NCBI RefSeq assembly: GCF_000478925.1
Contig: NZ_AP013072.1
Location: 1,156,501-1,220,500 of the forward strand
DNA: 64,000 nt
From: Streptococcus anginosus subsp. whileyi MAS624
Lineage (GTDB): Bacteria > Bacillota > Bacilli > Lactobacillales > Streptococcaceae
Direction of reading: 5' to 3'
The notes under the pieces: generated by a model
What the model saw: only the letters and a program-made list of their open reading frames with translations
Databases searched by the model: none
What the model was told of the DNA's origin: nothing
Program-made: the position numbers and the translations under genes
Part shown: positions 1-64,000 of the stretch, one piece after another
Layout: each line of letters starts with the position of its first letter
Numbering within the stretch: the stretch's first letter is position 1

Positions 1-890
1 AATAGATGTTCCCGCACTTCTTTTACAGTTTTTTCAACATTTGCTAAGCCAAGCATGATTTGGCCTAATTCACAAATAAATTCTGTTACATCTTCTCGTC
101 CTTTTCCTTGCAGGATATCCAAAGCTTCAAGGATTTCCAAACGATTACCAATGCTGGTTCCTAAAGGTTGGCTCATGTCGGTGATAACAGCTGTTGTTCT
201 ACGCCCAACTGCCTTTCCTAAATCAACCATAGTACGAGCTAGAGCACGCGCATCATCCAAGTTCTTCATAAATGCACCTTCACCAACTGTCACATCTAGC
301 AAAATACTATCTGCACCAGCTGCGATTTTCTTACTCATAACAGAACTTGCAATTAAAGGAATGGTATCAACTGTCGCCGTCACATCACGCAAAGCGTACA
401 ACAACTTGTCTGCCTTCACCAACTGATCAGACTGACCAATGACGGATAGTCCAATATCCTGTACTTGCTTAATAAATTCTTCTTGGCTACGCTCAATTTG
501 AAATCCTTTAATGGATTCTAATTTATCAAGCGTTCCCCCTGTGTGACCGAGTCCACGACCACTCATTTTAGCAACGGGGATTCCAAAACTAGCTACCAAA
601 GGCACCAGTACAAGCGTTACCTTGTCTCCTACGCCTCCGGTTGAATGCTTATCAACCTTAACTCCAGATATAGCTGACAAATCAATTTGCTGACCTGTCT
701 CTACCATGGTCATGGTTAAATCAGATATTTCACGAGTGGTCATGCCTTTAAAATATACTGCCATTGCAAAAGCTGACATTTGATAATCTGGCACAGTTCC
801 GGCAACATAACCTTCAATTAACCACTTGATTTCATCACTAGTTAATTCTAAGCCGTCTCGCTTTTTCTGAATAACATCAACTGCTCTCAT
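1..890 (-). CDS. pdp: Pyrimidine-nucleoside phosphorylase, partial (3' end outside window)
   Basis: Phosphorolysis of uridine/thymidine to base and (deoxy)ribose-1-phosphate, a cytoplasmic salvage and catabolic step. About 296 N-terminal residues are visible, beginning [13 protein letters not shown] at the ATG at 888-890; the family is about 430 residues, so the C-terminal third lies beyond base 1. The family phosphate-binding stretch [13 protein letters not shown] and the following [14 protein letters not shown] are both present and intact. The gene starts inside the stop of the upstream methyltransferase gene (ATGA overlap), so the two are translationally coupled. The promoter is probably the one near 1,490-1,525 that serves both genes. 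Confidence 0.95.
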
Positions 891-1480
891 ATTTCCTTCC
901 TACTTCTAAGGATATAATATCCCTTATCTTTTTTTAGAATTTCGCAGTTTCCAAAAACCTCTTCCATCTTAGCTTTTGCACTTGGTGCCCCTTGTTTTTT
1001 TTGAATCACAATCGTCAAGTCGCCCCCGTCTAGTAAGTGCGTATAACTTCCTGTAATCACCTCATGAACGACCTGTTTCCCTGCTCGAATCGGTGGATTA
1101 CTGATAATATGATGAAATCTCCCTTCTACATTTTGATAAAGATTAGATTGAAAAATCGTAGCTAGGACTTGATTGCGCTCAGCATTTTGACGCGCCAAAT
1201 CAAGAGCGCGCTGATTTATATCAACAAGGGTCGCCTTGACTTCTTTAGCCTTGACTAAAGTAAGTCCTAATGTTCCATAGCCACAACCAACATCTAATAC
1301 GCTTTCTTGCTTATGAAAATCAAGACACTTTAAAAGAGCTTGACTGCCATAATCAATCATTTTCTTACTAAAGACGCCTGCATCAGTCAAGAAAGTCATC
1401 TTTTGACCCAGAAGTTGAACCTTCAATTTGTGAATATCATGTTCTGCATCTGGATTTTCTGCGAAATACATTTTAGCCAT
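887..1480 (-). CDS. Class I SAM-dependent methyltransferase, RsmC-like
   Basis: This 197-residue protein has the small-domain RsmC/YbxB layout: an N-terminal segment ending [19 protein letters not shown] motif I ([13 protein letters not shown], about residues 60-72) and catalytic-type motif NPPIRAG (about 128-134). The NPP(Y/F/I) motif fits an N-methyltransferase acting on guanine of 16S rRNA, but the RNA target is inferred from family only. It is first in an operon with pdp, overlapping its start by 4 bp. The same pairing is common in streptococci. It diverges from coaA across a 92-bp intergenic region holding a perfect palindrome. Confidence 0.85.
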
Positions 1481-1510
1481 AAAACTATTTTAACATAAAG
1501 ACCTTTTATT

Positions 1511-1525
1511 TGTAAACCGTTTACA
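1511..1525. promoter_or_regulatory. Palindromic operator shared by divergent coaA and methyltransferase-pdp promoters
   Basis: TGTAAACCGTTTACA is a perfect 7+1+7 palindrome, extending by one more A/T pair on each side. On the + strand its TTTACA is followed 18 bp later by TATACT (coaA). On the - strand its TTTACA is followed 17 bp later by TTAAAA (methyltransferase-pdp). It therefore covers both -35 boxes. The shape is LacI/GalR- or CcpA-like, but the odd-length centre is not a standard cre; the regulator is unknown. Confidence 0.6.
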
Positions 1526-1572
1526 ATTTGTTTAAAATTATGTTATACTATTTTTCAACTATAGGAGTGAGT

Positions 1573-2493
1573 ATGACGAACGAATTTATCCATTTTGAAA
1601 AGATTAGTCGAAAAACTTGGCAAAATCTGCATCGTAAAACAACCCCGCCTTTGACGCAAAAAGAATTGAATTCTATCAAAAGTTTCAATGATAAGATCAG
1701 CCTTCAAGATGTGACAGATGTTTATCTTCCCTTGACCAATCTCATCCAAATTTATAAGCGCTCAAAAGAAGATTTAGCATTTTCAAAAGGTATTTTTTTA
1801 CAGAAAGCAAGCAAACGGCAACCGTTCATCATTGGTGTTTCTGGAAGTGTCGCTGTTGGAAAATCTACTACCAGTCGGCTCTTGCAAATACTTTTATCTA
1901 GAACATTTTCAAATGCTACTGTTGAATTGGTAACAACAGATGGATTTCTTTATCCTAATGCTCATTTGGAGGAACAAAATCTCCTCAAGCGCAAAGGCTT
2001 TCCAGAAAGTTATAACATGGAGCTGCTGCTTGATTTTCTTGACAATATCAAAAATGGACAAAACTACCAAATTCCTGTTTATTCACATGAAATTTATGAT
2101 ATTGTTCCTGATAAAAAACAGTCTGTTACAGCTGCAGATTTTGTCATTGTTGAAGGTATCAACGTTTTCCAAAATCCACAAAATGAACGTCTTTATATGA
2201 CGGATTTCTTTGATTTTTCGATTTACGTGGATGCGGAAGTTGAAAATATCGAAACTTGGTATCTGGATCGCTTTAAAAAATTGCTCACTTTAGCAAAAGA
2301 AGATCCAAATAACTATTATCATCCTTTCACTTCTCAGCCAGAAAACAAAGTTATGGAATTCGCTCAAAATGTCTGGAAGTCGATTAACCTTGTGAATTTG
2401 CAAGATTATATCGAACCCACACGCAACCGAGCCGAAATTATTCTTCATAAAACAGAAAATCATGAAATTGATGAAATTTACTTAAAAAAATAA
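1573..2493 (+). CDS. coaA: Pantothenate kinase, type I
   Basis: ATP-dependent phosphorylation of pantothenate, the first and controlling step of coenzyme A synthesis in the cytoplasm. The start is placed at the ATG at 1573 ([16 protein letters not shown]), with AGGAG 7 bases upstream. The open frame further upstream lacks a ribosome site. At 306 residues it has the usual length for bacterial CoaA. The P-loop [15 protein letters not shown] is at about residues 92-106, and downstream TTDGFLYPN and EGINVFQ stretches are typical. A promoter (TTTACA, 18 bp, TATACT) overlaps the palindrome at 1511-1525. Confidence 0.95.
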
Positions 2494-2561
2494 AAAGGCT
2501 TGTCAAATCTCAACTTTTCATATATAATTAGATAGTTAGTATATCATTGGAGGTGAAAACA

Positions 2562-2798
2562 TTGGCAAATATTAAATCAGCTATCAAACGCGCTGAATTA
2601 AACGTTAAACAAAACGAAAAAAACTCAGCTCAAAAATCAGCTATGCGTTCTGCAATTAAAGCATTTGAAGCAAACCCTTCTGAAGAACTTTTCCGTGCTG
2701 CAAGCTCAGCTATCGATAAAGCAGAAACTAAAGGTTTGATCCACAAAAACAAAGCGAGCCGCGATAAAGCACGCCTTGCTAGCAAACTTGCAAAATAA
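2562..2798 (+). CDS. rpsT: 30S ribosomal protein S20
   Basis: Small basic 16S rRNA-binding protein of 78 residues ([20 protein letters not shown]...), rich in Lys and Ala as expected for S20. The start is taken as TTG at 2562. GGAGGTG lies at 2549-2555, 6-7 bases upstream, whereas the earlier TTG at 2547 overlaps that ribosome site and cannot use it. A TTG start is often used in rpsT. It is monocistronic and followed by a terminator. Confidence 0.95.
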
Positions 2799-2810
2799 TC
2801 TGCATAACGT

Positions 2811-2836
2811 AAAAAGAGCTCAAAGGAGCTTTTTTT
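2811..2836 (+). terminator. Terminator after rpsT
   Basis: AGAGCTC-AAAG-GAGCT hairpin followed by seven T, 13 bases after the rpsT stop. Confidence 0.75.
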
Positions 2837-2861
2837 GTTGCTGAAAACAGAAAGGCTAGAT

Positions 2862-3371
2862 ATGAAAATTATAATCATTGGTTATTCTGGTTCAGGAAAA
2901 TCTACTTTAGCGACCAAATTAGCCCAGTATTACTCTATTCCCAAATTGCATTTGGACACGCTACAATTTGTACCCAATTGGGAAATGAGTGACCGCAGCT
3001 GGATGCAAGAGCAAGTCAAGACTTTCTTAAACGAAAATCTGTCTTGGGTGATAGACGGAAACTACAGCTCCTGTTGCTATGAAGAGAGAATGGAGCATGC
3101 AGACCAAATTATTTTTTTAAATTTCTCGCGTTGGAATTGTCTTTTACGGGCTGCAAAGCGTTATTCCAAGAACAGAGGTAAGGTCAGAGACAGTATGGCA
3201 CAAGGCTGCCCTGAAAAGTTTGACTGGGAATTTATCCGCTGGATCTTACATGACGGACGAACTGCTAACATTCGGAAACGATATGAGAAACTTCAAAAAA
3301 TGTATCCCTACAAATTTATAGTTCTTCATAACCAAAAAGAACTAGATAACTTTTTAGAGCAATTTTCATAA
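2862..3371 (+). CDS. P-loop nucleotide kinase of the FlaR/adenylate kinase-like family
   Basis: This 169-residue protein begins MKIIIIGYSGSGKSTLA; the start at 2862 has AAAGG about 8 bases upstream and the earlier TTG has none. The Walker A motif GYSGSGKST is at residues 7-15. A DGNY segment (WVIDGNYSS, about 65-73) and a KRY(S/E) region with basic residues fit the group often annotated 'DNA topology modulation protein FlaR' or AAA family ATPase, related to adenylate kinases. The true substrate is unknown. It runs between rpsT and a bidirectional terminator and is probably transcribed alone or by read-through from rpsT. Confidence 0.75.
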   Translation: MKIIIIGYSGSGKSTLATKLAQYYSIPKLHLDTLQFVPNWEMSDRSWMQEQVKTFLNENLSWVIDGNYSSCCYEERMEHADQIIFLNFSRWNCLLRAAKRYSKNRGKVRDSMAQGCPEKFDWEFIRWILHDGRTANIRKRYEKLQKMYPYKFIVLHNQKELDNFLEQFS

Positions 3372-3421
3372 AAAACAAGAGCTATATTCAGTTCAGTTAA
3401 GAATACAGCTCTTGTTTTTTT
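3370..3421. terminator. Bidirectional terminator
   Basis: AAAAAACAAGAGCT and AGCTCTTGTTTTTT form a long stem around a 23-base loop, with A- and T-tracts on the two sides. It serves the kinase gene (+) and the convergent M20 peptidase gene (-). Confidence 0.85.
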
Positions 3422-5033
3422 ATTTTTTAATACTGTCAATATGTTCTAGCAAATATAACAGAAATTGAGGAATCGTCTCCAACATATCCTTTTCATAGAC
3501 GCGTTCTGTTAACTGATGTAAATCTTTTCCCCAAGGTCCCAGATTGATGCCAGGAACATTGATGTCCTGAATTTTCTCAAAATCAATCGAATATAAATGT
3601 TCAGGAACAGCCATACTCTCGATAATTTTTTGATACTCTTCAACAGATTTTTCTAAAGCACAGTAACTAATATCGCAAATTCCCATAAAGAACTCTTCCA
3701 CTGTTAGACGAGCAGCCGCCGTATCGGCTAAATATCTACCATAAAGTGCAATGAGTTTTTCTATATCAACCACGCTATTTTTCAGATGTCGACAATTCAT
3801 AGAAGGATAATAAGGCGGCGCAATAGCCAGCACAACAAATGCTTCCTTTTTATCATAGAAATCTAACACCTTTTGAACAGTTGCAATGGTTATTTCTTGA
3901 TAGCTTGAACCCGCTTGAAATGCTTCATGAGAAGATTGGTTTACCCTTTGCATAAATTCTTCAAATCCAGCCTTCTTTTGACATAACTGGATTAACTCTT
4001 CATAAGTCAGTACATGAGGTTTTGTGACTTTTTTATCCTCTTTATAAGTTACCTGCAAAGCCTGATAACGCTCATAAAACTCATCAATGGCTTCTTGGCA
4101 GAGTTGTTGAATCGTCGTCATCAGCTCTTTTGGACTTTTATCTAAATAAAGAACACTAAAATAGCCTGCTGCTCTGAGAACGGTTGACACATCATAATTT
4201 TCCTTCAAATCACGCATGTAAGACCACGAAGGCAAAGGAGCCTGCTCTCCATAAATCGAATCCGACAAAAGGGGATTGAGATCAATTTTTTCCACTACTT
4301 TTGCTAGAAGCGAGACGGCATTGATACCTTTGAGAGGCTCTTTCATGTGGGAAAGAATACCCTGCGTAACCACGACAGGCATCATCTTTCCAACTGTTCC
4401 AACATGCAATACTTTTTCTTGAGCTGAAGGACTTTCAAATGGTTCTGAATCAATCGCCAAGATATAATTCAGATGAAATTTCTTTTTCAGATTAGCAAGC
4501 AAACCTACAGCAGCACGCATTCCCTGAGAATAAGATTCCTCATCTCCAACTGATAAATAAAGAAGATTCACTTCTCCTTCTGCCTTGCTAGCATATTCTG
4601 CTACCACTCCCAATTGCAAAGCCAATGCAGCTTTCATATCACATGACCCACGGCCAAACTGCCATTCGTTAGCAGCTATATCGTCTAACACATCTTGACC
4701 CAGTGAAGCACTCGCTAAAGCCTTTTTCAAAGCAACATTATCAAAAGCAAATTCCTTTAAATTTCCAAAATCCTCAATATCCACCGTATCATGGTGATGA
4801 AACAAAATCACTGTATCTGCACAATGACCTTTTACCAAAGCCCAATTAACACTACGCTGGTAAATATCATCCGGAATCTGATAGGTGCCAAAATAATCTG
4901 AATGCTCCTGAAAATACAGCAGACTGCCAATATAGTGATTGAGAAAATTTTCTATATTTCTTTCTGAACTCGTATGGGTGAAACTCTCAATTGCCATACT
5001 CTTGTCAAAAATATCTTGAATCCTATTTTTCAT
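3420..5033 (-). CDS. M20-family metallopeptidase, RocB-like
   Basis: Zinc-dependent amidohydrolase/peptidase of 537 residues, longer than usual M20 members (about 400-470). That length matches the RocB 'arginine utilization' subgroup. Zinc-ligand motifs are visible: HHHDTVD (about 78-84), GRGSCDMKAA and GDEE. The start is the ATG at 5031-5033 (MKNRIQDIFDKSMAI), with AAGGAG 7 bases upstream; the longer open frame adds a poorly supported extension. No signal peptide is seen, so a cytoplasmic enzyme is inferred. RocB's own biochemical role is not firmly known, so substrate is left open. Confidence 0.85.
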   Translation of the reverse strand: MKNRIQDIFDKSMAIESFTHTSSERNIENFLNHYIGSLLYFQEHSDYFGTYQIPDDIYQRSVNWALVKGHCADTVILFHHHDTVDIEDFGNLKEFAFDNVALKKALASASLGQDVLDDIAANEWQFGRGSCDMKAALALQLGVVAEYASKAEGEVNLLYLSVGDEESYSQGMRAAVGLLANLKKKFHLNYILAIDSEPFESPSAQEKVLHVGTVGKMMPVVVTQGILSHMKEPLKGINAVSLLAKVVEKIDLNPLLSDSIYGEQAPLPSWSYMRDLKENYDVSTVLRAAGYFSVLYLDKSPKELMTTIQQLCQEAIDEFYERYQALQVTYKEDKKVTKPHVLTYEELIQLCQKKAGFEEFMQRVNQSSHEAFQAGSSYQEITIATVQKVLDFYDKKEAFVVLAIAPPYYPSMNCRHLKNSVVDIEKLIALYGRYLADTAAARLTVEEFFMGICDISYCALEKSVEEYQKIIESMAVPEHLYSIDFEKIQDINVPGINLGPWGKDLHQLTERVYEKDMLETIPQFLLYLLEHIDSIKK

Positions 5034-5138
5034 CAATGGCTCCTTCAACTTTTTATAAAAATAGCTTGCTAGCCTTATTATATACCTCAACAATCATCGT
5101 TTCAATCTATTTTTCATCCTCTGATTCTATAAAATCTA

Positions 5139-5152
5139 CGCAAACGTTTGCG
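5139..5152. promoter_or_regulatory. LacI/GalR-type operator upstream of the amylase gene
   Basis: CGCAAACGTTTGCG is a perfect 14-bp palindrome 57 bp upstream of the amylase start. It has the CG-centred shape of MalR or CcpA operators in streptococci. Control by maltose/maltodextrin or catabolite repression is inferred. Confidence 0.75.
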
Positions 5153-5209
5153 CGGTAAAGATTATTTTGCTAAAATAGTAGCCATCAAGACAAGAAAGAG
5201 GTATCTCGT

Positions 5210-6658
5210 ATGGAAAATCAAACATTAATGCAATATTTTGAATGGTATCTACCAAATGACGGACAACATTGGAATCGTTTGGCAACAGACGCTCCACATC
5301 TAGCTTCTAAAGGCATTCGCAAGGTTTGGATGCCACCTGCTTTTAAAGCCACTAGTTCCAACGATGTCGGCTACGGCATTTATGATTTATTTGACTTAGG
5401 CGAGTTTGACCAAAAAGGAACGGTTCGGACAAAGTATGGCTTTAAGGAAGACTATTTGAACGCAATCAAGGCACTCAAAGAAAATGGAATTGAACCCATT
5501 GCAGATATCGTTTTAAATCACAAGGCGGCAGCGGATTACAAAGAGAGATTTACTGTTATTGAAGTTGACCCAAATGATCGTACAGTCGCCCTCTCTGAGC
5601 CTTTTGAAATAAAAGGCTGGACCAAGTTCACATTCCCCGGTCGCCATAAAAAATACAATGATTTTGAATGGCATTGGTACCACTTTACAGGTACGGATTA
5701 TGATGCTAAGCGAAATAAATCAGGGATTTACCTAATTCAAGGGGACAACAAAGGTTGGGCTGACGATGATTTAGTGGACAATGAAAATGGAAATTTCGAC
5801 TATCTCATGTACGCTGACCTTGATTTTAAGCACCCAGAAGTCATTCAAAACCTTTATGATTGGGCAGATTGGTTTATCGAAACGACCGGCATTCATGGCT
5901 TTAGACTGGACGCTATCAAGCATATTGACTCTTTCTTTATGGGAAATTTTATCCGCGACATTATGGCGAAGTATGGAGAAGACTTCTATGTCTTTGGAGA
6001 GTTTTGGAATGGTGATGAAACTGCAAATAACGATTATTTAGGAAGTATTGACTACCGTTTTGATCTCGTAGATGTCAAACTGCACCACAACTTATTTGAT
6101 GCTAGCCGCGCTGGGGCGGACTATGATTTGAGAAATATTTTTGAACAAACGCTTGTCAAAAACCACCCTAAATCGGCTGTTACTTTTGTCGATAATCATG
6201 ACACACAACGTGGACAAGCACTGGAATCAACTGTTGAAGAATGGTTTAAACCTGCTGCTTACGCTCTCATTTTGTTGCGTGAAGCAGGCCTGCCTTGCGT
6301 TTTCTATGGAGATTACTATGGTATCAAAGGCGAATTCGCTCAAGACAGCTTCCAAACAGTTCTTGATAAATTATTAGATATTCGTCTCAACTTAGCCTAT
6401 GGAAAACAGAAAGATTATTTTGACGATGAGCATTGCATTGCTTGGACCCGTTCAGGCAAAGACAACGGACAGCCGATTGCTGTCATCTTAACAAACGATC
6501 AAGCCAGTTCAAAACGCATGTATGTCGGTAAAAATTGGGCTGGTAAGAAATTCAAAGATTACTTAGGAAACAGCTCATCAACCGTGACAATCAAAAAAGA
6601 CGGCTGGGCAGATTTCCCAGTTGCAGAAAAATCAGTTAGCGTCTGGTCTGCGCAATAA
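5210..6658 (+). CDS. amyA: Cytoplasmic alpha-amylase (GH13)
   Basis: Hydrolyses alpha-1,4 glucosidic bonds in maltodextrins or intracellular glycogen. At 482 residues with no signal peptide it fits the cytoplasmic GH13_5 amylases. The conserved regions appear in order: DIVLNH (I, about 99-104), GFRLDAIKH with the nucleophile Asp (II, about 230-238), FGEFW with the acid/base Glu (III, about 262-266) and FVDNHDT (IV, about 327-333). GAAAGAGG lies 9-10 bases before the ATG. The perfect operator at 5139-5152 suggests sugar control. Confidence 0.93.
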   Translation: MENQTLMQYFEWYLPNDGQHWNRLATDAPHLASKGIRKVWMPPAFKATSSNDVGYGIYDLFDLGEFDQKGTVRTKYGFKEDYLNAIKALKENGIEPIADIVLNHKAAADYKERFTVIEVDPNDRTVALSEPFEIKGWTKFTFPGRHKKYNDFEWHWYHFTGTDYDAKRNKSGIYLIQGDNKGWADDDLVDNENGNFDYLMYADLDFKHPEVIQNLYDWADWFIETTGIHGFRLDAIKHIDSFFMGNFIRDIMAKYGEDFYVFGEFWNGDETANNDYLGSIDYRFDLVDVKLHHNLFDASRAGADYDLRNIFEQTLVKNHPKSAVTFVDNHDTQRGQALESTVEEWFKPAAYALILLREAGLPCVFYGDYYGIKGEFAQDSFQTVLDKLLDIRLNLAYGKQKDYFDDEHCIAWTRSGKDNGQPIAVILTNDQASSKRMYVGKNWAGKKFKDYLGNSSSTVTIKKDGWADFPVAEKSVSVWSAQ

Positions 6659-6703
6659 AACAAGGAACACAGAGAGAGAGCTAAACCCAAATTCGCTCTC
6701 TCT

Positions 6704-6885
6704 GTCGATCAGGGCGACGAAGCAAACCGAAAGTTGAGACCCCCGTCCGCCCGGCTGACAGCATAAACTAAAACTTAGGCGGCTCGTCCGCCCAGTCGAC
6801 AGAATAAACCGAAACTTAGACAACTCGTCCGCCCAGCTGACAGAATAAATTAAAACTCAGGCAACTCGTCTGCCGGGCATATGAA
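6704..6885 (+). repeat. 41-bp tandem repeat array, locus 1
   Basis: Three clear 41-bp units occupy 6744-6784, 6785-6825 and 6826-6866, each beginning CGTCCGCCC and containing GACAG then AATAAA-like A-rich sequence. A decayed unit precedes them and a partial one follows. The period is not a multiple of three and the units hold stops, so it is not coding. Each unit is GC-rich at an imperfect palindrome GTCCGCCC(A/G)GCTGAC. A second array of the same period and core is at 53895-54040. Just upstream, ACAGAGAGAGAGC/GCTCTCTCTGT (6669-6705) forms a hairpin without a T-tract. Confidence 0.85.
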
Positions 6886-6937
6886 AGCAAGAAAGAACGA
6901 TGTTGACATTCTCATTCAACTATGCTTTTAAACAAGA

Positions 6938-6995
6938 AAAAAACACGACCAAATCAAGATTAGCTAGCAACTCGTCTTGACTTGGTCGCGTTTTA
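6938..6995. terminator. Bidirectional terminator between amyA and ciaH
   Basis: AAAACACGACCAAATCAAGA pairs with TCTTGACTTGGTCGCGTTTT (a few mismatches), with A- and T-rich ends on both sides. It separates the convergent amylase and ciaRH transcripts. Confidence 0.8.
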
Positions 6996-7048
6996 TTATC
7001 ATCTTTCGGAATAACTTTCTTTACAGGTACACTGAAAGTATCCTAAAT

Positions 7049-8395
7049 CTATTTTTTCTTTTTATTATCCGTTCGAATCGCAATCTTCACCTCAAAAATA
7101 GTTCCTTTAGGCTTATTGTCTTTCACTGCAATGGTTCCTTTAAGAGCTTCTGTGATTTGCTTTGCAAGCGACAAGCCTAGACCAAAACCACCTGTCTGCC
7201 GAGTCCGTGCTTTATCAACCCGATAAAAACGATCAAAAATCTTTTTCTTATCTGCCATACTAATCCCCGAACCATTATCTGAAACCTTTAAAAACAAATT
7301 TCGATCATTTGCAGAGATTGTCAATTCAATCACACCATCTTCATCTGTATATTTCAGGGCATTATCAAACAAGATAGTCATCAATTGCTTCAGTAAGGTT
7401 TTATCCGTTTTAATTACGCGGTGAATCCTATTGTCAAATCGGAAAATTTTCCCATTCTCTGCGGCAACCATTTCATAGTTGGTGAAAGTTGTATTAAAGA
7501 AATTTGGCTCGACATCGCCAATTTCTGGTTTAATCCCGTCGTCACGCCGTGCTAGATTGAGTAAGTTTGTCGTCAACATTTTCATATTGCGCACTTCATC
7601 CAAACTAGAAGCAATGCTTTCACTGGCTTCCATAATAGTAGCTTCTGGCTTTCTAAATAAAGTCTCCAAACGATTTTGCAACACAGCTAGAGGTGTACGC
7701 AACTCATGACTAGCGTTTTCGACAAAACTTTTTTGCTTTTGAATGCTTTCTAAAAGAGGTTTAACACTGACTCGTGCAAGATAAACACTAGCAATCAAGG
7801 AAATTCCCCAGAAACTAATCATCACCACCACAATCAACTGTTCATGATTTTGACTAGTTTGTTCCAATTGACTGATATTGATAAAAACCGCTGCGTATTT
7901 GACATTGGTCTCCAAATTAGGCAGTTTTACCTCAAATAAAATCATTCGATAGGTTTCTTCTCGACCATAATTGCTTTTTACTTGAATCTGACGAATGTGG
8001 TCTAATTGCTTGCTATTAAAGGAAAGTTTATTGAATCCTAAGAAATTATTGCTTGTAATAATCGGCTTATAATTCTTATCAAATAAAATAACTTCTGTAT
8101 TGGCACTAACATTTGGTTTATCTGTCAATTCTTTGTCAGCTGTTCCACTTTTAGGCTCTCCATTTTCTGACTTTTGATCTAGCCCTACTTTTCGAGCAAG
8201 TGCTAAATTAATCACAGAAGCCGAATCTTGACTCAAGCTTTTTAAATTGTTATCTACCGTTGTATAAAGGCTTGAGCGCATAACTTGAATGATAATCAAG
8301 GTCATAGCTGAGAAAATAAGAGTAAAAATACCAAAATTGCGAATGAAATAAGAAAAATCATCCGCATACCATGTTTTTTTTAGTTTATTCAGCAT
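7049..8395 (-). CDS. ciaH: Sensor histidine kinase CiaH
   Basis: Membrane kinase of the CiaRH two-component system, which in streptococci controls competence, cell-wall stress and beta-lactam tolerance. It has 448 residues. A TM segment at about 20-42 and a second at about 185-207 bracket an extracellular sensor region. Next are the H-box [12 protein letters not shown] (phosphoacceptor His at about 229), an N-box ([11 protein letters not shown]), G1 (VSDNGSGIS), F-box (FDRFYRVD) and G2 ([11 protein letters not shown]). Its start overlaps the end of ciaR by 11 bp, typical of this coupled pair. All catalytic boxes look intact. Confidence 0.95.
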
Positions 8396-9059
8396 CTTTT
8401 AAAATATATCCGACACTACGAAGCGTTTGAAGATTGTTCGCAAAGGTCGTCCCTTTCAATTTTTTCCGGATTTTTGAGACATAAACTTCTACAACTGAAA
8501 TCGTTGTATCACTATCAAATCCCCACAAGCGATCGAAAATCTGTGTCTTAGGCAAAATAACATTTTGATTTTGCAAGAAATACACCAGCAAGTCAAATTC
8601 TTTTCCGAGCAATTCTACTTCATTTCCGTCTACAAGTGTAGTGTTTGTTGATAAATTAATAGTGACATCGCCATAAGAAAGAGTATTTTCATTAAACTTG
8701 CCCGATCGTTTCAAAAGAGCTTGAATCCGCATTTTTAACTCTTCCAAATAAAATGGTTTGGTCAAATAATCGTCAGCTCCCAGTTCAAAACCATGTCCTT
8801 TATCATTCAAACTTTCTTTGGCTGTCATAATCAAAACAGGTGTGGTAACGCCTTTTTCACGCAATTCTTTCAATACTTGGAAACCGTCTTTTTCTGGCAA
8901 CATCAGATCAAGCAAGATAAGGTCGTACACGCCACTCTCAGCCTCGTACAATCCTTCCTCACCGTCAAAAACTTGCATGACATCTGCAAAATCATCCAAA
9001 AAATCAAATACTGAATTAGATAGACCGAGGTCGTCTTCCACTAATAGAATCTTAATCAT
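8385..9059 (-). CDS. ciaR: Response regulator CiaR (OmpR family)
   Basis: A DNA-binding regulator of 224 residues. The receiver domain spans 1-115 with acidic pocket Glu8-Asp9-Asp10, phospho-acceptor Asp51 ([10 protein letters not shown]) and Lys101 in LTKPF. The winged-helix domain occupies about 125-222 ([14 protein letters not shown]...). The sequence is very close to pneumococcal CiaR, which binds TTTAAG-N5-TTTAAG direct repeats. The ribosome site AGAAGGAAAAGC precedes the ATG. The leader is long (about 240 nt from the putative promoter at 9308) and contains an interspersed repeat. Confidence 0.96.
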
Positions 9060-9082
9060 ATGCTTTTCCTTCTAAAATACGA

Positions 9083-9232
9083 GTTTGGGACAAAAGTCTC
9101 CAGTTTCAAAATTCGTTATGCACTAAACTAACGATGCAGTAGCTGATTGCTCAAAACAGTACTTTACGGCTTGAGGGGATAAGACCACAAACTAAACATT
9201 TTGAATGTTTAGTTCTGCCCTCACTCCCTTAA
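9083..9232. repeat. Interspersed repeat element, short copy, in the ciaRH leader
   Basis: Sequence starting GTTTGGGACAAAAGTCTCC, with a central ACGATGCAGTAGCTGATTGCTCAAAA and ending with the inverted pair AACTAAACATT/AATGTTTAGTT, matches a longer copy at 39583-39843. It lies between the putative ciaR promoter and the ciaR start, so it would be transcribed as part of the 5' UTR. No ORF of note. Confidence 0.7.
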
Positions 9233-9307
9233 TCATGAACTAATTACAAGTAAAGACTTCTTTTAACTTCACCTTTTTGAAAATCAATCTACTAACGTTC
9301 TGATTCT

Positions 9308-9316
9308 ATTATATCA
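9308..9316 (-). promoter_or_regulatory. Extended -10 promoter for ciaRH
   Basis: Read on the - strand this is TGATATAAT, an extended -10 (TGnTATAAT) with no good -35. It is the only convincing promoter between the upstream gene (stop at 9334) and ciaR. Confidence 0.5.
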
Positions 9317-9333
9317 TGACTTCCTCTGAAATA

Positions 9334-9789
9334 TTAAGAATTTGTTGTATTTGAATCATTATTTTCTGTCGTGCTACTATTCTTATCTGATTTGGTTGAA
9401 CCGTCAGCATTTGATGGAGCTTTTTTCTTTGAGTTATTACTGTTTCCTGAGCCATTTTGGCTGTTACTATTGTCACTTTGATCGTCATTTTGTTGGGGTG
9501 GCATTCCATTTGGACCGCCTTGATTATTTCCGTTTTGTTGTCCGCCTGGAGGCATTCCCGGACCACCTTGATTTTGGTTCCCCTGTTGCTGGTTATTCTG
9601 TGCCTGAGTTGTTGTGCTTGTCTGTACTTTTGCCTGCTGATTGAGAGCATTCGTTGCCAAAGAACCAATGCCTAGCCCACCGAGAAGACCAACAGCGAGT
9701 GCCCCGCTTGCTACAACAGTCATCCACCATTTGGTACTTTTTTCAACCATGATCATCTTCTCTTTCTTACTTGTGTTCTCTTGTTTCAT
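9334..9789 (-). CDS. Membrane-anchored Gln/Asn/Gly/Pro-rich protein, unknown function
   Basis: This 151-residue protein starts at the ATG at 9787-9789 (MKQENTSKKEKM), with AAGGAA 11 bases upstream; the longer frame lacks support. A short charged N-terminus is followed by one TM or signal-anchor segment (WWMTVVASGALAVGLLGGLGIG, about 21-42). The rest is low complexity: Gln/Asn/Gly/Pro repeats such as GGPGMPPGGQ, then a Ser/Asn/Lys/Asp tail. No catalytic motif is visible. An exported, disordered, wall-region protein is likely. Its upstream region has a CiaR-type promoter, so membership of the CiaR regulon is inferred. There is no LPXTG motif. Confidence 0.6.
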   Translation of the reverse strand: MKQENTSKKEKMIMVEKSTKWWMTVVASGALAVGLLGGLGIGSLATNALNQQAKVQTSTTTQAQNNQQQGNQNQGGPGMPPGGQQNGNNQGGPNGMPPQQNDDQSDNSNSQNGSGNSNNSKKKAPSNADGSTKSDKNSSTTENNDSNTTNS

Positions 9790-9943
9790 TTTTGTCAAAT
9801 TCCTTCTTTCTATTTTTAAGCGATCAGAGATTGCATTCCAAAGAGTATTGCCACAATACCTCCTTTGATGCCAAGATTTATCAGACAAACAAATTTAACT
9901 TTGACTTTCTCATCTCATCACGTCCTTTCTTTTGAATGGAACT

Positions 9944-9987
9944 ATCATATCTACTTTTTCTTAAAAGTGACTGAATTTTTTCTTAAA
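9944..9987 (-). promoter_or_regulatory. CiaR-type promoter with three half-sites
   Basis: On the - strand it reads TTTAAG-N5-ATTCAG-N5-TTTAAG (half-sites at 9982-9987, 9971-9976, 9960-9965; 11-bp period). Ten bases later comes the -10 TATGAT (9944-9949). The known CiaR repeat is TTTAAG-N5-TTTAAG placed about 10 bp before the -10. Transcription would start near 9937 and give a leader of about 150 nt, which contains two tiny ORFs with possible ribosome sites (10 codons from the ATG near 9914, 12 codons from GTG at 9854). Confidence 0.7.
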
Positions 9988-10125
9988 AGAAACTAAAAAT
10001 AAAGACAGAAAATAGTAAAATGACACACAAAATATAAAAAAACTAAATCAGATTGTTCCAATTTAGTTTAGAAGATTATCTCATAAAATTTGTCCTAGAA
10101 AAGGCAAAGAGCAAAATCTCTTTTC

Positions 10126-10869
10126 TCAAAAGAGTGACCTAATTTCCATTTTATCTTCAAGCAATGCTGCTATTTCTTTCGGTTTTTCCATATACAATGA
10201 ATGACTACAGCTAGTCATTTCTATGAGGTTTAGAAAGTTCGGGATGGTCTGTATAGCCCTCTTTTTCCAAATTGGTGTTTCCTTGTTTATTTCTGGAATG
10301 AACAAAATTACATTTTTATTTTTCAAAAAGGACAAATTTCTAAAAGCTTGCCGTCTTATTGTCAATAAATGAGTCATTAACTTTTCAGATAAGCTTAAAT
10401 ACCAATGTTTTTGAACTTTATCAAAAACAAAACTTTCTTTTGCCGCCCTCTCCAAATTTTCTGACCATACAGCAGAGCTTTGTTTTTCAGTTATAACAGC
10501 TTTCTTTAGGCTCTCATAAACATTCGTTTGAAGATAATTCAGAGAATCTTCAATTTCTACATTCAAAGGGCAAATTTTATCCATATTAATGTATCCACCA
10601 TCTAATAAGACGAGATGCGTAATTTTATCATAGACACTTGTTAGATAAACGGCTAAATCTGCTCCCAAAGAATGGGCTATTAACAGAATATCGTCATCCA
10701 TATCAACTTGTGCCATAAACCAATCTTTCAACGCCTGTAATGAAATCAGTTGCTCTTCCAACCTAGAATCATAAATATCTAGATAAGTAACTGGAAAAGA
10801 CAGTGCATTAAAAAAGTCCTGGGGATAATAGCAATTACACCCTAAACCACCAATAAAATAAGCTTTCAT
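10126..10869 (-). CDS. Alpha/beta-fold hydrolase
   Basis: This 247-residue protein opens with MKAYFIGGLGCNCYYPQDFF. The nucleophile elbow AHSLGAD (Ser at about residue 85, in place of the usual GxSxG) comes after a DDDILLI strand, an Asp sits in LLDGGYI, and a C-terminal His is in SCSHSLYMEKP (about 224), giving a plausible Ser-Asp-His triad. No signal peptide. The family is too broad to name a substrate. It stands alone, 126 bases before the tRNA-Arg terminator remnant. AAAGGATAAGAAT precedes the ATG. Confidence 0.75.
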   Translation of the reverse strand: MKAYFIGGLGCNCYYPQDFFNALSFPVTYLDIYDSRLEEQLISLQALKDWFMAQVDMDDDILLIAHSLGADLAVYLTSVYDKITHLVLLDGGYINMDKICPLNVEIEDSLNYLQTNVYESLKKAVITEKQSSAVWSENLERAAKESFVFDKVQKHWYLSLSEKLMTHLLTIRRQAFRNLSFLKNKNVILFIPEINKETPIWKKRAIQTIPNFLNLIEMTSCSHSLYMEKPKEIAALLEDKMEIRSLF

Positions 10870-10960
10870 ATTCTTATCCTTTCAGTCAGATGTTTCCAAA
10901 ACAAACTTTACTTTTATATTTTATTGAGAATAACAAGCAAATATTGAACTCAAAAAACAC

Positions 10961-10987
10961 AAAAGCCCTTCAACAGCAAGGACTTTT
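10961..10987 (-). terminator. Displaced terminator of tRNA-Arg(CCT)
   Basis: AAAAGCCCTT/AAGGACTTTT hairpin with a 7-base loop. Read on the - strand it would follow the tRNA gene directly if the 10.9-kb element were absent. It is now separated from the tRNA by the integrated element. Confidence 0.65.
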
Positions 10988-10997
10988 GAGGGCACGT

Positions 10998-11010
10998 TAT
11001 GTCCCCTGCC
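10998..11010. repeat. Left attachment site (att core)
   Basis: TATGTCCCCTGCC, identical to the 3' end of tRNA-Arg(CCT) plus two downstream bases at 21850-21862. Confidence 0.85.
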
Positions 11011-11102
11011 AGTAAAATTACGTTAAATTAAGTTAAAATAAAAAACAGAAATCGCATGAAATCAAGGTTTTATCACTTGCTTTAGAATATAAAAAAACAA
11101 TT

Positions 11103-11124
11103 TTTTGAACAGATTTTGAACAAA
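11103..11124. repeat. Candidate integrase arm sites, left end
   Basis: TTTTGAACAgA-TTTTGAACAAA: two direct copies of TTTTGAACA about 10 bp apart. The same doublet occurs just inside the right end at 21784-21804. A role as integrase arm-binding sites is inferred from position. Confidence 0.45.
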
Positions 11125-11257
11125 CTTTGTAAACTATCAATTCTCAACATGAGTAAGATTGCTTTTGCACTGAATCAAAAACTCACCATTAACATTGGCT
11201 AATATCAGCTTTTAGATGTCATATAAAGAAACTCTATGAATAACACTTCAAGGAGTT

Positions 11258-11317
11258 CTTTTATATCAAATTGACAGATGAAGACATTAGGTGTATAATA
11301 TACTTATGATATAAAAG
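11258..11317 (+). promoter_or_regulatory. Toxin-antitoxin promoter and operator
   Basis: A consensus promoter TTGACA (11271-11276), 17 bp, TATAAT (11294-11299) is bracketed by a perfect 11-bp inverted repeat CTTTTATATCA (11258-11268) and TGATATAAAAG (11307-11317). This is the expected layout for autorepression by a RelB-RelE complex. AGGAGG follows at 11316-11321. Confidence 0.85.
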
Positions 11318-11328
11318 GAGGTGCAAAA

Positions 11329-11577
11329 ATGACTCTCACAAAAAATAAGTCAAGATTAAATTTGAATATTGATTCCGACCTAAAAGAAAATGTAGGGAAA
11401 ATTTTATCAGAAATGGGACTAGACTACACAACGGCTATCAATATCTATTTCAGAAAAATTTTAACCGAGCAAAAAATACCTTTTGAAATTAGTATTCGTA
11501 AAAATTTGACTGTTGATGAAATTTTTGGGAAAAATTGGAGAGACGGCTTAGATGAAATTGAGGACGATTGGGAATGA
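11329..11577 (+). CDS. RelB/DinJ-family antitoxin
   Basis: An 82-residue protein with an N-terminal ribbon-helix-helix (SRLNLNIDSDLKENVGKILSEMGLDYTTAINIYFRKIL, typical RelB/DinJ). Its acidic C-terminus (DGLDEIEDDWE) would wrap the toxin. It binds the operator around its own promoter. The last codons overlap the toxin ATG (ATGA). AGGAGG with 7-base spacing precedes the start. Cargo of the tRNA-Arg element, probably stabilising it. Confidence 0.9.
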   Translation: MTLTKNKSRLNLNIDSDLKENVGKILSEMGLDYTTAINIYFRKILTEQKIPFEISIRKNLTVDEIFGKNWRDGLDEIEDDWE

Positions 11578-11870
11578 CCTACCAAGTTGAATTAACTCCA
11601 GATGCTCAAAATGATTTAGCTAAATTAGATAACAGTCAAATCATTCATGTTAGAAAATCTTTACTCAAACTAGAACAAAATGGTCCTAAAGTCGGTGAAG
11701 CTCTCCACGGTAAGTTAGCAGGCTATCGCAAATTAAAACATAGAAAATTAGGTTTAAGAGTTATCTTTAGAGAAACGAGCAACGGAATTGAGATTATAGA
11801 GGTCATTGCGATTGGCAAACGGAGTGATTCTGAAATCTATAAGATTGCTGAAAAAAGAATTCTGCCTTAA
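11574..11870 (+). CDS. RelE/YafQ-family toxin
   Basis: 98 residues starting MTYQVELTPDAQNDLAKLD at the ATG that overlaps the antitoxin stop. Family marks are the KLAGYRKLKHRKLGLRVIFRE core with Arg/Lys residues and an EVIAIGKR strand near the C-terminus followed by EIYKIAEKR. RelE-type toxins are ribosome-dependent mRNA endoribonucleases; activity here is inferred. A second possible start (TTG at 11568) is two codons upstream. Confidence 0.9.
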   Translation: MTYQVELTPDAQNDLAKLDNSQIIHVRKSLLKLEQNGPKVGEALHGKLAGYRKLKHRKLGLRVIFRETSNGIEIIEVIAIGKRSDSEIYKIAEKRILP

Positions 11871-11889
11871 TTTATTTTTATTATACTAT

Positions 11890-11925
11890 AAAAGCTCTAG
11901 TATTTTTAGATACCAGAGCTTTTTC
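11890..11925 (+). terminator. Terminator after the TA pair
   Basis: AAAAGCTCTAGTAT/ATACCAGAGCTTTT stem around a 6-base loop, followed by T-rich sequence. Confidence 0.85.
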
Positions 11926-12000
11926 TGTATAGGAGATGACTAAAGAATGCTATCAACAACCCTCAAAAAAGACTTATACGTTAATATGATTGAGGCAATT

Positions 12001-12699
12001 TTAAAGAAATACTTTTTCTAGTACTGCCAACCAAAAGGTTTGTAGAGAGAAATACTCTTCATGCCACAACATGCCCCCTTGTGTTAAAACGGTACCGTTA
12101 TTATAACAAGTCACCTTAAAACCTTCAGAATCATAAGATTTACCATTTGAGACATCTTGTTCATTATAAATTTTATCAGGCTTTGATTCTTTTAGGCGCT
12201 GAAAAGAATAACATATTACTTGACGGTTTGCTATTCCTGCTACAGCTAGCCATTTTGAAGAAAGTGCAATATTTTCTTTATTTTTAAAGACTTCTTTCTT
12301 TACCTTTAGGATAAATTCCTCGCCCTCTTTTGTGTCCGCAAGAAATAACATTTTATTTTCCTGATACTCTATAGTGATACTAATATTGTTTTCTCCTTGG
12401 AAAAAATAATGTGGATTTTCTCTAATTAAGCCGGCATCTGAAAATTTATAATCAGCATATTCAAAATTTTTAATCTTCTTATAGCAGTTTAGAAGTATAA
12501 AATGTAGAAAAGCAGGATCTAGCTGATAGGGAACTTCACAAAACACATCTCCCAAATAAAGAAAGTCTTCTAAATTTATAACATCTTCAACTTGTGTTTC
12601 TTCTAGTTCCCGTTCCTGATATTCAGATACAGCTCTATCATATGCTTCAGCAAGATTTTCTCCTTCGCACCCCAGTAAAGTTTCAAAATCATATCCCAT
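12001..12699 (-). CDS. Unknown protein of the mobile element
   Basis: 232 residues, acidic, no signal peptide or TM segment, no motif I can name. The N-terminus (MGYDFETLLGCEGENLAEAY) is helical and Glu-rich; the second half looks like mixed beta/alpha with several aromatic residues and ends WLAVLEKVFL. It lies 50 bp downstream of the LPXTG gene on the same strand and is probably co-transcribed with it. An immunity or chaperone-type role for the surface protein is only a guess from position. The codon pattern is normal for the region. Confidence 0.6.
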   Translation of the reverse strand: MGYDFETLLGCEGENLAEAYDRAVSEYQERELEETQVEDVINLEDFLYLGDVFCEVPYQLDPAFLHFILLNCYKKIKNFEYADYKFSDAGLIRENPHYFFQGENNISITIEYQENKMLFLADTKEGEEFILKVKKEVFKNKENIALSSKWLAVAGIANRQVICYSFQRLKESKPDKIYNEQDVSNGKSYDSEGFKVTCYNNGTVLTQGGMLWHEEYFSLQTFWLAVLEKVFL

Positions 12700-12749
12700 T
12701 GTATTACCTCGTTTACATTGATTTGATGAACATATATAACCTTAGAATC

Positions 12750-15098
12750 TTAGTTTCTTCCCTGTTTTCTACGTACACCAAAGCTAAGACTTGCTAAGAT
12801 TCCCATACCTATCAATGCCAGCCATGAACCTTTTTCTCCAGTTTGTGGGAGTTGTTTGTCAGCTCGGCTATAAATATAGCTTGAGTGAATGGTTGGGCGA
12901 ATCTTTTTGCTTGTGGTCATTGGTTTGGCAGCTTGACGCATTGAAAGAGCTTGTGCTTTTTCTTCTGCTGCTTTCTTAGAAGCCAACCACTCCTCATAAG
13001 CCTTCTTCACCGCCTCATACTGGCTATTTGCATCCCGTTGGTCTTTCAACAGTTCCGCCAGTTTACTACGCGCTTCTAATGTTTTCGCAACGGCTTCCTT
13101 ATGTTTCGCACTTGCTTCCAATTGTCTTGATACTGCTTCACTAAGCAACTTATCTGCATTCTTATACATGGTCAGCAAGTTTTGTTGGTCTTTCAACTTG
13201 CCTTCCAGCACTGCACGTTCCGCAGCCGATTTAGCTTCCACGGCTTTAGCATCGGCTACCGCTTGTTCAGCAGCTACCAATTTGGCATCTTCATTTGCTT
13301 TACTTGCTTTCAACACAGCCAAGTTGTTTTCAGCTGCCGTCAAGGCTTGTTCTGCGGTACGAAGCGCCGCTTGTTTTTCTTTGATAGATGCTTTGAGGTT
13401 GGCAACCGCTTTGTCTGCCGCATCTTTACGAGCTTGTGCATCCTTGCGCGCAGTCGTTGCTTTTTCAAGGGCTTCATTAGCCGCTGGTGTAGCGTCTTTC
13501 ACCCCGGTAAGTGCTGCCAATTTGGCTTTGGTAGCGTTGAGCATCTGTTGCGCTTCTATTGCTTTGCTTTCTGCTTCACGAAGAGCGGTTGCAGCCTTTT
13601 GAGCCGCTTCTTCTTTGGCAACTAAGACCGCTTGTGCTTTGCGAAGCGCAGCTTGTTTTTCTTGAATGGATGCGTTGAGGTTGGTAACCGCTTTGTCTGC
13701 ACTCGCTTTGCGGGTTTCTGCGCTAGTACGCGTTGCAACTGCTGCACGGTGTGCCATTTCAGCGCTAGGTGTTTGGAGCGCTTGGTTGCGTACAGTAGCC
13801 AATTCGCTTTGTGTCGTGCTCAATGCTTGATGAGCTGCATCAAAAGCAGCTTGTTTAGCAGTCAGAACCCCATTGGCTTCATTGAAGGCTGTGAGTGCGG
13901 CTTGAAAATCACTTTCGGCTTGAGCCAAGTCTTTTTCCAATTGCGTTGTGTCATATGGGTCTGGTAGGGCTTGACCGGCGTGTGCAGTTGGGAAACCAAC
14001 ATAATGCATGCGACCAAGACCGTTTGGGGTCACACTGGATGCGACACCGATAACGTCGTCGTAGTCAGAGCTACCAAGCATATTGTCCATATGACCAAAA
14101 TTACTATGGTAGTCATCCACCATCATACCAATGATTGTACGAACGATAAATCGATACATTTCTGTCATGGTTGTAGTACTTGTACGAAGCGTACTGATAT
14201 TTTCTGTATTCCATGTTAACTTAGAAGAATTAGTTTGACCTGCGTTCAATGCATCATGACTGTGACCAGATGACCATGGTTTGTTTTCTTTTGCATATGC
14301 TTCGGCAACTTTTTGCACATAGTCCATTGCTTCTTCGGTGGTGTAAGTCTTCACATTAGTACCCCAGATTTGGCGGCGAACTGCTGTAACTAAGTGTGCA
14401 TAATATTGGGTTAAGGCTTTTGCTTGTTCACGGGTCATATGAGCTGGATCAACCGTTGATGGATCAATTGGTACATTTCCATAACGTTCAATGTCGTAAG
14501 CACCTTCCTCAATCCACTTGTTGAAGACATCTTGAAGCGCATCTTTATCGGCTTCTTCACGTTCAGAATCCAAATACTTCTTATACGCATCAATCACATA
14601 TTGTGGTACGGTGATCGTCGATAACTTCTTCTTGTCGTCCAATTCTTTCTGCAACGCATCACGTTTGGCTTCGGCTGCTTCTTTGACTGCTTTCTTGGCT
14701 TCGGCATTTTTCTTAGCTTCCGCAAGGGCATTTTCGGCGTCCGTTTTAGCTACAGCTTGTTCTGCTTTTTTTGTGGTTAAGTCTTTGATTTTGGCATCAC
14801 GATCAGCGTCTGCTTTCTTGGCTTGGTCGGTCACCGCTTGATCGGCTTGTTGTTTGATGCCATGCGCTTCCTCAACCGTCTTCTCTGTTGGGGTGGTAGT
14901 GACCACAGCGCTATCCTTCGTCAATAGAACACCGTCTAAGACTTTAATATTATGCACCTTGGGTGCTGTTACATCAGAAGACAGAGTAGTTGACGGTTTG
15001 ACCACTTCGTCCGCTTGTACAGTTGCCCCACTAGTTACACCAAATGTAGCTAGTGCTATAGCCCCTGTCGCCGCACCTTTAATAACCTTGTTTCCCAT
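12750..15098 (-). CDS. LPXTG surface protein, SEC10/PgrA surface-exclusion type
   Basis: 782 residues. The signal peptide ends near VQA-DE (about 29). A helical segment rich in Ala/Lys/Asp/Glu follows, then a globular part (about 150-385) with TREQAKALTQYYAHLVTAVR, SSGHSHDALNAG and GHMDNMLGSSDYDDVIG, resembling a CAP-like domain. A long Ala-rich coiled coil with internal repeats comes next (two related ...ASIQEKQAALRKAQ / ASIKEKQAALRTAE units). LPQTG is at 750-754, followed by a hydrophobic segment and RRKQ tail for sortase anchoring. Stalk-CAP-stalk architecture is that of enterococcal PrgA/Sec10, which limits entry of like plasmids. Surface exclusion or adhesion is inferred. AGGAGG precedes the start. 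Confidence 0.85.
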   Translation of the reverse strand: MGNKVIKGAATGAIALATFGVTSGATVQADEVVKPSTTLSSDVTAPKVHNIKVLDGVLLTKDSAVVTTTPTEKTVEEAHGIKQQADQAVTDQAKKADADRDAKIKDLTTKKAEQAVAKTDAENALAEAKKNAEAKKAVKEAAEAKRDALQKELDDKKKLSTITVPQYVIDAYKKYLDSEREEADKDALQDVFNKWIEEGAYDIERYGNVPIDPSTVDPAHMTREQAKALTQYYAHLVTAVRRQIWGTNVKTYTTEEAMDYVQKVAEAYAKENKPWSSGHSHDALNAGQTNSSKLTWNTENISTLRTSTTTMTEMYRFIVRTIIGMMVDDYHSNFGHMDNMLGSSDYDDVIGVASSVTPNGLGRMHYVGFPTAHAGQALPDPYDTTQLEKDLAQAESDFQAALTAFNEANGVLTAKQAAFDAAHQALSTTQSELATVRNQALQTPSAEMAHRAAVATRTSAETRKASADKAVTNLNASIQEKQAALRKAQAVLVAKEEAAQKAATALREAESKAIEAQQMLNATKAKLAALTGVKDATPAANEALEKATTARKDAQARKDAADKAVANLKASIKEKQAALRTAEQALTAAENNLAVLKASKANEDAKLVAAEQAVADAKAVEAKSAAERAVLEGKLKDQQNLLTMYKNADKLLSEAVSRQLEASAKHKEAVAKTLEARSKLAELLKDQRDANSQYEAVKKAYEEWLASKKAAEEKAQALSMRQAAKPMTTSKKIRPTIHSSYIYSRADKQLPQTGEKGSWLALIGMGILASLSFGVRRKQGRN

Positions 15099-15124
15099 AG
15101 TTCCTCCTGTTTTTTAACTTTTAG

Positions 15125-15171
15125 GAAGGCTTGACTACAAAGTCAGGCCTTGTTATATGTAGTATAACAAG
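15125..15171 (-). promoter_or_regulatory. Palindromes upstream of the LPXTG gene
   Basis: A perfect 9-bp inverted repeat CTTGTTATA-N5-TATAACAAG lies at 15149-15171. It contains the - strand TATACT that could be the -10, with TTGACA just upstream (nonstandard spacing). A second hairpin (AGGCTTGACT/AGTCAGGCCT, 15126-15150) sits in the leader. An operator for the neighbouring XRE regulator is plausible. Confidence 0.5.
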
Positions 15172-15359
15172 CGTTTTTGTCAAGTATTTAGCATGATTTT
15201 TGAAAAATTTTTGAGAAAAACGTTCCCCTATCCAACCTTAAAAAGTTGTCACAGATTGATTATAGCACCTAAAACCAATCTTGTAAAGTTATTCATCAAC
15301 CTTTTGAGAAGTTATCTTTCTCCCTAAAAATCGGTATCATGGAGAAAAAGAGGTACGAT

Positions 15360-15686
15360 ATGAAAGAATTATTACGAGATTACATTGGGAAAAGAATCCG
15401 CCTTTTAAGATTAGAAAGAGGAATGACCCAAGAACAACTGGAAGAACGAGCGGATTTAGGCACAAATTACGTTTATAAACTAGAGCATCTTGCTCCAAAT
15501 GTCAAAATCAACACCCTTGAAAGAGTGATGCAAGCCCTAGAAGTTGATATTGAAACCTTTTTTGATATGGTACCAGATAAGGAAAAAGAAGATGATTTAA
15601 CCCAATTAGTCCAACATCTGAAATCACTCCCACAAGAAAAACAAAAGAAAGTGATTGATGCCATTACCGTATTATTAGAAAGTTGA
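15360..15686 (+). CDS. XRE-family transcriptional regulator
   Basis: 108 residues. The helix-turn-helix is at about 9-63: IGKRIRLLRLERGMTQEQLEERADLGTNYVYKLE, then KINTLERVMQALEVDIETFFDM. It has a short C-terminal region with SLPQEKQKKVIDAITVLLES, which may dimerise. The start at 15360 (MKELLRDY) has AAAGAGG 6-7 bases upstream and is preferred over the in-frame ATG at 15339. Divergent from the LPXTG gene across 260 bp with palindromes. Likely repressor of element genes. It has no phage CI-type protease domain. Confidence 0.85.
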   Translation: MKELLRDYIGKRIRLLRLERGMTQEQLEERADLGTNYVYKLEHLAPNVKINTLERVMQALEVDIETFFDMVPDKEKEDDLTQLVQHLKSLPQEKQKKVIDAITVLLES

Positions 15687-15710
15687 GCGTTTTAAATCAA
15701 TATATAAATA

Positions 15711-15749
15711 AAAAAACAACTTAGAACTAAGATTTTAAGTTGTTTTTGT
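15711..15749. terminator. Bidirectional terminator
   Basis: AAAAACAACTTA/TAAGTTGTTTTT stem with A- and T-tracts, between the XRE gene (+) and the convergent unknown gene (-). Confidence 0.8.
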
Positions 15750-15768
15750 TTTTATAAAAATAGAATTT

Positions 15769-16974
15769 CTACAGTTTTTCCATAGATAAGTTTTTTAGAT
15801 AAGCACATCTTTGAGAAGAAAAATACTTGTCAGAAGTATCTTCCTTGAACACTTCGCTATTAAAATATTGAAGCTCTATATCTCCGTGTGAATTTAGTTG
15901 AATATCACTTAGTCTGTCTAGATAACTGCTACTCGCTTCAAGCAATTCAATCAGTCCTAAGATATAAGCCTCAGATTCAATGAATTTATCATAAGTATCT
16001 TTATTTTTACCGTTTGTTAGATTTTGAAATTCTATAAATGCTTCCATTTCTAAATCTTGAACAATTAATTGATAAACCCTCTTCCCTAATGAAAATTGAA
16101 TAAAATTTTTTCTATCTTCTAAAATAGGAATCAGTGTGTATTCAATAAAAGAAATTATAAATTTATCAAAATAGCGAAAATTGGCTTCTGTATACTTCAC
16201 GACAAATTGTTTTTTTTCTTTACTTTCGTACCTTAGAGGTTGGTTGATTAAAAAAGAGAATTTATCAACTAAAGTATCAGAGAGGGCCAATTGACAAAAA
16301 TAAAAGATAGCACCTTCAAAAGCATTGACATGTCGCTCCTTATAATGAATATCCAGTAATGTAGGAGTATATTCTCCCAACTGATACTCTATAAATTCTG
16401 CGTGAAAATCTTCCTTTGTAAAGACTTGTTCATATGCTTGATAACTAGCATAGGGAACATATTCTTGTAGTGTCTCTTCAACCAATTCCCTTACCTTTTC
16501 TCTATTTTCCTCTATATCAAAACAATCTTCTTCAAATTGATGATCTAATATATCTCGAAATAAATTTGCCAGAAAATGGAATTTCCAACTAGAAGTATTC
16601 ATTTCTTCATCTGTTCCCCAATAAATTTCAGATACATTTAAAAATTCTAAGTTTTCTCGTTTTTCTTTTTTAAACTGTTTGCCTTCTTTATCTTCTTCAT
16701 TTTGATAAATCACTTTATCTTCATATTTCATATTGAAAAGGATAGAGTTGGCAATAGCTGGAGATAAAAATTCAGAAGTAATATCAATGGCATCAGTTGT
16801 TAAGAGTCTGATAATTTTTTGAGTTTTATTTGGATATAGTTTTCCTTTGGTCAATTTAGAAACCCTTTTTCCGGCTCTTTTCTGCTCTAAACGTTTCTGA
16901 TTGATAGAATCTATTCTATTATTTATTCTTTTTTGCGATTCTGAGTAGATATATTTTTTTAAATGATAAAACAA
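15769..16974 (-). CDS. Unknown 401-residue protein of the mobile element
   Basis: No signal peptide or TM helix. The first 60 residues are strongly basic (KRINNRIDSINQKRLEQKRAGKR...), suggesting nucleic-acid or membrane contact. The remainder is acidic, helical and aromatic-rich. I recognise no family or catalytic motif. It lies convergent to the XRE gene and divergent from the conjugation-type genes, a position where IMEs often carry cargo (defence or fitness genes). About 100 bp covering its start and promoter region recurs imperfectly 192 bp upstream (17151-17254), suggesting that the gene arrived by a recombination that duplicated the junction. Confidence 0.6.
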   Translation of the reverse strand: MFYHLKKYIYSESQKRINNRIDSINQKRLEQKRAGKRVSKLTKGKLYPNKTQKIIRLLTTDAIDITSEFLSPAIANSILFNMKYEDKVIYQNEEDKEGKQFKKEKRENLEFLNVSEIYWGTDEEMNTSSWKFHFLANLFRDILDHQFEEDCFDIEENREKVRELVEETLQEYVPYASYQAYEQVFTKEDFHAEFIEYQLGEYTPTLLDIHYKERHVNAFEGAIFYFCQLALSDTLVDKFSFLINQPLRYESKEKKQFVVKYTEANFRYFDKFIISFIEYTLIPILEDRKNFIQFSLGKRVYQLIVQDLEMEAFIEFQNLTNGKNKDTYDKFIESEAYILGLIELLEASSSYLDRLSDIQLNSHGDIELQYFNSEVFKEDTSDKYFSSQRCAYLKNLSMEKL

Positions 16975-17254
16975 TTTATTTCCCTTCTTTAATCGGATTT
17001 TTTCAGTTCAAATTATATCATAAAGTCTATTATATGTCTTGAAAAAATTTCATATAATCTAATCAAATAAAGACAATAACCTTTGGAATACAAACAAATG
17101 GAGAGTTTCCAACTATAAAGAAATTTATGATTCTAAATAGATTTAGTCCTTTAAATGATAAAACAATTTGTTTATTTTAAAAATCGGATTTTTTCAGTAA
17201 AAATTATACAGAAAATTCTAATGTATGTCTTAAAAAAATGATGTAGTATATAAT
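16959..17254. repeat. Imperfect ~100-bp direct repeat pair
   Basis: 16959-17062 and 17151-17254 share, in order, TTTAAATGATAAAACAATTT, AATCGGATTTTTTCAGT, AAATTATA and TATGTCTT-AAAAAA, at a constant offset of 192 bp. The first copy includes the 5' end of the gene at 15769-16974; the second precedes the operon at 17308. The latter copy runs into TATATAATC, a likely -10 for that operon. No ORF in the 333-bp gap. Confidence 0.75.
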
Positions 17255-17307
17255 CAAGCAAGGGGCACACTTGCAAAAATAAAAACTAACAAGGAGGTTT
17301 TCCGCCC

Positions 17308-17622
17308 ATGAGGAAAATCACTCAATCTGGTTATAGTTCAGAACTCGCTAATCATACACTTGATTCCAACAAAGAGATTTATCTCTTGAGTACAGAGCTA
17401 GAACCGCAATATCGCTTTGAAAATAATCATCGTACAGATGAGATTGTAGCTTATCGTGCGTGGTTCACCCAAGAAGGGCTACCGCCTTTTACGGTGAAAT
17501 TCGCTAAAAAGATTGCGCTGCCAAGCTACTTGTCTGCCGTAACCTTTAACAACTTAGAAGCCTGCGAAGTTCGTTACAATATCTACTTCCGTGCTGATGA
17601 AGTACATGAGGTGAAATCATGA
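17308..17622 (+). CDS. Small ICE/IME-type protein, unknown function
   Basis: 104 residues: a beta-rich, single-domain protein with ...LLSTELEPQYRFENNHRTDEIVAYRAWF... and a C-terminal ...VRYNIYFRADEVHEV. It resembles the short proteins that begin the transfer module of Tn916-like and IME elements (DUF961-like position and size), but I cannot confirm the family. It begins after AAGGAGG at 17290-17296 and its stop overlaps the start of the FtsK-like gene (ATGA). First gene of the transfer-replication operon 17308-20233. Confidence 0.65.
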   Translation: MRKITQSGYSSELANHTLDSNKEIYLLSTELEPQYRFENNHRTDEIVAYRAWFTQEGLPPFTVKFAKKIALPSYLSAVTFNNLEACEVRYNIYFRADEVHEVKS

Positions 17623-18776
17623 GTTTGAGCATGCAACATCAAAAGCAAGCTCAACCGTCACGAAACCCACTAGAGCCAACCGCATCTAGTGGGGCCTTCC
17701 GTGACCCTCATGAGTTATGCACTTTTATTCAACGAAACCTAAATAATGCCCTCGATGTCAACGGTGAGACGAGCTATACAAATTCGTTTATGATTCGTCT
17801 GGCTGGCAATGACCGCGGCTTTCTCTATCTGCCAAATCTCCCCGTTTCCTACTCCCTTGACAATCAGCTTTATATGAAAATCTATGCGATTTGTTCAGGA
17901 ATTTTATACCCTTACAAAACTTTGTTACCGCAAACCAGTGCTTACTTTGTTCCTTACGACCCCGAAGAACCCAATCTCGCACGAGCCCTCTTTTTTCCTT
18001 GGATTGACGGAATTCCAGAGCGTCTAATGATTGAAAATATTGACCAGTTCATCGCTACAGAAGTAACTAGCAACCGTATTCCAATCATGAAAAACAAGGT
18101 CAGTCTCAATATGGACAACATTGTTCATCTAGCCGTTAGCGGTTCGTCAGGTTCAGGAAAATCAAAATTCACTGAATATTTAATTAGATGCTTAAACGCT
18201 GATTCTGCTACTCATCTCTTGCTCGTTGATCCAAAGTTGTCTCAAATTTACAAGTTAGGAAGAGAACTAAACTTAGAAGTTCTATCTCCGACCTTCGGCT
18301 CTAACCTCAATAGCTTTATTACAGAAGTCAACGAACTTTTAGGACGAGTGATAAACAAGATTTATGAGCGGCAACAAAAATTACTCCTCAATCCTAGTAC
18401 ACAATTTTCAAAAATTTACGTTGTAATTGATGAACTGCTCGCTTTAGTCCAAGGCAGCTCGAAGCAGGCAAGAGATACCTTTTCTCAATTGCTTGGAACG
18501 ATTGCCCTGTTAGGGCGTGAGACACAAGTCAGCTTGATTCTCATCTCTCAACGCTTTGACGCAACTGCTTTTGGTGGAAACACAGCCGTTCGAGAACAAA
18601 TCAATTGCGCCATTATTCTAGGTGACATCAACACAAATACAACGCAGTTCTTATTGCCTCACGCTAATATTGATCATATTGTTGTCCCGACTGGCATAGG
18701 GACGGGGATCATCAAGTTTACAGATGATCAGCACAACAATCACATTATGCCACTATTGACGCCAACTTATGGATAA
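17619..18776 (+). CDS. FtsK/SpoIIIE-domain ATPase, TcpA-like coupling protein
   Basis: 385 residues with Walker A GSSGSGKS at 175-182 and Walker B KIYVVIDE at 265-272, then the FtsK-type LLGRETQVSLILISQR segment (sensor region). No N-terminal TM helices, so it is shorter than chromosomal FtsK and than most T4CPs. In streptococcal IMEs and Tn916-type ICEs this class moves DNA as a TcpA-type coupling protein. Here it may engage the transfer channel of a helper ICE, or the membrane protein encoded next. Start overlaps the preceding stop; the end overlaps the next frame. Confidence 0.85.
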   Translation: MSLSMQHQKQAQPSRNPLEPTASSGAFRDPHELCTFIQRNLNNALDVNGETSYTNSFMIRLAGNDRGFLYLPNLPVSYSLDNQLYMKIYAICSGILYPYKTLLPQTSAYFVPYDPEEPNLARALFFPWIDGIPERLMIENIDQFIATEVTSNRIPIMKNKVSLNMDNIVHLAVSGSSGSGKSKFTEYLIRCLNADSATHLLLVDPKLSQIYKLGRELNLEVLSPTFGSNLNSFITEVNELLGRVINKIYERQQKLLLNPSTQFSKIYVVIDELLALVQGSSKQARDTFSQLLGTIALLGRETQVSLILISQRFDATAFGGNTAVREQINCAIILGDINTNTTQFLLPHANIDHIVVPTGIGTGIIKFTDDQHNNHIMPLLTPTYG

Positions 18777-19380
18777 AGGAGCTTTTATTATTATGACTAC
18801 TTTAAAAAATTCATTCAAATTCATCAACTTTTATAACATATTTTACATTTTACTCATACCCTTGCTTGTAACAGGTGGAAGCGGTCTTTTACTCAAATTA
18901 TTCTTAGTTGTTTTTCAAACACCTATACTAATCACCAATATCTTTACTTTTCTTTCTGCTAAACTGTTAGCTCTCGCATTGAGACCGATTCTATTACTTG
19001 TTGGGATAACAGCGATAAAATGGTTGCCAAATCAAAAACTCAATATGTGGAAATCTCTTTATTACACAAATAAAATCAGAAGATTTGCATATACAACTAC
19101 TGAAAAGTCTCTGAATATCGGACAAGAGAAGATTCCTTACAGCGTTGCCGATAAACGTCTTGCCAATCGCTCTCTATGGTCTTTAACAGTCGAATGTGAA
19201 GAAGATAAAATCATCACTTCTATAAAGTTACCTGTCAATCATAAAGCTATGAAAATGGTCAAAGATTTATTGCCCAATATTAAAAGTCAGCTGACAGAAC
19301 TAGACCCAACCTATAGCTTTAACGACTTCACGCTTGAAAGCTACCGCGTTTATCAAGCCATTGGCACTCGCACTAAATAG
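18769..19380 (+). CDS. Membrane protein of the transfer operon
   Basis: 203 residues (or 195 if the ATG at 18793, preceded by AAAGGAG 11 bases upstream, is used). Two to three hydrophobic helices at about 20-85, then a soluble domain of about 110 residues ending ...NDFTLESYRVYQAIG. No known motif. It directly follows and overlaps the FtsK-like gene, so it may be the membrane anchor that the ATPase lacks. Inference only. Confidence 0.65.
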   Translation: MDKGAFIIMTTLKNSFKFINFYNIFYILLIPLLVTGGSGLLLKLFLVVFQTPILITNIFTFLSAKLLALALRPILLLVGITAIKWLPNQKLNMWKSLYYTNKIRRFAYTTTEKSLNIGQEKIPYSVADKRLANRSLWSLTVECEEDKIITSIKLPVNHKAMKMVKDLLPNIKSQLTELDPTYSFNDFTLESYRVYQAIGTRTK

Positions 19381-19537
19381 GTGCTTCTGCGGCTTTGTCG
19401 GAACAGACAAAGAGCCGCAGAAAAGCACCCCATTTCAAACAGGAAGCAGGATAGAAATAGCGTAGTCTTTTCTATCTTGGTAACTGTTCCTAGCGCAGCC
19501 GCCGAGCTGGAAGGGCGGTTCCCGCTAATAGCGGGAA
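19381..19537 (+). other. Hairpins upstream of the replication origin
   Basis: Three inverted repeats precede the nick hairpin: GTGCTTCTGCGGCTTTGTC with GACAAAGAGCCGCAGAAAAGCAC (19381-19428), GATAGAAA/TTTCTATC (19450-19476) and TTCCCGCT-AAT-AGCGGGAA (19519-19537). The first may also end the upstream transcript; the others are likely binding or single-strand structures of the origin. Confidence 0.6.
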
Positions 19538-19547
19538 ATTGTGACAG

Positions 19548-19582
19548 GAACTAATGGGGGGACTACGACCCCCCATTAGTTC
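19548..19582 (+). other. Rolling-circle origin (dso) nick-site hairpin
   Basis: A perfect 14-bp stem GAACTAATGGGGGG/CCCCCCATTAGTTC holds the 7-base loop ACTACGA. The sequence CTACG/AC followed by a C-run is that of the pMV158 (RepB) nick region, so cleavage is predicted after G19567. It lies 40 bp before the Rep_2 gene. It may act as replication origin of the excised circle and as oriT. Confidence 0.85.
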
Positions 19583-19621
19583 AATAATCAATAATCAAAT
19601 TATTAGAAAGATTGATATATT

Positions 19622-20233
19622 ATGCCTTTAACAAAACGTTCTAACAAGTGGGCTTTTCTCCTCTACAAAGAAAGTGCGCCCGAAAACTATATTGACATTT
19701 TAGAAGAAATGCAAGTCCCTTATATTTTGAGCCCATGGCATGACCAAGACGTGGACAAAAAAACGGGTGAACTATTAAAAGCCCACAAACATGGGGCTCT
19801 CTTCTTTGATTCTTTAAAGAGCTATACGCAAGTATCCGAACTTCTTACCGAAAATCTAAACACTCCTAAAAGGGTGCAAATTGTCTTCTCTCCAACGGGA
19901 ATGTTTGATTATTTTACTCATGCACAAAACCCAGAAAAAACACCTTATGATGTCGAAGATATCGAAAGCGGTGCAGGGTTTGACCTTGATCGGTTCTTAG
20001 TTGAACAACAATCTGAGCGCTTTATCAATGAAACCATTGACCTTATTAACGATTACAATTTCACCGAATTTCAAGACCTCGTGATCTATGCCAGATACAA
20101 CAGCTCTCGCATGCTAACATTGATTATGACTAATACCTACTTTTTTACAAAATTTATAGAATCAAAACGCTATCGCACGAGTAAACACATCAAAGACGTG
20201 ACCATCATTGACCAAGAAATGGATACAGACTAA
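19622..20233 (+). CDS. Rep_2-family rolling-circle replication initiator (possible relaxase)
   Basis: 203 residues. HUH-type metal site in KAHKHGALFF (about 61-70), preceded by the family stretch YILSPWHDQDVD. The likely nicking tyrosine is in DYFTHAQNPEKTPY (about 98-111), matching the YxxHxxxPxKxxY pattern of RepB/pMV158 relatives. Size equals pMV158 RepB (about 210), with no helicase domain. The C-terminus is probably an oligomerisation segment. It would nick the hairpin at 19548-19582. Related proteins are proposed as relaxases in streptococcal IMEs; that role is inferred here. Confidence 0.87.
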   Translation: MPLTKRSNKWAFLLYKESAPENYIDILEEMQVPYILSPWHDQDVDKKTGELLKAHKHGALFFDSLKSYTQVSELLTENLNTPKRVQIVFSPTGMFDYFTHAQNPEKTPYDVEDIESGAGFDLDRFLVEQQSERFINETIDLINDYNFTEFQDLVIYARYNSSRMLTLIMTNTYFFTKFIESKRYRTSKHIKDVTIIDQEMDTD

Positions 20234-20239
20234 CTGCCT

Positions 20240-20581
20240 ATGAAACCAACCACCCTACAAATTGACTTAAAAAATATTACGATACAACTACCACCCGATA
20301 AAATTATCGTTGACCGTTCCGAGTATGAAGAACTCAAAAAAATCTCCTCAAAAGGGCGTTATCTAACGCTCTCTGAGGTTTTAGAACTTCTTTCCGTCTC
20401 TCGTCCATGGCTGCTCGAAAACGTGCTTTATAAACCTGAAATTCGGAAGCAAATTGACATTGATAAAAATAGCAATGGATTTGTGAAATACCCAGATAAT
20501 CAAGGTGGACGCTATTACTTTCTGGCAAGCAAAACCAAAGAATTTTTTGAGGAACATTTTGCAAAAATTTTTGAATTATGA
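20240..20581 (+). CDS. Excisionase-like / DNA-binding protein
   Basis: 113 residues. The middle part (GRYLTLSEVLELLSVSRPWLLENVLYKPEIRKQID) looks like a winged-helix or HTH of the excisionase/MerR-like kind; the C-terminus is GGRYYFLASKTKEFFEEHFAKIF. It is 6 bases after rep and 53 bases before the integrase, the usual position of Xis. Function is assigned from position and fold impression, not from a firm motif. Confidence 0.65.
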   Translation: MKPTTLQIDLKNITIQLPPDKIIVDRSEYEELKKISSKGRYLTLSEVLELLSVSRPWLLENVLYKPEIRKQIDIDKNSNGFVKYPDNQGGRYYFLASKTKEFFEEHFAKIFEL

Positions 20582-20584
20582 TAA

Positions 20585-20618
20585 GATAACCAAGATAAAA
20601 CCTTGGTTATCGATTTCT
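20585..20618 (+). terminator. Hairpin between xis-like gene and integrase
   Basis: GATAACCAAG/CTTGGTTATC stem with a weak T-rich tail (ATTTCTTA). Could limit read-through into the integrase. Confidence 0.6.
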
Positions 20619-20634
20619 TAGAAAAGAGGTAATC

Positions 20635-21777
20635 ATGTCACTATACATTACGCAACGCGGAGGGAAAAAAGGGAAGTGGTCTTATCGTATCACTGACAAA
20701 AAAGGAAACTATATTACATCAAAATCAGGATTTAAAACCAAAAAAGAAGCTGAAATTGAAGGTTTGACCCAAGAAATTAAATTACATCAAGGAAAGGTCA
20801 TTGATAAAAACATCAGTCTCTTTCAATTGTGGGAAAAATGGTACCATTTAAAAATCATCCCACTGAATAAAATGGAATCTACACAAAACAAGCATCGCTT
20901 GCGTGGGAAGTTTATTCAAAAATACTTTGGAGACTCACCTGCTGTATCCATCACATCAAGCCAATATCAAGCATTTATCAATAAATACGCTGAAACAAAT
21001 TGTCGTGATAATGTCAGCCGCCTAAATGCAGAGATACGAAGTGTCCTTATTTTTGCTAGGCAAGATAAGCTCAGTATAGATTTATTCACAGAAGGAGTTG
21101 TACTATCTGGCAGAGAATCACCAAAATCTAAAAATGAAAGATATATCCATAGCTTAGAAGATTATAAAAAACTTTGTCAGTATCTAGAATATCTCCTCGA
21201 TTATCAAGAATCCGTCATTCCATACCTCTTATATATCCAACTGAAAACAGGTATGCGGTTTGGAGAAGTTCTTGGCTTAACTTGGGATTGTATCAATATT
21301 GAAAATAAGACCGTTAAAACATATAGACGCTATGATTGCACAAGAAAACGCTGGACAAAAGCTAAAACAGAAACTTCTATCCGTGACGTTCCGATTGATG
21401 ATACTACAGTCTCTATTTTACAAAAGCTAAAGGCTGAACAAAGGTATGTTTTAAGAAGCCATCAAGTTTCTAATCCAGACAAATGTTTGTTCTTTGATAA
21501 ACAATCTGGACTACCCACAAATTCAGCAGTCAATAAACAATTAAAGAAGATACTATCTGAATTGTCTATTACTCCTTCAAATATGACTAGTACTGGTTTA
21601 AGACATACTTACGCAAGCACACTTCTGGCAATGGATATAGACATCTGGGCAATCGCCAAGAATATGGGACATAAAGATATTCAGCAAATCAGTGAGACTT
21701 ACGGGCATTTAATCAAAGAAAAAGCTATCCGTGAGGACAATAAAATCCGTGACTTTTTCCACGGTTTAAGCCAGTAA
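20635..21777 (+). CDS. int: Tyrosine integrase of the tRNA-Arg element
   Basis: 380 residues. N-terminal AP2-like arm-binding domain (GKWSYRITDKKGNYITSKSGFKTKKEAE), SAM-like core-binding domain (about 60-160), then the catalytic domain with TGMRFGEVLGL (Arg), TGLRHTYAST (His-x-x-Arg region, here RHT), GHKDI and the nucleophile in ISETYGHL. Full length for the Tn916/ICE integrase class. It ends 73 bp before the att core at the right end. AGAGG with 6-base spacing precedes the ATG. Confidence 0.93.
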   Translation: MSLYITQRGGKKGKWSYRITDKKGNYITSKSGFKTKKEAEIEGLTQEIKLHQGKVIDKNISLFQLWEKWYHLKIIPLNKMESTQNKHRLRGKFIQKYFGDSPAVSITSSQYQAFINKYAETNCRDNVSRLNAEIRSVLIFARQDKLSIDLFTEGVVLSGRESPKSKNERYIHSLEDYKKLCQYLEYLLDYQESVIPYLLYIQLKTGMRFGEVLGLTWDCINIENKTVKTYRRYDCTRKRWTKAKTETSIRDVPIDDTTVSILQKLKAEQRYVLRSHQVSNPDKCLFFDKQSGLPTNSAVNKQLKKILSELSITPSNMTSTGLRHTYASTLLAMDIDIWAIAKNMGHKDIQQISETYGHLIKEKAIREDNKIRDFFHGLSQ

Positions 21778-21783
21778 AAACTA

Positions 21784-21804
21784 TTTTGAACAAATTTTGA
21801 ACAA
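21784..21804. repeat. Candidate integrase arm sites, right end
   Basis: TTTTGAACAAA-TTTTGAACAAA doublet matching the left-end copy at 11103-11124. Confidence 0.45.
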
Positions 21805-21849
21805 AAATAAAAGAAACGCTGATTTATCAACGTTTGAAGCCTTTGAAAT

Positions 21850-21862
21850 ATGTCCCCTGCCG
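21850..21862. repeat. Right attachment site (att core)
   Basis: TATGTCCCCTGCC overlaps the tRNA-Arg acceptor stem 3' strand and reconstitutes the intact gene; identical copy at 10998-11010. Confidence 0.85.
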
Positions 21863-21922
21863 GAATCGAACCAGCAACTACTCCTTAGGAGGGAGTTGTT
21901 ATATCCATTGAACTAAGGGGAC
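21852..21922 (-). tRNA. tRNA-Arg(CCT)
   Basis: Acceptor GTCCCCT/AGGGGAC, T-arm GCTGGTTCGATTCCGGC, anticodon stem ACTCC/GGAGT with loop CTCCTAA, so anticodon CCT (reads AGG). CCA is not encoded. It lies downstream of rplS. The element has replaced the sequence beyond its 3' end and moved its terminator 10.9 kb away. Confidence 0.93.
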
Positions 21923-21924
21923 TA

Positions 21925-21952
21925 GAGAAAAACTCTGCCAAGTGACAGAGTT
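21925..21952 (-). terminator. Terminator after rplS
   Basis: AACTCTG/CAGAGTT stem, 8-base loop, then TTTTCTCT on the - strand, between rplS and the tRNA. Confidence 0.8.
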
Positions 21953-21961
21953 AATTCCACA

Positions 21962-22309
21962 TTAACGGCGAATTTCTTTGATACGCGCTGCTTTACCTTG
22001 CAATGCACGAAGGTAATACAATTTCGCACGACGTACTTTACCGTAACGAACAACTTCAATCTTTTCAACACGTGGTGTGTGAAGTGGGAAGATACGTTCA
22101 ACACCTACACCGTTAGAAATTTTACGAACAGTATAGTTTTCTGAAATACCAGCACCTTTACGAGCGATAACCACACCTTCGAAGATTTGGATACGTTCGC
22201 GATTTCCTTCGACAACTTTCGCGTGAACACGAACAGTGTCACCAGGACGGAATGCAGGAATATCAGTACGAAGTTGACCTTCAGTCAAACTTTGGATTAA
22301 TGGATTCAT
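21962..22309 (-). CDS. rplS: 50S ribosomal protein L19
   Basis: 115 residues, start [32 protein letters not shown], with GGAGAAGAAAA upstream. Canonical L19 length and the [14 protein letters not shown] core; ends ...[11 protein letters not shown]. Sits at the 30S-50S interface. Monocistronic by the flanking promoter and terminator. Confidence 0.97.
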
Positions 22310-22425
22310 TTTTCTTCTCCTATCTTACTAATCTTACAGTTCAAGACCACAGCGGATTAGTCGTTTTCTAGTGCTTCCATTACGCACTAACTAATATCAT
22401 AACAAATTTTATAAAAATTGTAAAT
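22310..22425 (-). promoter_or_regulatory. rplS promoter and structured leader
   Basis: On the - strand TTACAA, 16 bp, TATGAT precede a leader of roughly 80 nt. It holds an AGTGC-GTAATGGAA-GCACT hairpin enclosed by ACTAATC.../...GATTAGT. This resembles the L19 autoregulatory leaders known in Firmicutes; identity not verified by covariance search. Confidence 0.5.
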
Positions 22426-22458
22426 GCCTTATTTGAATTATTTTTCTTTTTGGAAGGG

Positions 22459-23418
22459 TTATTGAAGAACTAAAGAAGCTGCTCCGATGACACCTGCATC
22501 ATTTCCAAGCGTTGCAAGTGCAAGTTTTGTGGATGTACGCACTTGAGGGAAAGAATTTTCTTCATAGACCTTACGAACACCGTCTAGTAAAAATTCACCT
22601 GCTGCAGAGACGCCACCACCGATGACAATCGTTGACGGATTTAAGATAGATCCAATGTTGGCACAAGCAATACCAAGATAACGTGCAAAATTGCGATAAA
22701 CAATGAGGGCTAATTCATCACCAACTTTAGCCAAATCAAAAACAATTTTTGCATTAACGTCTTCGCCATTATCAATCAGTTTTTTCAGCTCTGCATCACC
22801 AGCATATTCATCAGCGTAGCGACGCGTTAAATTAACTATACCTGTTGCAGAAGCTACGGTTTCTAAGCAACCTTTTTTACCACAAGTACAGAGAATCGGC
22901 TGATCAAAATCAACTGTGATATGTCCCAATTCTCCGGCTGCTCCAGCTACCCCATGCAGTAATTTTCCTTCCGCAACAATACCACCACCGACACCTGTTC
23001 CAAGTGTCATAAAGACAACATCTGGTTGGTTTTCACCAGCACCTTTCCAACGTTCGCCAAGCGCAGCTACATTCGCATCATTATCAATAAAGAAAGGAAT
23101 GCCAGTCGCTTTTTCAATTTTTTCTTTTACGGGTTGAAGGGTTTTCCAGTTTAAGTTGTAAGCTCCGATAACAGTTCCTTTTTCACGATCCACTACACCA
23201 GGAGAACCCATACCAATTCCAATGAAATCTTCAGCTGAAAGGTCTAATAATTTCAAGCGATGGTTGATCGATTCAATCATATCATCAACAATATGACTGC
23301 CTTCATCTAAAATATTTGTCTTAATAGACCATTTTTCTTGAACTTCTCCTTCTTGGGTCAGAATCGCAAACTTCACAGATGTACCACCTAGGTCAATCCC
23401 AATAATTTTTTTAGACAT
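22459..23418 (-). CDS. glcK: Glucokinase (ROK family)
   Basis: ATP-dependent phosphorylation of glucose. 319 residues with N-terminal phosphate loop IGIDLGGTSVKFAIL, the ROK signature with GGGIVAEGKLLHG...GELGHI, and the zinc cluster CTCGKKGCLE (about 174-183). It is a stand-alone gene with AGGAG before the start. It lacks an N-terminal HTH, so it is a kinase rather than a NagC-type repressor. Confidence 0.95.
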   Translation of the reverse strand: MSKKIIGIDLGGTSVKFAILTQEGEVQEKWSIKTNILDEGSHIVDDMIESINHRLKLLDLSAEDFIGIGMGSPGVVDREKGTVIGAYNLNWKTLQPVKEKIEKATGIPFFIDNDANVAALGERWKGAGENQPDVVFMTLGTGVGGGIVAEGKLLHGVAGAAGELGHITVDFDQPILCTCGKKGCLETVASATGIVNLTRRYADEYAGDAELKKLIDNGEDVNAKIVFDLAKVGDELALIVYRNFARYLGIACANIGSILNPSTIVIGGGVSAAGEFLLDGVRKVYEENSFPQVRTSTKLALATLGNDAGVIGAASLVLQ

Positions 23419-23637
23419 GCTACTCTCCTCTAATAACTTTTTTCATTCTCATTATATCAGATTTTTTACGAATTGAAAAGGTTTGCATAGAACTTGAATA
23501 GTTTTGAACGACTTGTGCTGCTCTCTGCTCTCATTTTACAAGATAAATAAAAAATTGTACAATAACGATAGATGATACTAGTATTCATTTTACCTATAGT
23601 CAAAGCTGTCCAACTCATTGATCAAAAAGGAGACATC

Positions 23638-24467
23638 ATGCTGAATTTACAACACTTGGAGCAACTCATTGTTTTCTAACAGGAGGGAACTTTGTCTAAA
23701 GCAGCCGAAGTCCTACTCATCTCTCAGCCATCCTTAACTCGAAATATGCAAATACTGGAAGATGAATTGGGAGTTATTCTTTTTGAGCGAAGAAAAAATA
23801 AATTAGGTTTTACGGAAACCGGTCATCAAATTGTTAAACTAGCCAAAAAATTCCTGAAACAAAAATTTCTCGATGATGTACAACATTTTGCATTAAAAGA
23901 AAGTATTATTTTTGGTGGCGTTAATGCACCGGAAGCCATCTTTGAACTGGAAAGTCGTATAAAAAAAGGCTTGGAGCAACACATTTAAATTGAGCAAAAG
24001 ACGAGTGACGAATTGGAGAAAGCTCTGGACGATGAGAACGTTCACTTCATTGTAACAGACTATCCTATCAAAAAAGATCATATTCTTTCCATGGGTCTTT
24101 TCATGGGGCAACTTTACTTATCCGTTCCCTTGACTCACCCGTATGCCACACGAAAAGAGATAAAGCTTGCAGAATTGCTAATTTGACTATGCTGCTGCGC
24201 TCGGATCTAGGCATTTGGCAGCCATTAGTCAATCAACTGACGCAAACAAAGTTTATTGTTCAAAAAGATCGGGCAGCCTTTGTTGATTTAGTAAATGCTT
24301 CTGCATTACCAACTTTTTCTACCAATATTACTCAACAAAACACTGAAGAATCCACTGTGAATAGCCAACGTATCCAGATTCCTATCTCGGAAAAAGAAGC
24401 TACCAAGACTTTCTACATTTCCGTTTTGAAGAAGAACAAAGCTATTTTACAGGAGTTGGTGAAATGA
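23638..24467 (+). pseudogene. LysR-family regulator, decayed
   Basis: From ATG 23638 (AAGGAG upstream) the frame reads MLNLQHLEQLIVF and stops at TAA 23677, then continues in the same frame QEGTLSKAAEVLLISQPSLTRNMQILEDELGVILFERR, the LysR winged helix. Further stops (near 23986 and 24183) and at least one frameshift break the effector domain, whose last segment reads 24183-24467. Original length would be about 275 residues. The HTH alone could be re-initiated at TTG 23692 (98 codons), but function is unlikely. Confidence 0.85.
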
Positions 24468-24469
24468 AG

Positions 24470-24510
24470 AAAAAGACCTAAGCCTTTGGTTACGAGACTT
24501 AGGTCTTTTT
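24470..24510 (+). terminator. Terminator after the LysR pseudogene
   Basis: AAAAAGACCTAAG/CTTAGGTCTTTTT strong stem; bidirectional in form. Confidence 0.85.
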
Positions 24511-24552
24511 ATCAATTCTAAAATTAAAATCTATAAATTATTAAAAAGATGA

Positions 24553-25064
24553 AAATTACTAACCGCTTGGGAACAGCGGAAGTTGGGGGAAGTGGCGGTG
24601 TCTTTTTCTGGTGGTACCCCTTCTGTTGGGAATTCCAAATATTATAATGGTGAAATTCCTTTTATTCGTTCTGCTGAAATCAATTCAGCAATTACTGAGC
24701 TGTATCTAACAGAAGAAGGATTAAAAAATTCATCAGCAAAAATGGTAAATGTTGGTGATATACTTTATGCACTTTATGGTGCAACAAGTGGTGAAGTTGG
24801 TATATCAAAAATAAACGGGGCAATTAATCAGGCTATTTTAGCAATTAAACCTTACGATGCCTATAATTCTAAATTCATTGAGCAATGGTTGAAAAATCAA
24901 AAGAAAAATATCATTGATAAATATTTACAGGGAGGGCAAGGAAATTTATCTGCTGCTATTGTAAAAAATTGCTTATTCCTTTCCCCTCTCTCCCCGAACA
25001 ACAAGCCATCGGCGATTTCTTTTCCACCCTAGACTGCTCCATTGCCCTTCATCAGCGTGAGTAA
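24553..25064 (+). pseudogene. Silent hsdS cassette (single TRD)
   Basis: The frame begins right after TGA 24550-24552 with no start codon and enters AWEQRKLGEVAVSFSGGTPSVG. It continues as a type I specificity TRD (IPFIRSAEINSA..., GDILYALYGATSGEVG), and would end LPEQQAIGDFFSTLDCSIALHQRE at 25062-25064. A one-base shift at an A-run (GTAAAAAATTG, near 24961-24971) puts the last 30 codons out of frame; one extra A restores ...IVKKLLIPFPSLPEQQ. This is a storage copy for recombination with the expressed hsdS at 26035-26571, to which it is inverted. Confidence 0.8.
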
Positions 25065-26546
25065 TTTAACAGATTTTGGAGGTGGAATTATGATGACATT
25101 TACATCAGAGACTCTTTTTCATGAATATTTCAAAGAATGGATTAAGCTTTTTAAAGAGGGGGCAGTCAGAACTGTCACATTAGAAAAATACTACCATAAT
25201 CAAAAGGAAATAGAAAGGTTAGCTAGCCGTCTGACATTGGGACAAATAGATCGAACAATCTATCAGCAGTTGCTAAATGCATATGCTTTAACTCATGAAA
25301 AACAAACTGTGATAGACTTTCATCATCAAGTCAAGGGGGCTATCCTTGACGCAGTTGATGAGGGATATATTCAGCGTGATCCAACGCGAAAAGTAATTTT
25401 CAAAGGGAAACCACCAAGACCTAAAAAAGCCAAATATCTGAATCAATATGAGCTACATAATTTATTATCTGATTTGAAATTGACAAATGAAATTAATTGG
25501 GATTGGTTGATTTTGCTGATAGCAAAGACCGGCTTGAGATTTTCAGAAGCACTAGGTTTAACGCCTGATGATTTTGACTTTATTCACCAAACTATTTCCG
25601 TAAATAAAACTTGGGATTACAAAAACCACACCGGTTTTCAACCAACAAAAAATCGCTCCTCCATTCGAAAAGTTCAAATTGATTGGCAGATTGGCATGCA
25701 GTTTCAACAGCTTGTAAAATCTATTGAACACGATGAACCGATATTTGCAACTGATACAATTTGCAATTCAACCCCCAATAAATGGCTGGAGCGTCACTGT
25801 AAAAAGATAGGGATTCCAGTTATCAGTATCCATGGCCTCCGTCACACTCATGCATCTCTTCTAATGTTTGCGGGAGTTTCTATCGCCAGTGTTTCAAGAA
25901 GATTGGGCCATTCGTCAATGACCACAACACAAAAAGTTTATATGCACATCATTCAAGAGTTAGAAAATCAAGATAATGATCTAGTTATGAGATATTTATC
26001 TGGACTAGTCTAGGGTAGTTCGGAATCATGCAATCTACTCACGCTGATGAAGGGCAATGGAGCAGTCTAGGGTGGAAAAGAAATCGCCGATGGCTTGTTG
26101 TTCGGGGAGAGAGGGGAAATTAAAATTTAAAGATGAAAAATCACTAAAACTTATACTTCTGCCATCTCTAATACCGTAAGTTACAGCTTCCAATCTCTTT
26201 ATAAAGTCCCTACTAGTTAAAATATTCTTCCAAAATAAATCTGAATGTTCATCGAGTTTTACAAAATCAAGAATTGTGTATGCTGGAGAAGTAATACCTT
26301 CAATAATAGAATGAGCAAAGCCCCCTTGAAATGAGCGAAGGTGAATTACAAACTGTCCAGGTACGACCCTTTTGTAATTTTTCAAACTACTTTTATCATA
26401 TTTTATATCTATGCCTACATCATCTCTTTTCACCATTCCCAATTCTTGGGAGGCAGACAAAACAGGCAAATCTGGATGATTTTTATCAGATACCGATTGA
26501 AAAATCTTATCTGACTTCCGCTGTTCCCAAGCGAAAAGAAAAAAGC
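24563..26546. repeat. Invertible hsdS-recombinase segment with two inverted-repeat pairs
   Basis: Pair 1: GCTTGGGAACAGCGGAAGT on + at about 24564 and on - at about 26545 (the AWEQRK box). Pair 2: about 80 bp coding FPSLPEQQAIGDFF...LHQRE at 24985-25064 (+) and 26035-26115 (-), nearly identical. The recombinase gene lies between the pair-2 copies. The AWEQRK box also occurs on - at about 29270-29297 in the third hsdS. Inversion at pair 1 or pair 2 would exchange TRDs or tails between the two hsdS copies. Confidence 0.85.
25090..26013 (+). CDS. Tyrosine recombinase of the hsdS inversion system (PsrA/CreX-like)
   Basis: 308 residues, start at ATG 25090 (MMTFTSETLFHEYFKEW) with GGAGG 7 bases upstream. 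Core-binding domain (about 1-100), then catalytic residues in TGLRFSEALGL, HGLRHTHASLL, LGHSS and YMH. No AP2 arm domain, so shorter than the integrase at 20635. Streptococcal type I systems carry a recombinase of this type (CreX/PsrA), which inverts hsdS modules and gives phase-variable methylation. The location inside inverted hsdS copies supports the same role. Confidence 0.9.
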   Translation: MMTFTSETLFHEYFKEWIKLFKEGAVRTVTLEKYYHNQKEIERLASRLTLGQIDRTIYQQLLNAYALTHEKQTVIDFHHQVKGAILDAVDEGYIQRDPTRKVIFKGKPPRPKKAKYLNQYELHNLLSDLKLTNEINWDWLILLIAKTGLRFSEALGLTPDDFDFIHQTISVNKTWDYKNHTGFQPTKNRSSIRKVQIDWQIGMQFQQLVKSIEHDEPIFATDTICNSTPNKWLERHCKKIGIPVISIHGLRHTHASLLMFAGVSIASVSRRLGHSSMTTTQKVYMHIIQELENQDNDLVMRYLSGLV

Positions 26547-26571
26547 AAGAAATTTTTCCTGCGTTTTCTAT
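26035..26571 (-). CDS. hsdS: HsdS half-subunit, expressed position, start codon altered to ATA
   Basis: From 26571 the frame reads (I/M)ENAGKISCFFLF-AWEQRKSDKIFQSVSDKNHPDLP..., one TRD, then LPEQQAIGDFFSTLDCSIALHQRE and stop: 178 residues, half the normal HsdS. It begins 1 base after the hsdM stop. Where a start is expected (TGGAG, 7 bases, then this codon) the sequence is ATA, not ATG. The first canonical start is TTG 26469, inside the TRD. Either the S subunit is off, or ATA is used by translational coupling. Confidence 0.75.
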   Translation of the reverse strand: MENAGKISCFFLFAWEQRKSDKIFQSVSDKNHPDLPVLSASQELGMVKRDDVGIDIKYDKSSLKNYKRVVPGQFVIHLRSFQGGFAHSIIEGITSPAYTILDFVKLDEHSDLFWKNILTSRDFIKRLEAVTYGIRDGRSISFSDFSSLNFNFPSLPEQQAIGDFFSTLDCSIALHQRE

Positions 26572-26572
26572 G

Positions 26573-28168
26573 TTACATCTCCACTCCCAGCCGACGTAAT
26601 TGGTCTGCGATAAGGGCTTCTAATTCCGCTATTTCCGCTTCATCTTGAGCGATAAGGCGGGTTATCTCATCCAGATCTATCTCCTCTTCCTCTTCGAAAG
26701 TATCAACATATCGAGGAATGTTTAGATTAAAATCATTCTCTTTAATCTCTTCAAATGAAACTAGTCGAGCATATTTGTTCACATCTTGACGATTTCGGAA
26801 AGTTTCAATAATTTTTTCAATGTGAGTATTGTTTAAGGTGTTTTGATTCTTTCCCTTATCAAAATCTTTACTGGCATCAATGAAAAGAATGTCTCGATTT
26901 TCTTTATTTTTTCTGAAAACAAGGACAGTTGTGGGAATGCTTGTTCCATAAAAGAGATTGGCTGGCAGACCAATAACGGTATCCAAGTAATTCTTTTCAA
27001 CTAGCGTCTGACGGATTATTAATTCAGCAGCTCCCCGAAAGAGCACGCCGTGCGGCAAAACAATGGCCATGGTACCTGTATCATTCAGATGGTAGACACT
27101 GTGGAGAATAAAGGCAAAATCCGCCTTAGAAGCAGGAGCTAATTTCCCATATTCTGAAAAGCGCGGGTCTTTTAGCTTGTTGTCAGCATTGTCCCATTTA
27201 GCAGAATAGGGGGGGGTGGCTACTACTGCATCGAAGCTGCGGGGATGGTCAACCCCTTTTTCGTCCGGTCCGTCCGGCCAATCACTTTCCAAGGTGTCAG
27301 CATTGCTCAGATTCATGTTACTATAAGTAACACCGTGCATCATCAGATTCATCCTAGCCAAGTTATAGGTCGTTGTATTAAGCTCCTGTCCAAAATACTT
27401 AATTGCTCCAGGCTTTTGACCATTTGGCAATTCATTCCCAACTGTCAGCAAAAGAGAACCCGAACCCATAGTTGGGTCATATACAGAAAAGGTACGCTCG
27501 GTTTGTTCAACCTTATCCGTGACAATCTTAGCTAGAATTTGACTAACTTCATGCGGTGTGTAAAATTCTCCACCTTTTTTCCCTGCTGAAGCCGCAAACT
27601 TCTTGATTAATTCTTCATAGATAAACCCTAAAATATCTCTACCGTCATCACTCTTGTAGTTAATATCATCCACTAATTTGACAATTCGATTGAGCGATTT
27701 TGCCCGATCATTGGTAGAAGAACCAAGACGCGTATCTCCCAGATTGATATCATTAAAAACTCCACGAAAATCCTGCACCGCTTCTTTGTTCAGTTCCGCA
27801 TTGTGATTGAAATGGTCAAAAATTGTTTGATAATCGCTCGGGATAACCTCATTGTTTTCAATGCGAGCCAATAAAGAGAGCCATGTATCTTCAGGAGCAA
27901 TCGCATACCCTAAACTAGACGCAATATCTTCCAGATAATCTGCCAACTCCTCACCCGTTGCCTGCTCTTTATACAGTTGGTTGATTGTCTTACCATCTTC
28001 TAGATCTAAAATAGCATTGTTAATCAGGTATTGCTCCTGATGCTCGGACAAATAGCGATAAAACATAAAGGCCAAGATATAGTTTTTATACACAGAAGCA
28101 TCCATGTTCCCGCGCAGTTCATTGGCCATTGCCCATATTTTATTTGTAATTTCTTGTGTTTGTGACAT
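26573..28168 (-). CDS. hsdM: Type I methyltransferase subunit HsdM
   Basis: 531 residues, start ATG 28168 (MSQTQEITNKIWAMANELRG) with GAGGATT upstream, two bases after the fic stop. Helical N-domain, KKGGEFYTP, SAM motif I DPTMGSGSLL (about 231-240), then motif IV VVATPPYSAKW at about 315-325. The expected N6-adenine motif is (N/D/S)PP(Y/F); here Thr318 stands in the first position, encoded within a C8 run. The C-terminus is an Asp/Glu-rich helix that contacts HsdS. Otherwise full length and intact. Confidence 0.92.
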   Translation of the reverse strand: MSQTQEITNKIWAMANELRGNMDASVYKNYILAFMFYRYLSEHQEQYLINNAILDLEDGKTINQLYKEQATGEELADYLEDIASSLGYAIAPEDTWLSLLARIENNEVIPSDYQTIFDHFNHNAELNKEAVQDFRGVFNDINLGDTRLGSSTNDRAKSLNRIVKLVDDINYKSDDGRDILGFIYEELIKKFAASAGKKGGEFYTPHEVSQILAKIVTDKVEQTERTFSVYDPTMGSGSLLLTVGNELPNGQKPGAIKYFGQELNTTTYNLARMNLMMHGVTYSNMNLSNADTLESDWPDGPDEKGVDHPRSFDAVVATPPYSAKWDNADNKLKDPRFSEYGKLAPASKADFAFILHSVYHLNDTGTMAIVLPHGVLFRGAAELIIRQTLVEKNYLDTVIGLPANLFYGTSIPTTVLVFRKNKENRDILFIDASKDFDKGKNQNTLNNTHIEKIIETFRNRQDVNKYARLVSFEEIKENDFNLNIPRYVDTFEEEEEIDLDEITRLIAQDEAEIAELEALIADQLRRLGVEM

Positions 28169-28169
28169 A

Positions 28170-28775
28170 TTATAAATCCTCAGTCCTGTATAAACTGTAT
28201 CCCTCATAGTAATAACTATGATCAATCCCTTTCATGTAAAGTTCTCGGTTAGTTGTATCTCGCGTGAGAGCTTTTCTCAAGATATGTTTTATTTCAATAT
28301 CCCTGATTGGACTTCGCTCCATCGCAAGCAGATAATCGTCCTTGTCCACCTTAGACCAATCAACAACCTGTCCTAACTCTTTTTTCAAGATTACATCCAA
28401 CCAAATCCGCATGCTTCTACCATTCCCTTCTCGAAAGGGATGGGCAATATTCATCTCAACATATTTTTCAACGATTTCCTCAAACGTATTCTGAGGCATG
28501 GCAGACACATTTTCCAAGGAAGCCTCAAGATACATAACTGGTGCAAAGCGAAAACTTCCTTTGGCAATATTGACTGTACGAACCTTGCCCGCAAAATCAT
28601 AAATTTCTGAGAACAAATAAGCATGAATGGCAGCTAGACTGTCATAAGAGCCAACTTCCAAGGTGTCTAAGAAGCCTGTTTCGAACATTTCAGCTGCTTT
28701 TTGCTTGCTGATTTTTTCCTCTTGCCGGGCTAATTCCGTTGAGTCTGTTAAATGCAGTTTATTTTCTAAAACCAT
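28170..28775 (-). CDS. Fic-domain AMPylase, class III autoinhibited type
   Basis: 201 residues. Complete active motif HPFREGNGR at 112-120 and, at the C-terminus, SYYYEG (187-192), fitting the (S/T)xxxE(G/N) inhibitory helix of class III Fic proteins. The protein should therefore be an intact, self-inhibited nucleotidyl transferase, with the target unknown. It lies between hsdS (14 bp before it) and hsdM (2 bp after), in the same transcript, so it is built into the restriction operon rather than being a neighbour. No separate antitoxin ORF is visible, as expected for class III. Confidence 0.9.
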   Translation of the reverse strand: MVLENKLHLTDSTELARQEEKISKQKAAEMFETGFLDTLEVGSYDSLAAIHAYLFSEIYDFAGKVRTVNIAKGSFRFAPVMYLEASLENVSAMPQNTFEEIVEKYVEMNIAHPFREGNGRSMRIWLDVILKKELGQVVDWSKVDKDDYLLAMERSPIRDIEIKHILRKALTRDTTNRELYMKGIDHSYYYEGYSLYRTEDL

Positions 28776-28789
28776 ACAGTTCTCCTTTC

Positions 28790-29365
28790 TTAAGGAAATA
28801 TTTTTTGCAAAAGCGCCTTCTTACGAAGTTTCAAATGCTCAAGCTTACGTTGATGAAGGGCAATGGAGCGATCCAGGGTCTGGAAAAAGTCGCCGATGGC
28901 TTTTTGTTCGGTGAGAGAAGGAATATAAACTCCAAACTCATCCAGAAACGTTTTAATTACATGAGGAATATTCGGTGTTCTATACTTCTCATATATTATT
29001 TGTTGTCTTGATTTCAATTGTTGATAAATAAATAAGCTACTTTCTGAAATTGTATACGCTTTTAATGTAGAACCTAAAGCTCCTTCAAAACCATAATACA
29101 AAGTACCTGCCTGAGAACCATCCCATAAAATAATTACATCATCTAGATATGTATCTTTGACAGCATTAACCTTAACAATTTGTCCGCCATTCAAATATTC
29201 TGTATCAAGATATACAGACTCATCCCCAATCATATCAGCTTTTGCTTTGCCCTTTTTTTCAGCGCTCACCACCTCTCCCAACTTCCGCTGTTCCCAAGCA
29301 GGGGCATTTTTGAATTCTGGGAAGCGTAATTGTGGGATTCGCTCCTTGTTTTTCTCTTTTTCCAC
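28790..29365 (-). CDS. hsdS: HsdS half-subunit (single TRD) in the hsdS-fic-hsdM operon
   Basis: 191 residues, GTG start with AGAGGAAAGAAC upstream (MEKEKNKERIPQLRFPEF). N-terminal RFPEFKNAPAWEQRKLGEV box, one TRD (YLNGGQIVKVNAV...WDGSQAGTLYYG), then LTEQKAIGDFFQTLDRSIALHQRKLEHLKLRKKALLQKIFP. It ends where a normal HsdS would continue into TRD2. Such half subunits can dimerise to form one S unit. Its AWEQRK and EQ(K/Q)AIGDFF boxes match the invertible copies, so it can take part in the shuffling. Own promoter at 29494-29521. Confidence 0.87.
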   Translation of the reverse strand: MEKEKNKERIPQLRFPEFKNAPAWEQRKLGEVVSAEKKGKAKADMIGDESVYLDTEYLNGGQIVKVNAVKDTYLDDVIILWDGSQAGTLYYGFEGALGSTLKAYTISESSLFIYQQLKSRQQIIYEKYRTPNIPHVIKTFLDEFGVYIPSLTEQKAIGDFFQTLDRSIALHQRKLEHLKLRKKALLQKIFP

Positions 29366-29418
29366 GTTCTTTCCTCTTTTTTTCTTAATTTGACTTTGTT
29401 AAAATTTTCATCATATCT

Positions 29419-29441
29419 GTAAAAAGACACCGGTGTTTTAC
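29419..29441. promoter_or_regulatory. Palindrome in the hsdS-fic-hsdM leader
   Basis: GTAAAAAGACACCGGTGTTTTAC, near-perfect inverted repeat centred on ACACCGGTGT, between the promoter and the hsdS start. Could be an operator or a leader hairpin followed by CTTTTTAC on the - strand. Confidence 0.5.
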
Positions 29442-29493
29442 GTCCAGTGCCCTTAAATAAGTTCCGAAAAACGTTACCGCTATTAATAATTTA

Positions 29494-29521
29494 ATTATAA
29501 CAGCTTTCACTATTTTTTCAA
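29494..29521 (-). promoter_or_regulatory. Promoter of hsdS-fic-hsdM
   Basis: On the - strand TTGAAA (29516-29521), 16 bp, TATAAT (29494-29499). Confidence 0.75.
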
Positions 29522-29586
29522 CCAAAGCACCATTGTTACATCTCTTTTTCTTGCTACAAATGTTGAAATAAACTCCCGCCCCTTCC

Positions 29587-29718
29587 TTTACTTTTCCTCA
29601 ATCAAAGTGTATAATGTAATTATAAAGATAACTTGAGAAGGATGAACGCTGGGTCCCAGAATGGGGTAGGTAGATGATACTGAGCATTCCTATGTGCCTG
29701 GGGTTATCTTTTTATTTT
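29587..29718 (+). ncRNA. Candidate small RNA or structured terminator
   Basis: A -10 TATAAT (29610-29615) with a fair -35 TTTACT 17 bp upstream predicts a + strand RNA from about 29622. It begins AAAGATAAC and ends GTTATCTTT + TTATTTT (29703-29718), so the 5' and 3' ends pair and the 3' side forms a terminator; total about 95 nt. The interior is G-rich (GCTGGGTCCCAGAATGGGG) and has only an 11-codon ORF. It is convergent with the gene at 29712-30677, whose stop it touches, so it may alternatively be only that gene's terminator. Size and end-pairing recall the streptococcal 'asd'-type RNAs; not verified. Confidence 0.5.
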
Positions 29719-30677
29719 GATTTTTTAAGACTTTCAACAAATTTGTCGGGGGTCTTTTTAATTTCAGCAACAATAAATTCAACAAACTCTTGTAAATATG
29801 TATAGTTTTCAATATTCCCCACAATATGTTTATAGGAGTATTTAGGATTGTCTTTAATGTTGTAAAATTTAATCACCAGACCAAGCACATAGCTATTAAA
29901 CCCTTTTTTGTATCCAAGGTTAACCTGTATCTTCTTGAGTCGCTCTTGAACAGCAGTAATGACATTCCCAAATGAATACTTATGAGTATCAGATGGATCT
30001 TTTAGTTCCTTTACAATTGAAACTTCGGTATCGGCAAAACGGTTGATACTTACCACAAAATCCGCCTCATCTTTTTTCTTAGTTATATATAAATTCTGAC
30101 GAACATTGATAGCAAACTTCTCCGAATTATATTCTTTACTTAAGACATCAATTTCATTGGCTTGTCTGATAAATTTTTCCGCAATTTCAGGAGGATACTT
30201 CAACTTGATTTCTTCATTTGTCAACGGTTCGTAGTTGACACTTAGTGTTAGAAAGTTTTGTGCGATATACTCTGTTACATCTCGATTGTGAAACCTTTCC
30301 ATCTCAGTAATAAAGTTCAAAACACACGCTTGAAATAACGGTGCATATTTCACTTCATAATCTTCTGTAATATAGTGAGTGCTAATGTTCCGTAGCTCAA
30401 TGATTCGCTCCAAATTTAATCGAATTCTTGTATTTTTATCAGAATAAATCTTCTTAACAACCGATTCAAGACTCAGAGTCCTATCGTTTTTATCCTTGAA
30501 ATAGATTGATATATTTCGATTTAACATCTCTGCTTTCAACATCAATTCCCAAGCATTGCATATAAAGAAACTAAATCCCTCTATTCGATAACGTATGGTT
30601 GGTTTATTATAAATTTCTAATCCCATAATAAAAGCCTCAACACTTTTATCAACCAATCTTTTACTTAAGTCTTCCAA
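29712..30677 (-). CDS. DUF3644-like protein with HEPN RNxxxH motif
   Basis: 321 residues using TTG 30677 as start, with AAGGAG 5-6 bases upstream; the longer frame to 30734 has no ribosome site. The N-terminal half (VEAFIMGLEIYNKPTIRYR, NAWELMLKAEML, then IIELRNISTHY) matches my recollection of DUF3644. RNISTH at about 96-101 is an Rx4H motif of HEPN ribonucleases. The C-terminal half is mixed and ends KTPDKFVESLKKSK. Encoded between hsdR and hsdS on the same strand. A tRNA- or RNA-cleaving back-up effector, comparable in idea to PrrC beside EcoprrI, is an inference. Confidence 0.72.
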   Translation of the reverse strand: MEDLSKRLVDKSVEAFIMGLEIYNKPTIRYRIEGFSFFICNAWELMLKAEMLNRNISIYFKDKNDRTLSLESVVKKIYSDKNTRIRLNLERIIELRNISTHYITEDYEVKYAPLFQACVLNFITEMERFHNRDVTEYIAQNFLTLSVNYEPLTNEEIKLKYPPEIAEKFIRQANEIDVLSKEYNSEKFAINVRQNLYITKKKDEADFVVSINRFADTEVSIVKELKDPSDTHKYSFGNVITAVQERLKKIQVNLGYKKGFNSYVLGLVIKFYNIKDNPKYSYKHIVGNIENYTYLQEFVEFIVAEIKKTPDKFVESLKKSK

Positions 30678-30830
30678 TGTATCTCCTTTTCTTTCTCCCC
30701 CATTTAACTGCCTTCCAACTAACTCTTGCAACAAAAACGGCTCAGCACTGGTACGCTTGGAATTTTCCAGAGGCGGAGCTAAGCCGTAATCCTAGCTCTA
30801 TTCTACGTTTATTTCGATTATTTGTCAATC

Positions 30831-33800
30831 TCATCTCTCTGTCAAATCGTCCGCCAGCTGGTAAATGGCTTGACGCAGGCTATTCCGGTATTTGATCTTT
30901 GAGAGAGCTTGAACAGCGTCATCACTAGCCATGACTTTATAATTGCTGCTGGCTTGGGTCACAATATCTTGTATCTGCCCTGTATCATCCAGATCTTGCT
31001 GCCCAAAGCGGTGACGGCTAAACAACTGACGCATTTGACTGCTAGTGATAACATCCGTAATTCCCCACTTCAAACGAAAATCAAGCAGCGTCCGGTCGAG
31101 ACTGATAATACTTGCCTCTTGAATAATACTCTTGCTATCATCTTCATTCAATTTAGCGGGATAGTGGAACTCACTGCCAGCCGGAGGGAAGTGTCCTTTG
31201 ATAATCATATCTGCTGCATCCACGATCTGTTGAGCATAGCTCCGATCGTCCAAACCATTGGCAAACTGATTGATTTTTTCCTGTGTTGCTTCTGCCTCTT
31301 CTATCCGACCTTCGTGTACCTGATTCAAGAGGGCTTCTACCAATTCTGTCAGATAGTCGTAGTCAACCTGAACATCCTTGATATGCGTCATCCGCAGCTC
31401 AATCTGATAGAAAGGAATTTTCTTTGCTTTAGAAAGGTGCGTCTTGAGCTCATTTGTCAAAACAGTCGTCAGCATTACTTCTTGCGTGCTTGTCATGCCC
31501 AGAGCTTCAATGAGATCATCTGGGTTATCATAGTCGAAACCTTCTACTACATCACTATCTGGATTATAATCATATTGCTTCAATTTAGCAATGCCAGCAT
31601 TATAATTCTGAAGCAACTCCAACATTTTTTCCTTTTTCTTTTCAGAAGGTGGAAGTTGGGTGAAAGATTCCGTCATCTCTGACAGAGTTTGAACGATTTG
31701 CTTCACTTTGTTAAACAGTTCTCTAAACTCTGGCGCAGTAATGCCATCTTCCTTATTTTGCTCGTGGAGTTCTTTGTCTGATAATTTGGCAGAATCCTTG
31801 TTGGCGTAGATAGCCAATGCCTTATTCATCAGCTTTTCATTCTGAGCAGGCCAGCGATAATTCACCACGCGCCCCCATGGTTTTTCCTGCATGTCTGAGA
31901 CACGATTCGTTCGTGAATATGCCTGTATCAGCCCAGCACCTTTCAACGTGCGATCGACATACAGTGTATTGAGCTCTGGAGCATCAAATCCCGTCAGAAG
32001 CTGATCAATCACAATAACAAGATCTAGAAACTGTCCATCTGCGGCCGTTTTATTCAATCGTGAAGTGACATCTTCAGTGTAGCCTGAGACGTTGTCTAAA
32101 CCAAATTTAGTGCCAAAAGTAGCATTATAAACCTGCATAGCTTCATGTAGCCCTTTATTGGTAGCTACCATGCTATCATTGTTAGAAGCATTAAGGCTGA
32201 ATGTGACTGCTACTTTCAAAGTTTGACTCTCTTTTCCAGCTTCGAGCAACTCTTGATTAACTCGCTGAAACTCTCTAAAATACATCATCGCCATTGGCGT
32301 GCTTGCTTTCCCGCCTCCGACATGAGTAGTCAAGAGAGCATTGTATTTACCGTCACTGGAGCGATTACGCCAGTTAGTAAAAATATCCTTTACAACTTCT
32401 TTCACATGGTCTTCATTTTCATCATAAAAGCTGGGTTCCACAGCATCATCCATATCTTCTTGCGAGAGATTGGCGATTTTTTTCTGAATCTGCTCCTCGG
32501 ACCACATTGGATAGCGTTCCCGATAGAAGGCTGGAAGGTAATTTTCCTTCATTTCTTCTTCGCTAATGGTGGTCTCAAAGTCGACTTTAAATCCTAATAC
32601 ATTGCGATCCGCAATCGCCTCACGGATGGTGTAGGCATGCAGCAGTCTACCAAAAACATCCTCTGTCCGCACTTCTTTTCCCATATCGTCAAACATCGGT
32701 GTCCCCGTGTAGCCAACCCAAGCTGCTCGCTTAAAGGCTTTTTGAATATCTGAGAAAGAGCTGCCGCCGGTTGACCGGTGTGCTTCATCTACTACAAAAA
32801 CTATATTTTTCTCAGGTGATTTAAAGGACTTACGATTGATGAGTGTGTTCAGTTTTTGAATCGATGTGATAACGATACCATTCTCTTTTGATTTTAACTT
32901 TCGGCTTAAATCAGTTGTATTTTTTGTATCAAAGATTTTACCATCGTCTTTTTCACCCGCTCCATCTGGATCATAGGCTTGATAATTTTCGGTTGTCTGA
33001 TTGGTAAGCGCAATCCGGTCTACGACAAAGACAACCTTATCAATCTTAGGCATACGGCTAGCTAGCCATGCTGTTTTAAAGCTGGTAATGGTCTTCCCAG
33101 AGCCCGTCGTATGCCAGATATAACCTACTTTATTAGCTCCCATTTCAAAATCAACCTTTTTCAGTCCTTCAATGACCTCCTGAGTGGCATAGACCTGATA
33201 GGGACGCATCACTTTTAGCATCTGTTTGTTTTTGGTTCCATCCAAAATCATATAATTGGTCGCCATCTGGTGCGCCATTGGAATAGAGAGCATGGAGTCC
33301 GCAAACTCTTTCCAATTTCGAACAATGCTATTGTCACTTTTACGCTGCCAGTTAAAAGCAAAATCCTTGTTAAACTTATCTGCAGTTGTGTTCGCCATGT
33401 ACTTGACATTATTTGGTGTAATGGCAACTAAAATTTGTACAGTTGAAAAAATATCGCGATATTGATTTTCTTCAATATACTGGTGCATTTGGTTGAGTGC
33501 TTCATTGACATCATGAGTATCCTTTTTTTCTTCGATCTGGATAATTGGCAAGCCGTTGATCAGAAGCGTTGTATCAAAACGACGATCCTGCTTTCCAGCA
33601 ATAACTGCAGGCCGCTCAATCTGACTGACTATCTGATAAATGGTGTCACCTGCCCCAATCTGTCTTTGGTCAAAGACAGTCAAAAATATATGCTGTCCGT
33701 CATCTGAGTCAATCCCAATCTCTGAAATGCCATTCAGCCCATACAAAAACTGACCTGCCGCATATGGCGTGTGAAGCTCTGAGATAATCGCCTTCACTTG

Positions 33801-34040
33801 AGCAAACTCAGTCGTGCTAAGTGGACGTTGCAATCTTTGATAATTGTGCTGCTCCAGTATCTTCTTGAAATTCTCCCAGAGCGCCTCCGTTGTTTTAATG
33901 GACGGTTCATAAGTCCATAATTTGGTTTTCGTCACATAATCTGCTATCCGATCATGAACTGTCGAATCACTTGTACCTTGATTAATCGTACCTGTCGACA
34001 AATATTCAATAAGTTCTTTCTCAAATTGCGCTTCTTTCAT
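30831..34040 (-). CDS. hsdR: Type I restriction endonuclease subunit HsdR
   Basis: 1069 residues, full length. N-terminal PD-(D/E)xK nuclease (FDTTLLINGLPIIQIEEKK, about 153-171), Walker A TTGSGKT (about 313-319), DEAH box VVDEAHRSTGG, further SF2 motifs (GYTGTPMF; IVIDQLLTGFDAPELNTLYVDR; QAYSRTNR) and a C-terminal helical domain that binds M2S. ATP-driven translocation and cleavage of unmodified DNA. AAGGAGG with 9-base spacing; the start overlaps the upstream S-like gene by 20 bp. No lesion seen. Confidence 0.95.
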   Translation of the reverse strand: MKEAQFEKELIEYLSTGTINQGTSDSTVHDRIADYVTKTKLWTYEPSIKTTEALWENFKKILEQHNYQRLQRPLSTTEFAQVKAIISELHTPYAAGQFLYGLNGISEIGIDSDDGQHIFLTVFDQRQIGAGDTIYQIVSQIERPAVIAGKQDRRFDTTLLINGLPIIQIEEKKDTHDVNEALNQMHQYIEENQYRDIFSTVQILVAITPNNVKYMANTTADKFNKDFAFNWQRKSDNSIVRNWKEFADSMLSIPMAHQMATNYMILDGTKNKQMLKVMRPYQVYATQEVIEGLKKVDFEMGANKVGYIWHTTGSGKTITSFKTAWLASRMPKIDKVVFVVDRIALTNQTTENYQAYDPDGAGEKDDGKIFDTKNTTDLSRKLKSKENGIVITSIQKLNTLINRKSFKSPEKNIVFVVDEAHRSTGGSSFSDIQKAFKRAAWVGYTGTPMFDDMGKEVRTEDVFGRLLHAYTIREAIADRNVLGFKVDFETTISEEEMKENYLPAFYRERYPMWSEEQIQKKIANLSQEDMDDAVEPSFYDENEDHVKEVVKDIFTNWRNRSSDGKYNALLTTHVGGGKASTPMAMMYFREFQRVNQELLEAGKESQTLKVAVTFSLNASNNDSMVATNKGLHEAMQVYNATFGTKFGLDNVSGYTEDVTSRLNKTAADGQFLDLVIVIDQLLTGFDAPELNTLYVDRTLKGAGLIQAYSRTNRVSDMQEKPWGRVVNYRWPAQNEKLMNKALAIYANKDSAKLSDKELHEQNKEDGITAPEFRELFNKVKQIVQTLSEMTESFTQLPPSEKKKEKMLELLQNYNAGIAKLKQYDYNPDSDVVEGFDYDNPDDLIEALGMTSTQEVMLTTVLTNELKTHLSKAKKIPFYQIELRMTHIKDVQVDYDYLTELVEALLNQVHEGRIEEAEATQEKINQFANGLDDRSYAQQIVDAADMIIKGHFPPAGSEFHYPAKLNEDDSKSIIQEASIISLDRTLLDFRLKWGITDVITSSQMRQLFSRHRFGQQDLDDTGQIQDIVTQASSNYKVMASDDAVQALSKIKYRNSLRQAIYQLADDLTER

Positions 34041-34611
34041 GGCTGCTTGCCTCCTTCAGTTGAAATAGTAATCGTTTCGTTTTGAGTTCTATTAAGTGTT
34101 TTTGAAGTGCTTCTAAATGAAGTTGTTTTAAATAGAGTTTTCCTATTAAGGATTGACGCTCAATAGTCGGTAATGCTGGCAATCGTAACTCTTTTACTTG
34201 TTTTACTGTGTATTTTAATGTTGAAGAACCTTGTAAACTCAACTGAAATTGATGTTTAATGCTCAAATCTTCATTTAAAAGATAGACGATATAACTTGGT
34301 ATGACAGGAGTATCTACAACTAATCTAAGATAGTTCTGAGTGATTAAGAAGCCTGCGTGATTCTTCCCGACAATTGCCGCTTTCCCGGATATCAAACTAA
34401 ACACAATATCTCCTTCTGCAACTGTCAAAACAGGATCAAAGGTCCGAATGCTCTTTGTTTCACTCTGATTCATTTCTATTTGGGATAAATCATTTTCCAG
34501 CTCATTTTGTCCGTAGAAAAAATAGAGGGGAGCAGCCTTATCTACAGTTTCTTTAATTCTAAATTGAGGAGATCCACTTTCAAATGTGATGAATTCTGTC
34601 ACCTTTACCAT
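34021..34611 (-). CDS. HsdS-like half-subunit preceding hsdR
   Basis: 196 residues: an N-terminal TRD-like part (GSPQFRIKETVDKAAPLYFFYGQ, EGDIVFSLISGKAAIVGKN) followed by LRLPALPTIERQSLIGKLYLKQLHLEALQKHLIELKTKRLLFQL, the conserved helix of type I S subunits. It has only one TRD and differs from the AWEQRK-type copies, so it is not part of the invertible set. First gene of the hsdR transcript; promoter at 34657-34684. Its role could be an alternative S half or a regulatory S-like protein. Confidence 0.75.
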   Translation of the reverse strand: MVKVTEFITFESGSPQFRIKETVDKAAPLYFFYGQNELENDLSQIEMNQSETKSIRTFDPVLTVAEGDIVFSLISGKAAIVGKNHAGFLITQNYLRLVVDTPVIPSYIVYLLNEDLSIKHQFQLSLQGSSTLKYTVKQVKELRLPALPTIERQSLIGKLYLKQLHLEALQKHLIELKTKRLLFQLKEASSHERSAI

Positions 34612-34656
34612 AAAATTGTGCCTTTCCGAAATTACTATATCTATCGTTACAAAATT

Positions 34657-34684
34657 ATTCTACCACTAATCAAAAATTTGTCAA
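34657..34684 (-). promoter_or_regulatory. Promoter of the hsdS-like/hsdR operon
   Basis: On the - strand TTGACA (34679-34684), 16 bp, TAGAAT (34657-34662), 46 bp before the ATG. Confidence 0.75.
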
Positions 34685-34783
34685 GTGTTTTTTGTAATTT
34701 TAAAAAACTACAAAATAAACAAATTGAAATAGGGCATATCTACTCCGAGATTAGCCATTAGCGATATAAGGATTTGAGAAATT

Positions 34784-34823
34784 AAAAAGCCCAACTCAAT
34801 CAAAATAAAAAGTTAGGCTTTTT
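34784..34823. terminator. Terminator after the small membrane protein gene
   Basis: AAAAAGCCCAACT/AGTTAGGCTTTTT stem, A- and T-tracts on both sides. Confidence 0.85.
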
Positions 34824-34854
34824 ATTGGTACTATTGTATTGTAAAATAAGATGA

Positions 34855-35022
34855 TTAGTTAAAATACTTGCCCTTTATATACAGACCTATCACCAAAATA
34901 TTTTCTAATAGAAATATCACAAATACGATTAATTTAACATATTTGTTTGGAAATAACAATGCAATAATTGGTAAGATAAAATAGCTAGCAAGAACAAATA
35001 GACTAAATTTTGGAGTTAACAT
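34855..35022 (-). CDS. Small membrane protein, unknown
   Basis: 55 residues from ATG 35022 (MLTPKFSLFVLASYF), AAAGG 7 bases upstream. Two hydrophobic segments (about 6-24 and 29-50) separated by PNKYVK, then a short KGKYFN tail. No family recognised. It has its own terminator and stands between the restriction locus and the broken reductase. Size and topology allow a small peptide toxin or a structural membrane peptide; nothing favours either. Confidence 0.55.
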   Translation of the reverse strand: MLTPKFSLFVLASYFILPIIALLFPNKYVKLIVFVIFLLENILVIGLYIKGKYFN

Positions 35023-35191
35023 TAGATAACCTTTCAAAAATTATAATAAAGCATTCTTTACATTATATTACTTACATATATAATAATCTTCTTCAAGCGA
35101 AAATCAAGCAATTATACCCAATTGTTATTAAAATGTTATCTGAATGAAAACTAACATAGTTATTTTCTGAAATCAAACGAAAATCCTGTTC

Positions 35192-36047
35192 TCATTTTCT
35201 CCCCAGAAATCCTAAAAAGAGATCTACTGTGCTGGCTTCTTGATGATTAAAGAAAAGGCTGGTTTGGGTATCCATACTTGCAATCTTTGTCATATCTTCT
35301 GCACTGAGTTCAAAGTCAAAAACATCAATATTTTCCTTCATTCGCTCAAAACGTGAATACTTAGTCAAGCAAACAATTCCCCGTTGAACTTGCCAGCGAA
35401 CCATGACTTGTGCAGTGGATTTACCATGCTTATCAGCAATACTTTTGAGAATTGGATTGTTGAGAATGTCACCACGACCTTCTGCAAAAGTAGCCCAAGA
35501 TTCAATTTGCACCTTATTTTTTATCATATTTTCTTGTGCGAATATCTGTTGATTCAGTGGGTGAGTTTCCACTTGATTGACTTGTGGTGTAATTTCATTG
35601 AAAGCTACAATGTCGCTGAGACGATCTGGATAGAAATTAGACACACCAATCGCTCGAAGTTTTCCTTCTTTGTAAAGTTGTTCCGAAGCACGGTACACGG
35701 TAGGCACCATAATAGTCACCAAAAGGTTGGTGGAGCAACATAAGATCCAGATAATCTAACTCCATTCTGTCAAGAGATTCTAAAACTGAGGCATAAGCCT
35801 TGTCGTATCCATAGTTGGATAACCAGACTTTACTAGTGATGAAAAACTCTTTGCGATCAATCCCAGACTCTCTAATCGCCTCGCCTACTTCCTTTTCATT
35901 GGCATAGGCTTGAGCAGTATCAAAATGACGATAACCTGCCTTGATAGCATTTAGCACAGCACTCTTGGTATCTTTGGGAGCAATTTGGTACACTCCAAAA
36001 CCTAAAATTGGAATTTCGACACCGTTGTTTAAGGTTATATTTTGCAT
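35192..36047 (-). pseudogene. Aldo/keto reductase, frameshifted by a 7-bp tandem duplication
   Basis: The N-terminal part (ATG 36047, MQNITLNNGVEIPILGFGVYQI, AGAGGAAATCAC upstream) includes GYRHFDTAQAYANE with Asp/Tyr and the catalytic Lys in TSKVW. The frame then shifts at 35687-35700, where CACGGTA is present twice in a row. Removing one copy joins DYYGAYR to ASEQLYKEGKLRAIGVSNF and restores one protein of about 283 residues to the stop at 35192. All other AKR motifs are intact, so the break looks recent or reversible. Confidence 0.9.
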
Positions 36048-36246
36048 GTGATTTCCTCTTTTCGCAATTTTTATCATAAGTATAACGCTCTTTTCAGAAA
36101 AAGTACAATAACAAAATTGCAGAGTGGTATGCAAAAAATGAATAGCAAATTATCGTCCGATTCATAATTTATAACAACAAAAAGAGGAGATTAGGATAGA
36201 TGACCATGATTGTGTCAGCAGCCCTAGGCGTCTGTCCTACTCCTTC

Positions 36247-37089
36247 TCAATTTCTTTGATTTCGCTGGTTTTGTCTATCTACAAGGCGCTCTTGAACTAA
36301 GAAGACAACCTCATCATTGGTTGGCAAGTCCGAGTGCTGGGCATCCGCACCTGTGACTGTGGTTTCAGTATAGTGCGCCGCTTGTCCTTGATAAATATAT
36401 TTCCCTGCACTCACGCTCGTATCTGGTACCAATTCGTCTGAATCATAAGTAATGGTTCCTGCAACAGAATACATAGCTAAAGTGGTCGGAATATTTTCAC
36501 GATTTTTAATGAAATCAGCTAACATCTCAGTTTTATTGTTGATATTGGTTTCAGTAAAGTTATAAGGCGTCCCGATTGTCATCAACTTCTTCAATTCCAC
36601 ATCATAGCTGCCGAGGTAATTTTCAATAAAAGCTGTGTAAATTAAACCACCGTTTGAGTGACCCAAGCCCTTAAAATTATTGAAATTGTATTTTCCTTGG
36701 AGATTTTCAAAGGCAGTGTCAACCATTTTGGCTTGTTTTTTGATGTTACTATAGCCATCTTTATTATTTTCAAAACCAATCACAATAATTGGCTCATTAT
36801 CATTCGCTGCGATAGAGCCGCTATATGTAATTCGTCCGTCATTCCAGACCTTAACTTTGAGCAAGCTATGCTTCACGCCGCGACGTCTTTGATTGAGCTT
36901 TTGAACCAAGCCATCAAAGCGGTTTTCCGTAGCAGAACTACCTGGTATCATAATGATTGGCGACATCCGAGCATTATAAAATTTAGCAATTTGATCAATA
37001 TTTTTTCTCGTCCAACTATAAGAGGGAACTGCTAGTCCTATCAAAAAAATTAGAACAATTAGTAGCACTATTTTTACCTTTTTAGTCAT
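36247..37089 (-). CDS. DUF915-type alpha/beta hydrolase, membrane-anchored
   Basis: 280 residues from ATG 37089 (MTKKVKIVLLIVLIFLIGL), with AGGAGG 6 bases upstream; the longer frame is not supported. N-terminal signal anchor, then PIIMIPGSSATENRFDGLVQKL (oxyanion region) and nucleophile elbow GLGHSNGGL (Ser at about 150), with a late His in DAQHSDLP. This is the DUF915 pattern of extracytoplasmic hydrolases found in lactic acid bacteria; the substrate is unknown. The start overlaps the end of the PTS IIC gene. Confidence 0.85.
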   Translation of the reverse strand: MTKKVKIVLLIVLIFLIGLAVPSYSWTRKNIDQIAKFYNARMSPIIMIPGSSATENRFDGLVQKLNQRRRGVKHSLLKVKVWNDGRITYSGSIAANDNEPIIVIGFENNKDGYSNIKKQAKMVDTAFENLQGKYNFNNFKGLGHSNGGLIYTAFIENYLGSYDVELKKLMTIGTPYNFTETNINNKTEMLADFIKNRENIPTTLAMYSVAGTITYDSDELVPDTSVSAGKYIYQGQAAHYTETTVTGADAQHSDLPTNDEVVFLVQERLVDRQNQRNQRN

Positions 37090-38548
37090 GTTCGCCTCCT
37101 TTCTGATCCATTTGTCTGAGTTCCTCATGAATCCGGTCATTAAATCTCACAAAGGGGATATAAAGGAGAACATCAATAATAAAAATGAAAATTCCTACTG
37201 CTAATGCTCGCAAACTTCCACCTGTCCCAATAAAAGCATAGAGTACACTTGGCGCTCCGCTAGGAACTGGATAAACAGCCGGAGGCATTATTCTAAAATA
37301 TAGAAAAATACTAGCTACAAAGACATTCAGCATGGGTACGAGGATAAAAGGGATTAAAAATAGAAAGTTGAAAAATATAGGAATCCCAACCATAAAGGCT
37401 ACACCATGGTTGAAAAGTGAAGGAAAAATACTTTTCAAACTCACATCTCGGTCTTTGTCACTTCGAGATTTCCAGAGAATAGCTACGAGAAGAGCTAAAA
37501 CTCCGCCCAGACCTGAAAACGTTCCATAAGCATCATACAGATTGGTCGTTGAAAAGAGATAAGGTACCCCTGTTGTAGTATGATGTTTCAAAGCATAATT
37601 GAGATTATCCAAGGCAGAGGAGTCATTGACAAACGGCAGGTCATTAAATGAATTACTATTTCCAATCCAAGTACTAAAAGTCCGTAAGGCAGTATTCATT
37701 TCAATGACAAAGATATTGTTTCTATTGACAATTAAGCCTGACAAAAAATTTGCAATTGTTGAAAAAACATTGTGTCGATTGCCCAGATTAATGAGAAAAC
37801 TAACCAAGACAGCCAGAGCAAACGAGCAAAAGATAGGGCGCAACGTTTTAGGGTAATAAATAAAATGCTCATCTACAATGTGGTCATCATTCGGACTTGA
37901 AAATCGAAAAATTTGTCCCACCACATAACCAATCAATATCGCAACAATTAGATTGATATTGACAGGAAGATTGATTTTCGTCAAAGCGCCGTCATTTAAA
38001 ACCACCGAAAATAATTCGCGCGAATTAACTAATAAGCTAAAAATAAAGGCTGTAATCCCAGCTGTCCCCGTACTACGACCATAATAACCAGCTGTGTATT
38101 TTGCACTAAAATAAGTCGCTAATGGGCCCGACAGCCCACCTATCAAAGCAGTACAGTTTGTCAAAACCAATCCAATTGTCGAAAAATACGGAAACCAAGA
38201 GCGAACGTTGAATAGGTTGTTAATATAACCATTTACTGAAAAAACCGACTCTGACAAAACCATTGTTGTCGTTGTTAGCAAGAAAAAAGGAAATAGTGAT
38301 ACCAAGGTTTTTTGCGTAATTTTAATAAAACTATTCCGTCGAAAAGCAATCATCTTTTTCAGTAAATATTGATTTACAAATTTTTTTCTACCTAATTTAT
38401 TGAAGATCATAGCTTGATTGTAGCATAGTTGAGACAACAATTCAATTAGACTAAGTAAAAATAACATGCTAAATATTTTGACGAATAACCATAGCAAATA
38501 TTCAATAGTTTGTAAGTTAAATCTAAAAAGGCTCAGATAAAAATCCAA
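37082..38548 (-). CDS. PTS EIIC-like permease (lactose/cellobiose type)
   Basis: Up to 488 residues with about 10 hydrophobic segments, DNLNYALKHHTTTGVPYLFST and FNHGVAFMVGIPIFFN loops, and a C-terminal VPSGAPSVLYAFIGTGGSLRALAVG segment typical of the CelB/LicC EIIC family. No EIIA or EIIB genes nearby, so it would rely on components encoded elsewhere. The start is uncertain: ATG 38410 (MIFNKLGRKKF) gives the normal N-terminus but has no ribosome site, while TTG 38548 adds an extra hydrophobic stretch. Translationally coupled to the DUF915 gene downstream. Confidence 0.8.
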   Translation of the reverse strand: MDFYLSLFRFNLQTIEYLLWLFVKIFSMLFLLSLIELLSQLCYNQAMIFNKLGRKKFVNQYLLKKMIAFRRNSFIKITQKTLVSLFPFFLLTTTTMVLSESVFSVNGYINNLFNVRSWFPYFSTIGLVLTNCTALIGGLSGPLATYFSAKYTAGYYGRSTGTAGITAFIFSLLVNSRELFSVVLNDGALTKINLPVNINLIVAILIGYVVGQIFRFSSPNDDHIVDEHFIYYPKTLRPIFCSFALAVLVSFLINLGNRHNVFSTIANFLSGLIVNRNNIFVIEMNTALRTFSTWIGNSNSFNDLPFVNDSSALDNLNYALKHHTTTGVPYLFSTTNLYDAYGTFSGLGGVLALLVAILWKSRSDKDRDVSLKSIFPSLFNHGVAFMVGIPIFFNFLFLIPFILVPMLNVFVASIFLYFRIMPPAVYPVPSGAPSVLYAFIGTGGSLRALAVGIFIFIIDVLLYIPFVRFNDRIHEELRQMDQKGGEHD

Positions 38549-38566
38549 GCCTTAAAACATTTAAAC

Positions 38567-39229
38567 TTACCCTAATTTTCTTGTAAGATATTTCTGTGAT
38601 TGTGCGGAAAGAGCACTGATAATCGTTCCCACAGCCCCAGCACCTGTGAACAATAATAGCAAACCAAGATTTGTCCAATAAGAGATATGTACTTCATTGC
38701 CATTTAAGATATAATTTATCAGATAAGTAAAAGCGGTAAAAACATCTGCTCTTTCTGCTTTTGCAAGCTGAATTGCATAGTCAAATTGGTGCGCAACCAA
38801 CATCATGATAAGCATAAAAACAACACTAATCGCGATACCAACTTTAGACAACTTTTTACCTAACAATTCGTACCCTTTTACTGTACAAACTCCCATGACA
38901 ATTCCTGAGACAACAGCTACATAACCAAGTTGAGCAATCACTAAGGTAACAATTCCCCCTATCAAGCTTCCCAGAAATGCCCCTACTGTACCTGCTAAGA
39001 TACTTTCTTTTTGATGATCATAAGCTTGATTGGCGATAGACAAATCCGAACTTAATTCCTGAAAGGCTTCTGGTGAAAGAAGCAACAAATTTCCTCCTAC
39101 CTGATAAACATCCACTTGTCCTGCTTTTCCTGTCTGCTCGCACACATTTGTAAAATTTCTTTCTTTCAAAAAAGAGATAATATCTTGTAAGCCCTGACGA
39201 ATATGCTCACGTGTTTTTCCTTTGGTCAT
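38567..39229 (-). CDS. Membrane protein, unknown
   Basis: 220 residues. Soluble N-terminal part (about 1-75) with LLLLSPEAFQEL, then four TM segments (about 80-102, 105-125, 130-150, 185-212), several Gly-rich (GTVGAFLGSLIGGIVTLVIAQLGYVAVVSG). The N-terminal domain resembles the small protein encoded just upstream in outline (short beta-rich domain followed by a hydrophobic part). No catalytic motif. Likely operon with 39251-39496. Confidence 0.6.
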   Translation of the reverse strand: MTKGKTREHIRQGLQDIISFLKERNFTNVCEQTGKAGQVDVYQVGGNLLLLSPEAFQELSSDLSIANQAYDHQKESILAGTVGAFLGSLIGGIVTLVIAQLGYVAVVSGIVMGVCTVKGYELLGKKLSKVGIAISVVFMLIMMLVAHQFDYAIQLAKAERADVFTAFTYLINYILNGNEVHISYWTNLGLLLLFTGAGAVGTIISALSAQSQKYLTRKLG

Positions 39230-39250
39230 ACATACTTTAATATAAAAGCT

Positions 39251-39496
39251 TTATTTATACAAATTAACTTGATAGGTTTTCAATGCCTTAGAAGACTTCG
39301 TCAACTCTTTAAATTCTTCCAAAGAGGGTAACGCTTCGCCATTTTTTACCGAACAACAAATACGGTATTGATTTTTTTGATTCATTTGTTCAATATAGAA
39401 AGTATAACCATCTTTCTGTCCAAAAATAACGGTTGATGTTTCATCAAGCTGCAATCCCAACTCATCCGCAAGTGCCTGCAAATCAAGTTTATTCAT
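39251..39496 (-). CDS. Small soluble protein paired with a membrane protein
   Basis: 81 residues, MNKLDLQALADELGLQLDET..., predicted alpha/beta, with paired Cys (RICCSV). No recognised family. Start has AAAGGGGTG upstream. 21 bp before the membrane protein gene, probably a two-gene operon. Confidence 0.6.
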   Translation of the reverse strand: MNKLDLQALADELGLQLDETSTVIFGQKDGYTFYIEQMNQKNQYRICCSVKNGEALPSLEEFKELTKSSKALKTYQVNLYK

Positions 39497-39582
39497 AATT
39501 ACACCCCTTTATATATTCTTTATTTGTTATAGCATACATTTGAATAAATAGACAAGAGGGAATTTTTTGTAAGAATATTAAA

Positions 39583-39845
39583 AGAGGTTAGGACAAAAAT
39601 TCCCAACCTAAAAGCATACTATGTAATAAATCAACGATGCAGCGACTGATTGCTCAAAGTACTGCCTTGAGGTGGCAGATAGAGCTTTCCAAGCGGGTTC
39701 ACTTTTCAAGCTCGGAAGAGCCACTTTTGGCGAAAACTTCGTTTTCCTTATCTGCCACTTCAATAGGTGCTCAGACTATTGAGCAACCTTACGAAAGTAG
39801 GATTACGAACTAAATTTTCGTTTCATTAGTTCTGTTCTCCTCCTC
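39583..39845. repeat. Interspersed repeat element, long copy
   Basis: Begins GGTTAGGACAAAAATTCCCAACC, carries ACGATGCAGCGACTGATTGCTCAAAGTACTG and ends with AACTAAATTTTCGTTTCATTAGTTCTG, as does the short copy at 9083-9232. This copy has an extra central part forming a long stem: GTGGCAGATA (about 39673) with TATCTGCCAC (about 39750), enclosed by GCTCAA/TTGAGC. It fills the 359-bp gap between thrB and the upstream gene pair; no ORF seen. Confidence 0.72.
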
Positions 39846-39855
39846 TTCACTCTTC

Positions 39856-40722
39856 TCATTTTTCTACTCGAACGCCTTGGCAATCAACTTGAAGTTCAAA
39901 AACTTGTCCTTTAAATTGTTGCTCTTCTATTTTCTCTTTTATCATATTCGACTGTTCTTTTGGTGCTAGAACCATCACAGTAGGTCCTGCTCCTGATAGA
40001 TAAGTCGCATACGCACCGTTTTTCTTTGCCAACATCTTGATTTTTGGAAATTCCTTAATCAAACCTTGGCGAAAATGCTCATGAAAACGGTCGGACTCAA
40101 TAGCACGCCCCGCTGTTACCATATCGCCCTTCATTAAAGCGGCAATAGCCACATTCGCTACAGAGCTTGCAGTGACAGCTTCACGATAAGATAAACCTTT
40201 TGGAAGAACGCTACGGCTGTCTTTAGTACGCAATTCATAATTTGGAACATAGGCAATAAAGCTTACTTCTGGAAATTCCGTCACTACAGTTGAAACTTTC
40301 TCGTTTAAATAACTAGAAATCGTCAAATTACCATAAATAGCAGGTGCTACATTATCTGGATGTCCCTCAATTTTCGTCGCAAAATTCAATTTTTCAGCAT
40401 TTGACAACTGCAAATTTGCCAATTGATTTGCAAGTTCAATCCCTGCAACAATAACGGAACTAGAAGAACCCAAACCACGCGCTAAAGGAATATCACTTGT
40501 CATTTTTAAATGATGAGGTTGAATAGCTGGAGCAATTCTGCGCGCCACTTTAATCAATAAATTCCGTTCATTTGAAGGAATACGCCGCTCCAAATCATGC
40601 TCAATTAGCCAACGGTCGATTTCTCCCAAAACTTCAATGGTTAGATATTTACTGACAGCTACACCAACCGAGTCAAATCCCGGACCAATATTTGCGCTCG
40701 TTGCAGGTACAATAATTTTCAT
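39856..40722 (-). CDS. thrB: Homoserine kinase
   Basis: ATP-dependent phosphorylation of homoserine on the way to threonine. 288 residues with the GHMP kinase motifs: N-terminal [20 protein letters not shown] loop [12 protein letters not shown] (about 83-94) and C-terminal [13 protein letters not shown]. One base after the hom stop, so the pair is an operon. Confidence 0.96.
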
Positions 40723-40723
40723 T

Positions 40724-42010
40724 TTATTCTCCTAATACTTTGAAGGTGTTCAATAATTTAAAATCAGAAGTTGCCTGCAATTTTCGAGTGACATTTTCTA
40801 GCTGCGTTTTGTTGACAGCATGGGTAATAATCACAACACGTGCGGTATTTCCGTCTGTTTCTTGTTGCAGAATTTGTTTAAAGGAGACATTTTCAGCATT
40901 AAAAATTTCTGCTAAGCGTAAAACTTGTCCTTTCGCATCAGGTGCCAATATCGAAAAGTAGTACGGGCTCTTACGATCTTCTGGTTTAGCCAGAACTAAT
41001 TCACGCTGAAACTCATTAAAGGCTTTTCCAACAGTTCCTTCGTTAATCCGTCGAACAATCCGAATAATATCTGCGACAACACTTGTTGCAGTGGGTTTTT
41101 GTCCCGCACCTGGACCGTAATACATCGACTCACCAATACCGATAGAGTCTACAAAGATTGCATTCATCACGCCATTCACACTAGCAAGAGGATGAGTTTT
41201 TGGTAAAAAGGTCGGTGTGACTTCTGCAGCGAGACCTGATTCCGTTTCTTCAATGGAACCAACTAATTTGACAACATAGCCTAATTGCTGCGCAACCGCT
41301 ACATCTTCTGGTGTAATATTGCGAATGCCTTGGTGGGCGACATCTTCAAATTTAACCGTCATTCCAAAGGCAAATTGACTTAAAATAACCATTTTATATG
41401 CAGCATCAATTCCGTCCACATCATTGGTTGGGTCACTTTCTGCAAATCCAAGTCGTTGTGCTTCAGCAAGTGCCGCCTCATAAGACCAGCCTTCTTCTAC
41501 CATTTTGGTCATCATGAAGTTGGACGTTCCATTGACCACACCGAGAATACGCGTAATTTTATCAGAAGCTAGGGAATTAACAAGCGTGCGTAAAATCGGA
41601 ATTCCTCCCGCTACTGTCGCTTCATAATAAAGAGCTACCTTGTGTTTTGCAGCAATCTCAAGCAACTCAGCGCCATGAACTGCCAGCAAGTCTTTATTTG
41701 CAGTGACAACATGCTTACCTGCCTCTAACGCTTGAGTGATGAAAGTTTTTGCTGGTTCAATACGCCCCATCAACTCAACAACAATCGTTACTTCTTTATC
41801 ATTTACAATTTCGTCAATCGTTGTGACAAAATTAAAATGATTTCCTGCTGCTAACAAGCGTTCTTTTTCAGCATCATCTTTTACCAATACTTTCGCAATT
41901 TCAATTTCTGAATGAGCTGCTTGCACAATCTTTTCACTATTTTCTTTCAATAAAAATGGAACACCACTAGCAACTGTCCCAAAACCAAGTAAAGCAATTT
42001 TAATAGACAT
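40724..42010 (-). CDS. hom: Homoserine dehydrogenase
   Basis: NAD(P)H-dependent reduction of aspartate semialdehyde. 428 residues: Rossmann GFGTVASGV at 9-17, catalytic region [13 protein letters not shown] and [18 protein letters not shown], and a C-terminal ACT domain (about 350-428) for threonine feedback. AAGGAG 7-8 bases before the ATG. Operon hom-thrB. Confidence 0.96.
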
Positions 42011-42188
42011 GACTACTCCTTGAGATTTTATGCTTTTTATTATAGCAAATAAACTTATTTTTTTCTAGTAAGCAGACTTCAGGATTTTTATAAAAATAAT
42101 AGAAATCTATTTTAAAAAATTGTGAACGGTTAGTCAGAAATATGGTAAAATATACATAGTGATTTAAAAGTAAAAGGAGTTCCACATA

Positions 42189-43139
42189 ATGGGAAAACAT
42201 TCTGGTAATCGTTCTGTACGAAATCGTATTCGTAAGAGGAGACAACGGCGTGCTATTATAAGCTTTATCTTATTGGTTGTTCTGGTGATTGCAGGAACAT
42301 TTATGTGGAAACGCTCTGGAACAAATCTGGCTAATAACCATACAAGAACTGCCACTTCAAAAGTGAGAAAATCTTCTACTTCTCAAGCAACTACTAAAGA
42401 AATATCTGGATCTAGTGAAAAAGTAAGCAAAGTGAAATGGATAAAGCAAGATCAGCCTGTTAAATTCCCTATTTTGATGTACCATGCGATTCACAATATG
42501 GATCCTTCTGAAGCAGCAAATGCTGGTTTGATTGTCTCGCCTGAAACGTTTGAAAGTCATTTGAAAGCTCTAAAAGACGCTGGCTATTATACTCTCACGC
42601 CAAAGGAAGCCTATAAAGTTTTGACTGAAAATGTCCTTCCGAAAAATAAAAAAGTCGTTTGGTTGACCTTTGATGATAGTTTGAGAGATTTTTACACCAA
42701 TGCTTTCCCACTTCTTCAAAAATACCAAATGCGGGCAACCAATAATGTCATTACTGGTTTTGTCGAAAATGGGCGCGAGGATATGCTGACGCTTGAGCAA
42801 ATCAAGGAAATGAAGCAAAAGGGAATGTCTTTTGAAGATCATACCGTTAACCATCCGGATTTATCCCTTTCAAGTGCAGAAACACAAACGACAGAATTGC
42901 AAGCCTCTAAGCAGTATCTAGACAGCAACCTATCACAAAATACAACGACGGTTGCTTATCCTTCAGGACGTTATAGTGAAACAACGACACAAATTGCTGA
43001 AAGCCTCGGCTATAAAATGGGATTGACAACCAACAACGGACTAGCTTCTCTTAATGACGGACTTTTAACCCTCAACCGTGTTCGTATCAATCCAACAACG
43101 ACTGCACAAGACTTATTAAATGAAATTGCTACAAATTAA
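42189..43139 (+). CDS. Polysaccharide deacetylase family protein
   Basis: 316 residues. Basic N-terminus and one TM anchor (about 20-40), Ser/Thr-rich linker, then a NodB-homology domain: FPILMYHAI, TFDDS (metal Asp pair, about 158-162) and SFEDHTVNHPDL (His-xxx-His metal ligands, about 217-227), later TTVAYPSGRY. Extracellular, membrane-tethered enzyme acting on peptidoglycan or another surface glycan. It is shorter than pneumococcal PgdA (about 460) and lacks its extra domains, so a different substrate is possible. AAGGAG upstream. Confidence 0.88.
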   Translation: MGKHSGNRSVRNRIRKRRQRRAIISFILLVVLVIAGTFMWKRSGTNLANNHTRTATSKVRKSSTSQATTKEISGSSEKVSKVKWIKQDQPVKFPILMYHAIHNMDPSEAANAGLIVSPETFESHLKALKDAGYYTLTPKEAYKVLTENVLPKNKKVVWLTFDDSLRDFYTNAFPLLQKYQMRATNNVITGFVENGREDMLTLEQIKEMKQKGMSFEDHTVNHPDLSLSSAETQTTELQASKQYLDSNLSQNTTTVAYPSGRYSETTTQIAESLGYKMGLTTNNGLASLNDGLLTLNRVRINPTTTAQDLLNEIATN

Positions 43140-43140
43140 A

Positions 43141-43178
43141 GAATAGGACTTGGCTCAAAAATGAGCAAGTCCTATTCT
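43141..43178. terminator. Bidirectional terminator
   Basis: AATAGGACTTG/CAAGTCCTATT stem with CTTTTTTCTT on the + side; overlaps the end of the small gene at 43172-43333. Confidence 0.85.
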
Positions 43179-43333
43179 TTTTTCTTTTGTGCTAATTTCT
43201 CACGTTCCAAGCGAAATTTTCGGTTCGGATTGAGTTTGTTAAAAAGTTTTTCGAGATTTTCTTTATTCCAAACGTCAGCTGCAGAAACGAAATTGCCATT
43301 TTTATCACGAAAGGATATTGGTTTATCACCCAT
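43172..43333 (-). CDS. Small conserved protein downstream of obgE
   Basis: 53 residues, MGDKPISFRDKNGNFVSAAD then VWNKENLEKLFNKLNPNRKF and a Lys/Glu-rich tail. Start ATG 43333 with AAAGGAG upstream, 14 bases after the obgE stop. The same short, basic protein follows obgE in other streptococci as I recall. Function unknown. Confidence 0.8.
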   Translation of the reverse strand: MGDKPISFRDKNGNFVSAADVWNKENLEKLFNKLNPNRKFRLEREKLAQKKKE

Positions 43334-43347
43334 AAAATCGCTCCTTT

Positions 43348-44658
43348 TTAGTCTACAAATTCAAATTCAAATTTGCCGATACGAACCAAGTCACCATCTT
43401 TAGCACCACGCGCCCGTAATGCTTCGTCTACCCCCATACCACGTAGTTGCCGTGCAAATTTCATGACAGCCTCCTCACGGTCAAAGTTTGTCATGGTAAA
43501 GAGTTTTTCCAACTTATCACCAGATAAAACCCAGACAGCGTCATCATCGCGTGAGATTTCAAATGCTGGAGTATCTTCATCAAAGCCATAGTAGGCTTCT
43601 TCTTCCATTTCGGACTCATCATAAAGCAGAAATTCAGGTGTTTTATCAAGCAATTCTGCAGTTGCATCCAAAAGCGTTGACAAGCCTTGTTTCGTCAAAC
43701 TTGAAATTGGAAAAATCTGTGGCAGTTCATCAAATTCATCATAATTTGCTACTAATTTTTCTTTAAAGACTTTTAGATTCTCTGCACTTTCAGGCATGTC
43801 CATTTTATTAGCAACAATAATCTGTGGACGTTCCATTAAGCGAAGATTGTAGGATTCCAATTCCTTATTGATAGCAAGATAATCTTCGTAAGGATCACGT
43901 CCTTCACTAGCTGACATATCAATGACATGCAAGATGACACGAGTTCGCTCAATATGGCGAAGGAATTGTGTTCCAAGTCCTACACCTTGGCTGGCTCCTT
44001 CAATCAAGCCAGGCAGGTCTGCCACAGCAAAGGATTCACCGGACTGCGTCCGAACCATTCCAAGATTAGGTACAATAGTTGTGAAATGATAAGCGCCAAT
44101 TTTCGGCTTAGCAGAAGTGATAACACTCAAAAGAGTGGATTTCCCAACAGACGGAAACCCAACCAAACCAACATCTGCCAAAATTTTCAGTTCCAACTGG
44201 AGTTCACGCTCTTGTCCCGGTTCACCGTTTTCAGAAATTTCTGGTGCTGGATTTTTAGGCGTCGCAAAGCGAATATTGCCACGACCGCCACGACCGCCAC
44301 GAGCTACGACGAACTTTTGCTCATTTTCAATCAAGTCTGTCAGGATTTTCCCTGTTTCAGCATCACGAACGGTTGTCCCTTGTGGTACATGAACAATCAA
44401 ATCTTCTGCACCACGACCGTGCATTCCCTTGGTCATTCCCTTCTCACCAGACTGAGCCTTAAAATGACGATTGTAGCGAAAATCCATCAAAGTGCGAAGC
44501 CCTTCATCTACGACAAAAACAACATTGCCGCCACGACCACCGTCACCGCCCCAAGGTCCACCATTTGGGACATACTTTTCACGGCGGAAAGCTACCATGC
44601 CATCACCGCCATTGCCAGCCTTGACTTTTATCTTAGCTGTATCCAAAAACATACTCAT
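43348..44658 (-). CDS. obgE: GTPase Obg
   Basis: Ribosome-assembly and stress GTPase. 436 residues: Gly-rich Obg fold 1-158 ([17 protein letters not shown]), G1 [11 protein letters not shown] (about 165-175), G3 [10 protein letters not shown]4 NKMD, and a C-terminal OCT domain (about 355-436). Complete. Operon order on the - strand is the DUF4044 gene, obgE, small gene. Confidence 0.96.
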
Positions 44659-44715
44659 ATTTTTCTCTTCTCTCGTTTTTCACTCTAAAAAAACGCTCTT
44701 TCAAGCGTTTGAGGA

Positions 44716-44850
44716 TTAGAAATTGCTCAAAGCACCAAGTGCACTTGCAAAGATTGCTCCAACCGTTACCAATAACATGATAACAACTACAATCAAAGTC
44801 AATTTTTCAAATCCTGTTTTTTTCCGTTGTCCATTATCACCAAAAGCCAC
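44716..44850 (-). CDS. DUF4044 small membrane protein
   Basis: 44 residues from GTG 44850 (AGAGG 8 bases upstream): MAFGDNGQRKKTGFEKLTLI then a single TM helix (VVVIMLLVTVGAIFASAL) and a short tail. Sequence and size match the DUF4044 family found throughout streptococci. 57 bp before obgE. Confidence 0.8.
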   Translation of the reverse strand: MAFGDNGQRKKTGFEKLTLIVVVIMLLVTVGAIFASALGALSNF

Positions 44851-44959
44851 GATATTACCTCTATGTATTTAATTTGTTCTCTTAATTGTAACATGAAGGT
44901 GAGAGTTTTTCAAATGCTAGCTGAAAAGAATGCATTTCAATTGCAAATTTCCGCAAAGA

Positions 44960-44988
44960 AAAATCCAGCAAAGTTCCTACTGGATTTT
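44960..44988 (-). terminator. Terminator after galT
   Basis: AAAATCCAG/CTGGATTTT with an 11-base loop; the T-run suits galT transcription (-). Confidence 0.75.
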
Positions 44989-45092
44989 GGTATCAAACAT
45001 TGTAACTATCAGGATTGTCAAAGACTGTTTTCAAGTTGTTTCTATCATTATCTTAACATAAGCCAACTCACCCTATTATCATAAAATGAGCA

Positions 45093-46574
45093 TTATTTCA
45101 CAAGACCTATAGACTCAATGAAGCGCATAAAAGCCGCTTGCCCCTCTTTTGTTCGCTTGTAAACACCCGCATCTTCCAAGACGCTTTTAAAAATCCGACC
45201 GACTGAAGCGCGCACGATTGTTTGCGCTGATTCTAGTGTTGCATCTGGATGATGAGCTTTTAACTGGTCAGCCCATGCCTGATGATAAGGAGCCACTTCT
45301 TCTCTTTGTCCCAAAAGAAATTCTTCAACTTCTTTTAATTCATTTTTCAAACGAGGTGGGAGAATCGCCAAACCCATGACCTCAATCAAGCCAATATTTT
45401 CTTTCTTGATGTGCTGAACATCTTTATGAGGATGATAAATACCATCTGGATGCTCTTTTGACGTTTGATTGTCCCGCAGAACCAAATCTAACTCAAACTT
45501 ACCATTTTTTTGACGTGCTATTGGAGTAACCGTATGATGTAGTTCACCATTTGACTCAGCTACAATCTGAACAGTCGAATCGGAGTAACTGCACCATTTC
45601 TGTAAAATTTTATCCGCCAAATCTATCAATACGGATTTATCAGTTGATTGCAACCTTAAAACCGACATGGGCCAGTTGACAATACCAGCTTCTACATTTT
45701 CAAAACCTGCAAAGATGAAAGTTTTGTCCAGCTCTGCCTTTTCCATAGGAAAAGTATGTCGTCCACCTTGATAATGGTCGTGAGTGAGAATGGAGCCTCC
45801 TACGATAGGAAGATCCGCATTGGAGCCTGCAAAATAACCCGGAAAAGTCTCTACAATGTCCAAAAGACGTTCAAAAGTAGCACGACTGATAGCCATAGGA
45901 GTATGCTTGCTATCTAAAAAGATACAATGCTCATTAAAATATGCATAGGGCGAATACTGAAAGCCCCATTCTCGTCCGGCTAAATCAAAGCGGATAATTC
46001 GATGATTCACTCGCGCTGGATGATCTAGTCGCCCTTGATACCCTTCATTTTCAAAACAAAGCTGGCAGGCTGGATAGTGGCTCGTCTTGGCTTTCTTAGC
46101 TGCTGCAATTTCCTTGGGATCTTTTTCTGGCTTAGAAAGATTGATCGTCATCTCCAAATCACCATATTCAGTCGGTATTTGATAGGCAATATTCTTAGCA
46201 ATGGCTTTGACCTTGATATAATCATTGCGCTTACTAAGCTCATAAAAATCAGCAATAGCCCGCTTGGGATCTTGTTCATAAGTCTGCCAAAATTGCTGAT
46301 TGAGCTGACCGGGTGCTGGCGTGACTAAATTCATCAACTCTGCCCCAAGAATATCCTGTTCTGCAAGAGTTGAGCCGATTTTTCCAACTGCTAAAGCAAC
46401 TTCTAGTAAATCATCTTTGAGATCAATTAAGCTGGTTGCTGCTGTCTCTTGCTTTGCAGCTTCTTCTCCAACCAGACTCATGACGCGATTTGCTAGATAA
46501 ATCCGGTCGATTTCTGTAAAAGAGCTATTTGCTATGACCTCCGTTACAAAGGCATTCAGTAAATTTCGTGCCAT
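45093..46574 (-). CDS. galT: UDP-glucose-hexose-1-phosphate uridylyltransferase, class II
   Basis: Leloir pathway exchange of galactose-1-phosphate with UDP-glucose. 493 residues, the length of the Firmicute GalT2 class (E. coli type is about 350). Metal and active-site regions CQLCFENEGYQGR (about 169-181) and ILTHDHYQGGRH (about 252-263). Second gene of the galK-galT operon, 72 bp after galK. AAGGAAAATC precedes the start. Confidence 0.96.
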   Translation of the reverse strand: MARNLLNAFVTEVIANSSFTEIDRIYLANRVMSLVGEEAAKQETAATSLIDLKDDLLEVALAVGKIGSTLAEQDILGAELMNLVTPAPGQLNQQFWQTYEQDPKRAIADFYELSKRNDYIKVKAIAKNIAYQIPTEYGDLEMTINLSKPEKDPKEIAAAKKAKTSHYPACQLCFENEGYQGRLDHPARVNHRIIRFDLAGREWGFQYSPYAYFNEHCIFLDSKHTPMAISRATFERLLDIVETFPGYFAGSNADLPIVGGSILTHDHYQGGRHTFPMEKAELDKTFIFAGFENVEAGIVNWPMSVLRLQSTDKSVLIDLADKILQKWCSYSDSTVQIVAESNGELHHTVTPIARQKNGKFELDLVLRDNQTSKEHPDGIYHPHKDVQHIKKENIGLIEVMGLAILPPRLKNELKEVEEFLLGQREEVAPYHQAWADQLKAHHPDATLESAQTIVRASVGRIFKSVLEDAGVYKRTKEGQAAFMRFIESIGLVK

Positions 46575-46646
46575 TGATTTTCCTTTCTTTTATAGAAAGG
46601 GCTGAAATTCTCGTCAGCCCTCATTACTATTATGTAAAACGCTTGC

Positions 46647-47825
46647 TTAATCCAATACGCGACTGCCACCAGCAATTTCAGCAATATAGAAGCTCGGTGC
46701 ATAACCTACGACTTCTTCATATTTTTGACCAACATTTTTTTGAAAAGCTTCCACTGCGTCTTTACGAACCAAAGCAATGGCACAACCGCCAAATCCTGCT
46801 CCTGTCATGCGGGCGCCCAGCACTCCTTCTTGCTCCCATGCAGTATGAGCCAAGGTATCCAACTCTAATCCTGTGACTTCATAATCATGTTCAAGTGAGA
46901 CATGAGATGCATTCATTAAGCGACCGAATTTTTCCAAATCGCCAGCTTGCAATGTAGCTTGAGCTTGAAGTGTCCGTTGATTTTCCAACACAGCGTGACG
47001 AGCGCGTTTGAGTCGATTTTCATCTTGAATTAGGTAGCTGTATTTATCAAAATCCCACTCATTTAATTCACCCAAGGTTGCAATAGAGAGTTTTTGTTTT
47101 AATTCCTCGACTGCTTTTTCACACTCTGCACGGCGTTCATTGTATTTGGAGTCTGCTAGTTCACGACGCTTGTTTGTATTCATGATGACAACCACATTGT
47201 CTTTGAGATCAAGCGGTACCAAGTCGTATTCGAGCGTGTTCGTATCTAAGTAAATTGCCCGTTGATCTGCTCCCATGCCAATGGCAAACTGATCCATGAT
47301 TCCAGAATTAACACCGATAAATTCGTTCTCTGTTTGTTTACCGATTTTTACTAAATCTAAACGGTCTAATTTTAAATTAAACAGTTTCTCTACAATAATT
47401 CCTGTCAGTAGCTCTAAAGAAGCAGATGAAGAGAGACCCGAACCATTTGGGATATTTCCAAAAACATAGACATCCATCCCTTTATCAATAACATGTCCTG
47501 CTTTTTGCAAGAAATGAAGTACCCCTTTTGGATAATTCGTCCAATTATGCGCTTTTTCAAAACGAAGATCTTCTAGCGGCACCTCAATAATTCCCTTGTC
47601 TTCAAAGTTTGCTGAGTAAAAACGAAGTAAGTTATCGTCACGCTTGCGCGCTGCCCCATAAGTTCCTAGCGAAATAGCTGCCGGAAAGACGTGACCACCA
47701 TTGTAATCTGTATGTTCACCAATCAGGTTAATGCGTCCCGGTGAAAAGAATGTGTGATCTGCTTCTGCCCCAAAAACTGTTGCAAAATCTGAACGTAATT
47801 GTTGAATAGAAAGAGTTGTTGACAT
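46647..47825 (-). CDS. galK: Galactokinase
   Basis: Phosphorylates galactose to galactose-1-phosphate. 392 residues: galactokinase signature [15 protein letters not shown] (about 29-43), GHMP loop [11 protein letters not shown] (about 123-133), C-terminal [24 protein letters not shown] 8 bases before the ATG. Promoter and GalR-type sites at 47876-47930. Confidence 0.97.
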
Positions 47826-47875
47826 AAAAAGTCTCCTTTTGTTTTGTTAGGTCTTGTAACCGTTTTATTATCTTT

Positions 47876-48033
47876 ATTATAAAATATCATTAGTAAAATT
47901 TCAAGTATTTTAGTAAATTTTTACCAACATTTTATCAATCAAGTTGTAAAAAATAATACTCATCAATCTTTCATACTAAACTTTAGGAAATTTACTAAAT
48001 ATTTTTGTATTTTACTAATTTTTAAGATATAAT
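47876..48033. promoter_or_regulatory. Divergent gal promoters with GalR-type operators
   Basis: galK promoter (-): TTGAAA (47899-47904), 17 bp, TATAAT (47876-47881), with TTTTACTAA in the spacer. galR promoter (+): TTGTAT (48005-48010), 17 bp, TATAAT (48028-48033), with TTTTACTAA again in the spacer. Related TTAGTAAA / TTTACTAAA motifs recur at about 47910-47927 and 47990-47999. The repeated TTAGTAAA pattern, placed over both promoters, fits GalR control of galKT and itself. Confidence 0.75.
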
Positions 48034-48057
48034 AGACATATTCTTTAAAGAAATTAG

Positions 48058-49068
<1,011 letters not shown>

Positions 49069-49070
49069 AA

Positions 49071-50006
49071 ATGAAAACATACGAAATTTTATTTGACATT
49101 TTAAGTCGAGAATCTGACTATATCAGTGGTGAAAAATTAGCACAGGAGTTAGGAATTTCACGCACTTCTATCTGGAAAGCCATTCAACATTTGGAAAAAG
49201 AAAGCATTCATATTGAATCGATAAAAAATAAAGGCTATAAGCTCCTTTCAGGTGATTTATTGATTGCTAAAAAAATCGAAGAAACTGCTCCCATTCAAGT
49301 TTCCTTCAATCCAAACTGCAAATCCACTCAACTTGATGCCAAAGCAGGAATTGAAGCTGGTAATCCTGCCAACACGCTCTATCTGGCTTCTTCTCAGACA
49401 GCCGGTCGTGGACGCTTTGGCAGAAGTTATTTTGCTCCAGTTCAAGGCGGGATTTATATGTCTCTTCACTTGAAACCCAATCTCCCTTTTCAACAAATTC
49501 CCGCCTATACTATCCTGACTGCTGGAGCCATTTATAAGGCTATTAAAGACCTCACTTTAATGGAAATGGACATTAAATGGGTCAATGACATTTGCTACAA
49601 GGGCAAGAAAATAGCCGGCATTTTAACCGAAGCTATTACTTCTGTCGAGACGGGCTTAGTCACTGATGTGATTATTGGAGTGGGCATCAATTTCGCAATC
49701 TCTGATTTTCCGAAAGAGTTAAAAAATAGGGCTGCCTCTCTCTTCCACGAAAAGCAACCTATCACACGCAATGAACTCATTGCTGAAATTTGGAAAGATT
49801 TTTATGAATGTGATCCAGACGAGCTGATTTACCTTTACAAACAACACTCCCTTGTCTTAGGTCGGACAGTCACTTTTTGCCAAAATGACAAAGACTACAA
49901 AGGAGTTGCCAAGGAAATATCAGATACCGGGCAGCTATTGATCCAATTAGATACCGGACAAGAAATGTGGCTAAACAGCGGTGAAGTTTCTTTAACAAGT
50001 TGGTAA
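49071..50006 (+). CDS. birA: Bifunctional biotin-protein ligase / biotin operon repressor
   Basis: 311 residues. N-terminal winged helix (1-60: ISGEKLAQELGISRTSIWKAIQHLE), central ligase domain with TAGRGRFGRSYF (biotinyl-AMP loop, about 110-121) and KWVNDICYKGKKIAGIL, C-terminal SH3-like domain (TGQEMWLNSGEVSL). Attaches biotin to carboxylases and may repress biotin genes. Two bases after galR; may be read through from it. Confidence 0.93.
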   Translation: MKTYEILFDILSRESDYISGEKLAQELGISRTSIWKAIQHLEKESIHIESIKNKGYKLLSGDLLIAKKIEETAPIQVSFNPNCKSTQLDAKAGIEAGNPANTLYLASSQTAGRGRFGRSYFAPVQGGIYMSLHLKPNLPFQQIPAYTILTAGAIYKAIKDLTLMEMDIKWVNDICYKGKKIAGILTEAITSVETGLVTDVIIGVGINFAISDFPKELKNRAASLFHEKQPITRNELIAEIWKDFYECDPDELIYLYKQHSLVLGRTVTFCQNDKDYKGVAKEISDTGQLLIQLDTGQEMWLNSGEVSLTSW

Positions 50007-50008
50007 AT

Positions 50009-50058
50009 AAAAGAAGGAGATAAATTGAATAAACATCAACTTGTCTCCTTCTTTTTTC
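50009..50058. terminator. Bidirectional terminator
   Basis: AAAGAAGGAGA.../...TCTCCTTCTTTTTT stem between birA (+) and the yjdF gene (-). Confidence 0.85.
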
Positions 50059-50067
50059 GGCACAAAA

Positions 50068-50484
50068 TCAATGACCTTTGTGCTTTTCTTTGCGTTTTTG
50101 CTGTTTTAATTGGAATTTTCTATTTTGCATATATTCTTTTTGAGCTTTCAATCTGGAACGTTTAGCTTGTTTATCTAACTCTTGTTGCAGTTTTAGTGCA
50201 TCTTGTGATTTCGTTGAGCGTTTTTCACGCTTCATTTCTTTTTTTGCTAATCGCTGCAAGCGTTTGGGATTTGCACAATGTCTTTTTTTCTTTAGTGCAA
50301 CAGCCGGGCTAAATTGTAGTTGTGAAAACTTCTGATTAACAAATTCCAAAACCTCGTTCATCTGGGGTTCAACTCCAAATGTCACCCGACAAACAGACAA
50401 ACCTTGAGCATTTTCTTGCTCAAATAAGCCATAATAAAAGCCATTTTCAAAGTATATGGTCAATTCTAATGAAACATGTTCCAT
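50068..50484 (-). CDS. yjdF: YjdF family protein (DUF2992)
   Basis: 138 residues: an N-terminal beta domain (LTIYFENGFYYGLFEQEN...CRVTFGVEPQMNEVLEFV), a linker, then a very basic helical tail (KRLQRLAKKEMKREKRSTKSQ...KQQKRKEKHKGH), the usual YjdF form. Function is not established. It lies directly after a yjdF-class riboswitch, whose natural ligand group is azaaromatic compounds. AAGGAGG with 7-base spacing. Confidence 0.9.
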   Translation of the reverse strand: MEHVSLELTIYFENGFYYGLFEQENAQGLSVCRVTFGVEPQMNEVLEFVNQKFSQLQFSPAVALKKKRHCANPKRLQRLAKKEMKREKRSTKSQDALKLQQELDKQAKRSRLKAQKEYMQNRKFQLKQQKRKEKHKGH

Positions 50485-50489
50485 ACAGC

Positions 50490-50638
50490 ATCCTCCTTAA
50501 ATACATTACAAAGAAGGGACAACCAAGGAGGAGGGTTACTGATAGTCGTGACCTACTTCAATTGTCATTAGAAAAACAAATCTAGCATTTCACGAATATA
50601 TTCGGACTACCAACCGAAACTGTGTTTTTATCTTTGCA
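50490..50638 (-). promoter_or_regulatory. yjdF riboswitch (azaaromatic-sensing RNA)
   Basis: On the - strand the leader runs from about 50638 and includes CGGTTGGTAGTCCGAA, GTAGGTCACGACTATCAGTAACCC and CTCCTTGGTTGTCCC, features of the yjdF motif as I recall it, ending in the ribosome site of a yjdF gene. CTCCTCCTTGG could pair with AAGGAGGA and mask the ribosome site, implying translational control. Confidence 0.8.
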
Positions 50639-50643
50639 CTTTT

Positions 50644-50672
50644 ATTCTATCGCAAGTAGAATATTTTTTCAA
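50644..50672 (-). promoter_or_regulatory. Promoter of the yjdF leader
   Basis: On the - strand TTGAAA (50667-50672), 17 bp, TAGAAT (50644-50649). Confidence 0.75.
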
Positions 50673-50683
50673 ATTGAAAAGAA

Positions 50684-50712
50684 AAGGTTGAGGATTTTTG
50701 CCCCAACCTTTC
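50684..50712. terminator. Terminator near the DUF3272-like gene
   Basis: AAGGTTG/CAACCTT stem with flanking A- and T-rich ends, just after the stop at 50716 (-). Confidence 0.7.
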
Positions 50713-50715
50713 TTG

Positions 50716-50910
50716 TTATTTTTTACGTTTGATATGTTTGTCAATTTCGTCCACTATTTTACCCATGACATAGCTCACCTGTAAATTGCGAATCACTAAA
50801 AGTGCCCAGAAAACAGCGAATAAATAGTGTCCTGACATCATTGCTTCGTTAAAAAAATACGTTTCAATTGCTGTGAAGAAAGCTGTTGTAAGAAATTGTT
50901 GTCTTGTCAT
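50716..50910 (-). CDS. Small membrane protein (DUF3272-like)
   Basis: 64 residues, MTRQQFLTTAFFTAIETYF, one clear TM segment (about 27-48, GHYLFAVFWALLVIRNLQV) and a basic tail HIKRKK. Similar short proteins follow dnaX in other streptococci; the DUF3272 label is from memory. 38 bp after dnaX on the same strand. Confidence 0.65.
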   Translation of the reverse strand: MTRQQFLTTAFFTAIETYFFNEAMMSGHYLFAVFWALLVIRNLQVSYVMGKIVDEIDKHIKRKK

Positions 50911-50948
50911 GATTCTATTATAGCACGAAACAGCAGAAAAATCTAAAT

Positions 50949-52613
50949 TCAGTCCTCCTGAACGGTAATTTTTTCCGCTAAGAAATCAAATCCTTCTGGA
51001 ATGACTGTATTCTCCTTTTCTTCAGCTTGTGGTGCGTTTTCTCCACGCGCTTTAGCCGAAAATTCAGCCCGAATCTCTATCCAATCCGTCATAGAAACCG
51101 CCAAGATGTCTGGTGAAAATCCAGCCGCATTGCTCAAGAGATTTCCAAACATGGTGTTGAGATTTTCCCGTTTCATGGTTTGTTCTGCATTAAAGCTCGA
51201 CTCAAATGCCAGAATAGCGTGGTTTTCGTTAGCTGCGACGGGTTGTGAGCCGACTAAAAGTGCCTTATCTGCTCCGGCTAAACTTTCAATAATTTCTCCC
51301 CAAGCATTCTGCAACTTGGTTAAATTACTGCGAGCCAGGCTAGGATTTTCAACTGCTTCTTGCAGAATGGCATTCACTTTATGGCGGTCTACTCGATAAC
51401 CCTTGCTTGTTTTGGCTGGGTGTGTTGTATGTACTGGCTTACTAGGTGCAGAACTTGACTGCAAACTTGCCAATTGATTCTTAAGCTGGTTGATTTCTTC
51501 TTTGAGCGTTTCTATCTCGCCTGCTATATTGGAGGGTAATTCTGCTTTATCTTGCCCTTCTGCCAGTCGAATGGTCATCATTTCTGTATAAATTTTGGGT
51601 TGCAAGCTGTTCTTGATTTCCGCAAGGCTCTTCGTTGCAATCTCAATCAACTCAAACAATCTTTCCTGCGGAGTCTTGAGGTTTTCTAAAAAGCTTTCAC
51701 TCGTATGCGTATTTTCTCCACCCGTTTTAACGATGAGCAAATCTCTAAAATAGTGCAGCAGGTCTGTGACAAAGCGAGCCATATTTTTGCCGCTGTCGAA
51801 TATGACATCAAGATTTTTTAATGCCACTGACGTATCATGCGCTAATACAGCTGCTACATACGCGTCTAATGCTCCTAAACTGATAGAACCCGTGATTTCT
51901 TCAGAAATAGCCGTTGTCAGCTGATTGTCTTGGGTTAGGCTGAGAGCTTGATCCAAGATAGATAGAGCGTCTCGCATACCGCCTTCTGCTCGTCTTGCGA
52001 TAATCTGCACCGCTTCATTTTCAAAGTCAATATTTTCTTGCTGCAAAATCCACTCAATGTGCTCTACAATATCTTTGGTTTTAATCGACTTGAACTCAAA
52101 GCGCTGAACACGCGAAAGAATGGTTGCTGGTATTTTATGCAGTTCTGTCGTTGCTAAAATAAAGACGACATTTTCTGTCGGCTCTTCCAAAGTCTTAAGA
52201 AGCGCATTAAAAGCGCCCGTTGAGAGCATGTGAACCTCATCAATAATATAAACCTTGTGCTTCGCTAGACTGGGAGCGTAAGTAGATTTATCACGAATAT
52301 CTCGGATTTCGTCCACACCATTATTGGAAGCCGCGTCAATCTCGATGACATCTTCTAGGCTTCCTTCGGTAATGGCTTGGCAAATATAGCACTCATTGCA
52401 AGGCTCGCCACCCTTTTGGTTAGGGCAATTCATCGCCTTAGCGAAAATCTTAGCTACGCTGGTCTTCCCAGTTCCTCTGGGACCTGAAAAGAGATAGGCA
52501 TGACTGATCTTATCTTGTTCAACTGCCTGCCGCAAGGTTGTCGCCACAACCTCCTGACCGACTAGCTGACCAAAGGTTTGGCTTCTATATTTTCGATATA
52601 AAGCTTGATACAT
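50949..52613 (-). CDS. dnaX: DNA polymerase III subunit gamma/tau
   Basis: Clamp-loader ATPase. 554 residues: Walker A GPRGTGKTSVAK (about 44-55), zinc cysteines CPNQKGGEPCNECYIC (about 64-79), DEVHMLS (about 123-129), SRC-type ATTELHKIPATILSRVQRFEFK, then a variable C-terminal domain. Start codon ATG 52613 overlaps the stop of the GAF gene by one base. Complete. Confidence 0.97.
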   Translation of the reverse strand: MYQALYRKYRSQTFGQLVGQEVVATTLRQAVEQDKISHAYLFSGPRGTGKTSVAKIFAKAMNCPNQKGGEPCNECYICQAITEGSLEDVIEIDAASNNGVDEIRDIRDKSTYAPSLAKHKVYIIDEVHMLSTGAFNALLKTLEEPTENVVFILATTELHKIPATILSRVQRFEFKSIKTKDIVEHIEWILQQENIDFENEAVQIIARRAEGGMRDALSILDQALSLTQDNQLTTAISEEITGSISLGALDAYVAAVLAHDTSVALKNLDVIFDSGKNMARFVTDLLHYFRDLLIVKTGGENTHTSESFLENLKTPQERLFELIEIATKSLAEIKNSLQPKIYTEMMTIRLAEGQDKAELPSNIAGEIETLKEEINQLKNQLASLQSSSAPSKPVHTTHPAKTSKGYRVDRHKVNAILQEAVENPSLARSNLTKLQNAWGEIIESLAGADKALLVGSQPVAANENHAILAFESSFNAEQTMKRENLNTMFGNLLSNAAGFSPDILAVSMTDWIEIRAEFSAKARGENAPQAEEKENTVIPEGFDFLAEKITVQED

Positions 52614-53110
52614 TAGGCTTTGTCTCCAAACATTTCAAAATTCCAACTTGTTTTCTCTAGTAAGAGAGCCACAAAATTTTCCAGATATTCTCGGTCAATC
52701 TCATCATAATCTGCCACCAGATGAGAATCCAAATCCAACACCCCTACTAGGCTGTCGTTTTTGACCATTGGTACTACAATCTCGCTGCGAGCTCTGCTAT
52801 CACAGGAAATGTAATTGCCATGTTGGGTCACATCTTCTACAATCATCGTCTGCCGTTTGGCTGCTGCTTCACCGCAGACTCCTTTTCCTAGCGCAATATG
52901 TACACAGGAGACACCACCTTGAAAAGGTCCTAAAATCAACTCGTTTCCGTCATAAAGATAAAAGCCAGTAAAGACAGAATGAGGCAAGGCTTGGTTTAGC
53001 AGGGCAGAGCTGTTTGAGAGATTCGCCAACGCATTGCTTTCGCCCTCTAGTAATGCTTCAAGCTGCGCTAAAAGTAATTGATAATTTGAAATTTTTTCTG
53101 ATTGATTCAT
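52613..53110 (-). CDS. GAF-domain protein, free methionine-R-sulfoxide reductase type
   Basis: 165 residues from ATG 53110 ([21 protein letters not shown]). GAF fold with [21 protein letters not shown], the two catalytic/resolving Cys, and [22 protein letters not shown], as in fRMsr (YebR/MsrC). Reduces free Met-R-sulfoxide by family. A -10 (TATAAT, 53119-53124 as ATTATA on +) lies only about 8 bases before the ATG, so the message may be nearly leaderless. Always upstream of dnaX in streptococci as I recall. Confidence 0.88.
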
Positions 53111-53132
53111 ACTTTCTATTATATCAAAAAAA

Positions 53133-53160
53133 CAGCCTCGTGACTGTTTTTTCGCAAGTG
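53133..53160 (-). terminator. Terminator upstream of the GAF gene
   Basis: AAAACAGTCACGAGGCTGTTTTTT on the - strand; ends the SAP-domain gene transcript. Confidence 0.75.
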
Positions 53161-53175
53161 GACAAATCATTCTTC

Positions 53176-53799
53176 TTATTTCCCTTTCCAATACATAGAA
53201 ATATCATCCCAAAAGTTCTTTACTAGCTGCTGGTGATAGACTTTAGAAGCAGTTGAATGTTTCACTTTCTGCCAAAGAATAGCTGCAACTTTAAGTTTTT
53301 GTTGGAAAGTAGCATTATTTTTATCAGCACAGAAATCTTTGACAAATTGATTCCATTGACAGCTGGTATTGTCATACTTAGCGTAAGTTGATTGACCTTG
53401 ATAAATTGCTAACATATCTCGCAGTGTAAACTCGACATCCTTTTCTGCTTTTACCTTCCGCCAAGCTGCCGCCATGTCCGCTGTAAACTTGAATGAACTA
53501 ACACCTGTCTGCTGGGCGAAAAACTCCCGAAAGCGGGTATTAAAGGCAAAACCACAGGATAACAAGGGCGTGTCTAAAGTAAGCTCTATGCCTTGCTTTT
53601 TCTTGGTTTTTAAAGGAACTTTCTTCTGAACAACATTCCCTGCAAAATACTGTTTGATTTCCTCTTCTAGCTCTGTTTTGATACCTGAATACTCCAATCC
53701 CAATTGTTTACAAATATCTGCTAATTCTGTACGATACCAATAATATTGTGAAAACTCTTGATAGGTTTTCATCGTTGTAAAATCTGGTCTATCTTTCAT
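53176..53799 (-). CDS. SAP-domain protein (DUF6434-like)
   Basis: 207 residues. N-terminal SAP-like helix-extended-helix ([30 protein letters not shown], about 23-52), linker with [34 protein letters not shown], then a helical C-terminal domain (about 85-205). The SAP domain suggests nucleic-acid binding; the function is unknown. Transcribed alone between the 41-bp repeat array and the GAF gene. Confidence 0.75.
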
Positions 53800-53894
53800 T
53801 GCATGTATCCCTTTTTTCTTTCTCTATGACCTATTATACCACCAGTAAAGTAATTCCTCAAAAATGATAGATTTGTCAATTTATAGAAGATCGT

Positions 53895-54040
53895 CCGACC
53901 CTCGGATGGAGCAAGCTACTTTTACTTGAAGCAATCTGACCCTCGGACGAAGCAAATCAATTGTGATTAAGGCTAGCTGACCCTCGGACGGTGTGAATCT
54001 CTTTTAGTTTATCTTATCCGCCCGGCGGACAAGATAAACT
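53895..54040 (-). repeat. 41-bp tandem repeat array, locus 2
   Basis: Units start at 53895, 53936, 53977 and 54018, exactly 41 bp apart, each opening with C(C/T)GACCCTCGGA(C/T) or CCGCCCGGCGGAC on the + strand. The first three contain the palindrome TCCGA-CCC-TCGGA or a close form. The fourth unit (CCGCCCGGCGGACAAGATAAACT) bridges to the locus 1 consensus at 6744-6866. As at locus 1, in the sense direction the array follows the stop of the neighbouring gene (here pht, -). Confidence 0.85.
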
Positions 54041-54107
54041 TCCCTTTATAAACATAGAACAACAAAAGAGGTGGAAAATAAATTTCCAACTCTTGAGGGG
54101 GGCGTTG

Positions 54108-56714
54108 TTAAGAAACCAATTCTCCTGTGAGTACATTGATAGACTTGACAGTACCTGTTGTATCAGTATAGCTGACCGTCTTGTTTTCAGGATGATAGGT
54201 AAACTTTTCTAAGCTCAAACCATATTTAAAAGCAATTTTAATCATTTTTGCTCGGAAATCTTGCAGAGACAATCCATAGCTTGCTGCGCGTGCCTTTTCA
54301 GCTTCTTCTTCAGCATTAACTGTTGGTTTTTCAGTCCCTTTTGAATTTTCCTTTTCATCATCTACCTCTTTACTTGCAGAGTCGTCTTTCTTATCTTCTG
54401 GCTCTTCATTTGGTGCATAGTTCTTTCCGTTATCTGATTGATTTTTCTTACCATGCTGACTAGAATTACCAAAACCATTGTCAGAATGCGGACGGTCTCC
54501 TGGATGAGTGACGTAATATTTCACGGTCGCAAGGAAATCTTCCATACTGTAGCCGTCAGGTGCTTTGTAAAGTCCTTGATCAAACCAAGAAAGAGAGATA
54601 TTATGATAATGGTCATGATGCGGAATAATGAGCTGACCGTTTTTCATGTCTACAACATAGGCTGTGTTATAAGGCATCGCTTCAACCGGCACCTTTTTAG
54701 CTGGGGTTACACGATTGTAAATAGACAAAGCTGTTTCCTTATTTGGATTCGTTTGGTTATCTTCAGATTTTTGAGGCTTTTTATTCTTCATATAAGCTTC
54801 TGCCGCCTGTCTTTCTGACTTGGACAAATCGCTCTTAGGAATATAATGACTGTGATTCATGTGCGGAGCTGTATAGCCATCGCCTTGGTCTTCCGTCAAA
54901 TCATGTGGATCAAAGATATAACCGTCTGATGTTGCATAACGACCTGCAGCTTTAGCTAATGCTACTTCATCAGCCGTATAAGCAATTTGCGAATTTGCTT
55001 TGCCTGCGCGTTCAGGGTGCTGTACCTCACTTGACAATTTCAAAACCTTATCCAATAAGGCAAGCTTATCCACATTCGGATTGGCAGCCTGTTGCATGAG
55101 GTCTTCAACCGTTGCCAGTTGTGCTTTATCCCCTTTGCTTTCAAGCGTTTGACGAATTGGTGTTAAGACTTTCTTGAAAGCAGCAACGATTTCAGCATTT
55201 TTCTTTGTCAGTCCCGCTTGTGTTTCCGGATCAACCGCCTTGACGATTTCAGACAACAAATCTTTCACTTTTTGAAGCACTGTTGCTTTTTCTTCTGTTC
55301 CAAGAGTGAAGCCAGATTTGATACCAGCGAGTTGCTCTTCAAAGTTTGCCTTTTGACTAGCATTTGTCACCTTACTCATCAAACTTTCAGCCTTATTGAT
55401 AAAGGTTTGAATCTGTTCATCCGTCACTTCTGTCTCAGATGGTTCTTCTTTTGGCTTTTCAGGCTCTTTGCTTGGCTCAGTTTGCTTGCCATCATTAGGT
55501 TTGTTTGGCTGTGTTTGGTCCTTGCCCGTATCTTGGTTCGGTTTACTTGGGTTTGTCTGTTGATTACTTTGACCAGCTAGCTTTTTCGCTTCTGAATAGT
55601 CCATACCAGGAACAATCATCCGCGAAATTTTTTCTTCTAGTGGCGACATTTGACTATAGTAAATGAAATGATAATGATTACCATGTGGCACTGCCACCCC
55701 ACTAGAAGATTTTTTAGTAATCTGTGCCGGGTCAAATATCAAACCATCAGATTCCACATGACGTTGGTTTAACGGCATCAAGTACAGTTGTTTTAACAGA
55801 TTGATGATTTCTTGATGAGCAGATGGAGTATTCTGATGACTTGGTTGTGATGGCTGCGCATGATAATTATTGCCCTGATGGGTCTGTGTTCCCGGCGTTG
55901 ATGGTTGGTAATGAATAGAAGGTAGTGTAGTTCCGCCATTTGATGGTCTTGATGGCGTTGGACTTGGACTCGGAGTTGATGTCGTACCGCCAGATTTGTG
56001 TTTGTTGTCCCAATAGCTCTGAGCAGCAGCTAACTCACTAGGAGACAAATCTTTCTTTGGAATATAATGGAAATGATTACCATGCGGTACGATGAAGCCA
56101 TCTCCAGTATCTTCTATCACATCTGTCGGATTGAAGACATAGCCGTCATCCGTCGTATAACGACCTTGCGCACGAGCTTCTTTGACAGCTGTTGTTACAG
56201 CACCACCTTTCGCTCCCTTATGGCCTTTGCCACTATATTCTGCCCTTTGGCGAGCAATTTCTTCTTTTGTACGAACATTACTGGTATGATTTGGATCTTT
56301 CAAGTAAAGGTAATATTTCCCATTTACCTTGATAATGTAGCCATCTTTCACTTCGTTGATAATATCAGACTGCTGCAAGGTATAGTTTGGATCCCGCATA
56401 ATCAGCTCTTCACTGATAATCGCATCATAAGGGACTTTCCCATTATAATAATGATAATGATCACCGTGAGAAGTTACGTAACCTTGGTCTGTAATTTTGA
56501 CAACAATCTGTTCCGCATTGATTCCTTCTTTTGCGCTCACTTCATCAGGCGACAAATTCTCTGCTTGCTTGCCCTTGTTTGCTTTAGATTTTCCATTTAC
56601 ATAAGCAACACGGTTATTTTCCTTGCTAGATACTGTCTGATGACGCCCCAGCTCATAGCTACACAAACTTAGGACAACAACTGCAACAGAACCGATAAGA
56701 TATTTTTTCTTCAT
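54108..56714 (-). CDS. Pneumococcal-type histidine triad protein (Pht)
   Basis: 868 residues from ATG 56714 (MKKKYLIGSVAVVVLSLCSYELGRH), AGGAGAATC upstream; a signal peptide with possible lipobox LSLC. Five HxxHxH zinc-binding triads occur: HGDHYHYY, HGNHFHYI, HGNHYHFI, HMNHSHYI and HHDHYHNI, separated by Pro/Ser/Thr/Gln-rich linkers and a helical block (about 440-570). Surface zinc scavenger working with AdcAII; PhtD-like N-terminus. It follows adcAII by 8 bases, under AdcR sites. Confidence 0.95.
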   Translation of the reverse strand: MKKKYLIGSVAVVVLSLCSYELGRHQTVSSKENNRVAYVNGKSKANKGKQAENLSPDEVSAKEGINAEQIVVKITDQGYVTSHGDHYHYYNGKVPYDAIISEELIMRDPNYTLQQSDIINEVKDGYIIKVNGKYYLYLKDPNHTSNVRTKEEIARQRAEYSGKGHKGAKGGAVTTAVKEARAQGRYTTDDGYVFNPTDVIEDTGDGFIVPHGNHFHYIPKKDLSPSELAAAQSYWDNKHKSGGTTSTPSPSPTPSRPSNGGTTLPSIHYQPSTPGTQTHQGNNYHAQPSQPSHQNTPSAHQEIINLLKQLYLMPLNQRHVESDGLIFDPAQITKKSSSGVAVPHGNHYHFIYYSQMSPLEEKISRMIVPGMDYSEAKKLAGQSNQQTNPSKPNQDTGKDQTQPNKPNDGKQTEPSKEPEKPKEEPSETEVTDEQIQTFINKAESLMSKVTNASQKANFEEQLAGIKSGFTLGTEEKATVLQKVKDLLSEIVKAVDPETQAGLTKKNAEIVAAFKKVLTPIRQTLESKGDKAQLATVEDLMQQAANPNVDKLALLDKVLKLSSEVQHPERAGKANSQIAYTADEVALAKAAGRYATSDGYIFDPHDLTEDQGDGYTAPHMNHSHYIPKSDLSKSERQAAEAYMKNKKPQKSEDNQTNPNKETALSIYNRVTPAKKVPVEAMPYNTAYVVDMKNGQLIIPHHDHYHNISLSWFDQGLYKAPDGYSMEDFLATVKYYVTHPGDRPHSDNGFGNSSQHGKKNQSDNGKNYAPNEEPEDKKDDSASKEVDDEKENSKGTEKPTVNAEEEAEKARAASYGLSLQDFRAKMIKIAFKYGLSLEKFTYHPENKTVSYTDTTGTVKSINVLTGELVS

Positions 56715-56722
56715 GATTCTCC

Positions 56723-57646
56723 TCATTTTTTCAATTCTTTTGCCAATGTCGCTAGATTGGCTTCTAGATTTTCAAGATAAGTATGATTATTTTGCGGATC
56801 AGCTTCCAAAGGGTTTAATTGTTTTAGTTTAACGCCTGTAGATTTGACCAAAGTTTTCGCAACTTTTGATGAAGCATTACTTTCCACAAAAATGGTTTTA
56901 ACTTTATAAGTTTTGACAAATTCTTCAATTTCCGTCAATTGGCGCGGACTTGGTTCCTGCTCTGGAGAAATCCCGGCAATCCCCAACTGCCTCAATCCAA
57001 ATCGCTTCGCCAAATAAGAAAAGGCAGTATGCTGCGTCACAAATGTTTTTTGCCTTGCAGCTTTGAAAATCGGTTGATATTTTTTAGTCAATTCTTTTGC
57101 CTTACCTGCCAGCTCTTTCGCGTTTTTTTGATAGGTTTCTTTATTTTTACTATCAATCTTCGAAAGTTTATCAGCGATAATCTGTGCTTCTTCTGCCACT
57201 TTTTCTGGGTCTAACCACGTGTGTGGATCGTAAAGAGTCTTTTCATCCACTCCTTCACCAGCAGCTACATCTTCTAATCCCGGCACACGCTCCAGCTTCA
57301 TCCCTTCTGAAGCTTCAAGTACCTTCACTTTAGATTTTTTTAGATTTGGATCCAATTTTCCTGCCCATGACTCTAGTGTATGAGAATGGTAAACAAAGAC
57401 ATCCGCATCATAGATAGCTGCTACATCGTTGGCTGATGGTTCAAAGGAATGAATACCGCTACTGGATTGAATCATCCGAACATCGTTTAAATCGCCTGAT
57501 ACTTCTTTGACCATGGCATAAATCGGGTAAAAACTTGTTACAATTTTCATTCCCTTGCTCTGCTTTTTGCTACCTGCACCGCACGCCGTCAGCAGCAAAA
57601 CCAGTCCTGCCACAAAAATAGAAAATAAATATTTCCTTAATTTCAT
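56723..57646 (-). CDS. adcAII: Zinc-binding lipoprotein AdcAII/Lmb
   Basis: Metal ABC transporter solute-binding protein, 307 residues. Signal peptide with lipobox LTAC (Cys22). Zinc ligands by family in SGIHSFEPS, the acidic/His segment YHSHTLESW, TQHTAFSYL, and the late Glu/Asp region. No His-rich loop like that of AdcA. Together with Pht it captures zinc for the AdcCB permease encoded elsewhere. Also described as laminin-binding (Lmb). Start has AAGGAGTGATAT upstream. Confidence 0.95.
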   Translation of the reverse strand: MKLRKYLFSIFVAGLVLLLTACGAGSKKQSKGMKIVTSFYPIYAMVKEVSGDLNDVRMIQSSSGIHSFEPSANDVAAIYDADVFVYHSHTLESWAGKLDPNLKKSKVKVLEASEGMKLERVPGLEDVAAGEGVDEKTLYDPHTWLDPEKVAEEAQIIADKLSKIDSKNKETYQKNAKELAGKAKELTKKYQPIFKAARQKTFVTQHTAFSYLAKRFGLRQLGIAGISPEQEPSPRQLTEIEEFVKTYKVKTIFVESNASSKVAKTLVKSTGVKLKQLNPLEADPQNNHTYLENLEANLATLAKELKK

Positions 57647-57667
57647 ATATCACTCCTTAACTAGTGT

Positions 57668-57691
57668 TTAACCAGTTTATTAACTGGTTAA
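57668..57691. promoter_or_regulatory. Tandem AdcR operators
   Basis: TTAACCAGTTTA (57668-57679) directly followed by perfect palindrome TTAACTGGTTAA (57680-57691), 22 bp before adcAII. Consensus for the zinc repressor AdcR is TTAACNNGTTAA. Predicts zinc repression of adcAII-pht. Confidence 0.9.
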
Positions 57692-57789
57692 TATGATACC
57701 ATGATAGAAATTAGCTGTCAAGAATTTTTTATCTGTTTTTTTAACAATAATAAAAAAGCTTTCTAAATAACATTAGAAAACTTTTACTC

Positions 57790-58515
57790 TTACCAATCGC
57801 TTTTTTCTTTACGAATCTCTTCCAGCATTTCAGCTTCTTCTGCTGTGAACTCATATTTTTCTAGCAAATCTGGACGACGCTCGTAAGTCTTTTTCAAACT
57901 CTCATACAGACGCCATTTTCGGATATTTTCATGATGACCACTCATCAAAATATCTGGCACAACCATTCCACGAAAATCATACGGGCGAGTATATTGAGGA
58001 TATTCTAAAAGCCCTGATGAAAAACTATCATCAGTATGACTGGCTTCCTTACCAAGAACTTCAGGAATCAGCCGTACCGTCGCATCGATCATCGTCATGG
58101 CAGCCAATTCTCCACCGGTCAAAACATAGTCTCCAAGCGAGATTTCGTCTGTCACCAAACTTTTAATCCGCTCATCATAACCTTCATAATGTCCACAAAT
58201 AAAAATCAATTCTTCTTCTTGGGAAAGCTCTTCCGCATAGGCTTGATTAAATGTTCGACCAGCAGGATCCAACAAAACGACTCGTGGCTGCTTTTTTTCA
58301 ATCGCATCATAAGCATCAAAAATTGGTTGCGCTCTGAGCAGCATTCCCTGACCGCCCCCATAAGGCTCGTCATCAACGTGTCTCGATTTCTCTGCATTTT
58401 CTCGAAAATTATGATAGTGAATCTCTAGTAATCCTTTTTCGCGCGCCTTGCCAACTATTGAATGCTCTAAAGGGGCAAACATCTCCGGAAATAGGGTCAA
58501 AATATCAATCTTCAT
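57790..58515 (-). CDS. trmD: tRNA (guanine-N1)-methyltransferase
   Basis: Methylates G37 of tRNAs. 241 residues from ATG 58515 ([20 protein letters not shown]). SPOUT knot sequences [27 protein letters not shown] and [15 protein letters not shown]. The start lies within the end of rimM (11-bp overlap), so the pair is coupled. Terminator-like A/T-rich hairpin AAAAAGCTTTCTAAATAAC... follows near 57750-57785. Confidence 0.96.
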
Positions 58516-59023
58516 CGTCCAGTCCTTCCGGAATTTCCACATCTACTCGACTATTTTCAAGATCAATATTCAATACAACAGGCGGAATATAAGGCAACAG
58601 TAAATCACGCTTGCCTTTGCGCTTTACCACCCAGACATCATTAGCACCGGGCTGCAAAATTTCTTTAATTGTTCCAATCAAAATATCCTGTTCATAAACA
58701 TTCAAGCCAATAATTTCATGATAGTAAAATTCGCCTTCATCTAAATCCGATAAATCTTCTTCAGCCACTTTCAAAGTAAAATCCCGATATTTCTCAATGT
58801 CATTGATATGGTACATTCCTTTGAATTTGATAATATCAAAATTTTTCATCTTACGATGACTAGCAATTTCCACATTCATGACAAAATTATCTTTCTTATC
58901 AAAAAGTCCCAACATACTTCCCTTTTTAAAACGTTCCTCTGCAAAATCCGTCACCGATAGTACACGCATTTCACCTTGCAAACCTTGCGTATTCACAATC
59001 TTTCCAACATTATAATAGTTCAT
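58505..59023 (-). CDS. rimM: Ribosome maturation factor RimM
   Basis: 16S rRNA processing factor. 172 residues from ATG 59023 ([23 protein letters not shown]), GGAGAGAAA upstream; the longer frame adds nothing conserved. N-terminal RimM beta-barrel and C-terminal PRC barrel ([13 protein letters not shown]...[21 protein letters not shown]). Operon rimM-trmD. Confidence 0.95.
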
Positions 59024-59119
59024 TTTCTCTCCAAGTACTAGCATTATCTTTTTTATTTTATCATTAATAAAGGGAATTCTCAAGAAAACAAAAACCCACC
59101 CACGCCATGATATGATATA

Positions 59120-59174
59120 CTCCCCTTATAGTGGACAATGAAAAAACAAAAATTCACTAAAACTATAAGGGGAG
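59120..59174. repeat. Inverted repeat, possible terminator or IS remnant
   Basis: CTCCCCTTATAGT (59120-59132) and ACTATAAGGGGAG (59162-59174), perfect 13 bp, loop of 29 bases containing GTGGACAATGAAAAAAC, then TTTTTC on the + strand. No + strand gene ends here. It may be a leftover IS end or a terminator used from either side. Confidence 0.5.
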
Positions 59175-59259
59175 TTTTTCTATACTTTCTATAAATTAGC
59201 TCAAGCGTATTATATATAGCTTGGAGCTTCTATCACAAAAAAGAGCTATCAAAAATAGC

Positions 59260-60834
59260 TCAATATTTTCCTAAGTCTAAAATTTGATTATATCTACTTT
59301 CATCCTCAATATGGTGAGCAATTTCTAGCATCATAACAGGTAGAGAAAACAGTAGATCACGCACCATCTGGCTGTTTTCCTCGTCCAAGGCAGCAGTTAC
59401 CTCATCTACTAGTAAAACATCCTTTTTACGCAGAAGAAATCTTGCCAGTTCAATCCGAACCCTCTGACCACCCGAAATATTGTCACCATTGTTACTGACA
59501 ACAAAGTCCAACCCTTCTGTTAATTCATTGTCGAGCTTGACTTGTTTTAAAACAAACCACAAATCTTCATCAGAAAAGACTTGTCCCAAAGTCAAATTAT
59601 ATCGAACTGTGTCATTAAAAAGGAATGGATGCTGGCTAATAATACCAACACTAGATACAAAATGAGATGTATAGTTATTAGTTGTTGTCACACCAGTAAT
59701 CTGACCTTCATCAGCCTGCTCCTCACCAATAATTATCCGAAACAAGGTCGATTTCCCACAGCCACTCGGTCCCTTGATTAAAACTTTCTGACCAGTTTGG
59801 ATGTCCAAATTCAGATGGGTAAAAAGCTGTCTGCTACCATAAGATTTACTTAAATTTTGGATGTGCAGGGCACGAAGTTCTTGCATATCATCTTTCGCCA
59901 GTTGTTTATCATCTTTACTGTCTAATACTCCATAAATCTTGTCCGCAGTCGTTTTTGCCCCTTGGATATCTACTGTATCATACATGATTGTCTGGATAGG
60001 ACTCACCAACTGACCAGCTGCGATATACATGGCGACAAGACTAGCGACAGATACCCTATGACCATTCATGGAAAAGAAGAAACCTAACACAAGCGGTAAA
60101 ACCTGACTCAGAAATACCATAAAGCCATTACAAAAGAAGACGATATTATGGGTGAAGCAAAATTTTTGGATAGCTCGTTGATATTTCCAATTCACATTCC
60201 ATAATTTTTGTCTATTTTCCAGAATCGCTTGATTCATGAGCAGAGTCTGCGCCCCTCGGATGCTGTCAGATACCTGATTATGAACCTCCACTCTGTCTTG
60301 AGCCATATCGTCACCAGTATGTTTGAGCCTTTTGTTCATTAAATATTGAGGAATAGGGCGTAAGATAGTAAAGAAGACAAAAATACTCCCCAGTAACAGA
60401 TTTTGCGTAATAATATAAATTGCTGTTAGTAAAGCAACAAATCCCCAGCAAATTATGTTAATGTACTTTTCTAAATAATTATCCCCCAAATACTCCATAT
60501 CCTGTGTGAGCATGGTGATTTTTTCATCTTCACTATAATCCTTATTTGTCATTAACTTACCAAATAAATCTGCTCTCATATTCATCTGAATCTCACGTCG
60601 AAATACGTTATGCGTGTGATTGCAAAAGAGCATCAAGCTATACAAGACAAAGTAGACTGTAAAACCAAAAAGAGCAAATTGCACTATCTTAAAATAGGTT
60701 AGTTCTCCTTGGTTTAAGGACAAAGCTCGAGATACTACTAAAGGTTGAGCAAGAGCCAATCCTCCATTTGCCAGTGCCCCGATGACAGTATAAAATTTCG
60801 TTTTCTTATCCAGATAGTGAAAAATTTTATTCAT
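59260..60834 (-). CDS. ABC transporter, fused TMD-NBD half transporter
   Basis: 524 residues from ATG 60834 (MNKIFHYLDKKTKFYTVIGAL), CAGGAGGAC upstream. Six TM helices in the first about 300 residues, then NBD: Walker A GPSGCGKST (about 353-361), Q-loop SQHPF, signature NISGGQRVRIELARF, Walker B VLLVDEVTAALDEE. Exporter type, slightly shorter than usual (about 570-600). No C39 peptidase domain. A 29-codon Cys-containing ORF lies 62 bp upstream on the same strand, so peptide export is conceivable. Homodimer expected. Confidence 0.9.
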   Translation of the reverse strand: MNKIFHYLDKKTKFYTVIGALANGGLALAQPLVVSRALSLNQGELTYFKIVQFALFGFTVYFVLYSLMLFCNHTHNVFRREIQMNMRADLFGKLMTNKDYSEDEKITMLTQDMEYLGDNYLEKYINIICWGFVALLTAIYIITQNLLLGSIFVFFTILRPIPQYLMNKRLKHTGDDMAQDRVEVHNQVSDSIRGAQTLLMNQAILENRQKLWNVNWKYQRAIQKFCFTHNIVFFCNGFMVFLSQVLPLVLGFFFSMNGHRVSVASLVAMYIAAGQLVSPIQTIMYDTVDIQGAKTTADKIYGVLDSKDDKQLAKDDMQELRALHIQNLSKSYGSRQLFTHLNLDIQTGQKVLIKGPSGCGKSTLFRIIIGEEQADEGQITGVTTTNNYTSHFVSSVGIISQHPFLFNDTVRYNLTLGQVFSDEDLWFVLKQVKLDNELTEGLDFVVSNNGDNISGGQRVRIELARFLLRKKDVLLVDEVTAALDEENSQMVRDLLFSLPVMMLEIAHHIEDESRYNQILDLGKY

Positions 60835-60895
60835 AATGTCCTCCTGGAAAAATAGAGAGGCTAGCACTCCTCTCCATATTACCGTTTCTAATCTA

Positions 60896-60985
60896 CTAAC
60901 TGCAAATATTACAGGTATTGGTTACAGTTTCTGATCTCTTAGGAAGTTCTTTGTTTTTCTTTAAATGCATTATATAATTATACAT
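60896..60985 (-). CDS. Possible Cys-containing small peptide upstream of the ABC transporter
   Basis: ATG 60985 gives 29 residues and ATG 60970 gives 24: MHLKKNKELPKRSE followed by TVTNTCNICS. A basic, Lys-rich leader-like half and a Thr/Cys-rich C-terminus are suggestive of a small modified or secreted peptide. There is no clear ribosome site; TATAAT boxes lie directly upstream, so a leaderless message from ATG 60970 is possible. No modification enzymes are nearby. Could be chance. Confidence 0.35.
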   Translation of the reverse strand: MYNYIMHLKKNKELPKRSETVTNTCNICS

Positions 60986-61004
60986 CAATTTTATAAAAAA
61001 TAAC

Positions 61005-61155
61005 CCCCCACAAAAATTATGGGGATGTTTGTAGAGAAGTTCTAAAAGAAAACTTCACTTTTTATATCACTTTTACTATTAACAAAAAGCTATAAAACTC
61101 GGATTACAGCCTTAAAAAATTAATAATTAATTATTTAGGAATAGTTCTAACAATT
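61005..61155. repeat. Diverged copy of the rplL 3' end and terminator
   Basis: Matches 62163-62307 over about 145 bp: ACCCCCCACAAAAATTATGGGGATG, GTTTGTAGAGAAGTTC, TTTTACTATTAAC-AAAAGC, AAACTCGG, AATTATTTAGGAATAG correspond in order to the sequence after rplL. The pair brackets the gene at 61169-62133. Confidence 0.75.
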
Positions 61156-61168
61156 ACTAAAATACTAA

Positions 61169-62133
61169 CTAGATAACAATTATACTATCTCTTCCAAGGG
61201 AAATTGAATCTTCTTTATTTAGTAAAAAAGTTTCCTCATAACTGTTCATTGAAATTTTGGATATTGAATTATAAAGGTCACAATCATCTGGTAATTCATA
61301 ATTATAATTTGAGTATTCTTCTAACAGATAGAATATTTCTTTATTAATTCCAATCTGATAACCTTCAAATTCTACTAAAGTATATTCTATTCCATTTAAA
61401 TTTTTGATTTCTATTTTTTTATTATTAGACGACAATAATTCGATAATATTTTTATAATAGTGTAAAATTGCAACATTAGCGTCTAAAGAGTATTCTAATT
61501 CCCCATCATATTCAGGATCAACATCACAAAATTTTAATTCATCATCTTGGAAATAAGAACCTGTTATATGTCTCTCAAAGCGAGTTATATAATGGTAATT
61601 ACCAGAAGACTCCTTAAATGTCAATTGACCAATTGAGTTAACCTGTTTTTTTGCTTTGGTAATAGTACGATTATCTATACTATTCTTCACACTACCTTTA
61701 GCTTCAATTAAATAAGCATTATTTATACTACCATATCCTAAACCAAAGAAATCAGGAAAATATTTAGTGGTGTTTACTACCCTGGAGATAGCAGGATCCT
61801 TTAGATGATATAAATAAGGAATTTTATATTCTTTTTCTGCAATTGCATATGCTGATAGTATGCCAATAAAATAGGAGATAGCTGATTTAATAGATGTTTC
61901 CGAATTAGAATAATCACCTGTTATATAAAACTTCTGATTACTCTCTGTTAAAGCCATATTAACTAAATGAAAATAAAATCTTTGTCCACTAAAGGATACA
62001 CCTTTATTCCTAAAACCACCAGCATTTATAAGATATCTTATAAAATCCTTTTTTGAAAGAGGAATTGTTTTTTTATATTAACTTTCTTATTGATATAATT
62101 ATTAACAGTATTATAAAATAATACATCAATCAT
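61169..62133 (-). pseudogene. Unknown protein with PD-(D/E)xK-like motif, frameshifted at an A7 tract
   Basis: ATG 62133 (AAGGA 9 bases upstream) opens MIDVLFYNTVNNYINKKVNIKK, then hits A7 (T7 on + at 62068-62074) and stops. With one more A the frame continues TIPLSKKDFIRYLINAGG, GFRNKGVSFSGQRFYFHLVN into the 262-codon downstream frame (first ATG 61957) to the stop at 61169: about 321 residues in all. PDFFGLGYGS...YLIEAKG (about residues 150-172) looks like a PD-(D/E)xK nuclease core. Family unknown. It may be a true pseudogene or be rescued by slippage. Confidence 0.7.
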
Positions 62134-62161
62134 AAGTTTAAATCCTTAATAAAATTTAGAA

Positions 62162-62192
62162 AACACCCCCACAAAAAATTGTGGGGGTGTTT
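62162..62192 (-). terminator. Terminator after rplL
   Basis: AACACCCCCACAA/TTGTGGGGGTGTT perfect stem with a short loop, then TTTTC on the - strand. Confidence 0.85.
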
Positions 62193-62307
62193 GTGGGGAA
62201 GTTTCTAAAGAAACATTTCCTATTCTATCGCCTTTACTATTAACTAAAGGCTTTTAAACTCGGCTTTCCCCCTTAAACAATCAATGAACGATTATTTAAG
62301 AGTAACT
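62163..62307. repeat. rplL 3' end and terminator, duplicated at 61005-61155
   Basis: Parent copy of the direct repeat; includes the last codons of rplL, the intergenic sequence and the terminator. Confidence 0.75.
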
Positions 62308-62660
62308 GAAGCTCCAGCTTCTTCCAATTTAGTTTTGATTTCTTCTGCTTCTGCAGTTGCAACACCTTCTTTAACAACAGTTGGTGCTCCGTCAACCAAT
62401 TCTTTAGCTTCTTTAAGACCAAGACCTGTAATTTCACGAACAGCTTTGATAACGCCGACTTTCTTGTCGCCTGCTGCAGTCAATTCAACGTCAAATGAAT
62501 CTTTTGCAGCGGCAGCTTCACCAGCGCCAGCAGCAGCTACAGCTACAGGAGCAGCTGCAGTTACACCAAATTCTTCTTCGATAGCTTTTACAAGGTCGTT
62601 CAATTCAAGGATTGAAGCCTCTTTAATTTCAGCAATAATATTTTCAATGTTCAATGCCAT
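62292..62660 (-). CDS. rplL: 50S ribosomal protein L7/L12
   Basis: 122 residues from ATG 62660 ([20 protein letters not shown]), GGAGG upstream. N-terminal dimerisation domain, Ala-rich hinge ([16 protein letters not shown]), C-terminal domain with [30 protein letters not shown] that binds translation factors. Second gene of rplJ-rplL. Confidence 0.97.
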
Positions 62661-62732
62661 TGTTATTTCCTCCAAATATGTTTTCGTTATTTATTATTAG
62701 TTTGTAGCTAGGCTACGCTGCATAGCTTAAGA

Positions 62733-63233
62733 TTAAGCTGCGTCTTCTTTGTTGTCTGCAACCGCTTTGACCGCAAGAGCAACGTTGCGCACTGGCGCTT
62801 GAAGTACAGAAAGGAGCATAGAAAGAAGTCCTTCGCGGTTTGGAAGAGTTGCAAGAGCAACGATTTCTTCTTTAGATGCGACAGCGCCTTCGATTGCACC
62901 ACCTTTGATTTCAAGTGCTTCAGCGTTTTTAGCAAAGTCGTTCAAGATTTTCGCTGGTGCGATAACATCTTCGTTAGAAAATGCTACTGCAGATGGTCCA
63001 ACAAATACTGATGCAAGATCTTCAAGACCAGCTTTTTCAGCTGCACGACGCAAGATTGAGTTTTTAATGACTTTATACTCAACTTCGCTTCCACGAAGCT
63101 CACGACGAAGAACTGTATCTTGCTCAACTGTCAAACCACGAGCGTCTACAACGACGATAGATGCAGCAGCTTTCATTTTTTCAGCTACTACGTCAACTAG
63201 TTCCGCTTTTTTAGCAATAATTGCTTCACTCAT
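62733..63233 (-). CDS. rplJ: 50S ribosomal protein L10
   Basis: 166 residues from ATG 63233 ([20 protein letters not shown]); GGAGGTG at 63240-63248 supports this start over the ATG four codons upstream. Stalk base protein that carries L7/L12 dimers; the C-terminal helix is present. It autoregulates through the leader at 63249-63405. Confidence 0.96.
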
Positions 63234-63248
63234 TAGTGTGTTCACCTC

Positions 63249-63405
63249 CGTAATTATTTTGCTTGGGGAATTTTTTCAAAAGAAAAACGCGCCCAAACCT
63301 AGACACGAAAGTACAATACGCTTCTTTTTACATGATACGTTTTGTCCTCGGTAGGATCTTTATGAGTCGAACTCCCCTACTGTCTTAGGCAGTTTTTTCA
63401 AACCA
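63249..63405 (-). promoter_or_regulatory. L10 leader (autoregulatory RNA)
   Basis: On the - strand: ACTGCCTAAGACAGT hairpin, then AGGGGAGTTCGACTC, AGATCCTACCGAGGAC and a long stem before the ribosome site. This is the order and core (GGGGAGTTCGACTC...TCCTACCGAGG) of the Firmicute L10 leader that binds L10(L12)4. Confidence 0.85.
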
Positions 63406-63552
63406 TTAATGATTGTAACATAAGAAAAAAAAGATTGCAAGAGTTTTTAATAATTTTTTTATAATAAAGTGAAAGTCTATCCTTTGGGGTAAGCAGATAC
63501 ATTAAATTTTTGAAAAAAGCACCAGCTCACTCGGAGTAGATGCCTTATACTC

Positions 63553-64000
63553 TTATAACTCTCTAGCTTTCAAATATTGCTCGTTTGCAATAAGTATTTT
63601 TTTGTAATACTGATCATAACTCTTACTAAATTTCCTTATTAGTGGAATTGCTATTTCATAATATTTATTGTCTAACATAAATGTTTGTAATTTATCTTGA
63701 ATTGTTTTCATAAGACTATTTTTATAATTGTCGCTATTTTTATAATCTTGATATTGAGCTATAATATTCTTATTTTCTTTTAGCCACTTTTCGACATTTT
63801 CTATTGCTTCAATTTTTGACGCATTAACTTCTTTTAGTACTTTCATATCAAAAGCAGAGCTTACTTCTTCAATATAATCTTGTTCTTCTTTACTAAGATT
63901 AAAAGAAGGAAGACTATCTAGATAGTTAACAAATTTTTTATAAGCTTCTTTTCCATCCTCTCTTAAATGTTCATTCAAAAATGGCTGGTATGCAGAAAAA
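63553..64000 (-). CDS. Unknown protein, partial (5' end outside window)
   Basis: At least 149 codons, open through base 64000: ...FSAYQPFLNEHLREDGKEAYKKF, then a strongly helical, Lys/Glu-rich sequence (KWLKENKNIIAQYQDYKNSDN) and end IANEQYLKAREL. The in-frame TTG at 63978 is unlikely to be the true start because sense codons continue upstream. No motif recognised. It precedes rplJ-rplL with a 300-bp gap, a place not usual for a ribosomal operon neighbour, so accessory DNA may begin here. Confidence 0.6.
   Translation of the reverse strand, partial: FSAYQPFLNEHLREDGKEAYKKFVNYLDSLPSFNLSKEEQDYIEEVSSAFDMKVLKEVNASKIEAIENVEKWLKENKNIIAQYQDYKNSDNYKNSLMKTIQDKLQTFMLDNKYYEIAIPLIRKFSKSYDQYYKKILIANEQYLKAREL

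Follow-up and report, generated by a model that had tools for sequence, protein, structure and literature searches.

HEPN and class III fic genes and a predicted convergent structured RNA within a type I hsd locus from the Streptococcus anginosus group

Organization of the locus

The stretch of DNA analysed here (the window, 64,000 nucleotides) comes from the Streptococcus anginosus group and contains an hsd locus of type I (EcoR124-like), in which genes for a DUF3644 HEPN protein and a class III Fic protein are embedded. Pfam and NCBIfam models assign HsdR, HsdM, Methylase_S, Fic (NF046029, NmFic type), DUF3644 together with EC042_2821, and a tyrosine recombinase, and the gene order, places and strands given in a preliminary description were all confirmed. 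The minus strand carries a gene for an S-like single-TRD protein (34021–34611), which overlaps hsdR (30831–34040) by 20 nt, followed by the DUF3644 gene (29712–30677), which starts with TTG and encodes a C-terminal EC042_2821 domain, an hsdS with a GTG start (28790–29365), fic (28170–28775), and hsdM (26573–28168), which starts 2 nt past the fic stop codon. A promoter-like sequence (TTGAAA-16-TATAAT; 29494–29521, minus strand) lies 5' of hsdS-fic-hsdM, and a terminator-like hairpin (26545–26562, minus strand) stands directly 3' of hsdM. Beyond it are a silent hsdS cassette (26035–26533, minus strand), the tyrosine recombinase (25093–26013, plus strand; PF00589) and a second silent hsdS cassette (24564–25063, plus strand). 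The preliminary description overlooked a conserved, predicted structured RNA gene of about 90 nt (29624–29713, plus strand), convergent with the DUF3644 gene and preceded by the promoter-like sequence TTTACT-17-TATAAT (29587–29615, plus strand). The neighbouring genes on both flanks of the locus are apparently broken.

Restriction-modification core and S genes

HsdR possesses the motor and nuclease motifs of type I enzymes. Motif IV of HsdM, (N/D)PP(Y/F) in active methyltransferases, reads TPPY in this assembly; its first residue is N or D in all 21 HsdMs compared, and among the 120 nearest relatives it is N in 119 and D in one. With the catalytic Asn missing, the enzyme encoded in this assembly may no longer modify DNA. 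The changed position adjoins a run of C. Together with the silent S cassettes, this change suggests a partly decayed locus.

Four half-size S genes had been described at the locus, and four are indeed present as sequence, but only one of them, 28790–29365, looks like a usable HsdS. Four active S halves are ruled out by missing start codons, by the hairpin and by comparison of the slot with 17 related regions. The gene at 28790–29365 encodes a complete S protein between hsdR and hsdM, a slot that holds an hsdS of 382–428 aa in 14 of the 17 regions, and it is probably the sole expressed S gene of the locus. It has a single TRD where type I systems have two, and may act as a homodimer. The 26035 cassette has no ATG, GTG or TTG ahead of its TRD and is separated from hsdM by the hairpin (26562–26545), while the other cassette, previously placed at 24553, is likewise without a start codon and loses its reading frame at an 84-nt repeat. 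The proposal that S–S dimers multiply the set of targets is unsupported, as a single S gene looks capable of expression.

The recombinase is framed by an 84-nt perfect inverted repeat (24980–25063, plus strand, and 26036–26119, minus strand) and a 20-nt inverted repeat, so that a tyrosine recombinase is combined with inverted repeats common to the S cassettes, as in a shufflon; both cassettes flanking it lack start codons. Its close relatives are found in 13 of the 17 related hsd regions.

The protein encoded at 34021–34611 gave no Pfam match and only weak matches to S-subunit models, and a PDB sequence search added nothing beyond weak matches. It has 275 relatives, and an S-like gene of this type adjoins hsdR in 16 of the 17 related regions. 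Its AF2 model (pLDDT 90.1) combines an S-type TRD with a long helix and matches the folds of HsdS and Esub1; the literature search turned up no paper on Esub1. Unlike a variable specificity gene, this family of about 190 aa is conserved, at 50–58% identity to the other Bacillota rows aligned.

The fic gene

The motifs of both embedded effectors are whole: HPFREGNGRSMR in Fic and R-N-x3-H in the HEPN protein. In addition to the FIC motif, Fic ends in SYYYEG, an inhibitory motif of the (S/T)xxxE(G/N) form that defines class III, and is thus a predicted class III AMP-transferase that keeps its own inhibitory motif. Its nearest solved relatives are EfFIC and NmFic, which share with it a single Fic domain, the FIC motif and the C-terminal inhibitory glutamate, as far as they are described in PMC6408439. 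The setting differs: the window gene lies in an hsd operon, whereas Fic genes of other streptococci are mostly found between parE and parC (17 of 20 regions). According to part of one study (PMC7479194), SPD_0496, a streptococcal class III Fic, was inactive on GyrB/ParE.

Fic clusters at 98–100% identity, with whole motifs, exist in other sequences, one of them named S. intermedius. A decayed class III fic occupies the same hsdS–hsdM slot in another genome (G081), where both DNA junctions align. Two other Lactobacillales families also have class III fic genes within hsd loci, three in all, one of these loci being cut by a contig end. In 7 of the 17 relatives the interval from hsdS to hsdM holds a class II Fic. 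We considered that the hsd-located fic genes might form one clade; in a tree of 54 Fic rows, with only four hsd rows among them, the hsd location requires at least three changes.

The DUF3644 HEPN protein

The DUF3644 protein has the Rx4-6H motif of the HEPN fold, and the catalytic R and H are invariant (24 of 24). It is a predicted HEPN ribonuclease that would cleave RNA. A PDB sequence search yielded no relatives at an E-value of 1 or better. PADLOC lists DUF3644 as the single-gene defence candidate PDC-S19, and among the literature matches listed only PMC3710099 named DUF3644 and HEPN together; the occurrence of EC042_2821/DUF3644 in R-M operons was already noted there.

Of 80 loci with DUF3644, 11 are type I loci, one of them (L091) with the order Fic-hsdM-DUF3644. 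DUF3644 genes also occur away from hsd genes, in prophages and satellite phages. They are absent from all 17 nearest hsd relatives, and the search of genome contigs found no loci from the window's own species.

A predicted structured RNA at the 3' end of the DUF3644 gene

Among 80 named genome loci, 78 have the RNA convergent at the 3' end of the DUF3644 gene, as do 69 of the 75 viral ones. For seven of the eight loci where it was not found, the available DNA ends 0–54 nt past the DUF3644 match; viral loci with DNA beyond the gene have the RNA in 69 of 70 cases, and the sole RNA-less locus with enough DNA to show it is a gene remnant. The window copy scores 90.9 bits against the covariance model. 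Covariation is strong: of 26 pairs, 17 changed on both sides (226 cells, against 70 after shuffling and 12–27 after sliding), and RNAalifold alone proposed 24 pairs, 14 of which show such two-sided changes. Certain of the proposed pairs fail frequently, such as columns 27–79 in 41 of 77 rows, and single-sequence folding was unremarkable (z -1.45). The plus strand was assigned because G.U cells far outnumber A.C cells (309 versus 15); the same excess, together with covarying inner helices, rules out a plain terminator or DNA site. A -10 box precedes the RNA in 75 of 78 relatives (shuffled mean 39, maximum 51), and median identity is 87% for the RNA versus 70% for coding DNA, the RNA being higher in all 19 loci with both aligned. 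It is a predicted gene that is presumably transcribed. Rfam E-value scans gave no family match over the RNA, which rules out a known Rfam family; we do not claim that it is unpublished; the literature search covered few preprints.

The nearest parallel is AbiF/RCd22, in which, according to the part of PMC12373285 consulted, a phage-borne HEPN protein likewise lies next to a structured RNA of about 90–100 nt with its own promoter-like sequence. That RNA lies upstream in the same orientation, contains the Rfam motif RF03085 twice and was shown to bind, whereas the window RNA is convergent at the 3' end, has no repeated motif and no Rfam match, and would bind by analogy. It thus shares with AbiF and type III systems a structured RNA beside a toxin gene but neither their upstream, same-strand, co-transcribed arrangement nor their repeats.

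Functional interpretation

We slightly favour the view that this is a type I locus with two embedded modules, the HEPN protein with its convergent RNA and the self-inhibited class III Fic, in which the RNA likely keeps the HEPN protein in check. The genes, the position, covariation and strand of the RNA, the promoter-like sequence, and the recurrence of the HEPN–RNA pair in satellite phages, prophages and hsd loci are read directly from sequence. Beyond these, the RNA would be transcribed, bind the HEPN protein and block RNA cleavage, as the AbiF RNA does with the Abi_2 HEPN; by this analogy it likely restrains the protein, which infection or loss of the RNA would set free. Fic would modify topoisomerase subunits, and both effectors would provide a second line of defence beside restriction. 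The modules came in independently and each seems to have a brake of its own, so no guarding role of the restriction complex is required; the locus would then be not a single guarded machine but several defence modules stacked together, each under separate control.

With less assurance, and short of an even chance, we suggest that DUF3644 and its convergent RNA represent a new class of RNA antitoxin, solitary phage RNAs serving as counter-defence and solitary chromosomal ones, such as that left in another genome (G210) between its hsdR and hsdS, being anti-addiction relics. If each member of this widespread HEPN family comes with an RNA of its own, protein and RNA function as one unit, tests of constructs without the RNA could mislead, and counter-defence by solitary RNAs can be tested. 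The pairing would be the second of its kind after AbiF, whose line is thought to be ancestral to Cas13 (PMC12737573, in part). Likewise, the entry of class II and III Fic genes into type I loci and into the streptococcal topoisomerase IV operon makes a target-linked role testable.

Copies of the RNA also stand apart from DUF3644, beside unrelated genes: in 275 Streptococcus genomes this holds for 11 of the 27 strong copies, and among viral stretches with the RNA for 34 of 119. Nine of ten neighbours checked in the latter gave a Pfam family (Abi_2 twice, SIR2, NYN, DUF3800, DUF2326, Bro-N, Fic and RT). Such copies fit a mobile-element RNA with a role of its own, perhaps controlling lysogeny or carried as counter-defence, whose constant place beside DUF3644 would stem from a common cargo slot and not from a toxin–antitoxin pairing. 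We consider this unlikely, as the RNA accompanies nearly every viral DUF3644 gene with DNA beyond it, and hsd-located DUF3644 genes, away from integrases, keep it in 10 of 11 cases, the eleventh (L103) ending at the gene.

The TPPY motif, the silent cassettes, the decayed fic of G081 and the apparently broken flanking genes would also suit a decaying restriction island whose accessory genes are passengers without joint function. This is rather improbable, given that Fic, HEPN and RNA all retain conserved motifs and that the Fic clusters at 98–100% identity in other sequences have intact motifs.

The preliminary description proposed a guarded system, in which the hsd complex keeps HEPN and Fic inactive and attack frees both, as with PrrC-EcoprrI. 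A layered R-M/HEPN/Doc idea was printed in 2013 (PMC3710099, in part), and HEPN and Fic/Doc effectors in type I loci are common to that proposal and the window; the effectors lie inside hsd operons, with 2 nt between fic and hsdM. The test suggested with it, recurrence in unrelated hsd loci, came out positive for both effectors at varying positions: fic in the G081 slot, in the three loci of two families and, as class II, in seven relatives, and HEPN in the 11 type I loci, L091 included. Effector modules of other kinds are embedded similarly, such as DarTG2 between hsdS and hsdR (PMC12255303, in part), which lacks the RNA component found here. Nevertheless, a guard seems quite improbable. DUF3644 and Fic also occur without hsd, relatives carry different effector classes at different positions, HsdM may be inactive, and both effectors seem to have built-in brakes, which makes a guard unnecessary; nor did these comparisons give any sign that the complex restrains either protein. 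In contrast to PrrC, a fusion of HEPN with an ABC-ATPase, the window protein has PF12358 and PF18740 only and an RNA alongside, with no sign of R-M acting as antitoxin.

Least probable of all is that Fic regulates S-gene shuffling rather than defence, like the Doc-type TvrT, which represses tvrR in the pneumococcal tvr locus (PMC6265443, in part): a related recombinase accompanies most Fic-bearing hsd loci (the window, the seven class II loci, L280 and L281), but it is just as frequent in related loci lacking Fic, is missing near the G081 remnant (L197) and in the window lies on the opposite strand, past a terminator. The tvr (SpnIV) locus resembles the window in its hsd genes, half-S cassettes, tyrosine recombinase and Fic/Doc-superfamily gene; as described in that source it has direct repeats, excision-reintegration and phd-doc, whereas the window has inverted repeats, a self-inhibited class III Fic and an added HEPN–RNA module.

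A predicted structured RNA convergent with DUF3644

Noncoding DNA past the DUF3644 HEPN gene (29712-30677, minus strand), used as a query, gave identities above that of the gene itself. We predict here a structured RNA gene of ~90 nt (29624-29713, plus strand; 90.9 bits), which lies convergent at the DUF3644 3' end in 78 of 80 genome loci and, according to a covariance model, is present in 69 of 75 viral loci, many of them near-identical. Seven of the eight loci lacking it end 0-54 nt past the match (L044, L103, L364, L366, L379, L383, L391), and the eighth, L392, holds a gene remnant only. Among 62 DUF3644-free loci (705 kb), the model found two matches, both already known and both in its own alignment. 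In the 19 loci with long alignments of both, median identity was 87% for the RNA vs 70% for the gene, and the RNA was the higher in every one of them. Rfam gave no match over the RNA, and the literature searched yielded no description of an RNA for DUF3644, a search that does not prove there is none.

The 26-pair structure, which we assigned from the alignment, shows pairing in 92.8% of cells. Two-sided changes occur in 17 of these pairs (226 cells), compared with a mean of 70 after shuffling (0/500 as high) and 12-27 when the structure was slid, a control that is favoured when a structure comes from its own sequences. RNAalifold alone predicted 24 pairs, 14 with two-sided changes. The weak pairs are 27-79, failing in 41 of 77 rows, 1-98 (26 rows) and 35-40 (23 rows); folded as a single sequence, the RNA of the window is unremarkable (z -1.45). 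The excess of G.U over A.C cells (309 vs 15) places the RNA on the opposite strand from DUF3644. A -10-like box precedes the RNA in 75 of 78 rows (48 perfect), with control values of 39 on average after shuffling (maximum 51) and 28 in an interval further upstream; 56 rows have a -35-like box too.

RNA copies without DUF3644

Leaving out ten weaker rows, 275 Streptococcus genomes contain 27 RNA copies of at least 79 bits, 16 adjoining DUF3644 (partial or decayed in three) and 11 solitary. Six of the latter share one chromosomal site past an adcA-like gene. The solitary copy in genome G210 lies 19 nt past hsdR, ahead of hsdS, the slot occupied in the window by DUF3644 and the RNA. Others are found near Fic, reverse-transcriptase or NTPase-like genes; loci L401, L402 and L403 have a solitary RNA adjoining reverse-transcriptase, Fic and large NTPase-like genes. 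In viral contigs, some overlapping the 75 viral loci, the RNA core was matched exactly in 119 stretches, 85 with a convergent DUF3644 and 34 without. The model recognises each of the 34 as the RNA, with scores of 42-100 bits; 31 have other neighbours, two lie at stretch ends and one adjoins a broken gene. Ten neighbours of solitary RNAs, chromosomal or viral, were searched for domains and gave the defence-like Abi_2 (twice), SIR2, NYN, Fic and RT as well as DUF3800, DUF2326 and Bro-N, and one had none.

Proposed mechanism

The sequence establishes the genes and their motifs along with where the RNA lies, how it pairs and on which strand. We infer that the RNA is expressed and, bound to DUF3644, holds its ribonuclease off, by analogy with RCd22 for AbiF as outlined in PMC12373285. 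Phage shut-off of host transcription, or decay of the RNA, would then free DUF3644. Under such a mechanism, solitary copies would be anti-addiction relics or counter-defence. Fic would restrain itself via its C-terminal motif. The preliminary description had the restriction-modification complex guarding both effectors, to be released upon its attack or loss; DUF3644 and Fic each appear self-contained, which would explain their occurrence with and without hsd genes, and an hsd guard is possible but would not be needed.

Fic genes

The class III fic gene (28170-28775, minus strand) has a full FIC motif, as previously described, and the C-terminal inhibitory motif SYYYEG; of the proteins with a solved structure, EfFIC and NmFic match it best. 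A decayed class III fic occupies the same hsdS|hsdM slot in genome G081 (L197), with DNA similarity crossing both junctions. Among the 17 regions with the nearest hsd relatives, seven have a class II Fic between hsdS and hsdM (domain confirmed by Pfam in one), and their 98-100% identity suggests that these insertions probably represent a single event. In an order-wide sample, 41 of 295 genomes encode class III relatives. Outside Streptococcus, three of the 26 loci read place class III fic with hsd genes: L281 (hsdM-hsdS-fic-hsdR), L280 (hsdM-fic-hsdS-recombinase-hsdS'-hsdR, FIC motif degraded) and L282 (hsdM-fic, at a contig end).

The usual place of class III fic in Streptococcus is between parE and parC, as in 17 of 20 regions, these being the best of the matches listed, with one row with stops left out and ParE and ParC confirmed by Pfam in one region. 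Of the rest, one region stops short of parC and two have fic elsewhere. Genome G052 (L245) has a class II Fic between parE and parC. This siting is possibly a target-linked neighbourhood. Gyrase is AMPylated by class III NmFIC, according to PMC6408439, and SPD_0496 of S. pneumoniae is reported inactive on GyrB/ParE in PMC7479194. In the window's own genome, a 3.8-kb gap separates parE from parC. It lacks a class III fic; a C5-methyltransferase-like gene and further ORFs, named by eye, sit there instead (L288, 2989-6713).

The restriction locus

The block lies on a 2.12-Mb streptococcal chromosome (single contig), and two of its proteins have their nearest named relatives in S. anginosus and S. 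intermedius, respectively, on which basis we assign it to the S. anginosus group. Its gene order is as first described: the minus strand has an S-like half, hsdR, DUF3644, hsdS, fic, hsdM and a silent S cassette, and the plus strand carries the recombinase and the other silent cassette. The four half-size S genes proposed earlier are indeed four S-type sequences, but two are silent cassettes, one is the S-like half and one a single-TRD hsdS. In a whole-genome search, Pfam S-domain matches were confined to this locus. The S-like half (34021-34611) is conserved and adjoins hsdR; its fold is closest to that of Esub1, known from a crystal with the phage protein paratox. HsdR motifs are present. 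HsdM (26573-28168, minus strand) has TPPY as motif IV, where every one of the 21 compared relatives and of its 120 closest proteins has N, or D in a single case; its nearest cluster (98% identity) includes copies with intact motif IV. Because of this change and the single TRD, the enzyme encoded in this assembly may not methylate. TPPY is possibly a sequencing error, as the position adjoins a run of C.

Both flanking genes, LysR-like (23640-24467, with stops) and aldo/keto-reductase-like (35192-36134, two frames), were named by eye and look broken, suggesting an insertion site. In relatives, other genes fill the hsdR-hsdS interval (L187, 9067-11562; L199, 7943-9460; L202, 10043-11572), one matching HamB models and two matching SIR2 models weakly.

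PADLOC lists Fic as PDC-S04 and DUF3644 as PDC-S19, each a single-gene entry, PDC presumably meaning phage defence candidate. EC042_2821/DUF3644 in R-M operons and a layered R-M/HEPN/Doc scheme already appear in PMC3710099; PMC12255303, citing Payne 2024, describes defence genes that lie within type I loci. A similar composite is seen in a spirochaete, Treponema bryantii, where hsdM, S, KAP NTPase, recombinase, half S, DUF3644 and hsdR form one block (L064, 4156-14519). In L066 (6601-10951), DUF3644 directly follows a type IIG (Eco57I/TaqI-type) enzyme.
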